Shown here piece by piece: positions 1 through 56,881 of a DNA stretch of 56,881 nucleotides. The notes under the pieces are model-generated. The model did not search any database. It was not told where the DNA came from and saw only the letters and a list, made by a program, of their open reading frames with translations. Location of the stretch: NCBI GenBank assembly GCA_937934655.1, contig CALGZB010000170.1, positions 1-56,881 on the forward strand, read 5' to 3'. The DNA is from an uncultured Acidimicrobiales bacterium (GTDB lineage Bacteria > Actinomycetota > Acidimicrobiia > Acidimicrobiales > SHLQ01). Numbering within the stretch: position 1 is the stretch's first letter; every line of letters begins with the position of its first letter. The position numbers and the translations under genes were made by a program.

Positions 1-609
1 GTTACCCATCGAGGCCAGAACCTTGGTGGGGTCCTCGGGCAGGCCAGCGATGTCGGTCGGTTTCTCAAGGAACCGGGCGATCTTGGTGCTATTGGGATCC
101 TTGTCGATCACACCAAACTGATTTGCCTCTTCGATCGGAACACGGATTCCGGCAACGCTGACCCCAGCGCCGCTCGCAATGTGCTGATCGAGGAACTGTC
201 GAGGGTCGATGCGATAAATGTGATCGGCACCGAACACAAAAATGTATTCGGGGTCTTCATCGTCGATGAGGTTCATGTTTTGGTAGAGCGCATCAGCGGA
301 ACCGGCGAACCAGTGAGGCCCGCGCCGCATTTGCGCGGGAACGGTCGTGACGTAGCTGCCGAGCATGGTCGAAAGGCGCCATGTACGACTGATGTGCACA
401 TCAAGGCTGTGGCTCTTGTACTGGGTCAGCACGACGATCTTGCGATAGCCGCCGTTCGCCAGGTTGGAAAGCGCGAAGTCGATCAGTCGGTACTGGCCGG
501 CAAACGGCACTGCTGGTTTCGCTCGATGCACGGTGAGTGGGTGCAGTCGGGATCCCTCGCCACCGGCGAGGACCATGCTTAGCGTTCTTGGCCGTTTTAC
601 TGATTCCAT
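1..609 (-). CDS. glgC: Glucose-1-phosphate adenylyltransferase (partial, C-terminus outside window)
   Basis: Makes ADP-glucose from glucose-1-phosphate and ATP, the committed step of bacterial glycogen synthesis. The 203 visible residues start [22 protein letters not shown], holding the nucleotide-binding GGxGxRL loop near residue 16. They continue with the family blocks [38 protein letters not shown] and [10 protein letters not shown], and then [11 protein letters not shown] and FLEKP. The ATG at 609 was chosen because it gives the usual short N-terminus before the GGEGSRL loop. The reading frame runs off the left edge, so about half of the family's usual ~400 residues is missing. It is divergent from glgB, which supports the glycogen role. 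Family assignment is very secure. Confidence 0.95.
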
Positions 610-880
610 AATGTGGACTTGCCGACACCTTTATCTTGGGCGCCAGCACCTTCTAATTCGGCGGGAGCAGGGATTTGAAAACTCGAACGTATGCGTGGAA
701 TTCCATTCGGCAGAAGTTGCCAATTCTTCAGAATCCTCTTCCACACTCTAACGGCGCATCACCCGCATCTCCATGAAGTGGGGCGATTTCACGACCAGAA
801 GGGAAGAGGGCTGAATACCGGCCCGGCTTTACCGATGGGTACCCATGCTGATGCATCCCTCACGCCCTAAGGTTGGACCA

Positions 881-2752
881 ATGCAACTCACCGACGATGA
901 CCGCTGGCGTTTCAACTCGGGTGCACATGTCGACCTTGCGTCAATCCTCGGCGCCCACATCCTTCCCGAGGGGTCAACCACTGACGGCATTTGGTTTGCC
1001 GTTTGGGCCCCCAACGCCAGCCATGTTGAAGTCATTGGCGACTGGAACGGTTGGGATGGCGCAAACGACAGCCTTCATCCGGATGACTCGGGAATCTGGC
1101 ATGGAGTGATCTCGGGAGCCTCAGTCGGAAGCTGCTACAAGTACCGCATCACTGGCGGCGATGGAGCCATTCACGAAAAGGCCGACCCCTTCGCCTTCCG
1201 AACCGAAGAACCGCCCCGCACCGGATCGGTCGTCGGCGACCTCTCCTATGACTGGGGCGATGACGAGTGGATGAGAACCCGTGCGGCCAACAACGCCGCC
1301 GACGCACCGATCTCGATCTATGAACTTCACCTCGGCTCGTGGCGATACGAACCAGGCGGCTACCGAGCGCTCGCTGTTCAGCTAGCCGACTACATCACCC
1401 AAGCCGGCTTTACCCATGTCGAACTCCTGCCCATCATGGAGCACCCGTACTACCCATCGTGGGGCTACCAAACGCTCGGCTACTTCGCCCCGTCTTCTCG
1501 GTACGGATCGCCACAAGACTTCAAATTTCTTGTCGACCTTCTCCACCAACGCGGCATCGGCGTCATCCTCGACTGGGTCCCTTCGCATTTCCCTGAAGAT
1601 GCCCACGGTCTCGCAAAGTTCGATGGCACCCACCTCTTCGAACACGCCGACCCTCGAATGGGTTTCCACCCCGACTGGAAGAGCGCGATCTTCAACTACG
1701 ATCGCCACGAGGTTCGCAGCTTCTTGATGTCGAGCGCCATGTTCTGGCTCGACGAATACCATGTCGACGGCATCCGGGTCGATGCCGTTGCCTCCATGCT
1801 CTATCGCGACTACTCCCGCAAAGAAGGCGAGTGGATCCCCAACGAGTTCGGCGGCCGCGAAAACATCGGCGCAGTGCAGTTCATGCGCCAGCTCAACGAG
1901 TCGGTGTACAACCGCCACCCCGATGTACAAATGATCGCCGAAGAGTCCACTGCTTGGGGCGGCGTTTCGCGGCCCACCGACACCGGAGGCCTTGGCTTTG
2001 GCATGAAGTGGGACATGGGTTGGATGCACGACACGCTCAAGTTCTTGGAGCGCGAGCCAATCCACCGCACCCACCACCACGCCGAGATCACGTTCCGGAT
2101 GCTCTATGCGTTCACCGAGAACTTCACCCTGCCCCTCTCGCACGACGAGGTCGTGCATGGCAAGGGCTCGATGGTCGACAAGATGCCCGGCGACCGCTGG
2201 CAGCAGCTGGCAAACCTCCGGCTTCTCTACAGCTATCAATGGTCGCTTCCCGGCAAGAAGCTGTTGTTTATGGGCTGCGAATTCGCGGTCTCCGACGAAT
2301 GGGCACACGATCAGGAACTGGCCTGGGAACTCCTGCAGTACCCGGAGCACCAAGGCGTGCTCGATCTCATCAGCGACCTCAACGGAATCCTTCGGTCCGA
2401 GCCGGCGCTCCACCGCCTCGATTTCGATCCCGAAGGTTTCTCGTGGGTGGTCGGTAACGATCACCAAAACAGCGTGCTGGCGTTCGAACGCCACGCTCCA
2501 GGCGAGCGACCCGTGGTTGTCGTCACCAACTTCACACCACTCCCCCACAAGGACTACCAAGTTGGTGTTCCTGTCGGCGGCGAGTGGACCGAGCTTCTCA
2601 ACTCCGATGCCGAACGGTACGGCGGCTCCAACCTTGGCAACGATGGCGCAATCATTGCCAGCGACCAAACAAACCATGGTCGCCCGTTCTCTCTGAACAT
2701 CACTGTTCCTCCACTCAGCGTGCTGTTCCTTGCACCGACGACCGAAGGCTGA
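881..2752 (+). CDS. glgB: 1,4-alpha-glucan branching enzyme
   Basis: Forms alpha-1,6 branches in glycogen (GH13). The protein has an N-terminal CBM48-like module (WFAVWAPNASHVEVIGDWNGW) followed by the TIM barrel. The catalytic set is visible: GIRVDAVASMLYRDYSR carries the Asp nucleophile, MIAEESTAW the acid/base Glu, and LSHDEVVHGKGSM the third acidic residue. The start at 881 (MQLTDDDRW) is preferred because AAGG lies 8 nt upstream. An in-frame ATG at 845 would add 12 residues. At 623 residues it is the short type, lacking the extra N1 domain of enteric GlgB. malQ follows after 8 nt, so the two are probably co-transcribed. Confidence 0.95.
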   Translation: MQLTDDDRWRFNSGAHVDLASILGAHILPEGSTTDGIWFAVWAPNASHVEVIGDWNGWDGANDSLHPDDSGIWHGVISGASVGSCYKYRITGGDGAIHEKADPFAFRTEEPPRTGSVVGDLSYDWGDDEWMRTRAANNAADAPISIYELHLGSWRYEPGGYRALAVQLADYITQAGFTHVELLPIMEHPYYPSWGYQTLGYFAPSSRYGSPQDFKFLVDLLHQRGIGVILDWVPSHFPEDAHGLAKFDGTHLFEHADPRMGFHPDWKSAIFNYDRHEVRSFLMSSAMFWLDEYHVDGIRVDAVASMLYRDYSRKEGEWIPNEFGGRENIGAVQFMRQLNESVYNRHPDVQMIAEESTAWGGVSRPTDTGGLGFGMKWDMGWMHDTLKFLEREPIHRTHHHAEITFRMLYAFTENFTLPLSHDEVVHGKGSMVDKMPGDRWQQLANLRLLYSYQWSLPGKKLLFMGCEFAVSDEWAHDQELAWELLQYPEHQGVLDLISDLNGILRSEPALHRLDFDPEGFSWVVGNDHQNSVLAFERHAPGERPVVVVTNFTPLPHKDYQVGVPVGGEWTELLNSDAERYGGSNLGNDGAIIASDQTNHGRPFSLNITVPPLSVLFLAPTTEG

Positions 2753-2760
2753 GGTGCGTC

Positions 2761-4536
2761 ATGGCCCAACCTTCGCTCTCTGATCGAGCTCACGCAGCCG
2801 GCGTTCAAACGTCGTACATCGACGTCGATGGACAACGGGTAGAAACCACCGACGAGGCGCTACTCGGGGTTCTCGATGCTCTCGACATCGACTCGTACAA
2901 TCCGCTGGCGCTCGACTCCGTAGCAGTCGCGTGGGATGGCCAACTCCGCACGGTCGCCCGACACGGAGTAACCCTCTCATCCACGTCGTTCCTTATCGAG
3001 ACCGAAGGTGGCGACACCATCACCGGTGAGGCAACTGGTGCCGGCGACACCTGGAACATGACGGTCGATCTCCCCTTCGGCTACCACCGGCTTTCCATCG
3101 GCCACGACTCTTGTCTCGTCATCGCTGCGCCACAGAAAGCCCACCCGGTCACCGCCCCTCTTTGGGGCGCGTTTGCCCCCGTCTATGCGCTACGTCGCGA
3201 TAACGACCGAGGCATCGGCGACCTCGGACACCTTCGAGAACTCATCGAATGGACCGCTGACCACGGCGGAGGGCTTGTGGCGACGCTGCCTCTCCTCCCC
3301 ATGTTTCTCGAAGCAGATCGCCAAGCCGATGAAGCGCCAAGTCCCTACTCTCCGGCATCGGTGCTGTTCTGGAATGAGCTGTTCCTCGACCCTTCCGCGT
3401 TCCCGTTTGATGGCTCGCTCGGCTTCACCGGTGGGCCGTCTCGAACCATCGACTACGACGCCGCTGCGATACAAACTCGCACGCTGGTCAACAAGCTCAT
3501 CGGTGACGCACGGATCGATGCATGGGCAGCGGCGCACCCACGTGTCGCCGACTACGCCCGTTTCCGAGCGTACGGCGAGCAACATGGGCAGGCGTGGCGC
3601 TCCTGGCCGGCGGCAATTCGTGACGGTAAACTTACCGACGACGACGTCGATCGCAGCCGAGCCCGCTGGCACCTCGCAGCGCAGTGGGCTATCGACCTTC
3701 AGCTCCGGGCCACCACCAAAGCATCACGGGATCAGAACGTCCTTCTCGGCCTCGACTACCCCGTCGGCGTTCACCTCGACGGCTACGACATCTGGGCAAA
3801 CCAAGATGTCTTTGTCGACGGTGTCACCGTCGGGGCCCCACCCGACACCTTCTTTTCTGGCGGTCAGGACTGGCAGCTCGTACCGCTGCACCCGGAGGCG
3901 TCGCGGCGTAACGGACACGAATACCTCCGAGAAGCACTCCGGCACCAGATTGCACTTGGCGGACTGCTCCGCATCGATCACATCATGGGGCTCTTTCGCC
4001 GTTGGTGGATCCCCGAAGGCGGGGGCGCCACGCAAGGCGCCTACGTTGCCTACCCGGCCGACGAGCTCCTCGCCATCATCTGTCTCGAGTCCACGCGAGC
4101 AAACAGTGTCATCGTTGGCGAAAACCTGGGAACGGTTCCGCCCGGCGTCAACGAGTCACTTGAAGCGCACGGGATTTTGGGCATGTTCATCGGCCAAGAT
4201 CACCTCGACGACGACGCCCAACTCAACACACAACCTCCGACACATACGATGTCGATGGTAAACACCCACGACATGGCCCCGTTTGCCGAAGCATGGGGCC
4301 AACGGTCGAGCGGACAAAAACCAAACGAGGCACTCGACGGCGTTGTGAGCCAGCTCATCGAGGGCCCCTCACAAATCGTCGTGGTCAGTCTTGAAGACCT
4401 GTGGTTGGAGGCCGAACGCCAAAACGTTCCGGGCAGCACCACCGGAAACTGGCGGCAACGGATCGCTCCGACGCTGGCCACGATCGACGAGCATCGTGTC
4501 GCCGGCACATTTCTTGCGCCGGCTCAGGAAAGCTGA
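2761..4536 (+). CDS. malQ: 4-alpha-glucanotransferase (amylomaltase)
   Basis: Transfers alpha-1,4-glucan segments between maltooligosaccharides (GH77). The 591-residue protein shows LRIDHIMGLFRRWW (Asp nucleophile), IVGENLGTVP (acid/base Glu) and VNTHDMAPF (third carboxylate), plus the family pattern SPYSPASVLFWNELFLDP. The ATG at 2761 has GAGGTG just upstream and starts 8 nt after the glgB stop. An open frame continues upstream inside glgB but has no coding sense. Gene order supports glycogen or maltodextrin remodelling. The 3' end lies in a run of 10-bp tandem repeats. Confidence 0.94.
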   Translation: MAQPSLSDRAHAAGVQTSYIDVDGQRVETTDEALLGVLDALDIDSYNPLALDSVAVAWDGQLRTVARHGVTLSSTSFLIETEGGDTITGEATGAGDTWNMTVDLPFGYHRLSIGHDSCLVIAAPQKAHPVTAPLWGAFAPVYALRRDNDRGIGDLGHLRELIEWTADHGGGLVATLPLLPMFLEADRQADEAPSPYSPASVLFWNELFLDPSAFPFDGSLGFTGGPSRTIDYDAAAIQTRTLVNKLIGDARIDAWAAAHPRVADYARFRAYGEQHGQAWRSWPAAIRDGKLTDDDVDRSRARWHLAAQWAIDLQLRATTKASRDQNVLLGLDYPVGVHLDGYDIWANQDVFVDGVTVGAPPDTFFSGGQDWQLVPLHPEASRRNGHEYLREALRHQIALGGLLRIDHIMGLFRRWWIPEGGGATQGAYVAYPADELLAIICLESTRANSVIVGENLGTVPPGVNESLEAHGILGMFIGQDHLDDDAQLNTQPPTHTMSMVNTHDMAPFAEAWGQRSSGQKPNEALDGVVSQLIEGPSQIVVVSLEDLWLEAERQNVPGSTTGNWRQRIAPTLATIDEHRVAGTFLAPAQES

Positions 4537-4570
4537 GGAAGGCTGAGGACGGCTGAGGACGGCTGAGGAA
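4521..4570. repeat. Five 10-bp tandem repeats at the end of malQ
   Basis: Five consecutive 10-bp units read GGCTCAGGAA, AGCTGAGGAA, GGCTGAGGAC, GGCTGAGGAC and GGCTGAGGAA. The first units encode the last malQ residues and the stop codon TGA lies inside the second. Each unit contains TGA or its near variant, so the array supplies repeated stop codons. Replication slippage is the simplest origin. No function is evident. Confidence 0.85.
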
Positions 4571-4613
4571 GTAGGTAACCCGACTCTGGATAAGAGACTC
4601 AAATACACCTAAA

Positions 4614-7400
4614 GTGGCGGAGATGCATTCCCCCCGCTTTCACGAATTTCGTTCTGTTCAATCTCCTCAGTCTGTTCAAGCTCTTCGGTCTCTTCGGTCC
4701 CCTCGGTCGATTCTCTCGAAGCATTTCCTTTTGGCGGCAGCGCTCACCATCGCGCTCCTCCTTGCGCTCTTGCCTCTTGCCCCGGTGCAGGCGCAGTCGG
4801 TCGCTCAGGCCGGGCCCGGAGACTTCAACGACGAGTTCGTGGGTGGTGGGGTAAACCGGGCGGTCGCTGCCGACTGGCTCGCCGACGGACGGGTGCTCCT
4901 GCTCGAACAAACCGGACGAGTTGTGATCATCAACCCGGCCAACGCCATCGTCACCCCGTGGTTCCAGCTCGACGATCTTGATGCTGAAGCCGAGAACGGT
5001 TCGCTCGACCTGGCCATCGGGGCAAACGACACCGTCTACATCTACTACAAGGCAGCATCCGACGGCCGCCTACGTATCGGCCGCTTCCCGTTCACGGGCT
5101 CGGGCAACGACCTCAACGCACAGACCGTGATCTGGTCAAACCCGGGACCTTTGCACAGCACCTGGGGCGGCACCAACCACATTGGCGGCTCCCTCAACAT
5201 CGGCCCAGACAACAAGCTGTATCTCACGATCGGCGATGGCTTCAACGCTCCGAACAGCCAGAATCTCGACTCGGTCTTCGGGAAGGTGCTCCGCATCAAC
5301 CTCGATGGTTCTGTTCCTGCCGACAACCCGTTCTTTGACGGGGCCGGCCCGAACATCGATGAAATTTGGGCGCTCGGTCTACGGAACCCTTGGAAAGCAA
5401 CATTCGATGATGTGACCGGCCGATTCTGGGTTGGAGAGGTCGGCGGAAACGACGCCACCACCGCCTACGAGGAGGTCAACCTCGTAACGGCCGGAAGCAA
5501 CTACGGGTGGCCCCTCTGCGAAGGCCCCCTGACCGGCCCAAAGAGCGGACCCGATTGCCCGGCCAACGTCACACCCCCCGTCCACTACTACGCCCATGAC
5601 TTCGAAGATGGCTGCTGCTTCAATGCGTCGATTACCGGCGGACCAGTCATTCGCGGCATCGCTGCCCTCGAGGGCGACTACGTCTACGCCGACTATGCCC
5701 GAGGCGACATCACGCTCGTCGAGCTCAACGGTGGAACCACACGTCAAGGCACCACCGTACTGCGCGACACCGACAGCTTTATCCCGTGGATCGAGCAAGG
5801 ACCCGACGGGCACCTCTACTACATCACCTTCTCCTACGAGGGTTCCTTCGGAGAGCTACGCCGACTCCGCTACACCGGTGAGATCGGCAACCGGGCACCA
5901 GTGGTCCGATCGACGACCGCCGACCCAACTACTGGCGAAGCGCCGTTGAGCGTTTCGTTCTCCGCTGACGTCACCGACCCCGAGGGCGCTGCCCTCACCT
6001 ATAGCTGGGACTTCGGCGACGGGGCCACCTCGACACGGCGAGCCCCAACCCATGTGTATGACGACACCGGAGCCTTCACCGCCCGCCTCACGGTAAGCGA
6101 TGGCCAGCTGACGGCGTCGTCGTCCGCAATCCCGATCCGGGTCGGAGCAGCCCCCACGATTCGCCTCAGAGTCCCCGAGGGCGCCGACGATTTCGAGGCA
6201 GGCGACTCACTGCGATTCACCGCCACGGCCAGAGACAGCGATGGGCAGATCGACAAATCCAGTTATCGGTGGTCGGTGCTGTTCGATCACGACGATCACC
6301 AGCACCCGGTGCTCTCCTCGGATGGAAGAACCGCCATCGTGCTCGACATTCCAAGAGTCGGTCATCCGTTCGAAGGCGATACCGGTTTCTCGATCTCGGT
6401 AACCGTTACTGATTCTGATGGACTCAGCACCACCAAAACGCGCCAGATCAAGCCAAAGAAGATCAACGTCGATATCGCCTCGAACCTCGAAGGCGGCCTC
6501 GTAGCAGTCGACGGCATCGCCCACACCACACCGTTTCGCATCGACACGATTCCCGAGTTCAAACATCGGCTCTCGGTTCCAGCAACGGCCGTTGTCGATG
6601 GCAAACGGACCGACTTCGAAGCCTGGACTGACACCGACGACCGTTTCCGCATCATCAGTGCCACCTCGGGCGCCACCTATACCGCAGTGCTCAACTCCGC
6701 CGATGTCGAACGTGAAGACGACGCTCTTGTGGCGCTCTACGACTTCGCCACCAATGCCGAGCAGCAGCAGACCGGCACACTCGACGACTCATCTGGCCGC
6801 GGGAAGCCCCTAGCACTCACTGTCGTCAAGCCATCCAAAGTCGATTTCAACGACGAGTCTGTCGAGTTCTCGGGTACCGCTGCAGTGAGCGCGGCAAAGG
6901 CAAAGAAAGTCACGACGCCTATTTCGAAGAGCGATGCGTTCACCATCGAGACCTGGATTGACCCCGAGGGGGCAAAGGTCGGGGTGAGTCAACTCGTCGC
7001 TCTCGAGAAGACACAGAAGTCGGTGACCGCTGGGCTCGGAATTCAGCGCTTCAAGTCCGGGCAGGTTCGCTTCACGATCACCACCGCCACCAAAGACACC
7101 GGCCGGAGGGGCACGACTCTCAAGTCAAGCAACGTGGCGCTAAACGCCGGCGAACTCAATCATGTGGTCGTCACCCGGACCCCGTTCGGCACCGTCCGAC
7201 TCTTCGTGAACGGTGAAGTCATCGACGATTGGCGAGTCGCCGGCGACATCCTCCGAGCAAACGGCCACAAATTGGCTGTCGGTGCACGAGTGTCAGGATC
7301 GAAGCCGTTCACGGGCGAAATGCATCTCACGGCGGTCTACGCCGAGGCACTCGACACCAAAACCATCCGCCAGAACTACAAGGCCGGACCAAACCCCTAG
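4614..7400 (+). CDS. Secreted PQQ-type sugar dehydrogenase-like protein with PKD and LamG-like domains
   Basis: A 928-residue exported protein. Residues 1-60 form a long signal region: an Arg/Ser-rich n-region with repetitive SPQS/LRSLRSPRS, then a hydrophobic core ending VQA-Q. Residues ~65-420 are a glucose/sorbosone dehydrogenase beta-propeller with NHIGGSLNIGPDNKLYLTIGDG-like blades (the usual motif is NHNGG), LRINLDG and GLRNPWK. Residues ~425-509 are a PKD domain (YSWDFGDG, HVYDDTGAF). Residues ~700-925 look like a concanavalin/LamG fold (FTIETWIDPEG, LFVNGEV). Substrate and cofactor are not known, and PQQ use is inferred from the fold. The GTG at 4614 or the ATG at 4623 could start it. 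Confidence 0.82.
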   Translation: MAEMHSPRFHEFRSVQSPQSVQALRSLRSPRSILSKHFLLAAALTIALLLALLPLAPVQAQSVAQAGPGDFNDEFVGGGVNRAVAADWLADGRVLLLEQTGRVVIINPANAIVTPWFQLDDLDAEAENGSLDLAIGANDTVYIYYKAASDGRLRIGRFPFTGSGNDLNAQTVIWSNPGPLHSTWGGTNHIGGSLNIGPDNKLYLTIGDGFNAPNSQNLDSVFGKVLRINLDGSVPADNPFFDGAGPNIDEIWALGLRNPWKATFDDVTGRFWVGEVGGNDATTAYEEVNLVTAGSNYGWPLCEGPLTGPKSGPDCPANVTPPVHYYAHDFEDGCCFNASITGGPVIRGIAALEGDYVYADYARGDITLVELNGGTTRQGTTVLRDTDSFIPWIEQGPDGHLYYITFSYEGSFGELRRLRYTGEIGNRAPVVRSTTADPTTGEAPLSVSFSADVTDPEGAALTYSWDFGDGATSTRRAPTHVYDDTGAFTARLTVSDGQLTASSSAIPIRVGAAPTIRLRVPEGADDFEAGDSLRFTATARDSDGQIDKSSYRWSVLFDHDDHQHPVLSSDGRTAIVLDIPRVGHPFEGDTGFSISVTVTDSDGLSTTKTRQIKPKKINVDIASNLEGGLVAVDGIAHTTPFRIDTIPEFKHRLSVPATAVVDGKRTDFEAWTDTDDRFRIISATSGATYTAVLNSADVEREDDALVALYDFATNAEQQQTGTLDDSSGRGKPLALTVVKPSKVDFNDESVEFSGTAAVSAAKAKKVTTPISKSDAFTIETWIDPEGAKVGVSQLVALEKTQKSVTAGLGIQRFKSGQVRFTITTATKDTGRRGTTLKSSNVALNAGELNHVVVTRTPFGTVRLFVNGEVIDDWRVAGDILRANGHKLAVGARVSGSKPFTGEMHLTAVYAEALDTKTIRQNYKAGPNP

Positions 7401-7438
7401 AGAGAGCTCATGGGGATCAGCGCTGGAGAGAACGCGGG

Positions 7439-8047
7439 CTAGAGGATTCGACAGCCGGCGGCTTCGAGTTCGACGATTGTGCGTTCACCATCGCCTGGCT
7501 CAAGATCGACCGGACGTGTCGCCTCGGCGAGCACCGAAACGCTGTAGCCGTTGGCGACCGCATCAAGAGCAGTCGCTCTGACACACACATCGAGGGCAAG
7601 ACCCACCACGATCACGTCGGTGATCGACCGGTCAGCAAGAAGTCCATCAAGCTCGGTAGCGAGCTCCTCGCCACTCTCCGGATCACGCATCGTGAATCCG
7701 GAGTAGCCGTCCTCGCCGTTGGTTCCTTTTTGCACGATAGGCCCGACCACATCGAGGTTCTCGCAGAGGGCTGCTCCCCAGGTGTCGCGCACACAGTGCA
7801 CCGGCCACACTCCTCCATCGGTGATGAAGTGCGGCGTCCGCTCGGGATGCCAGTCCTGGGTGTAGACCACAAACGCACCGGCATCGTTTGCCCGAGTGAT
7901 CTGTGCATTCACTTTTGCGACGACGTCATCGCCACCTTGCACGAACAAGCTTCCCTTTGGGCTGGCAAAATCATGCTGCATGTCGACCACTACCAGGGCG
8001 CTCTTCGGGCCGTAGTCGGCGACGGGTCGTTCAGGGGTCGTTGGCAT
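7439..8047 (-). CDS. pncA: Nicotinamidase
   Basis: Hydrolyses nicotinamide to nicotinate for NAD salvage (isochorismatase-like fold). The 202 residues show VVDMQHDF (catalytic Asp), YTQDWHPERTPHF (metal ligands), WPVHCV, and VVGLALDVCVRATALDA with the nucleophilic Cys. The ATG at 8047 is chosen because GGAG lies 9 nt upstream. A longer frame would run into the divergent pncB. The next pathway enzyme, nicotinate phosphoribosyltransferase, starts 52 bp away on the other strand, so the two probably share a control region. Confidence 0.93.
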   Translation of the reverse strand: MPTTPERPVADYGPKSALVVVDMQHDFASPKGSLFVQGGDDVVAKVNAQITRANDAGAFVVYTQDWHPERTPHFITDGGVWPVHCVRDTWGAALCENLDVVGPIVQKGTNGEDGYSGFTMRDPESGEELATELDGLLADRSITDVIVVGLALDVCVRATALDAVANGYSVSVLAEATRPVDLEPGDGERTIVELEAAGCRIL

Positions 8048-8085
8048 ATCGAAGTGCTCCGTAACTCTCACGGCCGGTTGACGTT

Positions 8086-8100
8086 TAGGCTGAGAGCCTA
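8086..8100. promoter_or_regulatory. Perfect 15-bp palindrome between pncA and pncB
   Basis: TAGGCT-GAG-AGCCTA is a perfect inverted repeat with 6-bp arms. Its last base is the A of the pncB ATG. The left arm also matches a TANNNT -10 element 8 nt before the start, so the palindrome could serve as both promoter and operator for the NAD-salvage pair. No regulator gene is adjacent. Confidence 0.45.
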
Positions 8101-9644
8101 TGGGAATTGCTGAACGTGCGTGGGCCGAGAAGGCCTTGTTTCTCGACAACTACCAACTGACGATGGCGCAGCTGTACTTCCGCCATGGCATTCACGAAAG
8201 CACAGCACAGTTCGAACACTTCACGCGCGGCTACCCCGACTACGGGAATCACCAGGCCGGTTACTGCGTAGCTGCCGGCCTCGAGTGGCTTCTCGACTGG
8301 ATGGACGAAGCCGCCATCTCCGATGCCGACATCGACGCACTTCGGTCGCAGCGAACCGCAACTGGCGGCCAGCTGTTCGACGATGACTTCCTCGCATGGT
8401 TGCGGGCCAATGGGTCATTCGAGTCCCTCTCACTACGAGCAGTGCCTGAAGGGCGAGTCGTTCACCCCAACGCTCCCCTCACCATCGTCCGAGGTCCACT
8501 TGCCATTGCCCAGCTCCTCGAAACATCGCTCCTGAACCATCTGAACTTCCAAACCCTCATCGCAACCAAAGCGAGCCGTCTGGTCGAAGCGGCTCGCGGC
8601 CGTCCCGTGCTCGAGTTCGGGCTTCGCCGGTCGCCCGAGCATGCGGCATCCGCGGCAACACGGGCTGCGCTTATCGGCGGCGCCGACTTCTCGTCGAACA
8701 CCGGAATTTCCTACGTGCTCGGCGTCCCGCCGAAGGGAACACACGCTCACAGTCTGGTCCAGGTCTTTATGGCGCTCGGCGAGGGAGAAATCGGCGCATT
8801 TCGTGCCTACGCCGGCCAGTACCCCGACGATTGTCTGCTCCTCGTCGACACCATCGATACCCTCCGCAGCGGCATTCCGAACGCCATCACGGTGTTCGAC
8901 GAACTGCGAGCTGCGGGCCATAAGCCGGTCGGCGTCCGGCTCGACTCCGGCGACCTGGCCTATCTTGCGATTCAGTCAGCGCTACAACTCGATGAAGCTG
9001 GCTATGACGACACAAGCATTGTGTTGTCGAGTGGCCTCGACGAACTCTCGATCTTCCAGATCCTGGCCCAGATCGACCAAGAGGCGCCTCGCTACGGATT
9101 GAGCCCAAGCCAGCTGATCAATCGCCTCTCGTTTGGCGTTGGATCGAAGCTGACCGCCTCTGACGGACACCCCTACCTCGATGGGGTGTACAAAATGGTG
9201 GCCATCGAAAGCGAAGGGGCCTGGCGCCCAGCCATCAAGTTGTCAGAGTCACCAGCGAAGTCGCAGAATCCTGGCGACAAGGACCTCGTGCGGGTCTACG
9301 ACGATCGGGGCCGAGCGACCGCCGATCTCCTTACGGTTGCTGGCGAGGTGCTGTCCGACAGCCTGATCACGTTGCAACATCCCATCGAACACGGGGTGCG
9401 CCGCCGACTCCCTCGCGAGCGGGTCTCGGCTATCGAGCCGCTCCTCGACACTGTCTACACCGATGGACGGCGGGTGGGCGACGAACCGACACTCGCCGAC
9501 ATCCGCGAACGGCGCGATGACGACATCGACAAACTCGACCCGGGTGTTCGCCGGCTCGTAAACCCCCACACCTACCACGTGTCGCTCACCCCCGAGCTAT
9601 GGGATCTCAAACAGCGTCTCATCACCGAAGCACGCGGTTCCTAG
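8100..9644 (+). CDS. pncB: Nicotinate phosphoribosyltransferase
   Basis: Converts nicotinate and PRPP to nicotinate mononucleotide, the step after PncA. The 514-residue protein begins [24 protein letters not shown], with the typical LTD/Y-M-Q opening. It contains [39 protein letters not shown], the conserved [11 protein letters not shown] His block, and [14 protein letters not shown] for the phosphoribosyl site. Length fits the family. The gene is divergent from pncA, giving a two-gene salvage module. It is followed by the oppositely oriented tRNA-Gly and that tRNA's terminator. Confidence 0.95.
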
Positions 9645-9670
9645 ACGCTTGTACCGCGCCGAAAAAGCAA

Positions 9671-9698
9671 GAAGAGCGCTACCGAAGTAGCGCTCTTC
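9671..9698 (-). terminator. Intrinsic terminator of tRNA-Gly with a UUCG tetraloop
   Basis: A perfect 12-bp stem (GAAGAGCGCTAC/GTAGCGCTCTTC) read on the minus strand closes a C(UUCG)G tetraloop and is followed by TTGCTTTTTC. It lies just past the 3' end of the tRNA gene and also sits 26 nt after the pncB stop, so it may end transcription from both sides. Confidence 0.9.
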
Positions 9699-9701
9699 CT
9701 G

Positions 9702-9777
9702 TGGAGCGGACGACCAGATTCGAACTGGCGACCTTCTCGTTGGCAACGAGACGCTCTACCAACTGAGCTACGTCCGC
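9702..9777 (-). tRNA. tRNA-Gly (anticodon GCC)
   Basis: The minus-strand sequence folds as a cloverleaf: acceptor GCGGACG/CGTCCGC, D arm with AGCTCAGTTGGTAGAGC, anticodon stem TCTCG/CGAGA around the loop TTGCCAA (anticodon GCC), and T arm with GTTCGAATC. The CCA end is encoded at 9704-9702. A strong terminator follows immediately. Confidence 0.97.
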
Positions 9778-9860
9778 AGGGCCACTTACCATAGCAACCA
9801 AACGCCCGATCGCCACAGCGGGCCACGGGTGTTTTTGGATGAATCTGGCAAGGAGTTTGG

Positions 9861-10298
9861 TTACGAAACCTCTCGTTCGACGTCGGAGAGTTCGTAGTCG
9901 CTCTCCCCATCGGTCTCGTCGCTGCCACCGGTGTCGTCTTCTTCATCGGCAAGCAAAAGAATCGGGCTGGCATCGCTGATATCGGCATCGGCATCAGCGG
10001 GTTCGTCGTCTTCGGTTCCAGTTTCACGACTCTTGGCAAAGGCCTGCTTCCGGGCAGCCTTCTTGGACTGGGCTCGGGAGCGACGCTTTGGATCGGTATG
10101 GATCCAATAAAAGATCGTCAGCACCAACAAAACAATGGCGATGCCCATAAGACTCGACTTCACGACTTGCACCGTCTCGTTGGCTTCGGCTCCGTTAGAA
10201 ACCGCCTGGGCTGCTGCTGGTGCCGCAAAGAGAAGCGCGAAAAGGCACAGCGCAACCACCGACCCGAATCCCGCTCGAACTCTGCGACGAACAGTCAT
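9861..10298 (-). CDS. Exported or membrane-anchored hypothetical protein, single TM plus acidic tail
   Basis: A 145-residue protein of unknown function. Residues 1-30 look like a signal peptide (RRRVRAGFGSVVALCLFALLFAAPAAAQA). A second hydrophobic span, MGIAIVLLVLTIFYWI, follows around residues 50-65, then a basic stretch (KRRSRAQSKKAARKQAF) and a long tail rich in Asp/Glu/Ser. The likely topology is an exported N-terminus, one membrane span, and a charged cytoplasmic C-terminus. The ATG at 10298 gives the clean signal peptide. The longer frame upstream has no coding character. Confidence 0.7.
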   Translation of the reverse strand: MTVRRRVRAGFGSVVALCLFALLFAAPAAAQAVSNGAEANETVQVVKSSLMGIAIVLLVLTIFYWIHTDPKRRSRAQSKKAARKQAFAKSRETGTEDDEPADADADISDASPILLLADEEDDTGGSDETDGESDYELSDVEREVS

Positions 10299-10362
10299 CG
10301 CCGCACCATGCCATACACCTGTCTGAGCGTAGCCGGTTCTGATGCTCTGCAAAGGGAACGCC

Positions 10363-11142
10363 CTAACGCTGATGCTCGGGACACCAGTAGGTGGTTCGGC
10401 CACCGACCTTCTCGCGTTTGAGGTCAACACCGTCGAGTGGACAGACCCCGCCAGTGCATCGTTCGTCGTGAAGGTCACCCCGGTGAGAACCACCACGCCC
10501 GTCGAGTTGGTCGAGCACGTCACGAACGGTCGCTGAGAGCTCTGAGATCTCCGCTGACGAGAGCATGCCGGCGGATCGTGTGGGATCGAGTCCACTGCGC
10601 CAGAGGACCTCGTCGGCCAGCAGGTTACCGAGTCCGGCAATGCGTTTTTGATCGAGCAGTCGGGCCTTCAACGCACCCTTCCCTCCGGCAAGAGCCGCCT
10701 CGAGAGATTCCTCGTCGAGTTCCCAGGCGTCTGTGCCAAGCAAGGACTCGTCCGGGTCGAGTTCTACCCCACCGAGGCGTCGAGGGTCACGCATTGTGAG
10801 CATCCCTTCAGCGAAGGAAAGTACAAATCGATCCCAAGCTGGATCGTTGCGGTCGCTCGAGTATTCGAGCACCTCGATCGCTGCATCCTCATCGACGATG
10901 AGCCGACCCGTCATACCAAATCGCAACCCCAATGTCGGGCGTCCACCATCGAGGTCGAGAAGTAACAGCTTGCCCTTCCGGCGCGCTGCCGTGATCGCTG
11001 CTCCCGCGGTCGCATCGCTCACCTCTTGGGCCGAGCAACCCTTCAGGTACCACGAGTCAGGAGCGTCGACTCTGGTAATCGTACGCCCGACCGTGCGCTG
11101 GGCAAAGCGTCGGTATATCTCGATCTCGAGGATCTCGGGCAC
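10363..11142 (-). CDS. mutM: Fpg/Nei-family DNA glycosylase
   Basis: Base-excision repair enzyme that removes oxidised bases. The N-terminus MPEILEIEIYRR supplies the Pro2 nucleophile and Glu3. RRKGKLLLLDL carries the conserved Lys. LARLLDQK-like KARLLDQKRIAGLGNLLADEVLW is the helix-two-turn-helix region. The C-terminus ends in a zinc-finger-like segment, CTGGVC...WCPEHQR, with a C-x2-H second half rather than the usual C-x2-C. Start is GTG at 11142 with GAGGA upstream. The choice between MutM and Nei substrate preference is uncertain. Confidence 0.85.
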   Translation of the reverse strand: MPEILEIEIYRRFAQRTVGRTITRVDAPDSWYLKGCSAQEVSDATAGAAITAARRKGKLLLLDLDGGRPTLGLRFGMTGRLIVDEDAAIEVLEYSSDRNDPAWDRFVLSFAEGMLTMRDPRRLGGVELDPDESLLGTDAWELDEESLEAALAGGKGALKARLLDQKRIAGLGNLLADEVLWRSGLDPTRSAGMLSSAEISELSATVRDVLDQLDGRGGSHRGDLHDERCTGGVCPLDGVDLKREKVGGRTTYWCPEHQR

Positions 11143-11161
11143 CAGCGGTCCTCAGCGAGTG

Positions 11162-12343
11162 CTACGAAGCCGTGTCAGCGAGGAACTTGGCAATCAGTGG
11201 GCCGATCGATGCCGACTCGAGGAGGAAGCCATCGTGGCCTTCAGGGCTCTCGATAACCTCATACTGGACGGCGACGCCCGCAGACGTCAACGCATCGGCC
11301 ATCGCCTGCTGCTGCCATGGCTGGTACAACATGTCCGAACTCACACTCACCACCAGTCCTGGAACTCGAACTCGTTTGACCGCGCTCTCGATGCCGTTTC
11401 GCCCACGCCCGACGTCGTGGAGGTCCATCGCCCGGTTCAGAAGAAGATACGAGTTGGCATCGAAACGGCGAGCCAGTTTCTGGCCGTGATGGTCGAGATA
11501 GCTCTCGACCTGGAATCGTCCCCAGAGCCCGAACCCATCGAGCGAGTCGAGAGGCTCTCGGCCAAATCGTCGCTGAAAGACCTCGTCGGACCGGTACGTC
11601 ACTTGGGCGACCGCCCGCGCTGCAGCCAGCCCGCTATGTGGCCCATCGCCGGCTTCGGCGTCGTAGTAGTCGCCGCCACGCCATTTGGGATCGAGCGCCA
11701 ACGATCGCCGGCCCAGAGCGCTCCAGGCGAGTTGCTGCGCCGAAGCGGCCATAGTGCTCGCGAGAGCCGTAAACGACCGGAGCCGGTCGGGGTACATGAT
11801 GGCCCACTCGATGACTTGCATTCCGCCCATCGAACCGCCGACGACATGGTTCCAGACGTCGATCCCGAGATGGTCCGCAAGCCTCGCCTGGGTGCGAACC
11901 ATGTCGCGGACCGTAATAACCGGGAACGACGAACCATAGGGGCGACCGGTAGCGGGGTCGATCGACGAGGGACCAGTAGTTCCCTGGCAACCTCCAAGAA
12001 CATTGGCGCACACCACAAAGTACCGGTCGGTGTCGATTGCGAGGCCGGGGCCAACGAAGTCGTTCCACCAACCATCGGCCTTGTGGGCGAGGGAGAGCTC
12101 GCCGGCAGCGTGGGAATCGCCCGTTAGCGCATGACAGACCAAGACGGCGTTGGAACCGGCATCATCCAATTCGCCCCACGTTTCATAGGCGATTTGGACT
12201 GAACGCAGCGATCCGCCCATCTGGAGCACGAAGGGGCGATCGTCGGCAATGGTCAGAAATTGGCGGTCGCCAATAGCGTCGCCCGGCCGCCAGGCACCGG
12301 TGGCCGGGATGTCAGAAGCAAACTGGTGCGGATGATCAGCCAT
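11162..12343 (-). CDS. metX: Homoserine O-acetyltransferase
   Basis: Activates homoserine with an acyl-CoA in methionine synthesis (alpha/beta hydrolase fold). The 393 residues contain CHALTGDSHAAG, CANVLGGCQGTTGPSS, and the nucleophile elbow GGSMGGMQ (Ser171). Near the end are SSDMLYQPWQQ (Asp) and ESPEGHDGFL (His), completing the triad. Its start overlaps the stop of the upstream methyltransferase gene by 8 nt, which suggests coupled translation of an unlikely pair. Acetyl versus succinyl specificity cannot be read by eye. Confidence 0.93.
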   Translation of the reverse strand: MADHPHQFASDIPATGAWRPGDAIGDRQFLTIADDRPFVLQMGGSLRSVQIAYETWGELDDAGSNAVLVCHALTGDSHAAGELSLAHKADGWWNDFVGPGLAIDTDRYFVVCANVLGGCQGTTGPSSIDPATGRPYGSSFPVITVRDMVRTQARLADHLGIDVWNHVVGGSMGGMQVIEWAIMYPDRLRSFTALASTMAASAQQLAWSALGRRSLALDPKWRGGDYYDAEAGDGPHSGLAAARAVAQVTYRSDEVFQRRFGREPLDSLDGFGLWGRFQVESYLDHHGQKLARRFDANSYLLLNRAMDLHDVGRGRNGIESAVKRVRVPGLVVSVSSDMLYQPWQQQAMADALTSAGVAVQYEVIESPEGHDGFLLESASIGPLIAKFLADTAS

Positions 12344-14216
12344 CGGTTCCCATTTTCGCTCGCGAAACGGCCGACCGCACGACCGGGCCCGTTATTCCGA
12401 GCCGATCGGCCCACCATGGCAACAGGGCATCGGGAGCGGTCTCATAGGCCTCACACATCACAATGCCGAGCTCGAGCAGAAGGACTTCACGTTCAGATGG
12501 TGCCGTCAATGGGTCCTGGAGCGCCAATTCTTTTGCTAGCTCAGCACCTCGGAGCCAAGCACCGTCAACGCCCGGAAGCGGCAACCGAAGAAGCTGCTTC
12601 GCCGACAACTTGATGGCATTGGCCGTAAGCGCCGCCCCCGCCGTGCGTCGGAGCGCAACTGCAGAGGTCACGGGGTTCGTAAGAACCGCAGCGAGCCGCC
12701 AAAGAGACTCTGGGTCATGAGGTTCGAGGCTGATGACCGGCGTGATGGGGACCATCGTCGCGTCCGGATCGGCGATCGCCTCGATCACTTTGGTTTGGGT
12801 AGCGATGAGCAACTTGGCCACCTGACGGTTCGCCGTCCACCCGAACACCCGCTCGTTGCTCGCGAGCTTCGACATATCGACGCTCAATCGCTCCCACCGC
12901 TGTTTTGCGAACCTGCAGGGGTCGGTCCCCCATCGACAGTCCAACGGCTCGATAAGGCCAGAGGTGATTAGTCGGAGCTGGTCGTCGGCGTCAGCTTCTC
13001 GAGCAGCGGCGGCGAGCCCGTAGTACTCATCACGAAACCCGGCGGTAGCGATCGCCAGGTCGGCGATGGTCCCGCCATCGGTGAGCAGGACCCGTGGAAC
13101 CCCCAGCCGGTCGGCAGCAAACTCCGACCACATCCATGCCGGGACAGGAGCTTTGACCGCGGCATCGAACGACGGCACCGCGCTGCTGTAGCGCATCACC
13201 CTTGACTGGGACGCCCCCTTCCGGACCATGGGGGCACAGACACGAACCGCTGCATCAAAGCCGGCATCATCAGAAATCCACAACGCCTCGAGAGCGGCGG
13301 ATGCCGACACGATTGCTCGAATGGGCTCGGCATCGTTGGTGGCCAGGATCGACTGCGGGAGGATCATCATCGCGACGCCTCCGACACGAAGGCGTTCAAC
13401 CGCATCGAGAAGAAACAGCGCCGCGGTATCGACATACGGCCGGACGATCTGCTTCCCCGAGTATCCAAGGCCACCGGCCCCATCAAACCGATCTCGAAGC
13501 GCTTTGGTTTCTTCTTGCGATCGAGCGGTAGATCCGCCGAGCTGATTCTGAAATGGCGGGTTACCAAGAATCACATCGAAGGTCCCCGAAAGAGCTGCAT
13601 CGCCCGCCGTTTCAACGGCGAAGAGATCGTCGAGAAAGAACCCGTTCCCGGCGTAGACCTTGACCTCGGAAGGATCCAGCCCAGCCCAGAGCCCAAGGGC
13701 CATGCGCGAGACAGCCGCCGCCAATGGGTCGAGGTCAACCCCTCGAAGCTGCGATACCGCGTCGGACCGGCTCATACCTCGCTGTTCCAGCCAGCGGGCT
13801 GCTGCGAGGAGGAAAGCGCCGCCGCCGCAGGTGGGGTCAAGAATCACTGGGGAGTCGCTTACATCGACGTCGGCAAGAGTAATTGCAGCGATGCCCTCGG
13901 CGACCGGGCGCGGCGTGAAATACATGCCCTTTGTGTGGCGATCGCCAGTGGCGGTCACCGCCTGAACGACGAGGCCCAACAAGTCAGCACCGTCTATCTC
14001 GCCCGGAGAAGAACCAGAGAGTGCTGAGAGCTCGGGGAGCTCGGGGAGCTCGGGGAGCGCTGGTGGGTCAACGCGCTGAACCGCAAGAGACTCATCGATT
14101 GCCACGCCCAAAGCGACTGCAACCGCTGCGACAACCGCTTCGCGTGCGACGTCCGCCGTCAAGACGCACAACGCTTCGAGGAAGTGATCGATCTCGTCTT
14201 GGGCCGGATTGGTCAC
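12336..14216 (-). CDS. Orphan N6-adenine-type DNA methyltransferase (Eco57I/type IIG-like)
   Basis: A 626-residue protein with the adenine methyltransferase signature. After a variable N-terminus come GMYFTPRPVAEGIA, motif I LDPTCGGGAFLLAAARWL, RGVDLDPLAAAVSRMAL and motif IV ILGNPPFQNQLGG, followed by a ~350-residue C-terminal part suited to target recognition. No endonuclease motif is obvious, and no restriction or defence genes flank it. Residues ~54-63 are coded by three perfect 9-bp repeats (LPELPELPEL). The GTG start at 14216 sits 6 nt after a TAGGCT -10 element, so the mRNA may be leaderless. It overlaps metX by 8 nt. Confidence 0.85.
   Translation of the reverse strand: MTNPAQDEIDHFLEALCVLTADVAREAVVAAVAVALGVAIDESLAVQRVDPPALPELPELPELSALSGSSPGEIDGADLLGLVVQAVTATGDRHTKGMYFTPRPVAEGIAAITLADVDVSDSPVILDPTCGGGAFLLAAARWLEQRGMSRSDAVSQLRGVDLDPLAAAVSRMALGLWAGLDPSEVKVYAGNGFFLDDLFAVETAGDAALSGTFDVILGNPPFQNQLGGSTARSQEETKALRDRFDGAGGLGYSGKQIVRPYVDTAALFLLDAVERLRVGGVAMMILPQSILATNDAEPIRAIVSASAALEALWISDDAGFDAAVRVCAPMVRKGASQSRVMRYSSAVPSFDAAVKAPVPAWMWSEFAADRLGVPRVLLTDGGTIADLAIATAGFRDEYYGLAAAAREADADDQLRLITSGLIEPLDCRWGTDPCRFAKQRWERLSVDMSKLASNERVFGWTANRQVAKLLIATQTKVIEAIADPDATMVPITPVISLEPHDPESLWRLAAVLTNPVTSAVALRRTAGAALTANAIKLSAKQLLRLPLPGVDGAWLRGAELAKELALQDPLTAPSEREVLLLELGIVMCEAYETAPDALLPWWADRLGITGPVVRSAVSRAKMGTDG
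14028..14054. repeat. Three in-frame 9-bp repeats in the methyltransferase gene
   Basis: GAGCTCGGG occurs three times back to back. On the coding strand this gives the repeated tripeptide PEL in the poorly conserved N-terminal linker. It is a likely slippage site where copy number could vary without breaking the frame. Confidence 0.85.
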
Positions 14217-14222
14217 CAGATG

Positions 14223-14232
14223 AGCCTACGCT
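14223..14232. promoter_or_regulatory. Overlapping divergent -10 elements of the methyltransferase and Nudix genes
   Basis: On the minus strand TAGGCT (14228-14223) ends 6 nt before the methyltransferase GTG. On the plus strand TACGCT (14227-14232) ends 7 nt before the Nudix ATG. The two hexamers share 2 bp and only 23 bp separate the start codons. There is no room for leaders, so both transcripts would be leaderless. Confidence 0.65.
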
Positions 14233-14239
14233 CAGGGGA

Positions 14240-14770
14240 ATGAAATGGGATGTGTACGACGAGACCGTGATCTACGACAACCCGTGGGTTCGGCTGACCA
14301 CCGTCGACGTCGATGTCCCCGGCGTTGGGCGTATCGATCACCACGTCGTGCGGGCCACCGGCGAGGTCGTGGGCACTGCGGTTACCGACCCAGATCTCGG
14401 GATCCTGCTCATGTATCGGCATCGGTTTATTACCGGAAAGTGGGGCTGGGAGATCCCGGCTGGCCGCGTCGACTCTGGCGAGTCGCTCCTCGATGCCGCA
14501 GTGCGCGAAACGGTTGAAGAAACCGGGTGGATGCCGAAGAACGTCGAGCTCGCAACGTCGTATTACCCCAGCGACGGCCTGAGCGATCAGAAGTTTACGA
14601 TCTTCACCGCCACTGGCGCTGACCACCTCGGCCCACCAACCGATATCTCCGAATCCGAACGGATCGAGTGGGTGAGCCCAGCGAAGGCTCGCCAGCTCTT
14701 ACATGATGGTGAGATCAGCAACGGCCTAACGATGACTGCGCTGCTCTGGTTGTTTTCCCAAGCCAACTAG
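14240..14770 (+). CDS. Nudix hydrolase (ADP-ribose pyrophosphatase-like)
   Basis: Hydrolyses a nucleoside diphosphate linked to another moiety; ADP-ribose or a sugar nucleotide is the likeliest substrate. The 176-residue protein carries a full Nudix box at residues 75-97 (GRVDSGE then RETVEETGW, spacing G-x5-E-x7-REx2EExG), preceded by WGWEIPAG as in ADP-ribose pyrophosphatases. The ATG at 14240 begins just after the -10 element. A longer upstream frame runs through the divergent methyltransferase and is not coding. The exact substrate is not known. Confidence 0.88.
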   Translation: MKWDVYDETVIYDNPWVRLTTVDVDVPGVGRIDHHVVRATGEVVGTAVTDPDLGILLMYRHRFITGKWGWEIPAGRVDSGESLLDAAVRETVEETGWMPKNVELATSYYPSDGLSDQKFTIFTATGADHLGPPTDISESERIEWVSPAKARQLLHDGEISNGLTMTALLWLFSQAN

Positions 14771-14795
14771 GGCTCGACGCGTCTGGGAAGCGGTG

Positions 14796-15956
14796 TTAGC
14801 CGGCTTCGTTGGGGTCATAGCTCGCGAGATCTGCGAGACGCGGGTCGTTCGAGAACATCTCGATGATTGGCTGGATCACTTCGATCCGCTTCTGCATTCG
14901 CTTCACTTCGAGCTCTTCGTTGAACAACACCAGCGTGGCAACGATGCCTGACTGGCCGGCACGGGCAGTTCGGCCAGAGCGGTGCAGATAGGTCTTGTGG
15001 TCCGACGGCGGGTCGTAGTGAATAACAAGATCGACCTCATCGACGTGGATACCGCGGGCAGCGACGTCGGTAGCGACCATCACGGAAATTTTGCCATCGC
15101 TGAAGTCGGCGAGGGCACGTTCCCGGTTGCTTTGGCGAAGATCGCCGTGAATGGCGGCGGCACGCACTCCCTGCTCGTCGAGCGCAATGGCAAGCTTGTC
15201 GGCCATGTGTTTGGTGCGGGTGAACATGATTGTCCGGTTCCCGCCCCGTGAGATCGCGCCGGCGACCTTTGGTTTATCCATCTGATGAACCGCAATGAAG
15301 CGGTGAAGCATCTGGTCGACGGTGACTTCCTTTGACTCGACCTCGTGCATGACGGGATCGGTTTGGTAGCGCTTGATGAGTGTGTTGACCGCTCCATCGA
15401 GCGTGGCCGAGAACAGCAACGTCTGATGGTCGGTGTCGACTTGGCGAAGGATCCACTCGAGCTGAGGCAAGAACCCCATATCGGCCATCCGGTCGGCTTC
15501 ATCGACGATGACCACCTGAAGTGCGGATACATCGATCTCTTTGCGCTCGATGAGGTCGATCATGCGACCGGGGGTTGCGACGACGAGGTCGACACCCTTG
15601 TTGATCTTGGCGATCTGTTTTTCGATTGGTGCACCGCCGTAAATGGCGATCGCTGTGCGGTCGAGCACTGCGCCAAGCGGAGCTAACTCGTCGCATACCT
15701 GGGTGGCGAGTTCTCGGGTCGGAACCAAAGCGAGCCCAAGTGGCTTACCCGGTTCGGCCTTCCCGAGACGCTCGAGTGCCGGGATTCCAAAGGCAAGGGT
15801 TTTGCCTGAGCCCGTCTGGGCCTTTCCGCAGACATCTCGTCCGGCGAGAGCATCGGGGATCGTGAGCTCCTGGATAGGAAACGCACTAGAGATACCGCGA
15901 GAGTCAAGAGACTTCGCAACCGCGTCGGACACGCCGAGAGAGCGGAAATCGGTCAT
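14796..15956 (-). CDS. DEAD-box RNA helicase
   Basis: ATP-dependent RNA unwinding enzyme, likely in RNA decay or ribosome assembly. The 386 residues show the Q motif (PIQELTIPDALAG), motif I AQTGSGKT, Ia PTRELA, GG, TPGR, motif II VDEADRMADMGF, motif III SAT, motif V ATDVAARGIHV and motif VI HRSGRTARAG. There is almost no C-terminal extension beyond the helicase core, unlike CsdA or RhlE types. It is convergent with the Nudix gene. Confidence 0.93.
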   Translation of the reverse strand: MTDFRSLGVSDAVAKSLDSRGISSAFPIQELTIPDALAGRDVCGKAQTGSGKTLAFGIPALERLGKAEPGKPLGLALVPTRELATQVCDELAPLGAVLDRTAIAIYGGAPIEKQIAKINKGVDLVVATPGRMIDLIERKEIDVSALQVVIVDEADRMADMGFLPQLEWILRQVDTDHQTLLFSATLDGAVNTLIKRYQTDPVMHEVESKEVTVDQMLHRFIAVHQMDKPKVAGAISRGGNRTIMFTRTKHMADKLAIALDEQGVRAAAIHGDLRQSNRERALADFSDGKISVMVATDVAARGIHVDEVDLVIHYDPPSDHKTYLHRSGRTARAGQSGIVATLVLFNEELEVKRMQKRIEVIQPIIEMFSNDPRLADLASYDPNEAG

Positions 15957-16068
15957 ATTGTTTTTTCAGTTTCAGTCGATGGAGATGGGTCCCGGCACCA
16001 CGGAGGTGTGAGGTGGGTACCTGGGTAGGGGCCGACCGACGCTTCGTTCAATCCCGATCGACCTGGCG

Positions 16069-16401
16069 TTAGGGTAGTCGCGGCGGCGCCTGAAAGCGCA
16101 CGCGCCCGTCCCTGACATCGATTCCTTCGCTCTCGAGCCGACGCTGCTGGTCGACCTCATTTCCGGGCGCCAGACGGCCAGCGGCGTTGACGACCCGCCA
16201 CCACGGATACCCAGAGTGCCGTTTCAGAAAGCTCCCCACGGCTCTGCTTGCGCCGGGGAATCCGGCCTCCGCCGCAACTTCGCCATAGGTAAAGACATCA
16301 CCGGGGAGTGAAGATGTCAGGACTTCGGCGACACCCTGTTCGAACTCGGTCAGCTCGATGGGTTCGTTCTCGTCCGATGCGCCCGGAACGACCGGGTCCA
16401 C
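16069..16401 (-). CDS. Alkyltransferase-like protein (ATL)
   Basis: A 110-residue relative of the O6-methylguanine methyltransferase DNA-binding domain. It shows VFTYGEVAAEAGFPGASRAVGSFLKRH, where SRAVG contains the Arg finger. It then reads PWWRVVNAAGRLAPG where the active enzymes have PCHRV, so the alkyl-accepting Cys is replaced by Trp. Known ATL proteins flag bulky O6-alkylguanine for nucleotide excision repair. The GTG start directly follows the TAG stop of the cyclase gene, which implies translational coupling with it. Confidence 0.88.
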   Translation of the reverse strand: MDPVVPGASDENEPIELTEFEQGVAEVLTSSLPGDVFTYGEVAAEAGFPGASRAVGSFLKRHSGYPWWRVVNAAGRLAPGNEVDQQRRLESEGIDVRDGRVRFQAPPRLP

Positions 16402-16944
16402 CTACCGCATCTCGGCGGAATCGAGGCTCACAAGATCAATCGGATCTTCGATACCGGCAACTGCGTGGGCGCCGATCTCGGTCACTGCGGTATTGACCAT
16501 CATCGAAGACACCAGGCTGCTCGGCGCAAGAACCTGCTCGGGTTGGGCGAGGTCGCAGAGTCGGGCCGCGAGGTTCACCGGCTGGCCGATGTAGTCGTCG
16601 CCCTCGAACAAGATGACATTGCCTTCGGCAATGCCCCCTCGCAGCGCCAGAGGCGAGTCGCTCTGCTTGACCCCGATCTCGATGTCGACGACGGCCTCGA
16701 CGGTGAGTTCGGTCTCGAGGCCCACGATCATGGCGCCGTCACCAAGCCACTTGGCCACACGCACACCCTTATGCGAAGCAACGTGGCGCACGACCTGGCG
16801 AAAATCGGCGAGCAACGCAACGGCGGCTTTGTCGCCCTGCTGCGCGGTGAAGGCCGTGAACCCAGAAAGGTCCACGAAGGCAAACACCCGATGAACTCGG
16901 GTTACCGCATCGCCGGTCGGTTTGTTTGTCAGCATCGAGTCCAC
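16402..16944 (-). CDS. Small class III adenylate/guanylate cyclase homology domain protein
   Basis: A 180-residue stand-alone cyclase domain, without the membrane or HAMP parts common in the family. Metal-binding Asp residues lie in FAFVDLSGFT (residue 25) and WLGDGAM (residue 69). Lys65 in VAKWLGDG fits the purine-selecting Lys. VNLAAR supplies the transition-state Asn and Arg. The second purine-contact site reads IGQP instead of the usual Asp-containing motif, so ATP versus GTP use is open. GTG at 16944 follows TATACT by exactly 6 nt, pointing to a leaderless start. An ATG at 16935 is the alternative. The ATL gene follows with no gap. Confidence 0.85.
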   Translation of the reverse strand: MDSMLTNKPTGDAVTRVHRVFAFVDLSGFTAFTAQQGDKAAVALLADFRQVVRHVASHKGVRVAKWLGDGAMIVGLETELTVEAVVDIEIGVKQSDSPLALRGGIAEGNVILFEGDDYIGQPVNLAARLCDLAQPEQVLAPSSLVSSMMVNTAVTEIGAHAVAGIEDPIDLVSLDSAEMR

Positions 16945-16950
16945 GGGAGG

Positions 16951-16958
16951 AGTATAAG
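16951..16958. promoter_or_regulatory. Back-to-back -10 elements between the cyclase and serine hydrolase genes
   Basis: TATACT reads on the minus strand (16956-16951) and TATAAG on the plus strand (16953-16958), overlapping by 4 bp. The minus element is 6 nt from the cyclase GTG (leaderless). The plus element lies 23 nt before the hydrolase ATG, which has its own GAGGG ribosome-binding site. Confidence 0.55.
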
Positions 16959-16981
16959 GTTTCGCATCACGTGAGGGTCGA

Positions 16982-17842
16982 ATGTCTGTAAGCAAGCCCC
17001 CAGAGGGCCACCAACACCACCAGTCGCCACCAACCGGAGCGCTCGACGCGATCTCGTCATGGCCGGTGGGGACTGCAGCTGCCGTCGTCGTGCACGGCGA
17101 CGCTGTGGTCGACCACTTTGGTGCCATCACCGACGTCTTTGCGCTGGCGTCCATCACCAAACTCCTCACGGCCGTAACCGTGTTGGTAGCGACCGAGGAA
17201 GAATCGGTGAACCTCGACGACGAGGTTCACGGGGCTCCGAAAGGTGCCTTACTCCGGGACCTCTTGGATCACAGTTCGGGCCTTGCCCCCGATGAACCAA
17301 AGGCACTGAGCCAAGTTGGTCAACGCCGGATCTACAGCAATATGGGCTACGAGCTGGCGGCGCGACATGTTGCAACCCAAACCGGAATCGATTTCGCCAC
17401 CTACCTGCACGAGGCCGTCTGCCTTCCAGCCGGCATGACCCGCACGGTTCTTGAGGGTTCGCCCGCCTATGGGGCATCGTCTTCGGCCCAAGATCTCGCA
17501 GCCTTTGTCATTGCGCTTCGGTCGCACCGGATCTTGTCGGCTCACGGAGTTTCGCAGCTCTCCACACCGTCGCGCCCGACCGTATCGGGAGTACTCCCGG
17601 GCTACGGCCGCCACGACCCAAACCCTTGGGGTCTTGGCGCTGAAGTCAGGGGCCACAAATCACCGCACTGGACCTCGCCCCAGAATCACGAGACCACATG
17701 GGGGCACTTTGGCCGGGCTGGGACATTCCTTTGGGTCGACCCCTCCCGGGACCTCGCCGCAATTTGCCTGACCGACACCACGTTCGGCGAATGGGCCATC
17801 GAACGTTGGCCGCAGCTCAGCACCCGAATACTCAACCGCTGA
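16982..17842 (+). CDS. Beta-lactamase-family serine hydrolase
   Basis: A 286-residue class C/CubicO-type penicillin-binding-like fold. ASITK (S-x-x-K) holds the nucleophile and base, YSNMGYE is the YxN motif, and GHFGRAGTFLWVDP matches the H-x-G region. No signal peptide is seen, so it probably acts in the cytoplasm, perhaps as an esterase or D-aminopeptidase rather than as a true beta-lactamase. The ATG at 16982 has GAGGG 4 nt upstream. Substrate is unknown. Confidence 0.82.
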   Translation: MSVSKPPEGHQHHQSPPTGALDAISSWPVGTAAAVVVHGDAVVDHFGAITDVFALASITKLLTAVTVLVATEEESVNLDDEVHGAPKGALLRDLLDHSSGLAPDEPKALSQVGQRRIYSNMGYELAARHVATQTGIDFATYLHEAVCLPAGMTRTVLEGSPAYGASSSAQDLAAFVIALRSHRILSAHGVSQLSTPSRPTVSGVLPGYGRHDPNPWGLGAEVRGHKSPHWTSPQNHETTWGHFGRAGTFLWVDPSRDLAAICLTDTTFGEWAIERWPQLSTRILNR

Positions 17843-17906
17843 AAAACTTTCAGAAGCCGACGGAGACTCGTTAAGTCACGACCTCGGCGCGTCGATATCT
17901 CTAGGT

Positions 17907-18923
17907 ATGAGACCGACCGCACCTTCGGGTGTTGCAGTGACACGTTTGGCGAGGATCCGCGTCGCCAACGTCATTGCCGCGGCCGGGCTCCCGAAAGATG
18001 TGCCTCTCGAACGCATGAGCAGCGTCACCAACGAAGTGTGGTCTACGCCCGACTACGTGATCAGAGTGAACAGGAAATCCGACGGTCGGCTTCGCCGCGA
18101 AGCATTTCTCAGCCGGCATCTCCCAGACACCCTCGGCTACCCGAAGGTGATGGCGGTTTCGGCAAATCCAGACAGCGACTGGGTTATCACGAAAAAGGTG
18201 CGAGGCGGCCCGCTGAGTCGCGCTTGGCCCACGATGACCGAGTCCCAGCGGCGCACTGCGGTCGAACAAATCGCTTCGATGCTTCGCACGCTTCATCAAA
18301 CAAGATTTCCCACGAAGATCCCGCAGCTCTCAGAACCACCGCAGCTCGTTGACCCGGGCTATCACTCCCCCACTGCCCGTCTCGATGCAGCGCTCAAACG
18401 GCTCGCCAAACTCCCGTACGTGGAAGATGACCTGGTGCGGGCCATCGCCGAACAGGTGCGACGACTTGCGCCAGCAGTGCACGGTGTCGAAGCGTCAAAC
18501 TTCGTTCACGGTGACCTCACCTTCGAGAACGTGCTGTGGGACGGCCACAAGGTCTCATCGCTTATCGACTTCGAGTGGTCGCGTTCCGGGCCGGCCGACC
18601 TCGACCTCGACATATTGCTTCGCCTCGCCGCGTACCCATTCCTTCACGTGGCCGAAGACTACGAAGCCCAAACCCTCGCGGCCGACTACGCGTGCGTGCC
18701 AACAATTCTGGAGTCCTGCTATCCCGAACTCTGGGACAGCGCTGGAATCGTCGACCGACTCGTGTTGTACTCGATCGCCTATGACGTGCGAGCGCTCCTT
18801 CGTTTCCCACCGAAGGCCCACGCCAGTCGACTCTCGGAGCATCACTCGGTGAACCGGCTTCGTCGCACCGTCGCTGGAACCAGCCATGTACACGAGTTCC
18901 TCAACGCTGGATTCTCGCTGTAG
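17907..18923 (+). CDS. Aminoglycoside phosphotransferase-family kinase
   Basis: A 338-residue kinase-fold protein with an intact catalytic loop, FVHGDLTFENVLWDG, and metal-binding SLIDFEWSRSG. The N-lobe carries the nucleotide-binding segment around VIRVNRKSDGRLRREAFLSRHL. Members of this family phosphorylate small molecules such as sugars, choline or antibiotics; nothing here fixes the substrate. It follows the serine hydrolase on the same strand after 64 bp. Contrast it with the degenerate relative at 37002-37844. Confidence 0.8.
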   Translation: MRPTAPSGVAVTRLARIRVANVIAAAGLPKDVPLERMSSVTNEVWSTPDYVIRVNRKSDGRLRREAFLSRHLPDTLGYPKVMAVSANPDSDWVITKKVRGGPLSRAWPTMTESQRRTAVEQIASMLRTLHQTRFPTKIPQLSEPPQLVDPGYHSPTARLDAALKRLAKLPYVEDDLVRAIAEQVRRLAPAVHGVEASNFVHGDLTFENVLWDGHKVSSLIDFEWSRSGPADLDLDILLRLAAYPFLHVAEDYEAQTLAADYACVPTILESCYPELWDSAGIVDRLVLYSIAYDVRALLRFPPKAHASRLSEHHSVNRLRRTVAGTSHVHEFLNAGFSL

Positions 18924-18959
18924 CGAGGGCCCTACCGGCCAGCCTCCGGCTAGAGCCGC

Positions 18960-19829
18960 TTAGGCGTCGGCATCCTCAGCGGACTCGTCGGCATTTTCCT
19001 GCTCATCGGTGTCAGGCTCATCGGTGTCAGGCTCATCGCTGTCGTCCGGGCTGCGGCGAGCACTCAGAAGACCGATCACTCCGGAGATGATCAACGCAAG
19101 ACTCAGCCAGATGTTGACACGGAGTCCAAGAACCTTTGACGCCGCATCGGTGCGTATCGCCTCGATCCAGAGTCGCCCGATGCCGTAACCCAGCACGTAG
19201 ACCCAAATCAGACGACCACGTTTTAGCTTTCCGGTGCGGTCAACCCAAAGCAACAGTGCCGTGAGTGCAAGGTTCCAGAGCGCCTCATAGAGGAACGTTG
19301 GGTGGAAGGTGGGCTCGTTGAGAAACTCCGCTGGCCGGTTGACCTCATCGATTTCGAGCGCCCAGGGCAGATCGGTCGGCCCACCGACGATTTCCTGGTT
19401 AAACCAGTTTCCAACCCGGCCAATCGCCTGAGCGAGCGGCAGGGCCGGCACGCAGACGTCGAGCAGGGTTGGTACTTCGAGGCCTTTGCGACGGGCATAC
19501 CAGATGCCTGCAAGCACACCGAGGAACATGCCACCCGGTATTCCGAGGCCACCCTCCCAAACCTTGTAGAAGTCGCCCCAACGGCCCTGGAAGGACTTCC
19601 AGTCGGTGAGTACGTGATAGAGCCGAGCGCCTACGAGACCAGCAGGAACCGCCACCATGGCAATCGTGCTGATGACCTCGGGGTTGCCGCCGCGGTTCTC
19701 GAGTCGCTTGCTTGACAGCAGCACCGCTGCCATCACGCCGAGCGCGATCATAAGGCCGTATGCGTTGAAGGTCAGTGGCCCAATTTCGAGCGTGTTGCTC
19801 CCGGGGCTGGGAATTGAGGTGAGGATCAT
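18960..19829 (-). CDS. lgt: Prolipoprotein diacylglyceryl transferase
   Basis: Integral membrane enzyme that moves diacylglycerol onto the lipobox Cys of prolipoproteins. The 289-residue protein shows MALGVMAAV-type membrane helices, the Lgt signature GRVGNWFNQEIVGGPTDLPW, HPTFLYEALWNL, and GRLWIEAIRTD in the last helices. The last ~30 residues form an acidic tail (DEPDTDEPDTDE) coded by 15-bp repeats, an extension absent from short Lgt proteins. GGAG precedes the ATG. A likely substrate, the L,D-transpeptidase lipoprotein, lies at 22256-23188. Confidence 0.94.
   Translation of the reverse strand: MILTSIPSPGSNTLEIGPLTFNAYGLMIALGVMAAVLLSSKRLENRGGNPEVISTIAMVAVPAGLVGARLYHVLTDWKSFQGRWGDFYKVWEGGLGIPGGMFLGVLAGIWYARRKGLEVPTLLDVCVPALPLAQAIGRVGNWFNQEIVGGPTDLPWALEIDEVNRPAEFLNEPTFHPTFLYEALWNLALTALLLWVDRTGKLKRGRLIWVYVLGYGIGRLWIEAIRTDAASKVLGLRVNIWLSLALIISGVIGLLSARRSPDDSDEPDTDEPDTDEQENADESAEDADA
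19001..19045. repeat. 15-bp in-frame repeats in the lgt tail
   Basis: GCTCATCGGTGTCAG occurs twice exactly (19001-19015, 19016-19030) and a third, diverged copy follows. It encodes the repeated DEPDT units of the Lgt C-terminal acidic tail. Confidence 0.85.
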
Positions 19830-19986
19830 GAGTACTCCGAGAAGCTAGTGGATACGCAACCCATGTCGCTGGTCAGAACTTCCGCGGACTTTCACTCCCC
19901 CGCAAAAGCAGGGTCCGGATCCGCGGTTGTGCGCCCGGCCGAGATCGAGATCTCGACCGGGCGTTCAATCGGGATTGACCTAGTAC

Positions 19987-21768
19987 TTAGAAACGGCTGG
20001 CGTCGAGAGCGAACAAGTCACCCGAACCAGCGGTGGCGACCGCATGAAGGCCGGCCGAAAGCGGAAGGACCGAGTCGGCGTAGAACCGCGCACAGATCAA
20101 CTTCTCCTCGGCAAACGCATCGTCGTAGTCGCCGGTTGAGGCGGCAAGCGCAAGCTTTGCCAAAACCCAACCACCAATAACGTTGCCGAACAGACGCAGG
20201 TACGGGGTAGCTCCGGCCAGCGCTTCGTTCGGCGCCGAGCTGTTCTCGAGGAACCAAGTGGTTGCCGAGCGAAGCTCACCAAGCGAGCCATTCAGTGATG
20301 ACGCGAGTCCGGCAAAGTCGCCGCCAGCTGCAGTGAGGTCGCTTTCAAGAGATCCCATGGTGTCGAGGAACCCGTTGACAACGGCGCCGCCCTTCATAGG
20401 CAATTTGCGCAACACGAGGTCGATGGCCTGAATGCCGTTGGTTCCCTCATAGATGGGCGCAATGCGGGCGTCGCGAAGATGCTGCGCCACGCCGGTCTCT
20501 TCGACAAAGCCCATGCCACCAAAGATCTGAACGCCGAGCCCGGTGAGCTCGCAACCGAGATCGGTCGACCACGACTTGGAGATCGGGGTAAGCAGAGCAG
20601 CCAGGTCGGTTGCTGCCTCGCGTGCGGACTCGTCGGCACCGTGCTTTGCCCGGTCGAGGCTGGCAGCGTCAAGGTACAACAACCCACGCATCGCTTCGAT
20701 GTGGGATTTCATGGTGAGGAGCATGCGACGAACATCGGCGTGCTCGATGATGGGCGAGGACTCGCCCTTGTCAGCGCCGATTGCGCGTCCCTGTAGACGG
20801 TCGCGGGCGTATTCGGCGGACTGCTGGTAGGAACGTTCGGCCACCGCGAGCCCCTCGAGGCCAACCGACAACCGGGCATTGTTCATCATCGTGAACATGT
20901 AACGCATACCCATGTTCTCTTCGCCGATAAGGAACCCGGTAGCGCCGCCGTTGTCGCCGTACGCCATGACGCACGTCGGGCTCGCGTTGATACCAAGCTT
21001 GTGTTCGATCGACACGCAACGAAGGTCGTTTGCTTCGCCGAGTGAGCCGTCGTCGTTCACCATGTACTTCGGAACGATGAAGCACGAAATCCCCTTGGTT
21101 CCAGGAGGCGCTCCGGGGGTGCGGGCGAGGACCAGGTGGATGATGTTCTCCGCCATGTCGTGTTCGCCCCACGTGATGAAGATCTTCTGGCCGGTGATGC
21201 TCCAGGTTCCGTCATCGTTTGGTTCAGCCTTGGCCCGGAGCGCGCCCACGTCGGAACCTGCCTGGGGCTCGGTGAGGTTCATCGTGCCGGTCCACTCGCC
21301 GGTAATCATCTTCGGGAGGTAGATCTCACGCTGGGTCTCGTCGGAGTGGTGACTAATCGCGTCGATCGCACCCTGGGTGAGAAGAGGACAAAGCGAGAAC
21401 GCCATGTTGGCGGTGGTGAGCATCTCTTGCAGCGCGAGCCCAACGACCCAGGGGAAGCCGGCGCCTCCGTACTCGGGATCAAAGGCGACCGCACCCCAAC
21501 CTGCTTCGACATACTTTGCATAGGCGTCGATGAGTCCGGGTGGCGTCGTGACTGTGCCGTCTTCGTGCCACACGCTTCCCTCGACATCGCCAGGAAGGTT
21601 TGTCGGGGCAACTTTGTCGACCATGAGTCGGGCGGACTCTGCCAGCGCGCCATCGACGGTGTCGCTATCGACGTGTGCGAACGCTTCAAGCGTGCACAAT
21701 TCGGCCAGCTCAGCGATTTCGTCGAGCACAAAACGGATGTCTTCAAGAGGTGGGTTATAAATCGTCAC
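19987..21768 (-). CDS. Acyl-CoA dehydrogenase (FadE5-like)
   Basis: Flavoprotein that introduces the alpha-beta double bond in acyl-CoA. At 593 residues it is the long type with an extra C-terminal helical domain. The N-terminus MTIYNPPLEDIRFVLDEIAEL matches the start pattern of long acyl-CoA dehydrogenases such as mycobacterial FadE5. It contains LTEPQAGSDVGALRAKA, GQKIFITWGEHDMAENI, and the catalytic-Glu region RIAPIYEGTNGIQAIDLV. The GTG at 21768 is chosen because a TACGCT -10 element ends 7 nt upstream. A longer frame to 21825 would include that promoter. It is monocistronic. Confidence 0.9.
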   Translation of the reverse strand: MTIYNPPLEDIRFVLDEIAELAELCTLEAFAHVDSDTVDGALAESARLMVDKVAPTNLPGDVEGSVWHEDGTVTTPPGLIDAYAKYVEAGWGAVAFDPEYGGAGFPWVVGLALQEMLTTANMAFSLCPLLTQGAIDAISHHSDETQREIYLPKMITGEWTGTMNLTEPQAGSDVGALRAKAEPNDDGTWSITGQKIFITWGEHDMAENIIHLVLARTPGAPPGTKGISCFIVPKYMVNDDGSLGEANDLRCVSIEHKLGINASPTCVMAYGDNGGATGFLIGEENMGMRYMFTMMNNARLSVGLEGLAVAERSYQQSAEYARDRLQGRAIGADKGESSPIIEHADVRRMLLTMKSHIEAMRGLLYLDAASLDRAKHGADESAREAATDLAALLTPISKSWSTDLGCELTGLGVQIFGGMGFVEETGVAQHLRDARIAPIYEGTNGIQAIDLVLRKLPMKGGAVVNGFLDTMGSLESDLTAAGGDFAGLASSLNGSLGELRSATTWFLENSSAPNEALAGATPYLRLFGNVIGGWVLAKLALAASTGDYDDAFAEEKLICARFYADSVLPLSAGLHAVATAGSGDLFALDASRF

Positions 21769-21775
21769 ACCATTG

Positions 21776-21781
21776 AGCGTA
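21776..21781 (-). promoter_or_regulatory. -10 element of the acyl-CoA dehydrogenase gene
   Basis: TACGCT on the minus strand, then 7 nt, then the GTG start. Spacing places the transcript 5' end at the start codon, a leaderless arrangement. Confidence 0.5.
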
Positions 21782-21866
21782 GTGGTTGTTCGACGTGCCC
21801 AGTTAGGTAAACCGGCGAGAACCACCCGTTACGCAGCAAAGCCGGGACAACCACGCCGGTAGTCGC

Positions 21867-21883
21867 TCGTTTGTAACAAACGA
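21867..21883. promoter_or_regulatory. 17-bp palindrome TCGTTTG-TAA-CAAACGA
   Basis: A perfect 7-bp inverted repeat around a 3-nt centre, ~100 bp upstream of the acyl-CoA dehydrogenase start. Size and symmetry suit a TetR- or GntR-type operator, as often controls fatty-acid degradation genes. No regulator gene is adjacent, so the link is inferred. Confidence 0.45.
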
Positions 21884-22141
21884 CCTCTCGGTTGGGCCCC
21901 GGCTCCGTGCTTTTGGAGGGGTTTTGCGCTGTCGCAGCAACGCAATCTTCAACTTAGCCACCATTTGACACGCTCCGCAAGAAAATAGCGAAGATTCTCG
22001 CCCAATGCGGTCAAATAATTACGGTTTCATGTCGAAAAGCAACGTGAATCCCATGAGCAACATCGAAATACTCGCGAAACCAGCCCCGTCATCGGCTGGT
22101 TTCCAAGCATCAACACCACCCGAGGACCGGAGAAACAGCCT

Positions 22142-22230
22142 CCACCTGGCACCAAACCACCACTTTGGTGCCAGGTGGAAAACCAGGGTTTCGGTTCCAG
22201 GTGGAAAACCGGGGTTTCGGTTCCAGGCAC
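22142..22230. repeat. Hairpin (15-bp arms) joined to 26-bp direct repeats
   Basis: CCACCTGGCACCAAA (22142-22156) and TTTGGTGCCAGGTGG (22164-22178) form a perfect 15-bp hairpin with a 7-nt loop. The right arm merges into two 26-bp direct repeats (22171-22196 and 22197-22222) that begin CCAGGTGGAAAACC and end GGTTTCGGTT, differing at one base. A third partial copy (CCAGGCAC) follows. It resembles a REP-type repetitive element. It could also work as the transpeptidase terminator, though no T-run follows. Confidence 0.75.
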
Positions 22231-22255
22231 GTTCGGCGTGGTTCCGTGGCGGAGG

Positions 22256-23188
22256 TTACGTACTAATTCGTACGGGGCTTCCGAGCGGAACATTTTCGGC
22301 AAGGAACGTAACGACGTCGTTCGGGATGCGGATGCAACCGTTCGAGTGGGCCCCGCCGACAAGACCGGGATTATTCGTACCGTGGATAGCGATGACCGGC
22401 AGTCCACCTCCGAAGGTGTCGAGCGTTTCGCTGAAGGCGGACAGACTGAGAATCCACGGGCCAAAGGCACCCCCGGCGTTTGACCGGGGCAAAACGTCGT
22501 TGACGTAAAAGTCTCCGACTGGGGTCGGCGTCGCGTCGGTGCCGATCACCGCTTGTGTCTCGGCGATCAACTCGTCGCCATCGAAGACCCGGACGGTTCG
22601 GCTACTCAAGATGACTTCTGCGTGCACGTTATGGCTGAACGTCTCGAATCCTTCAGTACGGATCCAAGCTTCGCTGTTGTTTGGGCGAACGGCGAGCGAC
22701 ACCTTCACCCACTCATCGGTCCCAACTCCCTCGATAATGCGGAGTGCAACCGGGGTATCCCAGTAGGTCGGGTTAAACACGCCAAACTCGAACGCCACCG
22801 GATTTCCATTCGGCGCATCGAAGAGTTCGACCCGCTCGATGGCCGGAGTCGCGACGGCGACCCACGTTTCGTGCTCGCCAAGCGGCAGCGTTGTCGTGGT
22901 TGTGGTGCTGGTCTCTGGGACCGGCACGGTCGTCTCGGCGGATTGCGGTTTGCCATCGCGGAGGAGTTGTTCGGCCTCGTCGCTTTCGGTGAACGCAACC
23001 GGCTCGAGTGCACTATCGGAGCTACCTCCGCAGGCACTCGCAACAAGTGCGAGCACAACAAACACCACTCCGACGGCGAGGCTCCGCGCCGTCGCTCGGC
23101 GCTGCGGGGACGCGTCGACGTTGGCCCGCGGCGCACGCGAACCTACGGCGGAACGGGTGGAGGGGGTAGGGGGATTGGAGAGTTTCAT
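22256..23188 (-). CDS. L,D-transpeptidase lipoprotein (YkuD domain)
   Basis: Cell-wall enzyme expected to form 3-3 cross-links or attach proteins to peptidoglycan. The 310-residue product has a long basic n-region, then the hydrophobic core ending in the lipobox LVASAC at about residue 53, so it should be lipid-anchored. A Thr-rich linker (TTVPVPETSTTTTTTLP) precedes an SH3-like stretch. The C-terminal YkuD domain carries AIHGTNNPGLVGGAHSNGCIRI, with the catalytic His, Ser and Cys. The start lies 143 bp from the divergent MBL-fold gene. Confidence 0.92.
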   Translation of the reverse strand: MKLSNPPTPSTRSAVGSRAPRANVDASPQRRATARSLAVGVVFVVLALVASACGGSSDSALEPVAFTESDEAEQLLRDGKPQSAETTVPVPETSTTTTTTLPLGEHETWVAVATPAIERVELFDAPNGNPVAFEFGVFNPTYWDTPVALRIIEGVGTDEWVKVSLAVRPNNSEAWIRTEGFETFSHNVHAEVILSSRTVRVFDGDELIAETQAVIGTDATPTPVGDFYVNDVLPRSNAGGAFGPWILSLSAFSETLDTFGGGLPVIAIHGTNNPGLVGGAHSNGCIRIPNDVVTFLAENVPLGSPVRIST

Positions 23189-23319
23189 AGCGCTGGTGTG
23201 GAACAGCCGTCGATAGACGAGCTGGAGCCGAGGTTCCCATCGGCCGAAGTTGGGCCAAAGGTTAGCCCCGACCGTATCGGTTCCGTCTTCCGCCGACCTA
23301 CCTACCCCTCAATTCGCCC

Positions 23320-23325
23320 TACGAT
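23320..23325 (+). promoter_or_regulatory. -10 element of the MBL-fold gene
   Basis: TACGAT followed by exactly 6 nt and the ATG at 23332. This is a leaderless configuration with no ribosome-binding site. Confidence 0.55.
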
Positions 23326-23331
23326 GGATCC

Positions 23332-24150
23332 ATGTCAGGATTTACCAAACTTGCCGACGGTGTCCACGTATGGCTTGCCGATTCCACCCGGCGAGGCCAC
23401 ACCAATAGCGGCTGCATTGTCGACGACGACGCGATCACCATTGTCGATGCCCAGACCACGCCGGCGCAGTCAGCTGCGCTGATCGCTGCGGCCGAGTCGT
23501 TTGGTCCACCCGTGAAACGGGTGGTACTCACAAGTAGCCACATCGAGTTCGTCGGCGGATCATCATCGTTCACGATGGCGGCGTTCTACGGATCCGCCCA
23601 GATCAGCGCACACCTCGACCAGCCACCAAACATCGAGGTCTACCAGCGGCTCCTCCCCGACTTCGCTGACGACTTCATCGACCTCACCACCAAACCGGTT
23701 TCGCACACCGTCGACGAAGGGGCCTACGTTTCTGGCACCGCCATCGCCGTGCCGACCGAGGGTGAGCTTGGCCAGAACCTGATCGTCCAGGTGCCACATG
23801 CCAACGTGGTTTTTGCTGGCGCTATGGCCCCGTTTGGGGTCACACCAAACGTCTTCGATGGCGACCCAGCAAAGTGGGCGGTTTCGCTCGACCAGGTAAT
23901 GGGCTGGGGTACCACCATTGTTCCTGGACATGGTCGCGTCGGAAACCACGATGATGTCCTGGCACTGCAGGCGTACCTCTGGGCGTGCGTCGAAGCCGAG
24001 GGTGATCCGGCAAGGATCCCCGCTGGCCCATGGGATTCCTGGGCTCACCGCGAGCTCGACGTCATCAATGTCGAGCGGGCACACATGCTCGCTAACGGTG
24101 ACCCGTCGCCTCCCCCATCGATGCTCGCGGCAATGGGGATCGAGCTCTAA
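23332..24150 (+). CDS. Metallo-beta-lactamase-fold protein with eroded metal site
   Basis: A 272-residue protein with the MBL-fold layout: an N-terminal GCIVDDDAITIVDAQTTPAQ strand pair, then the position of the HxHxDH motif, then FAGAMAPFG and VPGHGRVGN. The first motif reads LTSSHIEFVGG (residues 66-76) where active members have LTHxHxDHxGG. One His is kept while His, Asp and His become Ser, Glu and Phe. The usual Asp after FAG is also missing. It may be non-catalytic or use a single metal. No partner gene is obvious, and the start appears leaderless. Confidence 0.72.
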   Translation: MSGFTKLADGVHVWLADSTRRGHTNSGCIVDDDAITIVDAQTTPAQSAALIAAAESFGPPVKRVVLTSSHIEFVGGSSSFTMAAFYGSAQISAHLDQPPNIEVYQRLLPDFADDFIDLTTKPVSHTVDEGAYVSGTAIAVPTEGELGQNLIVQVPHANVVFAGAMAPFGVTPNVFDGDPAKWAVSLDQVMGWGTTIVPGHGRVGNHDDVLALQAYLWACVEAEGDPARIPAGPWDSWAHRELDVINVERAHMLANGDPSPPPSMLAAMGIEL

Positions 24151-24173
24151 AGCTTTCGTGAGAACAACCGGCC

Positions 24174-24932
24174 CTACGAGCTTGCTATCGAAACCTCGCC
24201 CGAGTCGCTAAGCGTCGGCGTTGCTGGCGTAGGTGTTTCACTGGCCTCTGTGTCTGGTTCTCGCCGGGGCGTCGATGCCCCCGCACGCTGCGCCGGTTGA
24301 GTGACCGAGGGGGCGACACGTGACGCTGAGGTCCCAGAGAGCCAATGACGGCGGCAGCGAAGCTCGTAGGTGGAGTCGGGTTCTTGGGTAGGGTCGTCGA
24401 CGACCATAAGGTCGCCTTCGTACACCTGCACGCCTTCGACAAGGCGTGCGTTGTGGGTCGCCTTCCGTCCGCACCAGCAGCGGGACTCTACGGCGACTTC
24501 GTCGCACGAATCAGCCATCTCCAGCAACCGAGCCGTGCCGGGGAAAAGGTACCCACGGAAGTCTCGGAGGAGCCCGAAGCAGTACACGTCGGCATCGAGT
24601 TCGTCGACGACCCGAGCCAGTTGTTCGACTTGTTCAGGGCTATAGAACTGCGCTTCATCGCACACCATGAAATCGAGTCGACCGTTTCGATCTGAGTAGG
24701 ACTTTCCCGATTGGAAAAGGTTGAGCCCCGGCTCGACCCGGTAGGCGTCCGCGCTAACGCCCAATCGACTCGACACTCGACCATCGACCCGATCGAGCTG
24801 TGTCCAGAGCATTCCTCGGAGGCCTGCTGCAGCCAGATTGTGGTAGATCTGCAGCGCCAACGTGCTCTTCCCCGAACCCATGGTGCCGTAGGCAAAGCGA
24901 AGTTCAGCGTGTGAGTGACGCTCAGCGGTCAT
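24174..24932 (-). CDS. tdk: Thymidine kinase
   Basis: Phosphorylates thymidine in the salvage route to dTTP. The 252-residue protein has the P-loop GTMGSGKSTLALQ near residue 18, the DEAQFY lid motif (VCDEAQFYSPEQ), and zinc-binding cysteines in CWCGRKATHNARLV and LRCRRHW. About 55 residues rich in Ser/Thr/Pro follow the core and are not part of the usual family length. Its ATG overlaps the nrdJ stop as ATGA, so its translation is coupled to ribonucleotide reductase. Confidence 0.93.
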   Translation of the reverse strand: MTAERHSHAELRFAYGTMGSGKSTLALQIYHNLAAAGLRGMLWTQLDRVDGRVSSRLGVSADAYRVEPGLNLFQSGKSYSDRNGRLDFMVCDEAQFYSPEQVEQLARVVDELDADVYCFGLLRDFRGYLFPGTARLLEMADSCDEVAVESRCWCGRKATHNARLVEGVQVYEGDLMVVDDPTQEPDSTYELRCRRHWLSGTSASRVAPSVTQPAQRAGASTPRREPDTEASETPTPATPTLSDSGEVSIASS

Positions 24933-27700
24933 GAACACCCGCTGGTTGAACCGCAATCCGAGCACACGTAACAAGATCCGGCCCGCTGCATATGGATCCC
25001 GCACTGCATGCAGAGCGGCGAATCGAGCAACTGGTCGGATTTCATCTCGGCCTCGAGCTGCGATGCTGACGGCACCGACTTGGGGTCGGGGGCGATGTCT
25101 TGACCTTGCACGTTCTGGGTGACGCTCTCGACGACACCGGGAAGCGTCGGCTGGGTGCGTTCACCGCTGGTAAGAATATTCAGACCTTCGCGCTCTTCGA
25201 GCGATAGGTACTCGACGGCAAGGCGACGGAAGAGGTAGTCGGTGATACTCGAGGCGATGCGAAGATCGGGATCGTCGGTCATACCGGCTGGTTCGAACCG
25301 CATCCCCACGAATGCTTCAACAAAGGCTCGCATCGGTACGCCGTACTGAAGTCCATGACTGACCGCTATCGCGAAGGCATCCATGATGCCGGCCAAGGTT
25401 GAACCCTGCTTAGACACCCGACAGAACATTTCGCCCGGACGGCCATCTTCGTACTCGCCAACCGTGACGAATCCCTTACAGTCAGCGACCCGAAACTCGA
25501 AGGTTCGTGAGGATCGTGACCGGGGCAGTTTGCGCCGAATTGGTTCAGCCGGGATTGGGATGGCCTCGAAGAGCGTGGCCGCACTATCTGGAGTGTCGGC
25601 GGAGGAGTCTTCACCCTTGCCCGAGCTAAGCGGCTGGCCGACCTTGCAGTTGTCACGGTAGATGGCGACGGCTTTGAGGCCGAGTTTCCATGACTCGATG
25701 TAAAGCTGTTCGACCTCGTCGATGGTTGCGGTCTCGGGCATGTTGACGGTCTTGCTAATTGCCCCAGAGATGAACGGCTGAACCGCCGCCATCATCTTCA
25801 CGTGGCCAAGGTGATGAATTGGATCGTCGCCCATCGAGCAGGAGAACACCGGGAGGTGTTCGGGCTTGAGATGCGGGGCGCCAACGGCCGAATAGTTCTC
25901 GTTGATGTAGTCGATGATCTCGGCCGACTCGTCGCTGGAGTAGCCGAGCGTCTCGAGTGCCCACGGAATGGTTTGGTTCACGATGGACATCGTTCCGCCG
26001 CCAACCAACTTCTTGGTTTTCACCAGCCCAAGATCGGGCTCGATGCCCGTGGTATCGCAGTCCATCAGCAAACCAATGGTCCCTGTTGGGGCAAGAACCG
26101 AAGCTTGGGAGTTGCGCACACCCGCAATTTCGGCGAGCTCGCAAGCTTCGTCCCATGCTCGTTGACCGGCGCTGAGCAAACCGTGCTCGACCGCTGTTTC
26201 GTCGATAGCCGATACCGCCGAGCGGTGCATGGAGAGCACTCGCAACATGTGTTCGCGGTTCTCGTGAAACCCGGCGAACGGGCCGACTCGTTCCGCAAGC
26301 TTTGCCGAGGTCAGGTAGGCCTGACCGGTAAGCAGCGCCGTAATCGCAGCAGCCATCGAGCGACCTTCGTCGCTGTCGTATGCCAAGCCCTTGGCCATCA
26401 GCAGTGCGCCGAGGTTGGCGTATCCAATGCCCAACTGGCGGAAAGCTCGGGCGGTCTCACCGATGCCCTCGGTGGGGTAATCGGCATTGCCGACGAGAAT
26501 TTCTTGGGCCGCAAATACCACTTCGACCGATGCTTGGAACGCCTCGGTCTGGAAGTCGCCGGTTTCGGCATCGAGGAAGGTCAGCAGGTTGAGGCTTGCA
26601 AGGTTGCAGGCACTGTTGTCGAGGTGCACGTATTCCGAGCACGGGTTACTGGCGTTGATTCGGCCGGTGTTGGCGGCGGTGTGCCAACGGTTGATCGTGG
26701 TATCGAATTGAAGGCCCGGATCGGCGCATCGCCATGCGGCATCAGAGATCTCACGCATGAGGTCGCGTGCCTGGATGGTTTCGAGTGGTTCGCCGGTTAG
26801 GACGGCATTGAGGTTCCACGGCGCGTCGTTGATGACCGCTTCCATGAAATCATCGGTAACCCGAACGGAGTTGTTGGCGTTTTGGTATTGCACCGAAACC
26901 ATGTCGGAGCCATCGACACCCATGTCGAAGCCAGCATCGGCGAGCGCCCGGATCTTTCGTTCTTCATGGGCCTTGGTCTGAACAAACTCAACGATGTCTG
27001 GGTGGTCGGCGTTCAGCACAACCATCTTGGCGGCACGGCGGGTCTTGCCGCCGCTCTTAATCGTGCCCGCTGATGCATCTGCGCCGCGCATAAAGCTCAC
27101 GGGGCCGCTAGCGGTTCCACCGCCAGCGAGGTTCTCTTTGGCACTGCGAATCTTGCTGAGATTTACTCCGGCCCCAGACCCGCCTTTGAAGATCCGGCCT
27201 TCCTCGGCATACCAGTTCAGGATGGAATCCATCGTGTCGTCGACCGAAAGAATGAAACAGGCAGACGCCTGCTGAGGCACGCCCTTCACCCCGATGTTGA
27301 ACCAAACCGGTGAGTTGAAGGCCGCCTTCTGGTTGATGATGAGGTACTTGAGCTCATCGGAGAACAGGTCGGCCTCGTGGGCATCGACGAAGTAGCCATC
27401 GCGTTCGCCCCACGTGCGGATGGTGTCGACCACCCGATCGGCCACCTGCTTGAGTGAGGTTTCGCGCTCGGAGGTGCCGAGCTCCCCGCGGAAGTACTTC
27501 TGGGCAAGAATATTGGTGGCGTTGACCGACCAAGTTGAAGGCACTTCGACGCCGAGTTGCTCGAAGGCGACCGAACCGTCGCGGTAGTCGGTGATTCGGG
27601 CATCGCGCCGCTCCCAGGTGACGGTGTCGTAGGGGTGAACTCCGTCAACCGTATGAACTCGGCGCAAACCAAGTCCGGCTCGCTCGGGGGCGAGAGCCAT
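24929..27700 (-). CDS. nrdJ: Vitamin B12-dependent (class II) ribonucleotide reductase
   Basis: Reduces ribonucleotides to deoxyribonucleotides with adenosylcobalamin and needs no oxygen or partner subunit. The 923-residue protein contains AAFNSPVWFNIG, QASACFILSVDDTMDSI, GSGAGVNLSKIRS and the catalytic NPCSEYVHLDNSACNLASLNL block. APTGTIGLLMDCDTTGIEPD follows. The Cys-rich tail CGIHMQRAGSCYVCSDCGSTSGC resembles the redox or zinc tail of long NrdJ proteins. ATG at 27700 has GGAGAAG upstream. A longer frame to 27733 is unlikely. It is followed by overlapping tdk and preceded by the structured leader at 27780-27893. No nrdR gene is in the window. Confidence 0.95.
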   Translation of the reverse strand: MALAPERAGLGLRRVHTVDGVHPYDTVTWERRDARITDYRDGSVAFEQLGVEVPSTWSVNATNILAQKYFRGELGTSERETSLKQVADRVVDTIRTWGERDGYFVDAHEADLFSDELKYLIINQKAAFNSPVWFNIGVKGVPQQASACFILSVDDTMDSILNWYAEEGRIFKGGSGAGVNLSKIRSAKENLAGGGTASGPVSFMRGADASAGTIKSGGKTRRAAKMVVLNADHPDIVEFVQTKAHEERKIRALADAGFDMGVDGSDMVSVQYQNANNSVRVTDDFMEAVINDAPWNLNAVLTGEPLETIQARDLMREISDAAWRCADPGLQFDTTINRWHTAANTGRINASNPCSEYVHLDNSACNLASLNLLTFLDAETGDFQTEAFQASVEVVFAAQEILVGNADYPTEGIGETARAFRQLGIGYANLGALLMAKGLAYDSDEGRSMAAAITALLTGQAYLTSAKLAERVGPFAGFHENREHMLRVLSMHRSAVSAIDETAVEHGLLSAGQRAWDEACELAEIAGVRNSQASVLAPTGTIGLLMDCDTTGIEPDLGLVKTKKLVGGGTMSIVNQTIPWALETLGYSSDESAEIIDYINENYSAVGAPHLKPEHLPVFSCSMGDDPIHHLGHVKMMAAVQPFISGAISKTVNMPETATIDEVEQLYIESWKLGLKAVAIYRDNCKVGQPLSSGKGEDSSADTPDSAATLFEAIPIPAEPIRRKLPRSRSSRTFEFRVADCKGFVTVGEYEDGRPGEMFCRVSKQGSTLAGIMDAFAIAVSHGLQYGVPMRAFVEAFVGMRFEPAGMTDDPDLRIASSITDYLFRRLAVEYLSLEEREGLNILTSGERTQPTLPGVVESVTQNVQGQDIAPDPKSVPSASQLEAEMKSDQLLDSPLCMQCGIHMQRAGSCYVCSDCGSTSGCS

Positions 27701-27779
27701 AGAATCTTCTCCAATCGACGCCCGGCTGTCCAAGTAGACCAGCCGAACAAAATGTTACATGTGTGCAGTACTAGGGACG

Positions 27780-27893
27780 CAGCCACAACAGAGCAGTAGG
27801 TACGATGAACCCGACTTCCGCCCGGTTCATCCAAGAGGTGTTCGACCCACCGAGAGTGAACGCCAGCTGACATTCCACTGCCTGTTGTGGCTG
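27780..27893 (-). ncRNA. Structured 5' leader of nrdJ, candidate cis-regulatory RNA
   Basis: Read on the minus strand, CAGCCACAACAG pairs perfectly with CTGTTGTGGCTG (12 bp). After a bulged U, GCAGT pairs with ACTGC. After another bulged U, GG pairs with CC, giving a 19-bp closing helix. Inside is a hairpin with 8-bp arms GATGAACC/GGTTCATC (27831-27824, 27811-27804, 12-nt loop) and a smaller GGTG/CACC hairpin. An alternative helix could pair the upstream GTTCA with the same TGAAC. The predicted promoter puts the transcript start within a few nt of the helix. About 80 nt separate the element from the nrdJ ATG. A predicted 'nrdJ RNA motif' has, as I recall, been reported upstream of such genes; identity could not be tested. 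Confidence 0.65.
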
Positions 27894-27900
27894 CTCGACC

Positions 27901-27928
27901 AACCTAAAGAACCTTCCCTGTGGAGCAA
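27901..27928 (-). promoter_or_regulatory. Predicted nrdJ promoter
   Basis: On the minus strand TTGCTC (27928-27923) and TAGGTT (27906-27901) are spaced 16 bp. The transcript would start near 27894-27896, immediately at the base of the leader helix. One CTGTG motif lies in the -35/-10 spacer. Confidence 0.55.
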
Positions 27929-27990
27929 AAGCGCGAACCCTGTGTAAATCGTCCTGAAGCTGTGCATTTCGCGCAGAACCTGTGGATTAG
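27916..27990. promoter_or_regulatory. Four CTGTG motifs at 20-22-bp spacing
   Basis: CTGTG begins at 27918, 27940, 27960 and 27980, in the contexts CCCTGTGGAG, CCCTGTGTAA, AGCTGTGCAT and ACCTGTGGATTA. The near two-turn spacing places all on one DNA face. The last, TGTGGATTA, differs at one base from the DnaA-box complement TGTGGATAA. The protein that binds is unknown. Confidence 0.45.
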
Positions 27991-27993
27991 AGT
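27988..27993 (+). promoter_or_regulatory. -10 element of the RibD-type gene
   Basis: TAGAGT, then 7 nt, then GTG at 28001. This is leaderless spacing and decides the start in favour of 28001. Confidence 0.5.
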
Positions 27994-28000
27994 GGGACAA

Positions 28001-28747
28001 GTGCGCCAAATCCTTCCAACACTGCTCGAGGCGGTCGATATTCCCGCCTTGTATCGGGCAGACGAGCGGCCGCCACCCTCGGACCGGCCGTGGATTTTGG
28101 CAAATATGGTCACAAGCGTCGATGGGGCGACGGCCGTCGATGGATTGTCGGGAAAACTTGGTGGGGATGGTGACAAAGCCGTGTTCCGAGCCGTTCGAGC
28201 ACTGGCAGACGCCATAGTGGTTGGCGCCGGCACCGCAGTTGCGGAGAACTACGGCCCTCCGGTCTTGTCGCCCGACCTGATCGCAACAAGGGTTGCGAGT
28301 GGCCAAACCCCGCTGCCCAGGATTGTCGTGGTCTCGAACACCCTGCGGTCGTTCTCGAACTTCGGAACAAGACTGTTCACCACCGACGGGTTTCGCCCAA
28401 CGGTCATCACCTCGGGCGCTGCCCCACCCGAACAGGTTGAGGCTATGCGCTCCGTTGCCGACGTTGAGGTCATCGGCTCCGCCGAGGTGGATCTCTCTGC
28501 CATGTTTGCCAAGCTCCGTGCCGACGGGATCATGCGGGCACTGGTGGAGGGCGGCCCGACGTTGAACGGCCACCTGCTGGCCGCTGACCTGCTGGATGAG
28601 GTGGTTCTGACCTTTGCGCCGGCGTTGGCGAGCGGCAGATCGAACCGGTTTGCCATCAACGAATCGGCAACGCTGCACCAACTTCGATTGGTTCGCGTTC
28701 TCGAAGCCGATAGTCATTTGTTCTTCCGGTACGTGCGGGATCGCTAG
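28001..28747 (+). CDS. RibD C-terminal-type (pyrimidine) reductase
   Basis: A 248-residue dihydrofolate-reductase-fold protein of the family that reduces the riboflavin-pathway aminouracil intermediate. Visible blocks are RPWILANMVTSVDGATAVDG, ADAIVVGAGTAVAENYGP, the NADPH-site segments PRIVVVSNT and ALVEGGPTLNGHLLAADLLDEVVLT. There is no deaminase domain, so it is a stand-alone reductase; paralogues act outside riboflavin synthesis, and no rib genes are near. The GTG at 28001 is preferred over a frame extending to 27920, which would include the promoter and CTGTG motifs. Its stop overlaps the stop of the convergent LysM gene. Confidence 0.78.
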   Translation: MRQILPTLLEAVDIPALYRADERPPPSDRPWILANMVTSVDGATAVDGLSGKLGGDGDKAVFRAVRALADAIVVGAGTAVAENYGPPVLSPDLIATRVASGQTPLPRIVVVSNTLRSFSNFGTRLFTTDGFRPTVITSGAAPPEQVEAMRSVADVEVIGSAEVDLSAMFAKLRADGIMRALVEGGPTLNGHLLAADLLDEVVLTFAPALASGRSNRFAINESATLHQLRLVRVLEADSHLFFRYVRDR

Positions 28748-29289
28748 CCGAAGATTGCGGGGATCTCGAGGCGTTGCCCCACCTCGAGCATTGATCCCCC
28801 AGCAATCTTGGCTAATTGGTCGACCGCTTTTCGGCGATCGACCGTGGGAGCTACCCGCTCCGCGATGGTCCACAGTGTGTCTCCAGGCTGAACGACCACG
28901 ATCTCGACGGCTGGTTCTTCAGCCCTCTCTCCAGCTGTTTCTCCGGCTACTTCTGGGGATGCGGTCGAATCCTCGACGGCGACCGGCGCATCGATCGATT
29001 GATCGGCCCCAGCCGAACCCATACCAACAACGGACACGATGGTGGTGGCGATGACGGCGGCGACGACACCGAGTCGACGCAACATAAAGTTGGGTTGCGC
29101 AGAACGGGTCTTGGCTACCGGCGCCACATAGTGACTCGTGGGCAGCGCACGCTGGCCAGCAGAAGTAGCCATCGGTATCGAGGGGCTATTGGGGGCATAC
29201 CCGCTACCGAGGCCGCCCTTGATGAGGGAAAGCCGGGGCGCATCTGCGGTTGGGTGAGCGAGAACATTAATTTCAGGAAGCATTGCCAT
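28744..29289 (-). CDS. LysM-domain membrane protein divergent from lexA (YneA/Rv2719c-like)
   Basis: A 181-residue protein with a cytoplasmic N-terminal part, a membrane span around residues 72-92 (LGVVAAVIATTIVSVVGMGSAGA), an acidic linker, and a C-terminal LysM domain (VVQPGDTLWTIAERV ... VGQRLEIP) that binds peptidoglycan. Position and layout match the LysM protein divergent from lexA in mycobacteria, which is SOS-induced and interferes with division. Here too the shared upstream region carries SOS boxes. The ATG at 29289 has GGAG 10 nt upstream. In-frame ATGs at 29298 and 29283 are alternatives. Confidence 0.82.
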   Translation of the reverse strand: MAMLPEINVLAHPTADAPRLSLIKGGLGSGYAPNSPSIPMATSAGQRALPTSHYVAPVAKTRSAQPNFMLRRLGVVAAVIATTIVSVVGMGSAGADQSIDAPVAVEDSTASPEVAGETAGERAEEPAVEIVVVQPGDTLWTIAERVAPTVDRRKAVDQLAKIAGGSMLEVGQRLEIPAIFG

Positions 29290-29426
29290 GGTGACCATTC
29301 TCCAGACGGGGTGTGACACGAAGTGAATCTGGAATGACTTCGTGCGGGAAATTCCGGGTTTGCAGTACTCCCACTGCAGCCCCGGAGGAATTCGGGTGAG
29401 GTGCTTGACTTGGAACGCCTGTTCGA

Positions 29427-29440
29427 CGAACATGTGATCG
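29427..29440. promoter_or_regulatory. Degenerate SOS box
   Basis: CGAAC-ATGT-GATCG matches the LexA operator on one side and has one mismatch (GATCG for GTTCG) on the other. It sits in a larger perfect palindrome, TTCGACGA-N8-TCGTCGAA (29422-29445). It is nearest to the LysM gene. Confidence 0.5.
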
Positions 29441-29441
29441 T

Positions 29442-29455
29442 CGAACGGTTGTTCG
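29442..29455. promoter_or_regulatory. SOS box over the lexA -35 region
   Basis: CGAAC-GGTT-GTTCG is a perfect match to the actinobacterial LexA operator. It covers the TTGTTC -35 element of lexA (29449-29454), which stands 17 bp from TAGTAT (29472-29477). Confidence 0.9.
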
Positions 29456-29471
29456 CCCCTACTGGAACTGA

Positions 29472-29477
29472 TAGTAT
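29472..29477 (+). promoter_or_regulatory. lexA -10 element
   Basis: TAGTAT, 17 bp downstream of TTGTTC at 29449-29454. LexA boxes overlap the -35 and directly follow the -10, fitting tight autorepression. Confidence 0.7.
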
Positions 29478-29491
29478 CGAACATGTGTTCG
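29478..29491. promoter_or_regulatory. SOS box downstream of the lexA -10
   Basis: CGAAC-ATGT-GTTCG, a second perfect LexA operator, begins at the base after the -10 element and covers the likely transcription start. Confidence 0.92.
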
Positions 29492-29566
29492 ATGTCAACC
29501 GATTCTTTCGGATGTACCCCACACCACCTACCTCTCACCACCTCTTCCCCTTGGAACGGATTCCCT

Positions 29567-30196
29567 ATGGCAGATGCACCTACCGCACGACAGCGACAGA
29601 TTCTCGAGTTCATCGATAAACAGATGCGCGACCGCGGGTTTCCGCCATCGGTCCGAGAAATTGGCGATGCCGTCGGACTCACGTCGCCGTCAACGGTGCA
29701 CTCGCACCTTGCCACCCTGCAGCGACTCGGCTACCTCCGCCGCGACCCAACCAAACCGCGGGCGATTGAAGTCCGCTGGGACTCGGCCTCCGACGCCATC
29801 GTCGAGCGCCGACCGGTTTGCCACGTACCCATCGTCGGCCAAGTCGCTGCCGGCACCGATGTGCTCGCCCAAGAGAATATCGAAGAGGTTATGCCGCTTC
29901 CCGCTGATCTCACCGGCGAAGGCGACCTCTTCATGCTGGTCGTTCGCGGCGACTCCATGATCAACAAAGGAATCTTCGATGGCGACTACATCGTCGCTCG
30001 GGCGCAAACAACCGCAACCGACGGCGAGATCGTGGTTGCCGGCATTCCTGGCGATGAAGCAACGGTAAAGACCTTCACCCAAAAGGGCTCAACGATTACC
30101 TTGCTTCCCGCCAACGACCGACTCGAACCCATGGAGTTCGACCAGGGCGAGGTCAGCGTCTTCGGACGTGTTGTTACGGTCCTCCGTAAGCTCTAG
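29567..30196 (+). CDS. lexA: LexA repressor
   Basis: SOS regulon repressor with RecA-stimulated self-cleavage. The 209 residues begin MADAPTARQRQILEFI, followed by the winged helix (SVREIGDAVGLTSPSTVHSHL). Ala95-Gly96 in QVAAGTDV is the cleavage site, Ser130 in VRGDSMINKGI the nucleophile, and Lys168 in EATVKTF the general base. ATG at 29567 begins right at the conserved N-terminus; the longer frame back to 29483 would cover the operator. Two perfect SOS boxes and one weak one lie upstream. A strong hairpin terminator follows the stop by 5 nt. Confidence 0.97.
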   Translation: MADAPTARQRQILEFIDKQMRDRGFPPSVREIGDAVGLTSPSTVHSHLATLQRLGYLRRDPTKPRAIEVRWDSASDAIVERRPVCHVPIVGQVAAGTDVLAQENIEEVMPLPADLTGEGDLFMLVVRGDSMINKGIFDGDYIVARAQTTATDGEIVVAGIPGDEATVKTFTQKGSTITLLPANDRLEPMEFDQGEVSVFGRVVTVLRKL

Positions 30197-30201
30197 AAGT
30201 T

Positions 30202-30230
30202 GTGTGGGGCGACATCCTGTCGCCCCACAC
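30202..30230. terminator. Bidirectional terminator between lexA and the glutamate dehydrogenase gene
   Basis: A perfect 13-bp hairpin, GTGTGGGGCGACA/TGTCGCCCCACAC with a TCC loop, followed on the plus strand by GCTTTCCTTC. It sits between two convergent genes and likely serves both. Confidence 0.85.
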
Positions 30231-30268
30231 GCTTTCCTTCACGAACACTTCCACCACCGGAATCGCGT

Positions 30269-31549
30269 TTAGGGGAAGATGCCTCGCTGGTCATAGACCC
30301 GTTCGAGTTTCTCGAGGGCGACGATGTACGCAGCATTGCGACGAGTGCACCCGAAGTTCCCCTTCGCCAGCACGGTGCGGTCGGCGGCGCCAAGAAGCGT
30401 CTCGCGGAGTTGGTTGTCGACCACGTCGAGTGTCCACGGTTGGGCAGACTTGTTCTGCAGCCACTCGAAATAGGACACCACCACACCACCGGCATTTACC
30501 AGAATGTCAGGCAGCACTTCGCCACCGCCGGCGAGAAAGCGCTCCTCGGCAGCGGGGGTCGTCGGACCGTTTGCGGCCTCAACAATGACGCGTGCCTGGA
30601 TCTGGTCAACGTTGGCCAGGGTGATTTGATTCTCGAGTGCACCGGGCACAAGAACATCGACGTCAGCAGACCAGAAGTCTTCGACCGGGCAGTTCGATGC
30701 GCCTGGGAAGTTCGCGACGCCACCGGTAGCGGCAACATGATCGGCCAGTGCAAATGCCGACATTCCGTCCTGGGCAATAATTGCACCGGTGTGATCGGCG
30801 ACCGAGACGATGGTCGCGCCGTACACCTCAAAGAGTCGACCGACGTTGGATCCAACGTTGCCGTAGCCCTGGATGGAGACGCGTAGACCCGAAAAGTCGG
30901 TGTTGGTCTCATCGCACCAGTGCTGGAGGCTAAACAGTACGCCTTGCCCGGTGGCCTTTTCGCGCCCAAGACTTCCGCCCGACTCGATTGGTTTGCCGGT
31001 GACAACACCTTTGACCGACTGGCGGTTCGCCGACGCCGTTGAGTTGGCGTAGGTATCCATCATCCAAACCATCGTCTGGGCGTTGCTCCCGAGGTCGGGG
31101 GCGGGGATGTCGTGATCGGGTCCAATGTTCGAACCCAGAGCGTGGGTAAAGCGACGAACGATTCGTTCGAGTTCGCCCGGGGTGTGCTCTCGAGGGTCAA
31201 AGGCGATGCCGCCCTTGCCACCACCAAAAGGAATATCGCAGAGCGCGGACTTCCACGTCATCCACGTGGCGAGCGCCTTGACTTCATCAAGGTCGACATG
31301 CGGGCTGAAGCGAATGCCGCCCTTATATGGACCAAGAAGGTTGTTGTGTTGGATCCGGTACCCACGGAACGACCGATAATCCCCACTGTCCATGCGGACC
31401 GGGAAGTTCACGATGACTTCGTTCTTGGGGTGAGCGAGTATCGCTCGATAGTCAGGATTGAGATCCATGATCTCGGCGGCCTCGTGAAACTGGCTTACCG
31501 CCTGCTCATGCAGACTCTTCTGTTTTTCCGGTGAATCGATAAGGGTCAT
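30269..31549 (-). CDS. Glu/Leu/Phe/Val dehydrogenase, probably glutamate dehydrogenase
   Basis: Interconverts glutamate and 2-oxoglutarate plus ammonia. The 426 residues show GGIRFSPHVDLDEVKALATWMTWKSALCDIPFGGGKGGI, which includes the catalytic Lys region, GPDHDIPAPDLGSN, and the dinucleotide-binding IQGYGNVGSNVG. ATG at 31549 has AGGAGGT 6 nt upstream, the strongest ribosome-binding site in the window. Length and motifs fit the ~420-residue hexameric type. Cofactor choice (NAD or NADP) is not settled by eye. Confidence 0.9.
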   Translation of the reverse strand: MTLIDSPEKQKSLHEQAVSQFHEAAEIMDLNPDYRAILAHPKNEVIVNFPVRMDSGDYRSFRGYRIQHNNLLGPYKGGIRFSPHVDLDEVKALATWMTWKSALCDIPFGGGKGGIAFDPREHTPGELERIVRRFTHALGSNIGPDHDIPAPDLGSNAQTMVWMMDTYANSTASANRQSVKGVVTGKPIESGGSLGREKATGQGVLFSLQHWCDETNTDFSGLRVSIQGYGNVGSNVGRLFEVYGATIVSVADHTGAIIAQDGMSAFALADHVAATGGVANFPGASNCPVEDFWSADVDVLVPGALENQITLANVDQIQARVIVEAANGPTTPAAEERFLAGGGEVLPDILVNAGGVVVSYFEWLQNKSAQPWTLDVVDNQLRETLLGAADRTVLAKGNFGCTRRNAAYIVALEKLERVYDQRGIFP

Positions 31550-31745
31550 GTCTGACCTCCTATCGCGTTTATCGGCGGAAATTTTGGACACGTTTAGCCC
31601 CTTTGCTGAACGGTATGTTTCATGATGCTGAACAACCCACAATTAGGGTCACCGCTCCGTTGCGGGCCCCGAACACATTGCGAGCGAACTTCTCTTCAGT
31701 AGTCGTCGACCATCTTCGGCTTTTCTTGACGCCGAATGTGGGACC

Positions 31746-32843
31746 TTAGACGCCTTCGGCCAGTAGTTGTGCCAGTGCAAGGAACACGATCTGCAGATAC
31801 GGCTCCTCGACGCGCTCTTCCTTTGTGTGGGCGAGCAGCGGGTCGCCGGCACCGAAGTTGACGGCCGGGAGCCCCCGCTCGGCGAAAAACGCAACATCGG
31901 TCCAGCCCAACTTTGCCCGGACCTCGAGGTCATTGCGACCAGCGAGAGCAGCAAGCAGCGGGTGGTTCATACCGGGGAGCGCCCCCGCGGAAGCATCGGT
32001 TTGTTCGATGGTGTCGCCATCTTCCATGAACGGACGAACGAGTTCTTCGACGTGTGCTCTGGCCTGTTCGATGCTGCGATCGGGAGCGAATCGATGGTTG
32101 ATGGTGAGCTTCACCGAATCGGGAACAACGTTGCCTGCTACTCCCCCCTCGATAAATACTGCCTGCATTCCTTCATGAAACTTGCAGCCATCGATGACGG
32201 GCTGGCGGTGGTCGTAATCGTCGAGTGCCTTGAGAAGACCGCTAAGCCGATGGATGGCGTTGCGCCCCATCCAGCCCCGTGCGGTGTGCGCGCGTTTGCC
32301 CGCGAGCGTAAGGACAAAGCGCATCGTGCCCTGACAACCCGCCTCGAGCACCGCATGGGTGGGCTCGCCGAGTATTGCAACGTCGGCTTCACACAGATCG
32401 GGGCGGAGTTCAAACAGCTCGCGAAGGCCATTGTGGCGAATCGCGACTTCTTCTCGCGCATAGAAGAGGTAGGTGACATCGACAGCCGGCTCGGGAATTG
32501 AGCGAGCCAGCTCGAGCATCACGGCAAGACCACCCTTCATGTCGGCGGATCCCAAGCCCCAGAGCGTCTTGCCTTCGATACGAGCGTCGGCGTTGTTGTT
32601 GGCCGGAACCGTGTCGGTGTGCCCCCCGAGCAGCACCCGTTGGCTTCTGCCAAGGTTGGTGCGGGCAACGAGATTGTCGCCGACCCGGTCGACGGTAAGT
32701 CCAGGGATCTTTCGCAGCTCGGCCTCAAACCAATCGGTGATCGGCGCTTCGTGAAAGCTCTCAGACGGCATATCGACCAATTCGGCCGTGAGTCCGAGGA
32801 GGTCAGGAATGTTAGCGATGACTTCTTCTTTTGAGCGAAACAT
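31746..32843 (-). CDS. dapE: Succinyl-diaminopimelate desuccinylase
   Basis: Zinc-dependent M20 peptidase-family enzyme that releases L,L-diaminopimelate in lysine and peptidoglycan synthesis. The 365 residues carry GGHTDTVPANNN (metal His and Asp), GLGSADMKGGLAVML (bridging Asp), REEVAIRHNGL (catalytic Glu pair), ILGEPTHAVLEAGCQG, and the dimerisation part KRAHTARGWMGRNAIHR. Its ATG overlaps the dapC stop by 1 nt (TGATG). Clustering with dapC and dapF supports the DAP assignment over other M20 roles. Confidence 0.92.
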   Translation of the reverse strand: MFRSKEEVIANIPDLLGLTAELVDMPSESFHEAPITDWFEAELRKIPGLTVDRVGDNLVARTNLGRSQRVLLGGHTDTVPANNNADARIEGKTLWGLGSADMKGGLAVMLELARSIPEPAVDVTYLFYAREEVAIRHNGLRELFELRPDLCEADVAILGEPTHAVLEAGCQGTMRFVLTLAGKRAHTARGWMGRNAIHRLSGLLKALDDYDHRQPVIDGCKFHEGMQAVFIEGGVAGNVVPDSVKLTINHRFAPDRSIEQARAHVEELVRPFMEDGDTIEQTDASAGALPGMNHPLLAALAGRNDLEVRAKLGWTDVAFFAERGLPAVNFGAGDPLLAHTKEERVEEPYLQIVFLALAQLLAEGV

Positions 32844-33937
32844 CAGACTCTTTCCAGAACCCGGTCAATGAGTTCGAGCGGTTCAACTGCTGCGAGTCGC
32901 ACGTAGCCCGACCCGGAGGGTCCGTAGAACTCGCCCGGACTCACCAGCATGCCGAGGTTCTCGGCGAGCTGGCGAGCAAGGTCCCAACCGTCGCCCGTCG
33001 GCGCCTTCACCCACAGGTAGAAACTCCCATTGGGAAGCGATGCCTCGATTCCGGCCTTGTTCAGAATCTCGATAAGGCGGTTCATTCGATTCAGGTATCG
33101 CTGACGCTGCAGATCAACATGCTCGTCATCGTCGAACGCGACGGCTCCGGCTTCGTGCATGGGGCCAGCAATGAGCTGGCCCGAGTGCTTGCGACATTCG
33201 CTGAGGTATCGCACCAGGTCGGTGTCGCCGGCATACATACCGACGCGGCCGCCCGCGTAGTTGGATCGTTTCGACAGCGAATGCAACGCGAGGACGCCCT
33301 CGGTGCCGTGCCGCAGGACGCTTTGGGCCTCGGTCGACCACGTGAACTCGATGTAACACTCGTCGCTCAGCACCGGAACCCCGTGCTCACGCCCCCACTC
33401 GGCGGCCGCTGCGAGGTCGTCCATGCCACCAGCTGGGTTTCCTGGTGTGTTCACCCACAGGCAGAGCGCTCGAGCGGTATCAGCAGGGTCGATCGTCGAG
33501 AGATCAATCCGCCAACTGTCGTCCATCTTCACCGGCACCGCCCGCAGTCCACCCAACGTCGCCCCCATCGCATAGGTCGGATAGGCGACTTCTGGGTAGA
33601 GGACCGTGTCACGTTCGGGTGAGCGCATGTGTAAGAGGCGCGGCGTGGATGCAACGAATTCCTTACTTCCTACACACGCGGCAATCTGATCGGTTTCGAT
33701 CTCGATCCCGAAACGACGACTCAACCAACCCTGCGCCGCGCCGCGCAACCGAGCATTCCCAATAGAAGGCGGGTAGCCAGACTCGAGGCCCGACGACGAC
33801 TGGGCTTCGATAACCGCAGCCGGAGGCGGATCGCACGGCCGCCCGATAGAGAGATCGACGAGGCCTCCCTCGAAGTTCTCACCAAAGACCTTCAGCTCAT
33901 TGAGGCGGTCGTAAGGGTACGGCGGAGGCCAAGTCAT
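32843..33937 (-). CDS. dapC: N-succinyldiaminopimelate aminotransferase
   Basis: PLP-dependent aminotransferase of fold type I in the succinylase branch of DAP synthesis. The 364 residues contain LSIGRPCDPPP, YPEVAYPTYAMGA, LWVNTPGNPAGG (substrate Asn), VLSDECYIEF (PLP Asp and Tyr), and SLSKRSNYAGGRVG with the Schiff-base Lys. General class I aminotransferases look alike, but overlap with dapE and the nearby dapF make DapC the best reading. The start lies 10 nt after the hflX stop. Confidence 0.88.
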   Translation of the reverse strand: MTWPPPYPYDRLNELKVFGENFEGGLVDLSIGRPCDPPPAAVIEAQSSSGLESGYPPSIGNARLRGAAQGWLSRRFGIEIETDQIAACVGSKEFVASTPRLLHMRSPERDTVLYPEVAYPTYAMGATLGGLRAVPVKMDDSWRIDLSTIDPADTARALCLWVNTPGNPAGGMDDLAAAAEWGREHGVPVLSDECYIEFTWSTEAQSVLRHGTEGVLALHSLSKRSNYAGGRVGMYAGDTDLVRYLSECRKHSGQLIAGPMHEAGAVAFDDDEHVDLQRQRYLNRMNRLIEILNKAGIEASLPNGSFYLWVKAPTGDGWDLARQLAENLGMLVSPGEFYGPSGSGYVRLAAVEPLELIDRVLERV

Positions 33938-33947
33938 GGTTGTATTG

Positions 33948-35303
33948 TCACACCTGTTCGGTTGCGTCGACTAACCATTCGCCTAGTCGACTTTTTGACG
34001 ATGGTTCGAGCCGAACGCGGAGCCTCATGCCGCCATCGCCGGCCTCTTCGGACAGCACTTGGCCTTCTCGATGGGCCTTCGCAAGCACATCTCCGCGGGC
34101 AAAGGGAATAAGAAGCTCGCAAAGCTCGGTCATCGACCGAACGCGGTCGCCAATGGCGAGAAGGAGGTCGTCGATACCTTGACCCGTCGCGGCCGAAACT
34201 GCGACCGAACCCTCGGTTCGCTCGGCGAGCCGGACCGCATCATCGCTCAGATCGGCCTTGTTGAATACCAGAAGTTCGGGCACCTCGCCGGCCCCGATCT
34301 CTTCGAGCACGTAGCGGACTGCTGCGACCTGCCCCCACGGGTCAGGCCCGGACCCATCGATCACGTGAACCAAGATGTCGGCGTCGATGACCACATCGAG
34401 TGTCGACTTAAAGGCTTCGACCAACTGGGTCGGCAGCTTGCGAACAAACCCCACCGTGTCGGTAAGGAAGATCATTTCGCCACCGGGAAGCTGCAAACGT
34501 CGCGTCGTGGCATCGAGTGTCGCGAAGAGCCGATTCTCGCTGAGAACTCCGGCATCGGTGAGCCGGTTGAGAACGGTGGACTTCCCGGCGTTTGTATATC
34601 CGACAATGGCGACCCGGCGGTTACTGGTGCGCTTCCGGGCTTTCGATTGTGTGTCTCGAACTTTGGACACCTGCCGCAGGTCGGCCTCAAGTTTGTGCAC
34701 CCTTCGCAAAAGGCGACGCCGGTCGACCTCAAGCTGGGTCTCACCGGGACCACGGGTTCCGATACCGCCACCCTGCTGGCTGAGCTTCTTTCCCATTCCT
34801 CGAAGGCGGGGCAGACGGTACTTGAGCTGTGCCAGTTCCACCTGCGCCTTACCCTCTTGGCTGCTGGCGTTCTGGGCGAAGATATCAAGGATCACGGCGG
34901 TGCGATCTAACGCTGTGCGGCCAAGAATCTGTTCGAGGTTGAACTGCTGGCTTGGGGTGAGTTCGTCATCGAACACCACGGTGTCCGAGTCGACGCCTTC
35001 AGAGATCTCCTTGATCTCCTGCGCCTTTCCCTTTCCGACATAGGTCGCCGGGTCGGGGGCGTCGCGTCGTTGGTGAACGCGTGCCACTTCGTCGGCACCA
35101 GCGGTGTCGACCAACAGGGCAAGTTCGTCGAGCGACGCATCGGTATCGTCGGGATGATCTGGCGGCGTTGTTACGCCGACCAGCACGATGCGTTCCCGGA
35201 AGGTCCGGTCGATAAGGGCGCTGGTTTCTCCACCAAATTCGCCGAAGCCACCGCGGTGCGACTCCCCTGCTTTGCCGCCGGAGGGATCGTTCCGATCACC
35301 CAT
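33948..35303 (-). CDS. hflX: GTPase HflX
   Basis: Ribosome-associated GTPase that rescues or splits stalled ribosomes under stress. The 451 residues have the HflX N-domain (VGVTTPP, ELALLVDTAGADEVARVHQRR, ATYVGKGKAQEI), the long helical linker (GIGTRGPGETQLEVDRRRL), and the G domain with GYTNAGKST (G1), DTVGFVRKLP (G3) and FNKADLS (G4). ATG at 35303 has GAGG 6 nt upstream and overlaps the dapF stop by 8 nt. A TTG frame start at 35315 is less likely. Confidence 0.95.
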   Translation of the reverse strand: MGDRNDPSGGKAGESHRGGFGEFGGETSALIDRTFRERIVLVGVTTPPDHPDDTDASLDELALLVDTAGADEVARVHQRRDAPDPATYVGKGKAQEIKEISEGVDSDTVVFDDELTPSQQFNLEQILGRTALDRTAVILDIFAQNASSQEGKAQVELAQLKYRLPRLRGMGKKLSQQGGGIGTRGPGETQLEVDRRRLLRRVHKLEADLRQVSKVRDTQSKARKRTSNRRVAIVGYTNAGKSTVLNRLTDAGVLSENRLFATLDATTRRLQLPGGEMIFLTDTVGFVRKLPTQLVEAFKSTLDVVIDADILVHVIDGSGPDPWGQVAAVRYVLEEIGAGEVPELLVFNKADLSDDAVRLAERTEGSVAVSAATGQGIDDLLLAIGDRVRSMTELCELLIPFARGDVLAKAHREGQVLSEEAGDGGMRLRVRLEPSSKSRLGEWLVDATEQV

Positions 35304-36078
35304 CTGCGACCTCAATGGTTGCTATCCACTCGGCCGGACCATTCAGATGCGCCCGCTCACCGACTTCGACCACAACGTCGCCGCCCGGCATCTGCACCGT
35401 CACTCGGTCGCCCACTAAACCCCACTCGTTTGCTCTTGTTGCAGCGGCGCAGGCGCCGGTGCCACAAGCTTCGGTAATACCCGCTCCTCGCTCCCAGACC
35501 ACGAGATCGAGCGTGTCGTTTTTTCCTGCGGCTTTCGCGATGAACTCGACGTTCATTCCATCGGGGTACACCTGCTCAAGTGCCGGCCCGTCAACGGATA
35601 GGTCAACGGCTGCCGGATCGTCGACCAGAACCACGAGGTGGGGATTTCCGAGGTCTGCGGTGGCCGCCTGGTCGAGGGCAAGCGACGGTTCGACTCCGGG
35701 GCCAGCACCGACGGCGCCCATATCGACCCGGGCCATAATTTCGTCGTCGTGACGACCACGCGATACCGATACGAGGCGGAGGCCTCCATCGGTGATGATC
35801 GAGATGTCGCCATCGAAGATGCCGTCTCGTCGAGCGACAGCTTGGGCCAGACAGCGGATTCCGTTGCCGCTCATCTCGGGCCGAGACCCGTCGGAGTTGA
35901 ACAGCACCATCGTCACGTCCGAGTCGTCCGACGGCAAGCCGAACATCAGACCGTCGGCCCCGACGCCGCGGCGCCGATCGCAGACGCGACGAGCAAAGGC
36001 TGCGGCGTCGTTGGGGAGTTCGTCGACCAGTGCCACAAGGAAATCGTTACCGAGCCCGTGATGTTTGGTTAGTTGCAT
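35296..36078 (-). CDS. dapF: Diaminopimelate epimerase with Ser in place of the first catalytic Cys
   Basis: Converts L,L- to meso-diaminopimelate with a two-base mechanism that normally uses two cysteines. The 260 residues begin MQLTKHHGLGNDFLV and include the family segments DGSRPEMSGNGIRC, GNPHLVVLVDD, MNVEFI, VWERGAGITEACGTGACA and MPGGDVVVEV. The second Cys (Cys205, ACGTG) is present. The first position reads SGNG (Ser70, codon AGC) where CGNG is usual. Activity may be reduced, or Ser may serve as the base as in relatives. It overlaps miaA by 10 nt and hflX by 8 nt. Confidence 0.92.
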   Translation of the reverse strand: MQLTKHHGLGNDFLVALVDELPNDAAAFARRVCDRRRGVGADGLMFGLPSDDSDVTMVLFNSDGSRPEMSGNGIRCLAQAVARRDGIFDGDISIITDGGLRLVSVSRGRHDDEIMARVDMGAVGAGPGVEPSLALDQAATADLGNPHLVVLVDDPAAVDLSVDGPALEQVYPDGMNVEFIAKAAGKNDTLDLVVWERGAGITEACGTGACAAATRANEWGLVGDRVTVQMPGGDVVVEVGERAHLNGPAEWIATIEVADG

Positions 36079-37001
36079 TGCTCAAAGTGTCCTACGAGAT
36101 CGTCGAAGAGGTCCATTGGATTTCGTTCGGTGTCGAGCCAGGCGATGCGGGGGTCGCGTCGGAACCACCGCTCCTGACGGCGGGCGAACCGGTGGGTTCG
36201 GTGTCTTGCGAGCTCCAGCGCCCCAGCTTGGGAGATACGAACCTCGAGATGTTCGATGAGTTCTTTGTACCCGAGCGCTTGCTTCGGGGCTCGCGAGAGA
36301 CCTTCGGGTCGGAGACGAAGCGCGTCGACCTCGTCGAGAAAGCCCTGCTTCATTTGCTCGAAGTATCGCGTATCGATCCGCGCGTTTATCTCTTCCCGAG
36401 GCAGCCGGATACCGACTTGTCGAAACGGAACCTCCGGGTAGGCGTCGATACCAGGGCCAAAGGAGGAGAACGGACGACCAGAACCCAGCGTTACCTCGAG
36501 GGCCCGAGTGACTCGCCGACGATTGTTGGGCTCCATCCGGGCTGCAGCCACCGGGTCGAGCCGAGTGAGCTCGGCGTGCAGCGCGAGGGTGTCGGGCTTT
36601 GCGTCGATCTCGGAGCGAACGCTTGGAAATTGGGCGGGGATCTCGAGCGCATTCACCACTGCCTGCACGTACAGGCCTGTGCCGCCCACCATCACCGGGT
36701 GTTTCCCCCGGGCCCGGATATCGGCGATTGCTTCATTTGCGGCGGCCTGGAACGCCGAAACCGTGTAGTCGTCGGACGGATCGGCGACATCGATCACGTG
36801 ATGCCGCACCTCGGCTTGCTCGGCCTTGGTGGGCTTGGCTGTCCCGATGTCCATCCCCCGGTACACCTGCATCGAGTCGGCCGATATCAACTCGATTGTG
36901 TCGAACCGTCTCGCCAACTCCAGCGCAAGGGTGGATTTTCCGCTCGCGGTTGGGCCGAGGATCACAAGCGTTGTCGGAGTGTCGTTGCTTTGGGAACTCA
37001 T
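36069..37001 (-). CDS. miaA: tRNA dimethylallyltransferase
   Basis: Adds dimethylallyl to A37 of tRNAs reading UNN codons; MiaB, in the same operon, then methylthiolates the product. The 310 residues show the P-loop LGPTASGKSTLA, ISADSMQVYRGMDIGTAKPT, VMVGGTGLYVQAVV, and TRQERWFRRDPRI-like FARRQERWFRRDPRIAWLD. Length fits the family. Its ATG directly follows the TAG stop of the pseudokinase gene. Confidence 0.96.
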   Translation of the reverse strand: MSSQSNDTPTTLVILGPTASGKSTLALELARRFDTIELISADSMQVYRGMDIGTAKPTKAEQAEVRHHVIDVADPSDDYTVSAFQAAANEAIADIRARGKHPVMVGGTGLYVQAVVNALEIPAQFPSVRSEIDAKPDTLALHAELTRLDPVAAARMEPNNRRRVTRALEVTLGSGRPFSSFGPGIDAYPEVPFRQVGIRLPREEINARIDTRYFEQMKQGFLDEVDALRLRPEGLSRAPKQALGYKELIEHLEVRISQAGALELARHRTHRFARRQERWFRRDPRIAWLDTERNPMDLFDDLVGHFEQCN

Positions 37002-37844
37002 CTAGAGGAACTCAATGAGAAGACCGTAGTAGTCCAAGCGAAGCGGGTCGGGATGGGCAAGGCCGTACTCGTCGAAGAACACCGGCACCAGTTCGGCCGC
37101 AAACACCGACGCTACCGAACGCGCCCCGGCGGCCAGGTCAAGATACGGGTCAGCAGTACCCGCACGCGACCAGTCGGTGATTCCGGTGATGTCGCCTCCG
37201 GGTTCGTCCGGGTTGTCAAGAAGCACCGCATGCAGCCCGAAACTTCCGTGGCCAAACGCCCCGTGGAGCTCCTCGGGGCGGCCTTCATGGAGCATCTCGA
37301 TGAGACGTTTGGGTGCATACCGTTGGTAGGGGCCGCTCAGGTCCGTTGGATCAAAGGCACCTGTCGCAACCCGGTCTTCGATACGAGGCAACAATGCGTC
37401 AAGACGGTTGTCGAAACCGCGATCGGCGATGTCGTTTGGGTCGGTGCGGTGCACCATTCGCAACGCTCTGGCAGCCTTCCGGACTGAGTGTTCGGGGTCG
37501 ACACGGTTCGCTGCTGCCGACGCTGGGCTCCCAACCGGGTACTTCAACACCGCCGCCATCCGGCCATCGGTAAGCTGCGCTGAACACACGACCTGGGGAA
37601 CCGGCAGGGTTGCACCGATCCATCGAAGCCGCTGAATCTCCGCGTCGACCGGGCTTGTCGGCTGTGCGACAGCATTGCCGACCGGATCGAGGATTAAGGC
37701 CTGCAGAGGCCAGGCGTCGGACGGATTGAACTCTTGGACGACCATTCCGCCCGACCCAACCCGGCTCGAGGCAGGTCGCGAATCGCCGAGTGCGGCGAGA
37801 ATCGCTGGAGGAAGATCAGCAGGAAAAGCTTCAGGTGTCGGCAA
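37002..37844 (-). CDS. APH-fold pseudokinase
   Basis: A 280-residue protein that lines up with aminoglycoside 3'-phosphotransferases along its length: EIQRLRWIGATLPVPQVV, VGSPASA, and TDWSRAGTADPYLDLAAGARSVASVF near the end. The catalytic loop reads FGHGSFGLHAVLL (about residue 197) where active members have HGDxxxxN, so the catalytic Asp and the Asn are lost. The N-lobe strand reads LILDPVGN, with no Lys at the ATP-anchoring place. Only the metal-binding Asp of TDW remains. It probably binds rather than phosphorylates. Start is TTG at 37844, 5 nt after the miaB stop. Function unknown. Confidence 0.75.
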   Translation of the reverse strand: MPTPEAFPADLPPAILAALGDSRPASSRVGSGGMVVQEFNPSDAWPLQALILDPVGNAVAQPTSPVDAEIQRLRWIGATLPVPQVVCSAQLTDGRMAAVLKYPVGSPASAAANRVDPEHSVRKAARALRMVHRTDPNDIADRGFDNRLDALLPRIEDRVATGAFDPTDLSGPYQRYAPKRLIEMLHEGRPEELHGAFGHGSFGLHAVLLDNPDEPGGDITGITDWSRAGTADPYLDLAAGARSVASVFAAELVPVFFDEYGLAHPDPLRLDYYGLLIEFL

Positions 37845-37849
37845 GGAAC

Positions 37850-39277
37850 TCAGACTGCCACAACGGGGATTCGTACTTTGTGCTTTGGCATTGCGAGAAC
37901 CTCAACGACCTCACCCATCAGGTAATGCCCTTTGGACTCGGTTACTCGAATCGAGGCGTACGATCCGACTCGCAGCGAAGGGACCCGGGCAGACGAGACC
38001 CGGTCGAAGTGAACCACCTTGTTCTGGCGGGTTCGGCCAGTAAGCCGCTCAGCGTTGCGTTTCGACACACCCTCAACCACGACCTCTTCGATCCGGCCAA
38101 CACGCTCGGCGTGTTTGCGGGCTCCCGAACGGGCCAGCACGGCTCGAAGCTTTTCGAATCGTTCTACCGACACCGCATGTTCGATGAGATCGGTGAGTTC
38201 GGCGGCCTCGGTGCCTGGACGTTCGGAGTAGATATAGGTAAACGCCGCATCGAACTCGGCTACTGCCGCCAACTCGAGCGTGGCGGCGAAATCGTCGTCG
38301 GTTTCGCCGGGAAAGCCGACAATGATGTCGGTGGTCACCGCAAGGTCATCGATTTCGGACCGAGCAGCAGCAAGTTTCTCAAGATACCGCTCGGCGGTAT
38401 AACCACGGTGCATCGCCGCAAGCACGCGATCGCTTCCCGACTGCACGGGGAGATGGAGGTGCTCGCACACTGCCGGGGTCTCCGCCATCGCCGCGATGGT
38501 TTCGGGGCGGAAGTCCTTGGGGTGGGGGCTCACATACCGGACCCGCTTGATTCCCTCAACGCCTCCCACCTGGCGAAGTAGGTCAGCAAAGAGTGGCCGA
38601 ACTCGGACATCCTCGCCCTGTCGGCGCCGCGCAAGGGTGAGATCGCGTCCGTAGGAGTTCACGTTTTGCCCAAGCAAGGTCACCTCGGTGACGCCTTCGC
38701 CGGCCATTTGCGCAACATCGAGAACCAGGTCATCGAGTGGCCGACTGAGTTCGGGCCCCCGCACCGCGGGAACAATGCAATACGCACAGCTGTTGTCGCA
38801 CCCAACCTGGATGGTGAGCCAGGCCGCGTACCCCGCATCGCTGCGGGGAGGAAGCGCCGAGGGGAACGCCTCGGCGTCATCGCGAGCCGCCGCTTCGAGC
38901 ACCTCAACAATTGGGCCATTTGTTCGGGACTCACCCAGGAGCTCTGCGGCCCGATGCACGTTGTGGGTTCCAAAAACCACATCAACATGTCCGGCCCGGT
39001 CGCGAATGGTGTCCCGATCCTTCTGGGCGAGGCATCCCGCTACCGCGATCTGCACGCCAGGATTCTCGGTCTTGCGAACCTTCAGATCCCCAAGCTTGGC
39101 ATACAGCTTGTTGTCGGCGTTTTCGCGAATACAGCAGGTATTCAGCACGACGACATCGGCGGATTCTTCGTCGGCAGCAGCGACGAGGCCATCGGCCTCG
39201 AGCAGGCCCGCGATTCGCTCGGTGTCATGCTCATTCATCTGACAGCCGTACGTGGTGATGTGATAGCTCCGCGACAC
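37850..39277 (-). CDS. miaB: tRNA-2-methylthio-N6-dimethylallyladenosine synthase
   Basis: Radical-SAM methylthiotransferase acting on the MiaA product at A37. The 475 residues begin MSRSYHITTYGCQMNEHDTER. The auxiliary cluster cysteines lie in TYGCQMN, LNTCCIREN and VAGCLAQ. The radical-SAM cluster is in CDNSCAYCIVP, and a C-terminal TRAM domain follows. GTG at 39277 is chosen because TACGAT ends 6 nt upstream; the frame itself is open back to 39322. It heads a seven-gene operon and is separated from recA by hairpins. Confidence 0.95.
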   Translation of the reverse strand: MSRSYHITTYGCQMNEHDTERIAGLLEADGLVAAADEESADVVVLNTCCIRENADNKLYAKLGDLKVRKTENPGVQIAVAGCLAQKDRDTIRDRAGHVDVVFGTHNVHRAAELLGESRTNGPIVEVLEAAARDDAEAFPSALPPRSDAGYAAWLTIQVGCDNSCAYCIVPAVRGPELSRPLDDLVLDVAQMAGEGVTEVTLLGQNVNSYGRDLTLARRRQGEDVRVRPLFADLLRQVGGVEGIKRVRYVSPHPKDFRPETIAAMAETPAVCEHLHLPVQSGSDRVLAAMHRGYTAERYLEKLAAARSEIDDLAVTTDIIVGFPGETDDDFAATLELAAVAEFDAAFTYIYSERPGTEAAELTDLIEHAVSVERFEKLRAVLARSGARKHAERVGRIEEVVVEGVSKRNAERLTGRTRQNKVVHFDRVSSARVPSLRVGSYASIRVTESKGHYLMGEVVEVLAMPKHKVRIPVVAV

Positions 39278-39283
39278 AGTCAC

Positions 39284-39289
39284 ATCGTA
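39284..39289 (-). promoter_or_regulatory. -10 element of miaB
   Basis: TACGAT on the minus strand, 6 nt before the GTG at 39277. This suggests a leaderless mRNA for the miaB-to-dapE operon. Confidence 0.5.
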
Positions 39290-39300
39290 GGGGAAAGGGA

Positions 39301-39339
39301 ACGGGCGACATCTGTCCGCCAAAAACAGATGTCGCCCGT
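39301..39339. terminator. 14-bp hairpin between recA and miaB
   Basis: ACGGGCGACATCTG (39301-39314) and CAGATGTCGCCCGT (39326-39339) form a perfect stem with an 11-nt loop. There is no T-run on the minus strand, so it is a terminator or RNA-stability element rather than a textbook terminator. The core GGGCGACA/TGTCGCCC also occurs in the lexA terminator. Confidence 0.6.
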
Positions 39340-39449
39340 GGACCGGTTACACGGTTCCCTCTCCTTTTGTTAGCCCATTGCACAACGTGTTGACGAGACG
39401 GACAACACACTTCACAACGAAGTAACCGGGCGGTAACCCACCCTCTGAA

Positions 39450-39474
39450 CAGGCGATTCGGAGGGAATCGCCTG
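39450..39474. terminator. 10-bp hairpin just after the recA stop
   Basis: CAGGCGATTC/GAATCGCCTG with a 5-nt loop lies 11 nt past the recA stop on the minus strand. There is no clear T-run after it. It likely ends or protects the recA message. Confidence 0.55.
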
Positions 39475-39484
39475 AATCAGGGAT

Positions 39485-40567
39485 CTATTCGTCGGCCCCA
39501 ACTGGCTCGCCATCAAGGCTGATTGGCTGATCGTCGGCCTCGCTGAAATCTTCGCTCTCGGTGAGGTCGATCTCGGCTTCTTCTGGGTCTGGCATCACGA
39601 TCTTGAAGACCCGGTCGGTGACCTCGACCATAATTTCAGGGTTTTCCTTCAGGAACTTCTTGGCGTTCTCGCGGCCTTGGCCGAGTTGTTCACCTTCGTA
39701 GGTGTACCAAGCACCCGACTTCTTAATGATGTCGTGCTCGACGCTGATATCGAGCACCGACCCTTCACGACTGATGCCTTGGCCGTACATGATGTCGAAT
39801 TCGGCAACCCGAAACGGCGGAGCGACCTTGTTCTTCGCGACCTTGACCTTGACTCGGTTACCAACGATTTCCTGACCGTCCTTGATGGACTCGATCCGGC
39901 GAATGTCGAGACGAACCGACGAATAGAACTTCAGCGCACGGCCACCGGGGGTGGTCTCGGGCGAACCGAACATCACGCCGATCTTCTCTCGCAGCTGGTT
40001 GATGAAGATACAGATGGTGTTGGACTTGTTGAGGTTGGCGGTGAGCTTACGGAGCGCTTGGCTCATGAGGCGGGCTTGGAGGCCAACGTGGGACTGTCCC
40101 ATGTCGCCTTCGAGTTCGACCTTCGGCGTAAGCGCAGCCACGGAGTCGATAACGATGACGTCGATGGCGCCGGAACGAACCAGCGTGTCGACGATCTCGA
40201 GTGCTTGTTCACCAGTATCGGGCTGAGCGATAAGGAGCTCATCGACATCGACGCCAATGGCTCGGGCGTAGACCGGGTCCATGGCGTGCTCAGCGTCGAT
40301 ATAGGCGCAGATGCCACCGTTGCGCTGGGCTTCGGCGACCACATGGGTAGCCAGCGTGGTCTTACCCGATGCCTCTGGGCCGAAGATCTCGACAACGCGA
40401 CCTCGCGGCAAGCCACCGACGCCAAGACAAAGATCGAGGGAAAGGGCACCGGTGGGTACAACCTCGACGGCCATATTGGTCTTGTCGCCCATCTTCATGA
40501 CGGCGCCTTTGCCATGATTCTTTTCAATCTGGCTCATGGCCATTTCGAGTGCTTTTTCGCGATCCAT
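39485..40567 (-). CDS. recA: RecA recombinase
   Basis: DNA strand-exchange ATPase and co-protease for LexA. The 360 residues include the Walker A motif GPEASGKT (63-70), the conserved [45 protein letters not shown] region with loop 2, and an acidic C-terminal tail. AGGAGA precedes the ATG. Upstream lies an SOS box between -35 and -10. No recX follows; the next gene on the strand is miaB, with terminator-like hairpins between. Confidence 0.98.
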
Positions 40568-40748
40568 TGTGGGATTGTCTCCTTGAAGAACAGACGGGCC
40601 TTGACGTTCGAGGCCGGTTTCAACCTTGGGGCAGGTACGAAACCGAACCTACTGAGGGGGTGTGACACCACTTCGGCACCACGGGCAACGCTTTGATAAC
40701 TTCTGAGCTACCCGGACGACACGAGGCCTGCACCGAGTAAGTGACAGC

Positions 40749-40778
40749 ACTGTAGTTTCGAACAAGCGTTCGATGCAA
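40749..40778 (-). promoter_or_regulatory. recA promoter with SOS box in the spacer
   Basis: On the minus strand TTGCAT (40778-40773) and TACAGT (40754-40749) are separated by 18 bp. The perfect LexA operator CGAAC-GCTT-GTTCG (40772-40759) fills the spacer, so LexA would directly block RNA polymerase. Confidence 0.85.
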
Positions 40779-40801
40779 CCACCTCGGCGGAATTCTCGAG
40801 A

Positions 40802-40823
40802 TTTTTCCCTTTTTCGGGAAAAA
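40802..40823. terminator. AT-rich hairpin between recA and the small membrane protein gene
   Basis: TTTTTCCC-TTTTTC-GGGAAAAA forms an 8-bp stem with U/A-rich flanks usable on either strand. It may insulate the divergent promoters. Function is inferred only. Confidence 0.4.
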
Positions 40824-40917
40824 CGGATTCTCCCAAAACGCCGTTAGATTGATCGGGCGGGCGGAGTACCGCTACTACCGCCGCGACCCCTTACAGGTCT
40901 CGGACAGGAGTTACCCA

Positions 40918-41106
40918 GTGCCCCGCAATTGGATCTACTTCCTGCTGATCCTCTTTATGCTTTACCTGATCAGCCTCAACCCAACCGACGCAGGCGTCAC
41001 CGCCCATTCCTTTTTTGGATGGCTCGGCTCGATGCTCACCAACATCGGACAGTTCTTTGATGGACTCTTCGACGGTCCTGGACCAATCGACCCGGCCGCC
41101 GGCTAA
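40918..41106 (+). CDS. Small single-span membrane protein
   Basis: A 62-residue protein of unknown function. After MPRN comes a hydrophobic span (WIYFLLILFMLYLISL), then TDAGVTAHSFFGWLGSMLTNIGQFFDGLFDG, an amphipathic second segment, and a Pro/Gly end. The GTG at 40918 has AGGAG 7 nt upstream. It is followed by a PH-domain membrane protein on the same strand after 78 bp, so the two may work together at the membrane. Confidence 0.65.
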   Translation: MPRNWIYFLLILFMLYLISLNPTDAGVTAHSFFGWLGSMLTNIGQFFDGLFDGPGPIDPAAG

Positions 41107-41184
41107 CGAACCGCGCCCGAAATCCGGTGATCTCCCGGACCGACGATCCATGAAACTGGACCCACGACCCGCCGAGGTCGCCTC

Positions 41185-41856
41185 GTGCTGACCTCCCACG
41201 GAGGCCGACGGTCCTCGCTTACCGCGCTCATTTACCCGCTTCCAGAGAGCGAAATTCTGGTTCCGGGCGAAAAGGTGTACTACCGAGAGCGCGCCCATTG
41301 GACGTCGCTCTTCCCCTATCTCGCCGAAACCGTCTCGATCCTTATCTTGTTGATGGTCGGCCTTGAAGGAATGCCCCGGGGCTGGGGATTCACCGCTGGT
41401 GTCGTGGTCTTTGGTTCCTTGGTCGTCGTCGTCCGGCTGTTCCAGACGCGGGAATGGAACTGGACCGAGGGCATACTCCTTGGCTGTACTGCGCTCATCG
41501 CGTTTGGCATGACGTCGGGCTCAATCGGCGGCATAGCCGTGCTCGTAGGCCTCGGCGCACTCATTCGACTCGTTGCCCACTACCTGCGCTGGGCGTTCTA
41601 CGAGGATCGCTACATCACCAATCGGCGGATTCTTGAAACCACGGGTTTCTTCGGATCGAGAATCTCCTCGATGCCACTCGGTCGCGTCACCGATATCAGC
41701 CTCACTCGAAGCGTGTTTGGCGAGGTGTTTGACTTCGGCACGCTCCGGGTTGAAAGCGCCGGCCAGGATCAGGCCCTTGGCACCATCTCGTACCTGGTGG
41801 AACCCGAAGTCTTCCATGAAACCATCGTGCTACTTTCAACCGAAACCCACGCCTGA
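41185..41856 (+). CDS. Bacterial PH-domain membrane protein
   Basis: A 223-residue protein with an N-terminal segment typical of YdbS/YdbT-type proteins (LVPGEKVYYRERAHW) and membrane spans around residues 45-65, 70-90 and 100-125. A C-terminal bacterial PH domain follows (DRYITNRRILETTGFFGSRISSMPLGRVTDISLTRSVFGEVFDFGTLRVESAG). Its role is not known; related proteins occur in membrane stress systems. GTG start with GAGG upstream. Confidence 0.78.
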   Translation: MLTSHGGRRSSLTALIYPLPESEILVPGEKVYYRERAHWTSLFPYLAETVSILILLMVGLEGMPRGWGFTAGVVVFGSLVVVVRLFQTREWNWTEGILLGCTALIAFGMTSGSIGGIAVLVGLGALIRLVAHYLRWAFYEDRYITNRRILETTGFFGSRISSMPLGRVTDISLTRSVFGEVFDFGTLRVESAGQDQALGTISYLVEPEVFHETIVLLSTETHA

Positions 41857-42069
41857 CAGGAAACCCTTACTCCCATCGCTCCGCATCGAAGGAGCATCGC
41901 CTACCGAACCCTATGATCCGTCGACGGGTTCGGTCGTCATTACGCTTCCCGATGCTGGTTACGCAGCCAGGTAAGCTCTCTCGAGGCGATACGGTGGCGT
42001 CAAGCGGTACTGAAACGGACTAGGCGCCGCGCGAAACACCACCACTATCGGAGCACCCGGGAGCGAACC

Positions 42070-42486
42070 ATGGCCGAGAAGACCTTCACCGACGACGAAC
42101 TACGCGAACGGCTGAGCCCTGGCCAATACCAGGTCACCCAGCAAGCCGGAACCGAGCGAGCGTTCACCGGCGAATACTGGGACTGCAAAGACGACGGCAC
42201 CTACCACTGCATCGTTTGTGACGAAGCCCTGTTTGCTAGCGACACCAAGTACGAATCCAACTCGGGTTGGCCCAGCTTCTACAAGGCGATGGACGACGCA
42301 AACGTCGACCGCATCGTCGATGAGTCCCATGGAATGATCCGCACTGAAGCCGTCTGCGGCTCCTGTGGGGCTCACCTTGGCCATGTGTTTCCCGATGGAC
42401 CGCAGCCCACTGGCGAGCGCTTCTGCATGAACTCAGCATCACTGAGACTGGATCGAACCTCCGAAGAGGGCGACACCCCGGCATAG
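42070..42486 (+). CDS. msrB: Peptide-methionine (R)-S-oxide reductase
   Basis: Repairs oxidised methionine in proteins. The 138 residues contain the two zinc-binding pairs (Cys47/Cys50 in CIVC and Cys96/Cys99 in CGSC), SNSGWPSF, GHVFPDGP, and the catalytic Cys119 in RFCMNSASL. GGGAG precedes the ATG. The 213-bp gap upstream shows no gene. Short repeats lie downstream, before the convergent transglutaminase gene. Confidence 0.96.
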   Translation: MAEKTFTDDELRERLSPGQYQVTQQAGTERAFTGEYWDCKDDGTYHCIVCDEALFASDTKYESNSGWPSFYKAMDDANVDRIVDESHGMIRTEAVCGSCGAHLGHVFPDGPQPTGERFCMNSASLRLDRTSEEGDTPA

Positions 42487-42487
42487 A

Positions 42488-42523
42488 AAGCAGAGCGTCA
42501 GAGGGATAGCAAGCAGAGCGTCA
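42488..42523. repeat. Two 13-bp direct repeats after msrB
   Basis: AAGCAGAGCGTCA occurs at 42488-42500 and 42511-42523 (23-bp period) in the gap between convergent msrB and the transglutaminase gene. Confidence 0.8.
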
Positions 42524-42542
42524 ACGGGAGAGAGATGGCGCG

Positions 42543-44363
42543 TTAACGGCGTGGCGTTTCGAGCTCTTTGAGCAGGTTTTCGCAGCGTTGCTGATCGGCT
42601 GCTGATTCCCCCTCGGGCGAGAACATTGCGCGATTCATGATGTCGCCGAGTTCAAGAAGTTCTTCGCGCCCGCTCCTCTTCCCGAGGACCTCGGCGTACC
42701 GACCCAGTGCTTCGCCTGGCTGCCGGGCGCGCCCGGCATCTCGGCCAAGTTGTTCCAGCCGCTCCGCAGCGTGATCCCGCCAGCTCTTTGACCGATGGCG
42801 AATCAGGCGCATGAAGAGTGCTCCAGCAGCGACGAGAATGATGGCGAACAGAACTGCCGCAATGATGGTCACCACCGGGACCGTTGCACCGGTTTCGGCC
42901 ACTGCCTCTGGTCGTGGGCCTGACAGCGGCACCTCGGCGGTCGGGTCAAACCCCTGCCAGCCGGCCCCGGGGAAGTAGATCTCGGTCCACGCGTGAGCAT
43001 CGCGACCGCGAACTGTCCAGGTGCCACGGAACCGGTCGAAGTCGTTTGGCACATAACCAACGGCGAGGCGTGCCGGTATTCCCAGCGAGCGAACCATGAC
43101 GGCTAAGGCGGTGCCGATTTGTTCGCAGAACCCCACCTTGTCGACGAAGAGCAATTGTTCGACCGCGTCAGCGCCAGCGGGCAACGCCGGGATGTCGGTG
43201 TCGTACACGATGTTGGCGCCCATCCAAGCTTCGAGGGCCCGCACCTTGTCGTATGTCGTTGGTGCATCGGCGGTAATTCGCTGCGCAAGTTCGCGTACCC
43301 GAGGCGTGGTCTCGACCTCGACGTATTGATCAAGAATTGGAGCCGGAATCGACCGGGTGAGCGGGTCGGCGGCCCGAAGGAGATCAGCGGTCACAAACGG
43401 ACGCTCGCTCACGACGGTGTACTGCGAGCCCGCCGCGAGGTCGATTGGTGCACGAATAGAGTCGTCGCCGAACTGAGCGAAACGATCGACCGGGTGGTCG
43501 ATCGACACGATATCGGGGGCCCCGAAGACCACGTCGGAGCCATCTTGTTCGAGCGTAAACGTCTGGGTGATGACCTCACCGATCTCCCCACTGTTACTGC
43601 CGACCGAGGTCAACCCGGACGCATCTGCGTTGAGGGTTCGGGCCACCACATCGGAGCGTTCAGAACGACGCCAGACCCGGCCGTCCCACTCATCGAATGT
43701 TTGCCCTCGCCAGAAACTCGGGGTGTTGGCTTGCACTCGCATGACCACCTCATCGCCCAGGTCACCCCGAGCGGCGGTATCCATTTGGTCGGTGAACCCC
43801 CAGTACGGCTGGACGCCATCGCCCTGTCCCCCGAAGATCGACCCCGATTGGGCGGAGGGACTTCCGAAGACCGTCATGACCGGAGCAAGGACTGCCGCAA
43901 TCACTCCGAGCAATACCGCAGCTTGGACCAGATCTCGGCCAATGAGCTTCACCGAGGCACGATGCGCCCCAGAGCGGGCACCGACACGTGTTGCCAACGT
44001 GATGTGGGTGTGGCGGATTGCGAGAAGCGCAAGAATGAACAGTGCGATTCCTGGTTTGAGCGGGATCCCGCTTTCGCCTCGGACCGGCGAGAGGATGATC
44101 GCGAAGATCCACCCGGGGATCCCGATGCCGCTCGCCGACGAAAATATCGACGAGAGTCCGGCGCTCAGCACGACGACGATTGCGGCCACGATCAGGAGAA
44201 GCGGGATAGGTTCGGGCAAGAACTGTGCGGTCCACGAAAACGTGGCCGCGATGAAAAGCTTTGGAATGAGAGCGATCGTGAGGTCTGCGGCAACCCAGCC
44301 CCGACGCTTGACCTTTTGCGGCTCGGTCCGCGACCGACCGGTCGTCGCTGCGGGGTTACCCAT
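42543..44363 (-). CDS. Membrane-anchored transglutaminase-like protein (TgpA family)
   Basis: A 606-residue protein with about five N-terminal membrane spans (from ADLTIALIPKLFIAA to QAAVLLGVIAAVLAPVM). A large extracytoplasmic region follows with the transglutaminase core: VGFCEQIGTALAVMVRSLGIPARLAVGYV (Cys), RDAHAWTEIYFPGAGWQGFDPT (His, Asp). Then come one more span (VVTIIAAVLFAIILVAAGALF) and a cytoplasmic DUF4129-like tail with E/R-rich helices. ATG at 44363 overlaps the DUF58 stop by 8 nt. It forms the last gene of the moxR-DUF58-tgpA operon; its substrate is unknown. Confidence 0.88.
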   Translation of the reverse strand: MGNPAATTGRSRTEPQKVKRRGWVAADLTIALIPKLFIAATFSWTAQFLPEPIPLLLIVAAIVVVLSAGLSSIFSSASGIGIPGWIFAIILSPVRGESGIPLKPGIALFILALLAIRHTHITLATRVGARSGAHRASVKLIGRDLVQAAVLLGVIAAVLAPVMTVFGSPSAQSGSIFGGQGDGVQPYWGFTDQMDTAARGDLGDEVVMRVQANTPSFWRGQTFDEWDGRVWRRSERSDVVARTLNADASGLTSVGSNSGEIGEVITQTFTLEQDGSDVVFGAPDIVSIDHPVDRFAQFGDDSIRAPIDLAAGSQYTVVSERPFVTADLLRAADPLTRSIPAPILDQYVEVETTPRVRELAQRITADAPTTYDKVRALEAWMGANIVYDTDIPALPAGADAVEQLLFVDKVGFCEQIGTALAVMVRSLGIPARLAVGYVPNDFDRFRGTWTVRGRDAHAWTEIYFPGAGWQGFDPTAEVPLSGPRPEAVAETGATVPVVTIIAAVLFAIILVAAGALFMRLIRHRSKSWRDHAAERLEQLGRDAGRARQPGEALGRYAEVLGKRSGREELLELGDIMNRAMFSPEGESAADQQRCENLLKELETPRR

Positions 44364-45396
44364 GCTCGCCAATCCAACTATCGCCGTTTGGGCCAACGAG
44401 GAACACCGCTGCGCCAGCTTGGGTCGTCTCGGGCTGGCCGCGAAGGTCATCGCCTGCCACGACAGCTGCGAGTCGGGCGATAACTTCGGTTTCGTTTCGT
44501 ACCGGTGTGGTTCGGATCTGGCTCGAACGCGACGCTGGCGGCGGTTGCGGTTTCCCGAACCGTGCTGGCTTTGCGGCAGTGCGAGCGTCGAAGGTGACGG
44601 CCTCGCCGTGGTTTGTAACGAGTCGTACCGTGCGTCCCTGACGGAGGGCCTCTATGGCATAACCAGCGGTGCGTCGGATGGCTTCTTCGCTTCGTTGATC
44701 GACGCCCGCATTCGCCACCTTCGGGACGTGCACGGCCAACACAACTTCCCGCTCCACGGTGCCCTCGAGTTCGCGCACCATGAGTTCGCCCGAGCGGGCC
44801 GAGGCCTTCCAGGCAACCAGCGCTTGTCCGTCGCCTCGACGATAGGGACGAACCGAGCGAGTGAGATCTGAGCCGCGGCTGACCGCGTCGTGACTCGGCG
44901 ACTCTTCGTCAGAAGGTGCATCGAGAACCCGCTTCGCTTCTGTCGGCGTCGGCCCGACGTGCATTCCTCCGGGGATTGCGGTGTGGAACCGACGTCGGCA
45001 CGAGGCGATACCGAGAGGCCCGATAACCGTCATCTCACCCGCAAGATGGTGATGCACTCCTCGACGGTCGAATCGGGCGATCAGCGATGTACCTTCGCCG
45101 ATCCGGATGCCCTCGGCATCTCCGGCAACGGTGGTTACAGCAAGGAGAGAACCCGCTGGCGAGGCGCTCGCGATGTCGAGACGACACGGCTCGCCGATGA
45201 GGGTCACGCGTGGCGTCACGACCGTGATCTCGGGGCTTCGCATTCGCAGGTACGCCACCGTTGCATCGAGGAAGGCAGCGAGCCATCCGGCAACGATGAT
45301 GCCAAGCAACATCACAAATCCACTTGCATTCCAGAGACGATAGAGCGGCAAAGTAATGACGGCGAGAGTGGTGAAAAGGCTCGACGCCGGCATCAT
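44356..45396 (-). CDS. DUF58 (von Willebrand A-like) membrane protein
   Basis: A 346-residue protein with two N-terminal membrane segments (LFTTLAVITLPLYRLWN, GFVMLLGIIVAGWLAAFL). A beta-rich region follows, then the DUF58 core with SRGSDLTRSVRPYRRGDGQALVAWKASARSGELMVRELEGT, where family members normally read RxYxxGDxxRxIxWxxxAR. Such proteins pair with MoxR ATPases and a transglutaminase, as here. ATG at 45396 has GGAG 10 nt upstream. A GTG at 45465 is possible. Confidence 0.86.
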   Translation of the reverse strand: MMPASSLFTTLAVITLPLYRLWNASGFVMLLGIIVAGWLAAFLDATVAYLRMRSPEITVVTPRVTLIGEPCRLDIASASPAGSLLAVTTVAGDAEGIRIGEGTSLIARFDRRGVHHHLAGEMTVIGPLGIASCRRRFHTAIPGGMHVGPTPTEAKRVLDAPSDEESPSHDAVSRGSDLTRSVRPYRRGDGQALVAWKASARSGELMVRELEGTVEREVVLAVHVPKVANAGVDQRSEEAIRRTAGYAIEALRQGRTVRLVTNHGEAVTFDARTAAKPARFGKPQPPPASRSSQIRTTPVRNETEVIARLAAVVAGDDLRGQPETTQAGAAVFLVGPNGDSWIGEHG

Positions 45397-45479
45397 GAGC
45401 CGACCGCTCCAGGCGGTAGTGCTGGGATCGCTGGGATCCCTCGGATTGCTGGCCCCTTTCTGCACGACTGGAAAGTGGC

Positions 45480-46439
45480 TTACTTGCTCGGTGCCGGTAC
45501 GGCAACCGTGCTGATGATTTCGCGGACCCACGCTGCTGCAACCGGAAGGGGTTCATGCGGGCGCGCTCGATGAGCCAAGACAAACGGTGCGGCATCGGCG
45601 ATATCTTCGGGCACTACGTACGAGCGGTCGCGCAGCGCCGCCATCGACCGAGAAACCGCCATCAACGATTGGGTAGCCCTTGTGCTGAGTACCTGATTGC
45701 CCTGGCCGGTGATGCGAATAGCCCCCACGATGTCGAGCGCGTATTCAAGTACCGGCTCGGCCACATGAAAACTACTGATCCTCGATCGGAGCTCGCCAAA
45801 ACTCTCCGCCGAAAGCACGGGTTGCAGCGCTCCTACGGCGTCTCGTCCACCCGTGCCCTGCAACAAGCTGCGTTCGACATCGCGGCTTGGCAGACCGAGC
45901 GAAATCGCAACGCCGAACCGGTCGCGCTGTCCCTCGACCAGCGGAAACGTCCCAGCATGATCCATCGGGTTCTGCGTAGCGACAACAAAGAAGGGTGCCG
46001 GCAATCGATACGTGCGTCCATCGACACTCACCTGCTGTTCGGCCATTGCCTCAAGCAGAGCCGATTGGGCACGGGGTGTCGATCGGTTCAGTTCGTCGAA
46101 GAGCAGCACGTTGGTGAATATCGGTCCGTGGTGAAACTCCCACGACCGTTTCTCAGCGTTGAAGGTATTGACGCCAACAATGTCGGAAGGCAGCAAGTCG
46201 GGAGAACCTTGAAGCCGGCTAAAGCGGCCCGCCAAGAGTCGGCTGAGTGCGCTCGCCAGGACGGTCTTGCCCACGCCGGGTTCGTCCTCGAGCATGAGGT
46301 GCGATCCAGCGAGCAGGGCGGCTACCGCAAGTTCTACCTGGCGACGTTTGCCAAGCAGAACCGTTTCGACGGCGTCGACAAGGGTGCGCGGAAGTGGCGC
46401 CGTTGACGGCGCTTCTCCCAGCTCTTGGGTCAAAGTCAT
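45480..46439 (-). CDS. MoxR-family AAA+ ATPase
   Basis: A 319-residue chaperone-type ATPase. Walker A reads DEPGVGKTVLASAL, Walker B NVLLFDELNRSTPRAQSALLEAM, sensor 1 VATQNPMDHAGTFPL, and ALRDRSYVVPEDI lies in the C-terminal lid. ATG at 46439 (MTLTQELGEA) is chosen over a long frame to 46613 whose N-terminus has no family match. It is upstream of the DUF58 and transglutaminase genes, the usual order of this operon. Confidence 0.9.
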   Translation of the reverse strand: MTLTQELGEAPSTAPLPRTLVDAVETVLLGKRRQVELAVAALLAGSHLMLEDEPGVGKTVLASALSRLLAGRFSRLQGSPDLLPSDIVGVNTFNAEKRSWEFHHGPIFTNVLLFDELNRSTPRAQSALLEAMAEQQVSVDGRTYRLPAPFFVVATQNPMDHAGTFPLVEGQRDRFGVAISLGLPSRDVERSLLQGTGGRDAVGALQPVLSAESFGELRSRISSFHVAEPVLEYALDIVGAIRITGQGNQVLSTRATQSLMAVSRSMAALRDRSYVVPEDIADAAPFVLAHRARPHEPLPVAAAWVREIISTVAVPAPSK

Positions 46440-46477
46440 GTTCTTGTATCGACATGTTCGTAACCGCTTCTTGAGGG

Positions 46478-47743
46478 TTAGCTCGCTGTCTGCAGCCGCA
46501 ACCTGAGCGCGTTGAGCACGGTTATGGTTGCGTACTGCCGCAACCGGTTCCGGTCGGAGGGAAACGTCACTTCGAGACACTCGGCGTTGCCATCGACCAG
46601 GGTTGCGAGCCACAGGGTGCTCAGACCGTTCTCACCAGCGGTTGCCGGGCCGCTGGCCACCGCCGTATCGGTTCCAAGCCGCTCCCCTACTGCCACAACA
46701 AGCGCCCGTGCACCGGCCTCGCCTTCGAGGCTTTCGGTGGTTCCCACGAGCGTCGCCGCCATCGCCTCGTTTTGGGGCACCACGCTACCGATGAGGACGT
46801 CGCCGGCTCCGGGAACATCGAGGAGACGGGAGGTAAGCAGCCCTCCCGTAGCCATCTCGGCGGCGCTAACCGTGAGGTTCATCGACCGAAGCGTTGCAAG
46901 AACCACGGCTTCCATGTTTTGGGGCACTGTGGCCCGGGTTTGAGCATCGTCCACCCCGAACACGATTGGCCCCACGATGCTGCGGACTCTTGCTTCTTCG
47001 TCGTCGAGGAGGACTTTCACGGCGTTGTCGTCGGCGGCCTTGGCGGTAAGCCGGATCTTTAGGCCCTCTATCCCACTGGCGTTGAACGCCAGCGTGACGC
47101 CAACCCCCGGGTCGTCGAGCCGGGCGATCTCCTCGGCCAGCATCTCACCCAAGTTTGATTCGCCGACGCCCCAGGTACGCAAAGTCCGCGAGGCAATGGT
47201 GGCGGTTTCGCCGGAGCGACCGATGAGGTCGGGGACGACCGTGCCGAGCATCATCTCGTGCATCTCGTAGGGGACGCCCGGCATCGCGTAGATCACACAC
47301 GTCTCGTCGGGCTCGTCACCAACTGGCACCACGAGTCCAGCCGCGGTCCCGGGCTGCTGCTCCATGGGCCAGCCGCCGTCGGGCACGTCGGCCTGCGACA
47401 GGTTGCTCTCGGGCATCTCTTGACCGCGAGACGAATACATTTCTCGAATTTTGACCACCAGCTCGTCGCTTCGAACCAGTGGGCGTCCCGTGAGCTCGGC
47501 GATGATGTCGCGGGTGATGTCGTCGTGCGTTGGGCCAAGGCCACCCGTGATGAGCACGGCATCGGAGCGTTCGATCGCTTGGCCGATGACCGTTCGCATT
47601 CGGTCGGGATTGTCGCCGACCTTGGTTTGATAGTGCGAGTTGATTCCCGCAAGGGCCAGTTGCTCGCCGATCCAGGAAGAATTTGTATCGACGATCTGCC
47701 CGAGGAGCAGTTCGGTTCCGACGGCAACAACCTCAACGTTCAT
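46478..47743 (-). CDS. cinA: CinA-family protein with degenerate C-terminal amidase domain
   Basis: The N-terminal molybdopterin-binding-fold domain, probably a NAD-metabolite pyrophosphatase, is intact: VAVGTELLLGQIVDTNSSWIG, ITGGLGPTHDDITRD, MPGVPYEM. The C-terminal NMN amidase domain should read AESCTGG at its active site but reads SAAEMATGGLL (about residue 295), so the catalytic Ser and neighbouring Cys are replaced by Met and Ala. The later ISGIAGPxGG motif is also altered (VASGPATAGENG). Length 421 is normal. The start follows TAACCT by 6 nt, suggesting a leaderless mRNA despite the nearby pgsA. Confidence 0.88.
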   Translation of the reverse strand: MNVEVVAVGTELLLGQIVDTNSSWIGEQLALAGINSHYQTKVGDNPDRMRTVIGQAIERSDAVLITGGLGPTHDDITRDIIAELTGRPLVRSDELVVKIREMYSSRGQEMPESNLSQADVPDGGWPMEQQPGTAAGLVVPVGDEPDETCVIYAMPGVPYEMHEMMLGTVVPDLIGRSGETATIASRTLRTWGVGESNLGEMLAEEIARLDDPGVGVTLAFNASGIEGLKIRLTAKAADDNAVKVLLDDEEARVRSIVGPIVFGVDDAQTRATVPQNMEAVVLATLRSMNLTVSAAEMATGGLLTSRLLDVPGAGDVLIGSVVPQNEAMAATLVGTTESLEGEAGARALVVAVGERLGTDTAVASGPATAGENGLSTLWLATLVDGNAECLEVTFPSDRNRLRQYATITVLNALRLRLQTAS

Positions 47744-47749
47744 GAGGTG

Positions 47750-47755
47750 AGGTTA
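47750..47755 (-). promoter_or_regulatory. -10 element of cinA
   Basis: TAACCT on the minus strand, 6 nt before the cinA ATG, in the 19-bp gap after pgsA. It would give a separate leaderless cinA transcript. Confidence 0.45.
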
Positions 47756-47762
47756 CTGGGTC

Positions 47763-48338
47763 TTAGCTCGTGGACGCGTACGAACGGCTGCCGTCGCGGA
47801 GATACATATACCCGGTGTAGAGCGTGAGCCCAACGGCGATCCAAAGCCACAGGGTGACGACCCAGCGGGTGTTCTCGAACGGCGGGGCCACAGCGATGAG
47901 CAGCGCCACGCCTTGGATCGTGGACTTCCACTTGGCTGCTTGCCGGGCCGGCACAACGACCGATTTTGTGGCGAGCCAGCTGCGCCACGCACTAATGCCT
48001 AGCTCGCGAATGGTGATGAGCACCACCGGCAACCACCAGTAGGCGCCAACCTTCCAGAGGGCGATACTCGCGCCGATCACTACGACCTTGTCGGCAAGTG
48101 GATCGAGAAACGACCCGGCCTTCGTAACGCCATGGGTGCGGGCAAGCCGACCATCGATGACGTCAGAAACGGCCAACAGCGTGCCGAGAACAACCGCTCC
48201 CCACGAGGTGCCAAGCGACTCTTCGTTGGCCAGAATCATCCAGAAGATGGCAGGCGAGGCAATGATGCGGCCAAGGGTCACCATGTTGGCGGCGTTCGAT
48301 ACGAACGCTCCTCCGTGGTGGATGACCTCAGCGATCAT
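47763..48338 (-). CDS. pgsA: CDP-diacylglycerol-glycerol-3-phosphate 3-phosphatidyltransferase
   Basis: Membrane enzyme of phosphatidylglycerol synthesis. The CDP-alcohol phosphotransferase motif is complete: SDVIDGRLARTHGVTKAGSFLDPLADK (D-G-x2-A-R-x8-G-x3-D-x3-D). Four or more hydrophobic spans fill the 191 residues. Its ATG overlaps the rimO stop as ATGA. The same rimO-pgsA-cinA order occurs in other actinobacteria. A paralogue making another phospholipid cannot be excluded. Confidence 0.92.
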   Translation of the reverse strand: MIAEVIHHGGAFVSNAANMVTLGRIIASPAIFWMILANEESLGTSWGAVVLGTLLAVSDVIDGRLARTHGVTKAGSFLDPLADKVVVIGASIALWKVGAYWWLPVVLITIRELGISAWRSWLATKSVVVPARQAAKWKSTIQGVALLIAVAPPFENTRWVVTLWLWIAVGLTLYTGYMYLRDGSRSYASTS

Positions 48339-49624
48339 CCCGGTGTGCCCTCTGCCGATTCTTCTTCGAGGATGCTGCCTTCAACGCCTTCGGCGAGCAG
48401 GTCTGGGCCCAGGGCCCCAGCGACCGTCACTGTGGTGAATTCACCGACAGGCAGGTCGATCGGCACGGCGACGATGCCGTCGATCTCTGGCGCCTCTCGA
48501 GTACTTCGGGCAATTCCTGGCTCATCCACAAGTACTTTGACCGTCTGGCCGATCATTTCGTCACGTTTTTTTGCGGTGATTCCATCTTGGATCTCGCGCA
48601 GCTCTGCCAAACGCTGATGCATAAGGTGAGAGTCGACCTCGCCGTCGAGGTCGACGGCGTAGGTTCCCTCTTCGGAGCTATAGGAGAAGAACCCGCACCA
48701 GTCGAGCTCGGCTTGCTCGACAAAGTCGATGAGCTGGTCGTGATCCTCTTCGGTTTCGCCCGGATACCCAACGATAAAGTTCGATCGGAACGCAGCCGTT
48801 GGTTCGCGAGTTCGGATGGCATCGATGCGCTCAAGAAAGCGTTCGCCATCGCCCCAGCGGCGCATTCGTCGCATCAATGGCGGCGAAACGTGCTGCAGTG
48901 AAAGATCGAAGTACGGAACCCCGGTGGCGCAAATGGCATCGATAAGCGCATCGTTAAGCTCCGACGGATACAGGTACAGCAGGCGAATCCAGTCGGTGCG
49001 CTCAGCGACCTGCTCGACCAGCTTCACCAGGTCCTTGGTGCCCTGTCCTTGGTCGCGGCCGTAGCTGGCAAGGTCTTGAGCGACTAGCACGATCTCTTTG
49101 GCTTGGAGCTGGTCGACCTCGGTAAGAATCGAGTCGATGCTTCGCGACCGCTGTGGACCACGGAAGGTCGGGATTGCACAGAACCCGCAGGCCCGGTCGC
49201 AACCCTCAGCGATCTTTACGTAGGCCCAAGGCCGGTCCGACGCTGGACGTGGGAGGTTCAACAGATCGAAACTTGGGAGTGGAGCCGAGCCGGGCTTCGC
49301 ACCGATGGACACTGGCACACCGAATCCGGCAACCTGGTCGGCTTCTGGCAACGCCTCGGCGAGTTCGGCGCCGTAGCGCTCAGCCATACAGCCGGTAACG
49401 ACGAGTTCGGCGTTTGGGTTCTCGTCGGAGATCGCCAGCACGGTATCGATGGACTCCTGGCGAGCCTCTTCGATAAACGCACAAGTGTTGACCACCACGA
49501 CATCGGCATCGCCCATGTCGTCGGCGGCTTGCATGCCGTCAGACAGCATCTTGCCGGCGAGCTTGTCAGAGTCAACCTGGTTCTTGGGGCAGCCGAGGGT
49601 CTCAATAAAGAAGGTTTGGCCCAT
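48335..49624 (-). CDS. rimO: Ribosomal protein S12 methylthiotransferase
   Basis: Radical-SAM enzyme that methylthiolates an Asp of ribosomal protein S12. The 429 residues begin MGQTFFIETLGCPKNQVDSD (family LGCPKN). They include VNTCAFIEEA, VTGCMAERYG, the SAM cluster CDRACGFCAIPTFRGPQRSR, and a C-terminal TRAM domain. The LGCPKN start and the RSR after the cluster separate it from MiaB, its paralogue at 37850. Its ATG overlaps the stop of the small upstream gene (TAATG). Confidence 0.95.
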   Translation of the reverse strand: MGQTFFIETLGCPKNQVDSDKLAGKMLSDGMQAADDMGDADVVVVNTCAFIEEARQESIDTVLAISDENPNAELVVTGCMAERYGAELAEALPEADQVAGFGVPVSIGAKPGSAPLPSFDLLNLPRPASDRPWAYVKIAEGCDRACGFCAIPTFRGPQRSRSIDSILTEVDQLQAKEIVLVAQDLASYGRDQGQGTKDLVKLVEQVAERTDWIRLLYLYPSELNDALIDAICATGVPYFDLSLQHVSPPLMRRMRRWGDGERFLERIDAIRTREPTAAFRSNFIVGYPGETEEDHDQLIDFVEQAELDWCGFFSYSSEEGTYAVDLDGEVDSHLMHQRLAELREIQDGITAKKRDEMIGQTVKVLVDEPGIARSTREAPEIDGIVAVPIDLPVGEFTTVTVAGALGPDLLAEGVEGSILEEESAEGTPG

Positions 49625-49851
49625 TAGAACTCCCCCGCTGCGCCGTTTGCTTTGGCGCGACGGTCAGCGGCGTACCACTGGGTCGCCGACACGATTGCGT
49701 AGGGAACGATGAGCAGCGCCACGTAGATCCAGTTTCGGGTGAGAAGAAAGAGAACGAAGGAGGTAATCACCAGCGCGACTAACCCAGCAAAGAACAGCCT
49801 GGTGAGGATTCGGATGTCGGCGGTGGAGTCGAGACCCCGGTCTTCGTACAC
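49624..49851 (-). CDS. Small two-span membrane protein
   Basis: A 75-residue protein of unknown function. After a charged N-terminus (YEDRGLDSTADIR) it has two hydrophobic spans, LFFAGLVALVITSFVLFLL and WIYVALLIVPYAIVSA, then a basic tail (ADRRAKANGAAGEF). GTG at 49851 is chosen because TAACCT ends 7 nt upstream. The longer frame to 49977 would overlap the antiporter gene. It is coupled to rimO through TAATG. Confidence 0.65.
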   Translation of the reverse strand: MYEDRGLDSTADIRILTRLFFAGLVALVITSFVLFLLTRNWIYVALLIVPYAIVSATQWYAADRRAKANGAAGEF

Positions 49852-49858
49852 GGGGTAG

Positions 49859-49864
49859 AGGTTA
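49859..49864 (-). promoter_or_regulatory. -10 element of the small membrane gene-rimO-pgsA unit
   Basis: TAACCT on the minus strand, 7 nt before the GTG at 49851, lies in the 25-bp gap after the antiporter gene. Leaderless spacing. Confidence 0.45.
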
Positions 49865-49876
49865 CCGGACCGAGTT

Positions 49877-50812
49877 CTATGAACCAGTGCCCACGACGAC
49901 GACGGTGAGCACGTACAGGGCCAACAACACTGCTGCTTCCCAACGAACGACCAGCCGCTTCGTGAACATGAAGCCAATCGCTACGGTCGAGATGAGCATC
50001 ATGAGAAGCACACCGTTGACCGCCACGCTGGGGTCGTCGATGGGCCCAGGTCCGATCACCGAGATAGCGCCGCCCACAGCAAGGCTGTTGAAGAGGTTCG
50101 AACCGAGCAGGTTGCCGACGATAAGTTCGGTCTCGTTGCGGCGCGCTGCGGCAACAGCGGTCACAAGTTCGGGCAACGACGTACCAATCGCGACCATCGT
50201 GAGGCCGACAAATCCACCGCTGAGACCGAGGTCGTCAGCGATCCACGTGGCACCTTCAACCAACAGCTGGGCACCAGCGACGGTTCCTACTAGCCCGACA
50301 AGGGTCCGGCCGATCTCATAGGAAGTGGTCGTTTCCTGCTCGAGGAATTCTTCGTCGATATCGACATCGGCTTCGCTCGACATCAGAAGCCAGCCGATCG
50401 CTGCGACCAGAACGAGCAGCATGATGATGCCCTCGACCCGGCTCAGACCGCCCTGGGCGAAGATGGCAAACAGCCCGGCCGACGCAAACGCAAGGGGTGC
50501 TTCGCGCCCGATCGCCTTCGCCGGCAGCGGGAGCGGTGAAATGAGCGCAGCGAAACCGAGCACCAGGCTCAGGTTGGCAATGTTCGAGCCCACAACGTTG
50601 CCAACGCCAAGCGCTAGCTCGCCGCGGGATGAGGCGATACCCGACACCAAAAGCTCAGGCGCACTGGTTCCGAACCCCAGCACGACCGCACCGATGACGA
50701 TGGGTGACATGTTGAGGCTCGCGGCCAGGCGAGCACCGCCGAGCACAAATTGGTCAGCGGCAAAGGTCAACAGGACAAGGCCTGCAACAACCGCAAGAAT
50801 CGCAAAGATCAC
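49877..50812 (-). CDS. Ca2+/cation antiporter (CaCA, YrbG-like)
   Basis: A 311-residue membrane exchanger with the two inverted alpha-repeats of the family: GFGTSAPELLVSGIASSRGELALGVGNVVGSNIANLSLVLG near residue 47 and AIGTSLPELVTAVAAARRNETELIVGNLLGSNLFNSL near residue 210. The acidic residues of both PEL motifs are present. An acidic loop (DVDIDEEFLEQE) joins the halves. About ten spans are expected. It lies 11 bp after ftsK on the same strand; functional linkage is not evident. Confidence 0.93.
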   Translation of the reverse strand: MIFAILAVVAGLVLLTFAADQFVLGGARLAASLNMSPIVIGAVVLGFGTSAPELLVSGIASSRGELALGVGNVVGSNIANLSLVLGFAALISPLPLPAKAIGREAPLAFASAGLFAIFAQGGLSRVEGIIMLLVLVAAIGWLLMSSEADVDIDEEFLEQETTTSYEIGRTLVGLVGTVAGAQLLVEGATWIADDLGLSGGFVGLTMVAIGTSLPELVTAVAAARRNETELIVGNLLGSNLFNSLAVGGAISVIGPGPIDDPSVAVNGVLLMMLISTVAIGFMFTKRLVVRWEAAVLLALYVLTVVVVGTGS

Positions 50813-50823
50813 AGCTAGCGATT

Positions 50824-53658
50824 CTATCCCTGCTGGGCTGCGGCGAGTTCTTCGGGACTGATCATGACTTCGCGGGCCTTAGATCCTTCGCTTGGGCCCA
50901 CCACCCCGCGCTCTTCCATCAGATCCATGATGCGCCCGGCACGAGCGAATCCGACCCGCAGCTTGCGCTGAAGCATCGAAGTTGAGCCGAGCTGGCTTTG
51001 CACGACGAGTTCGATGGCTTGAACCAGTAGCTCGTCGTCGTCGCTTCCGGTGGATGCGCCAAAGGTTCCAGGGGGCGCCGCCGAGGTGAGATCGTCATCG
51101 AACCCGCCGGCGGCTGGAGCGGCAGCTTGGGGAGTCCCGGGGAAGGGGACGTTCGCGATTGCGAGCGGCTTGGCGTTGCTGGCGCTTGGGTCACCGGCTG
51201 GCGACGGCATGCGGTGGTTCCCCGCCTCAGCCGCTCCGCCGGGAGCCGTGGGCGCCGTTCCGCTGACGGCATCGTTTGCGGCCTCGGTGACTTCTTCGAG
51301 TTCTGGTTGTTGCTCTCGCCAGAACTCGACGACACCACGGACTTCTTCTTCAGTAACCCAGCAACCCTGCACCCGGTGCGGTGTGCTCGAGGCGGGTCCC
51401 ATGAGGAGCATGTCGCCCTTTCCGACCAGGCGTTCTGCGCCCGGCTGGTCAAGGATGACTCGACTGTCTTGAAGACTTGAAACAGCGAATGCCAGACGGG
51501 CCGGAACGTTGGCCTTGATAACACCAGTGATGACGTTGACCGACGGACGCTGCGTGGCGATAACAAGGTGGATACCGACCGCACGGGCCTTCTGAGCGAT
51601 CCGACAGATCGACTCTTCGACGTCGCGTGCCGCAACCATCATGAGGTCGGCGAGCTCGTCGACCACAACAACGATGTACGGCATGTGCTCGTACACCTTG
51701 GGGTTGCCGTCGGCATCGGATTCGCCGAGCTTGGCCTTCACGGTGCCCTTGGCAACGGCGGTGTTGTAGCCACCGATGTCGCGGAAACTACAGGCGCTAA
51801 GCAGCTCGTAGCGACGTTCCATTTCGCGGACTGCCCAGGCGAGTGCGTTGGCGGCCTTCTTGGCGTCGGTGATTGGTTGGGTCAGGAGGTGCGGTACCCG
51901 CTCGTACTGGCCCATCTCGACCATCTTCGGGTCGACCAGGATCATGCGAACCTGGTCGGGGGTTGCCCGCATCAGGATCGAGGTAATCAGACTGTTGATA
52001 CAGGACGATTTACCTGCACCGGTTGCGCCGGCGATGAGGATATGCGGCATCGCAGCGAGGTTGGCGAGCATCGAACGGCCGTTGATGTCGCGACCCAACG
52101 CAGCTTCCATTGGGTGATCGGCGTCGCGGGCTTCCTGCGAGCCAAGGATGTCGCCGAGGGCAACGATTTCCCGGTTGGCGTTTGGAACTTCGACGCCGAT
52201 CGCTTGGCGTCCGGGGATCGGGGCGAGAATTCGCACATCCGGCGACGCCATTGCGTAGGCGATGTCTTTGTGCAGCGCAGTGACCCGGGCGACCTTTACT
52301 CCGGGTCCGAGTTCGAGTTCGTAGCGGGTGACGGTTGGCCCGACGACCATGCCGACAAGGCGGGTTTCGACGCCATGTTCGGCGAGTGCGTTTTCGAGCA
52401 CTCGGCCGCGTTCTTCCACCGCACGTTTGTCGATCGACTGGGCGTCGGAAACTTCGAGAAGGCTTAGAGGTGGCAGAACCCAATCGCCGCTTTTCTTTGC
52501 GACGGCTCGTCGTTTGGCCGAGGGAGGCTTTGGTCGGTCAGGAACTTCGACCTTCGGGATGTCCAGCTTGGCAGGGGACGGCGCAGGGGTTTCATCAGTT
52601 GACGTATTGACATCGATGCGCCGATCGTCGGCGTCGTCGCTGTGCACGGCGTTGGAGTCGTCGTAGTCATCGTCGGCCGGGTCGTAATTGGCAGCGCTGA
52701 GATTGTTTTCTGGGTAGTCCTCGCCGTCGTAGTCGTCGGCGATATCTCCAACGGATCCATCGGTGAGGTCGACGTCGTCGAAAATATCTCGATCTCCCGG
52801 GGATTCGAGCAGCCACCGAAGACGCTCGCCGATTGAGGCGCGACCCTCCATACCACCAGCCGTGGCGTCGGCGATGGACCGAACCGTGATACCGCTCATG
52901 ACGAGGAACGCCACGATAGAAATTGTGCCGAGTACAAGCACCGCTCCCCAAACGGCAGCGATTCGTAACAATGTTCCGCCGGTGGCAAGGCCGAGGATTC
53001 CGCCAGCGTCGGCGAGTGCGCTCACACCGGCATCAAGGCTTGGCCGTCCACGGAAGACGTGAAGTAACCCGCTTACGGCAAGCGCGGTTAGAGCTGCTCC
53101 GACGGAGAATCGGGTGGTGAGTTGATGGTCGCCTTCGGGCGTTGGGTCGTCGGTCTTGCCTCGGACAAGCACAATGCCGAAGCCGATAAGCCCAACGGGG
53201 ATCCAGGCACGAACGAGGCCGATGAGCCAGCCGAAGAAACCGTCGTAGAGGCGCCCAAGCGGGCCCGCCATCTCGGCGTAGGTTGCGAGTGCGGCAAACA
53301 GACCGACAGCGATGAGGATAAGACCCCAAAGATCGGCGCCGTGGTCGGCGAAGGCTTCGGTAACCGCATCGTTGGTTGTGGAGCGCTCCGTCTCACGACG
53401 CTTGCTCGCCTTTTGAGAAGATGCCTTTGAAGCTGTTGCCTTCTTCGCGGTGCTTCGTGAACCGGCGGTTTTGGTCGCCGGCTTCTTCTTCACCGCAGTG
53501 GAACCCGACCTGGTGGTCGATTTCGCTCGTGTCGCCTTTGAAGGTGTCGTGCGTGATCTTGTCGATGACGCGGGCTTGTTCGATGCCGCCCGGGGCACCG
53601 TGGTTCCCGACCGTTTCGATGAGCTCGAGGCTCGCGAGGACTTGTTTTTTGTTGCCAC
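50824..53658 (-). CDS. ftsK: DNA translocase FtsK/SpoIIIE
   Basis: Pumps chromosome ends through the division septum. The 944-residue protein starts with ~90 residues rich in Lys, Ser, Thr and Ala (KKKPATKTAGSRSTAKKATASK), resembling histone H1 tails. Four or five membrane spans follow, then an acidic linker (DDYDGEDYPENN) and the motor with Walker A AGATGAGKSSCINSL and Walker B YIVVVVDELADLMM. The C-terminal gamma domain carries VQSQLGSTSMLQRKLRVGFARAGRIMDLMEERGVVGP. GTG at 53658 (VATKNK) is the best start; the frame is open to 53727 but without coding sense. Confidence 0.94.
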   Translation of the reverse strand: MATKNKSSRASSSSKRSGTTVPRAASNKPASSTRSRTTPSKATRAKSTTRSGSTAVKKKPATKTAGSRSTAKKATASKASSQKASKRRETERSTTNDAVTEAFADHGADLWGLILIAVGLFAALATYAEMAGPLGRLYDGFFGWLIGLVRAWIPVGLIGFGIVLVRGKTDDPTPEGDHQLTTRFSVGAALTALAVSGLLHVFRGRPSLDAGVSALADAGGILGLATGGTLLRIAAVWGAVLVLGTISIVAFLVMSGITVRSIADATAGGMEGRASIGERLRWLLESPGDRDIFDDVDLTDGSVGDIADDYDGEDYPENNLSAANYDPADDDYDDSNAVHSDDADDRRIDVNTSTDETPAPSPAKLDIPKVEVPDRPKPPSAKRRAVAKKSGDWVLPPLSLLEVSDAQSIDKRAVEERGRVLENALAEHGVETRLVGMVVGPTVTRYELELGPGVKVARVTALHKDIAYAMASPDVRILAPIPGRQAIGVEVPNANREIVALGDILGSQEARDADHPMEAALGRDINGRSMLANLAAMPHILIAGATGAGKSSCINSLITSILMRATPDQVRMILVDPKMVEMGQYERVPHLLTQPITDAKKAANALAWAVREMERRYELLSACSFRDIGGYNTAVAKGTVKAKLGESDADGNPKVYEHMPYIVVVVDELADLMMVAARDVEESICRIAQKARAVGIHLVIATQRPSVNVITGVIKANVPARLAFAVSSLQDSRVILDQPGAERLVGKGDMLLMGPASSTPHRVQGCWVTEEEVRGVVEFWREQQPELEEVTEAANDAVSGTAPTAPGGAAEAGNHRMPSPAGDPSASNAKPLAIANVPFPGTPQAAAPAAGGFDDDLTSAAPPGTFGASTGSDDDELLVQAIELVVQSQLGSTSMLQRKLRVGFARAGRIMDLMEERGVVGPSEGSKAREVMISPEELAAAQQG

Positions 53659-53821
53659 AGCGAGGACAACGCTAACAGCGGCTGCTCGATTTTCACCCCA
53701 AATTCTCGACGCACCGCGCGACCACAACCGCTGTTCGCGTTCATTTGGCCAGTCGGATCCACCGACTCCCGATTTTCCCTGGTGAGACCCGGTCTTTCCC
53801 GAGAGGAGACAAGACCGCCGG

Positions 53822-53827
53822 TAGGAT
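53822..53827 (+). promoter_or_regulatory. -10 element of the site-2 protease gene
   Basis: TAGGAT, then 7 nt, then ATG at 53835. An earlier in-frame ATG at 53826 overlaps this hexamer, so a leaderless start at 53835 is preferred. Confidence 0.55.
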
Positions 53828-53834
53828 GACGACC

Positions 53835-54563
53835 ATGAACTTCCGGCTTCTGGGCTTCCCTGTCTCGATCGAACCCTCCTTCCTTATGACCCTTGGCCTG
53901 CTTGGCTATTTCTCGGCCGGCGGCGACACCGCCCTGGTCATTGCCTTTGTGGTCATCGGCGCCATATCGGTACTCATCCACGAATTTGGGCATGCGTTCG
54001 CCGCACGATCACAAGGAGTCGTTGGCACCCCATCGATCGCCCTCGCTGGAATGTCCGGCCTCACCCGCTACCGCCTCCAAGAAGCGCCGTCGCGTGCACA
54101 GTCGATATTCATCAGCTTCGCCGGGCCGCTTACCGGCGTCGTACTTGGAGCCGCAGTGCTCGCCTTCGATCGAGCCGAGGTTCTCGAAGCGACCGACTTC
54201 AACAACAACCTGATCCGAGTAGCGCTGTTCACCACGTTTGGTTGGAGCGCATTCAATCTGCTCCCCATCGTGCCGCTCGACGGCGGCCACATCATGACCG
54301 ACCTCATCCCCGGCGACCGGATCACACGGCAACGCCGGGCAGCAATCGTCTCGGTGGTCTTCGCCGTTGCTGCAGCCATCTGGCTCGTCACCGCTTGGGG
54401 CCTTGGCGCCATCTACGGCGTCTTCATCCTCGGCTCGATGGCGATGCAAAACCTCTCGGTCTTTAGCAAATCTCAGGAAGCCTCAAGGATCGCCCCGCCG
54501 ATGACCCCACGCCAAGGCGATCTCAAAGACCTCCCAGGCACGGCAGAACAACCAACCGAGTAA
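53835..54563 (+). CDS. Site-2 protease-type zinc metalloprotease (M50)
   Basis: A 242-residue intramembrane protease-like protein. It begins MNFRLLGFPVSIEPSFL. The zinc motif HEFGHAFAARSQG lies in a membrane helix near residue 55, and the third ligand region reads NLLPIVPLDGGHIMTDL. Hydrophobic spans surround both, and a C-terminal polar tail follows. Such small rhomboid-like SREBP-type proteases lack PDZ domains; substrates are unknown. It is monocistronic and convergent with rsmB. Confidence 0.88.
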   Translation: MNFRLLGFPVSIEPSFLMTLGLLGYFSAGGDTALVIAFVVIGAISVLIHEFGHAFAARSQGVVGTPSIALAGMSGLTRYRLQEAPSRAQSIFISFAGPLTGVVLGAAVLAFDRAEVLEATDFNNNLIRVALFTTFGWSAFNLLPIVPLDGGHIMTDLIPGDRITRQRRAAIVSVVFAVAAAIWLVTAWGLGAIYGVFILGSMAMQNLSVFSKSQEASRIAPPMTPRQGDLKDLPGTAEQPTE

Positions 54564-54574
54564 GCGGCTCGGCT

Positions 54575-55747
54575 CTACGCGCTGCCGACTTTCCGATACC
54601 GGATTACGGCCATGCCGTCATTTGTGGCGTCGGGAAGTAGTCGGGCCCCTACGCCGTAGCGCTCCCAGCCTTCGGGGAAATCGTCGATCGGTTCCAGGTT
54701 TGGCGCTAACTCGGCAAGCTTTGCACCCACGTCAATCGACTCGGCGTCGGTGATGGTGCAGACGCTATAGATGATCTCGCCACCATCTTTCACCAAGTCC
54801 TGAGCAGCGAGCACCAGCTCGACCTGAAGCGTCGATAGCCGCGCCGCATCCTCCTCGCCGATCCGCCAGCGAGCGTCGGCGCGCCGTCGGAGGGCACCCA
54901 AGCCGGTACACGGAGCATCGACAAGCACCGTGTCGAAAGATCCAGGCCGATACGGCAACTGCCGACCGTCGGCCACAACGGAGAACACATTGTCGAGGTC
55001 GAGCCGGTCGCTGTTTTGCGAAACCAGGCGAGCCCGACTCAGTCGACGATCCGAGGCTGCAACAACCGCTCCCCCGCCTTCGGCACCGGCGATGAAGGTC
55101 GATTTGCCGCCCGGCGCCGCGCAGATGTCGGCCACCAAGTCACCGGTGACCAATGCGGCAACCATTTGGCTGCTTCGGTCTTGCCGGTAGCCATCGTCGC
55201 GTTCGGTAACCTCGGCAGGTTCGTTCATGGCAGCCATAAGGGCCCGGCCCTGGTCGTCGCCGAACTGTTCGATAAACAGATCGAACAGCCAGTCGGGGTA
55301 ACTCAGCGCAATGGCATCGGTGGGATAGGTAACCGGAGCATCGATGACCTTCCGCAATACGGCATTTACAAGGCCACGGAACTTATGGGGTGTCGCCTCA
55401 ACCGTGTCGTTGACCGCCGCGTGCGGGGGCGTGCCAAGAAAGACCAGCTGATACACGCCGAGGCGAAGCGCTGCTTTGGCCTCGACAGGCGGCGGGTCGG
55501 CAATGAACCTGTCGGCGAGGTAGTCACACGCTCGACTCATGCGGGTTGAGCCGTACACAAGCTCGGTTACGAACCCTCGATCGCGTGCCTCGAGTGGGCT
55601 GTTTGAAAGCATCTGTTGCAACAGCAGGTTGGCATAGGCACCGTCGCGCTCGATCCGGATCACCGCCTCGAGGGCGATATCGCGAGCCGTGGTGAGTTGT
55701 TTCTTCGGTTTCTTCGGTTTCTTGGTGGTCGACTCGTTGATGGTCAT
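54575..55747 (-). CDS. rsmB: 16S rRNA m5C methyltransferase (RsmB/Sun)
   Basis: Methylates a cytosine of 16S rRNA (C967 in E. coli). The 390 residues combine an N-terminal NusB-like RNA-binding domain (ARDIALEAVIRIERDGAYANLLL) and a SAM methyltransferase domain with DICAAPGGKSTFIA (motif I), VDAPCTGLGALRRRADARWR (motif IV with Cys) and YSVCTITDAES (motif VI with the nucleophilic Cys). Near the start the 9-bp repeat gives KKPKKPKK. It overlaps the fmt stop by 4 nt, in the usual def-fmt-rsmB order. Confidence 0.94.
   Translation of the reverse strand: MTINESTTKKPKKPKKQLTTARDIALEAVIRIERDGAYANLLLQQMLSNSPLEARDRGFVTELVYGSTRMSRACDYLADRFIADPPPVEAKAALRLGVYQLVFLGTPPHAAVNDTVEATPHKFRGLVNAVLRKVIDAPVTYPTDAIALSYPDWLFDLFIEQFGDDQGRALMAAMNEPAEVTERDDGYRQDRSSQMVAALVTGDLVADICAAPGGKSTFIAGAEGGGAVVAASDRRLSRARLVSQNSDRLDLDNVFSVVADGRQLPYRPGSFDTVLVDAPCTGLGALRRRADARWRIGEEDAARLSTLQVELVLAAQDLVKDGGEIIYSVCTITDAESIDVGAKLAELAPNLEPIDDFPEGWERYGVGARLLPDATNDGMAVIRYRKVGSA
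55701..55718. repeat. 9-bp in-frame repeat at the rsmB N-terminus
   Basis: TTCTTCGGT occurs twice in tandem, with a third diverged copy, and codes for the basic KKPKKPKK stretch. Confidence 0.75.
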
Positions 55748-56649
55748 GAGCTTCCGAGCCGTTCATCAATGGTTGGTTGAGCGCCATTGCGCCATGCTGC
55801 TGCCTCTTGGCGAGCTTTACCTTCGGGTTGCACGACCACGAGTTCGAGTGCGCCGTCGGCGGTTCCAGCCAGCACGCGCCCGTCGTCGAAGATGACCGAA
55901 CCGGCAGCTTGTTTTGTTGGGCTCCCGACCACTCGGGTTTCCCAGACCTTGAGGCGTTTGCCTCGAAAGGTTGTCCAGGCATTGCCGATTCGGACCATGC
56001 GGTGAAGTTCGGCTGCCGACCGAGCGAAGTCGAGCTGCAGGTCGTCGGTATAGATTTTGCGGGCGTAAACGGCTTCGCCTTCTTGCGGGCGGGGATTAGT
56101 GAGTCCGGCTTGGAGCGTGTCGACGAGCAGCCGTGCCCCTGTGTCGATGAGTTCGACACGTAGTTCATCGGCAGTCTGATCGTCGCCGATGGGCACTTCG
56201 ACCTCCGAGTAGATATCGCCGGTATCGAGTCCCTCTGCGAGTTGCATCACATCGACGCCGGTTACCGAATCGCCTTCGAGAATCGCTCGCTCGACCGGAG
56301 CTGCTCCCCGCCAGCGCGGCAGCAGCGAGAAGTGGAGGTTTACCATCGCCAACTGTTCGAGCACGTTGGGTTTAATCAACTGACCGAATGCCACGACCAC
56401 GGCAAGATCTGCCTCAACGGCGAGTGCATCGTCGATCGACTCGGTTACGGGAATACCAAGCTCGAGCGCTTTGGCTTTGACTGGCGTCGGGCTTAAATCA
56501 CCGCCGCGGCCTCGGCGCTTATCCGGAGCACTAACAACGAGTGCGATGTCGAAGCCGGCCTCGTGAAGAGCGACAAGCGGCGGGACCGCCATGTAAGGCG
56601 TGCCCATGTAGACGATGCGTTCGATCGTCTCAGGCGGAGTTTTCAGCAT
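55744..56649 (-). CDS. fmt: Methionyl-tRNA formyltransferase
   Basis: Formylates initiator Met-tRNA. The 301 residues show IVYMGTPYMAVPPLVAL, DKRRGRGGDLSPTPVKAKAL, VVVAFGQLIKPNVLE, the catalytic segment VNLHFSLLPRWRGAAPVERAI, and GVDVMQLAEGLDTGDIY. The usual NxHxSLLPxYRG and ETG patterns read NLHFSLLPRWRG and DTG, both conservative. It lies between def and rsmB on the same strand. Confidence 0.95.
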   Translation of the reverse strand: MLKTPPETIERIVYMGTPYMAVPPLVALHEAGFDIALVVSAPDKRRGRGGDLSPTPVKAKALELGIPVTESIDDALAVEADLAVVVAFGQLIKPNVLEQLAMVNLHFSLLPRWRGAAPVERAILEGDSVTGVDVMQLAEGLDTGDIYSEVEVPIGDDQTADELRVELIDTGARLLVDTLQAGLTNPRPQEGEAVYARKIYTDDLQLDFARSAAELHRMVRIGNAWTTFRGKRLKVWETRVVGSPTKQAAGSVIFDDGRVLAGTADGALELVVVQPEGKARQEAAAWRNGAQPTIDERLGSS

Positions 56650-56663
56650 GAAAGAAGTTTCGG

Positions 56664-56881
56664 CTACGGCAGCGAAAGATCGTCGGCGATCTTTGCCCGT
56701 TTGCGCTTACTCATCGAGGCGAAGTCAAGCTCTCGAATAGTCTTCAGCGCCTCAACCCGAGTCTCTTCGTCAAGATGGTCGAGTAACAAGATGCCATCGA
56801 GATGGTCCATCTCGTGCTGGTACAGCCGCGACTCGAGTTCGTCGGCCTCGATGGACACTTCTTCGCCCGACATGTCGTAGC
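56664..56881 (-). CDS. def: Peptide deformylase (partial, N-terminus outside window)
   Basis: Removes formyl from nascent proteins. The 71 visible C-terminal residues contain the metal motif QHEMDHLDGILLLDHL (HExxH), preceded by VSIEADELESRLY, then a charged C-terminal helix (SMSKRKRAKIADDLSLP). The frame runs off the right edge; the GC and EGCLS motifs must lie beyond it. It stands 14 nt upstream of fmt. Confidence 0.93.
   Translation of the reverse strand, partial: YDMSGEEVSIEADELESRLYQHEMDHLDGILLLDHLDEETRVEALKTIRELDFASMSKRKRAKIADDLSLP

Follow-up and report, generated by a model that had tools for sequence, protein, structure and literature searches.

Ribonucleotide reductase sets the supply of DNA precursors, and the regulators described for its genes include leader RNAs. 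The 2′-deoxyguanosine riboswitch of Mesoplasma florum is a three-way junction leader. Like the RNA described below, it is associated with a ribonucleotide reductase gene, on which it acts through termination linked to its P1 helix (PMC12268651). In P. acnes, the cobalamin riboswitch RF00174—a multi-branched aptamer in a leader RNA controlling ribonucleotide reductase genes (nrdAB/nrdDG), again as might apply here—is carried on the nrdAB transcript, and NrdR boxes overlap just one of the nrdRJ promoters (PMC3848588). In Streptomyces, the nrdJ RNA RF03034 (also listed in S. lividans; PMC8079986) is, like ours, a conserved structured RNA just upstream of nrdJ, with its function unknown.

The locus compared here with these systems lies in a stretch of 56,881 nucleotides from an uncultured Acidimicrobiales bacterium (the whole stretch being "the window"), where a structured RNA precedes the gene for a class II, i.e., B12-dependent, ribonucleotide reductase (Table 1). 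Folded as a 126-nt piece, the nrdJ-sense (minus) strand at 27894–27779 reaches −67.6 kcal/mol, and none of 200 shuffled sequences was equally stable (z = −6.27), which bears out the structured leader RNA first proposed in a sequence-only reading. The closing helix of that proposal is also found, though with different dimensions: P1 has 20 bp (13 + 7, one bulged U) rather than 19 bp (12 + 5 + 2, two U bulges), and it encloses a three-way junction in which the 8-bp hairpin (P3, 8 bp) and the smaller one (P2, 4 + 4 bp) both appear as described. The proposed TTGCTC-16-TAGGTT promoter is present at 27928–27901, and a start ~7 nt downstream of its −10 element would coincide with the foot of P1. The distance of ~80 nt to the nrdJ AUG, once given for the transcript 5′ end at the helix, holds for the helix end, 78 nt before the ATG at 27700; the RNA 5′ end lies about 195 nt before it. 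A TGAAC with two possible partners, taken as a hint of a switch, does have its alternative pairing in the window but is not conserved, as TGAAC is absent from P3 of genomes G001–G003. Judged by sequence alone, the position, strand, and predicted promoter of the RNA fit an nrdJ 5′ leader.

Table 1. Features of the nrdJ leader region in the window (positions 1 to 56,881).
Feature	Position	Strand	Evidence
Whole structured RNA	27779..27894	-	116-nt match of R3 covariance model, 84.5 bits, E 7.5e-16
P1 5′ strand, 20 nt (13 + 7 bp)	27875..27894	-	Fold and compensatory changes
Junction J1/2 and P2 foot, AATGTCAGCTGGC; wider consensus AATGGTGGYTGRC	27862..27874	-	Conserved columns of alignment A6
P2 hairpin GTTCACTCTCGGTGGGTCGAAC	27840..27861	-	Near-invariant within genus; distant members changed on one or both sides of pairs
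Junction J2/3, departing in window genus from wider consensus CTCCTTGG	27832..27839	-	Alignment A6
P3 hairpin, 8-bp base, variable top	27804..27831	-	Two-sided change at 5/8 pairs in genus, 8/8 in wide alignment
Junction J3/1, GTAC leading into conserved ACCT	27800..27803	-	Alignment A6
P1 3′ strand, one bulged U at 27792	27779..27799	-	Fold
Spacer from RNA to nrdJ, 78 nt, GGAG Shine-Dalgarno; without NrdR box, TTGACA promoter, or U-tract	27701..27778	-	
nrdJ, class II (B12-dependent) ribonucleotide reductase, 923 aa	24929..27700	-	NF005122 1400.7 bits (cut-off 859), Pfam PF08471 and PF02867
Predicted promoter TTGCTC-16-TAGGTT	27901..27928	-	Sequence; conserved boxes in relatives
Four tandem CACAG elements, spacing 20–22 bp, DnaA-box-like (TTATCCACA)	27917..27989: 27989–27979, 27969–27959, 27949–27939, 27927–27917	-	

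A lack of covariation in homologous leaders had been named beforehand as the observation that would count against such an RNA, and covariation was found in all three alignments. In a DNA search of 40 relatives, the leader had no match except in the other three members of the genus. Aligned with MAFFT and no use of structure (A2), these four leaders differ on both sides of 13 of the 36 pairs, with 98.6% of cells paired vs. 87.3% in shuffles and a covariation score of 0.491 vs. 0.236 shuffled and ≤0.141 for slid partners. Specifically, P1 reads GCAGCCACAACAG/CTGTTGTGGCTGC in one form and GCGGCCGCAGAG/CTCTGCGGCCGC in another, and P3 is altered nearly throughout. A covariance model built from the four genus leaders alone (R1) was iterated to A5/R2 and then A6/R3; changes on both sides occur at 26 of 37 pairs in the nine-sequence alignment and at 33 of 37 in A6 (n = 35), counts that are inflated because a model already holding the structure guided these larger alignments, a circularity from which the four-sequence MAFFT alignment is free. 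Across A6, 92.9% of cells are paired, the covariation score is 0.600 (0.230 shuffled, ≤0.102 slid), and RNAalifold draws 33 pairs, 30 of them with two-sided change. The strongest mutual-information pairs in A6 are the drawn helices themselves, and beyond a possible extension at the P2 foot no tertiary or pseudoknot pair stood out by this measure.

The functional strand follows from the same alignment: leaving aside one nearly invariant G·U pair, G-U cells number 170 and A-C cells 14, and an excess of that kind makes the nrdJ-sense strand the functional RNA. P1 is a near-perfect inverted repeat and might for that reason be read as a DNA element (an operator or a mobile-element end) with no RNA role, but the 170 to 14 imbalance, the branched fold with its conserved junction, and the single copy per genome leave this reading with next to no probability.

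Conserved bases cluster at the junction. The A6 consensus has CGG-A(N)UGGUGGYUGRCGUC across J1/2 and the P2 foot, ACGACUCCUUGGGG in J2/3, and GACCUG at J3/1, with a CUCGGUGGG-like stretch at the P2 top; P1 closes with a G·U pair in 34 of 35 members, plus a G-C pair, and the window genus has drifted from the wider consensus in J1/2 and J2/3. Strong conservation at the junction, together with the nearly invariant G·U pair, could mark the site of a bound protein—NrdJ itself or another regulator—and association with one gene would fit autogenous control of this kind. The many conserved unpaired junction bases, however, suit a ligand pocket equally, and we consider a protein-bound leader quite unlikely.

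The RNA was seen only with nrdJ. In 397 genomes of the order, R1 gave two matches outside the genus, in G008 (E 9e-5; its copy, L142, 87 nt before nrdJ) and in G870 (E 3e-4), and among nrdJ loci collected by protein similarity it gave further copies, including some in other families; these E-values, like all from models built here, are rough, and the genomes are mostly metagenome assemblies. Of 297 genomes of the order screened with R3, 55 (in 29 of 171 genera) have a match, always a single one. Of these 55 matches, 54 share the strand of nrdJ and precede the gene by 39–433 nt; the one in G042 (E 0.005), 1.9 kb away, is probably due to chance. Before no other gene was the RNA seen among the R3 matches in these 297 genomes, and within the window the leader is the only strong match, with nothing else convincing. 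Among 150 genomes drawn from the phylum, no genome outside the order has an R3 match. As a wider tracer, the core word ACTCTCGGTGGGTCRRAC was discarded: in 395 genomes of the class and IMG/VR, its only hits outside the genome of the window were four matches with one mismatch in genomes and an exact one inside a protein gene of a phage contig, none with a leader context.

Two architectures connect the RNA to its gene. In 18 RNA-only members (families f1, which includes the window, f13, f35, and f52) 66–109 nt separate the RNA end from the start codon, and this interval contains neither an NrdR-like box nor, save for one loose match, a TTGACA promoter; by distance, members of f57 and f20 join this type, the f20 member G155 at about 172 nt. 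In the remaining, distal-type members the RNA ends 134–432 nt before the start, and the interval nearly always holds a TTGACA-type promoter and mostly NrdR-like boxes, in which respect these members resemble NrdR-box control of nrd promoters, exercised on the same gene. Because this further promoter sits between RNA and gene, part of the distal-type nrdJ mRNA would lack the RNA.

Whether a genome has a second reductase goes with its architecture. Of 10 sampled RNA-only genomes, 8 have a class I NrdA (TIGR02506 over its cut-off), vs. 0 of 10 distal-type genomes; the two exceptions are a contig-end fragment in G030 and G110, which has none. Counting extra reductase matches gives 14 of 15 RNA-only vs. 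3 of 24 distal-type genomes (p = 6e-7, with related genomes not independent), and by family, each of the six RNA-only families includes at least one genome with a second reductase; of the nine others, two are mixed and seven have none. The genome of the window itself encodes a class I NrdA (L256, G000:C110:13652-15355; TIGR02506 662.8 bits), so that NrdJ is not its sole reductase.

The promoter ahead of the RNA is similar in both architectures, i.e., CACAG boxes and a −10-like box just before P1. A −10-like TAGGTT/TACCGT and an adjoining CCACAGG box precede the RNA in most of 45 members, and CACAG boxes stand ahead of nearly all, most members other than the window having one or two at the same place. 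Their resemblance to DnaA boxes suggests that the CACAG elements may bind DnaA; E. coli nrdA is DnaA-regulated (PMC11317965), which makes replication-linked control of nrdJ plausible. On the opposite strand, the listed GTG start of a divergent RibD_C pyrimidine reductase ORF (27920–28747, +) overlaps the nrdJ promoter, and its true start is probably further in.

An RNA with its own predicted promoter and with ends closed by a long helix might also be a stand-alone small RNA that stays beside nrdJ and acts in trans, e.g., via an unpaired anti-Shine-Dalgarno-like CUCCUUGG; the CU-rich J2/3 of most members and the promoter downstream of the RNA at distal-type nrdJ would agree with this. Yet adjacency to nrdJ on the same strand in 54 of 55 whole-genome matches is unexpected for a trans-acting RNA, nearly all members are without a terminator directly after P1, and the CUCCUU stretch is lost in the window genus. 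We therefore regard a trans-acting RNA as fairly unlikely.

One RNA-only member, L095, has a strong intrinsic terminator (GC-rich hairpin and U-tract, at about 1123–1196, just after the RNA) between P1 and nrdJ, the single case of a U-tract terminator among the 18, and no general expression platform was found among RNA-only members. In three f35 members (L233, L234, and L235), J2/3 and the P3 foot share 11–13 nt of complementarity with the nrdJ Shine-Dalgarno, a length equaled in 6–11 of 200 shuffles, which offers a lineage-specific lead for possible translation control. Extended to the RNA in general, pairing of J2/3 (ACUCCUUGAGG) with the Shine-Dalgarno is a very unlikely account: in the window genus and most other RNA-only members the complementarity is no better than shuffled, and J2/3 is conserved even where the RNA lies 200–430 nt upstream. 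Sequestration by J2/3 was accordingly rejected as a general rule. A leader peptide was rejected as well, the ATG at the J1/2 head being present in only 19 of 35 members.

We favor, at a probability of roughly 0.6, a cis-acting nrdJ 5′ leader whose junction most likely binds a small molecule in the fashion of a riboswitch and whose P1 stability gates transcription or translation into nrdJ. One riboswitch trait, a conserved aptamer-like fold with covariation, is present in the leader; the transcript start, cis action, ligand, and switching step we infer as follows. RNA polymerase would start at the foot of P1 from the upstream promoter, and the nascent RNA would fold into the P1/P2/P3 three-way junction with its conserved bases and nearly invariant G·U/G-C closing of P1. 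The junction would then bind a small molecule—a deoxynucleotide, nucleotide, or cobalamin, for example—and P1 stability would decide whether transcription or translation proceeds into nrdJ, the hairpin and U-tract of L095 appearing to resemble transcription-attenuating riboswitches. That nrdJ is the sole associated gene does not name the ligand.

The two architectures suggest a concrete hypothesis on the purpose of this proposed switch. In genomes whose sole reductase is NrdJ, the NrdR-controlled promoter would yield an mRNA free of the RNA. In those that also have a class I enzyme, nrdJ seems reliant on the RNA-bearing transcript, and a signal on whether the cell should make the B12-dependent enzyme would fit. 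It is possible, and we propose it only tentatively, that the leader is a new riboswitch class for ribonucleotide reductase, sensing a deoxynucleotide or the B12 cofactor, by which two-reductase organisms time the B12-dependent enzyme and which NrdJ-only organisms bypass through the NrdR-controlled promoter. The leader is in any case a candidate RNA switch for the supply of DNA building blocks, probably controlling nrdJ. It is a conserved RNA found with nrdJ only, differs clearly from the nrdJ and cobalamin RNAs already listed, and comes with a set of about 50 genomes and precise compensatory mutations.

Set against described RNAs, the leader represents a structured RNA family absent from Rfam 15, in which gathering and permissive thresholds returned only chance matches for the window leader; a literature search, mostly outside subscription journals, gave no description of this RNA. 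The sequence-only reading was right to suspect that an nrdJ RNA motif already exists (RF03034), but the leader is not an example of it: sequence and fold differ, and neither model matches the other's RNA. RF03034 comprises 80 nt in two simple hairpins with a CAGACAG linker and no closing helix, where the present RNA has a closing helix and a three-way junction; its model (cut-off 40.3 bits) has no match in the window or in 198 genomes of the order, and R3 has none in Streptomyces nrdJ leaders. A divergent form of RF03034, which shares the gene, or of RF00174, which by eye is loosely similar in the order of its short conserved words, is scarcely credible, since both families gave no match at E up to 10 on 501, 301, and 261 bases (RF00174 and relatives on short pieces of three members), R3 misses the Streptomyces leaders, and the models do detect their own RNAs—RF00174 elsewhere in the order (positive control L252, 41 bits) and RF03034 above cut-off in 8 other genomes of the phylum. 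Weak, sub-threshold cobalamin-riboswitch matches occur in two genus members, at G000:C286:22299-22376 (L253, 26.2 bits) and G003:C62:9107-9267 (L254, 24.6 bits).

NrdR boxes are DNA-level repressor sites, and none was found in the window leader. The cobalamin riboswitch of P. acnes precedes B12-independent enzymes, whereas the leader described here precedes the B12-dependent one and has no covariance-model match to RF00174; by analogy, the P. acnes nrd arrangement may still serve as a useful parallel. For the purine/2′-deoxyguanosine riboswitches a relation is not indicated, as the leader has no covariance-model match to any Rfam family, and the 2′-deoxyguanosine riboswitch is its nearest working analogy rather than a relative.
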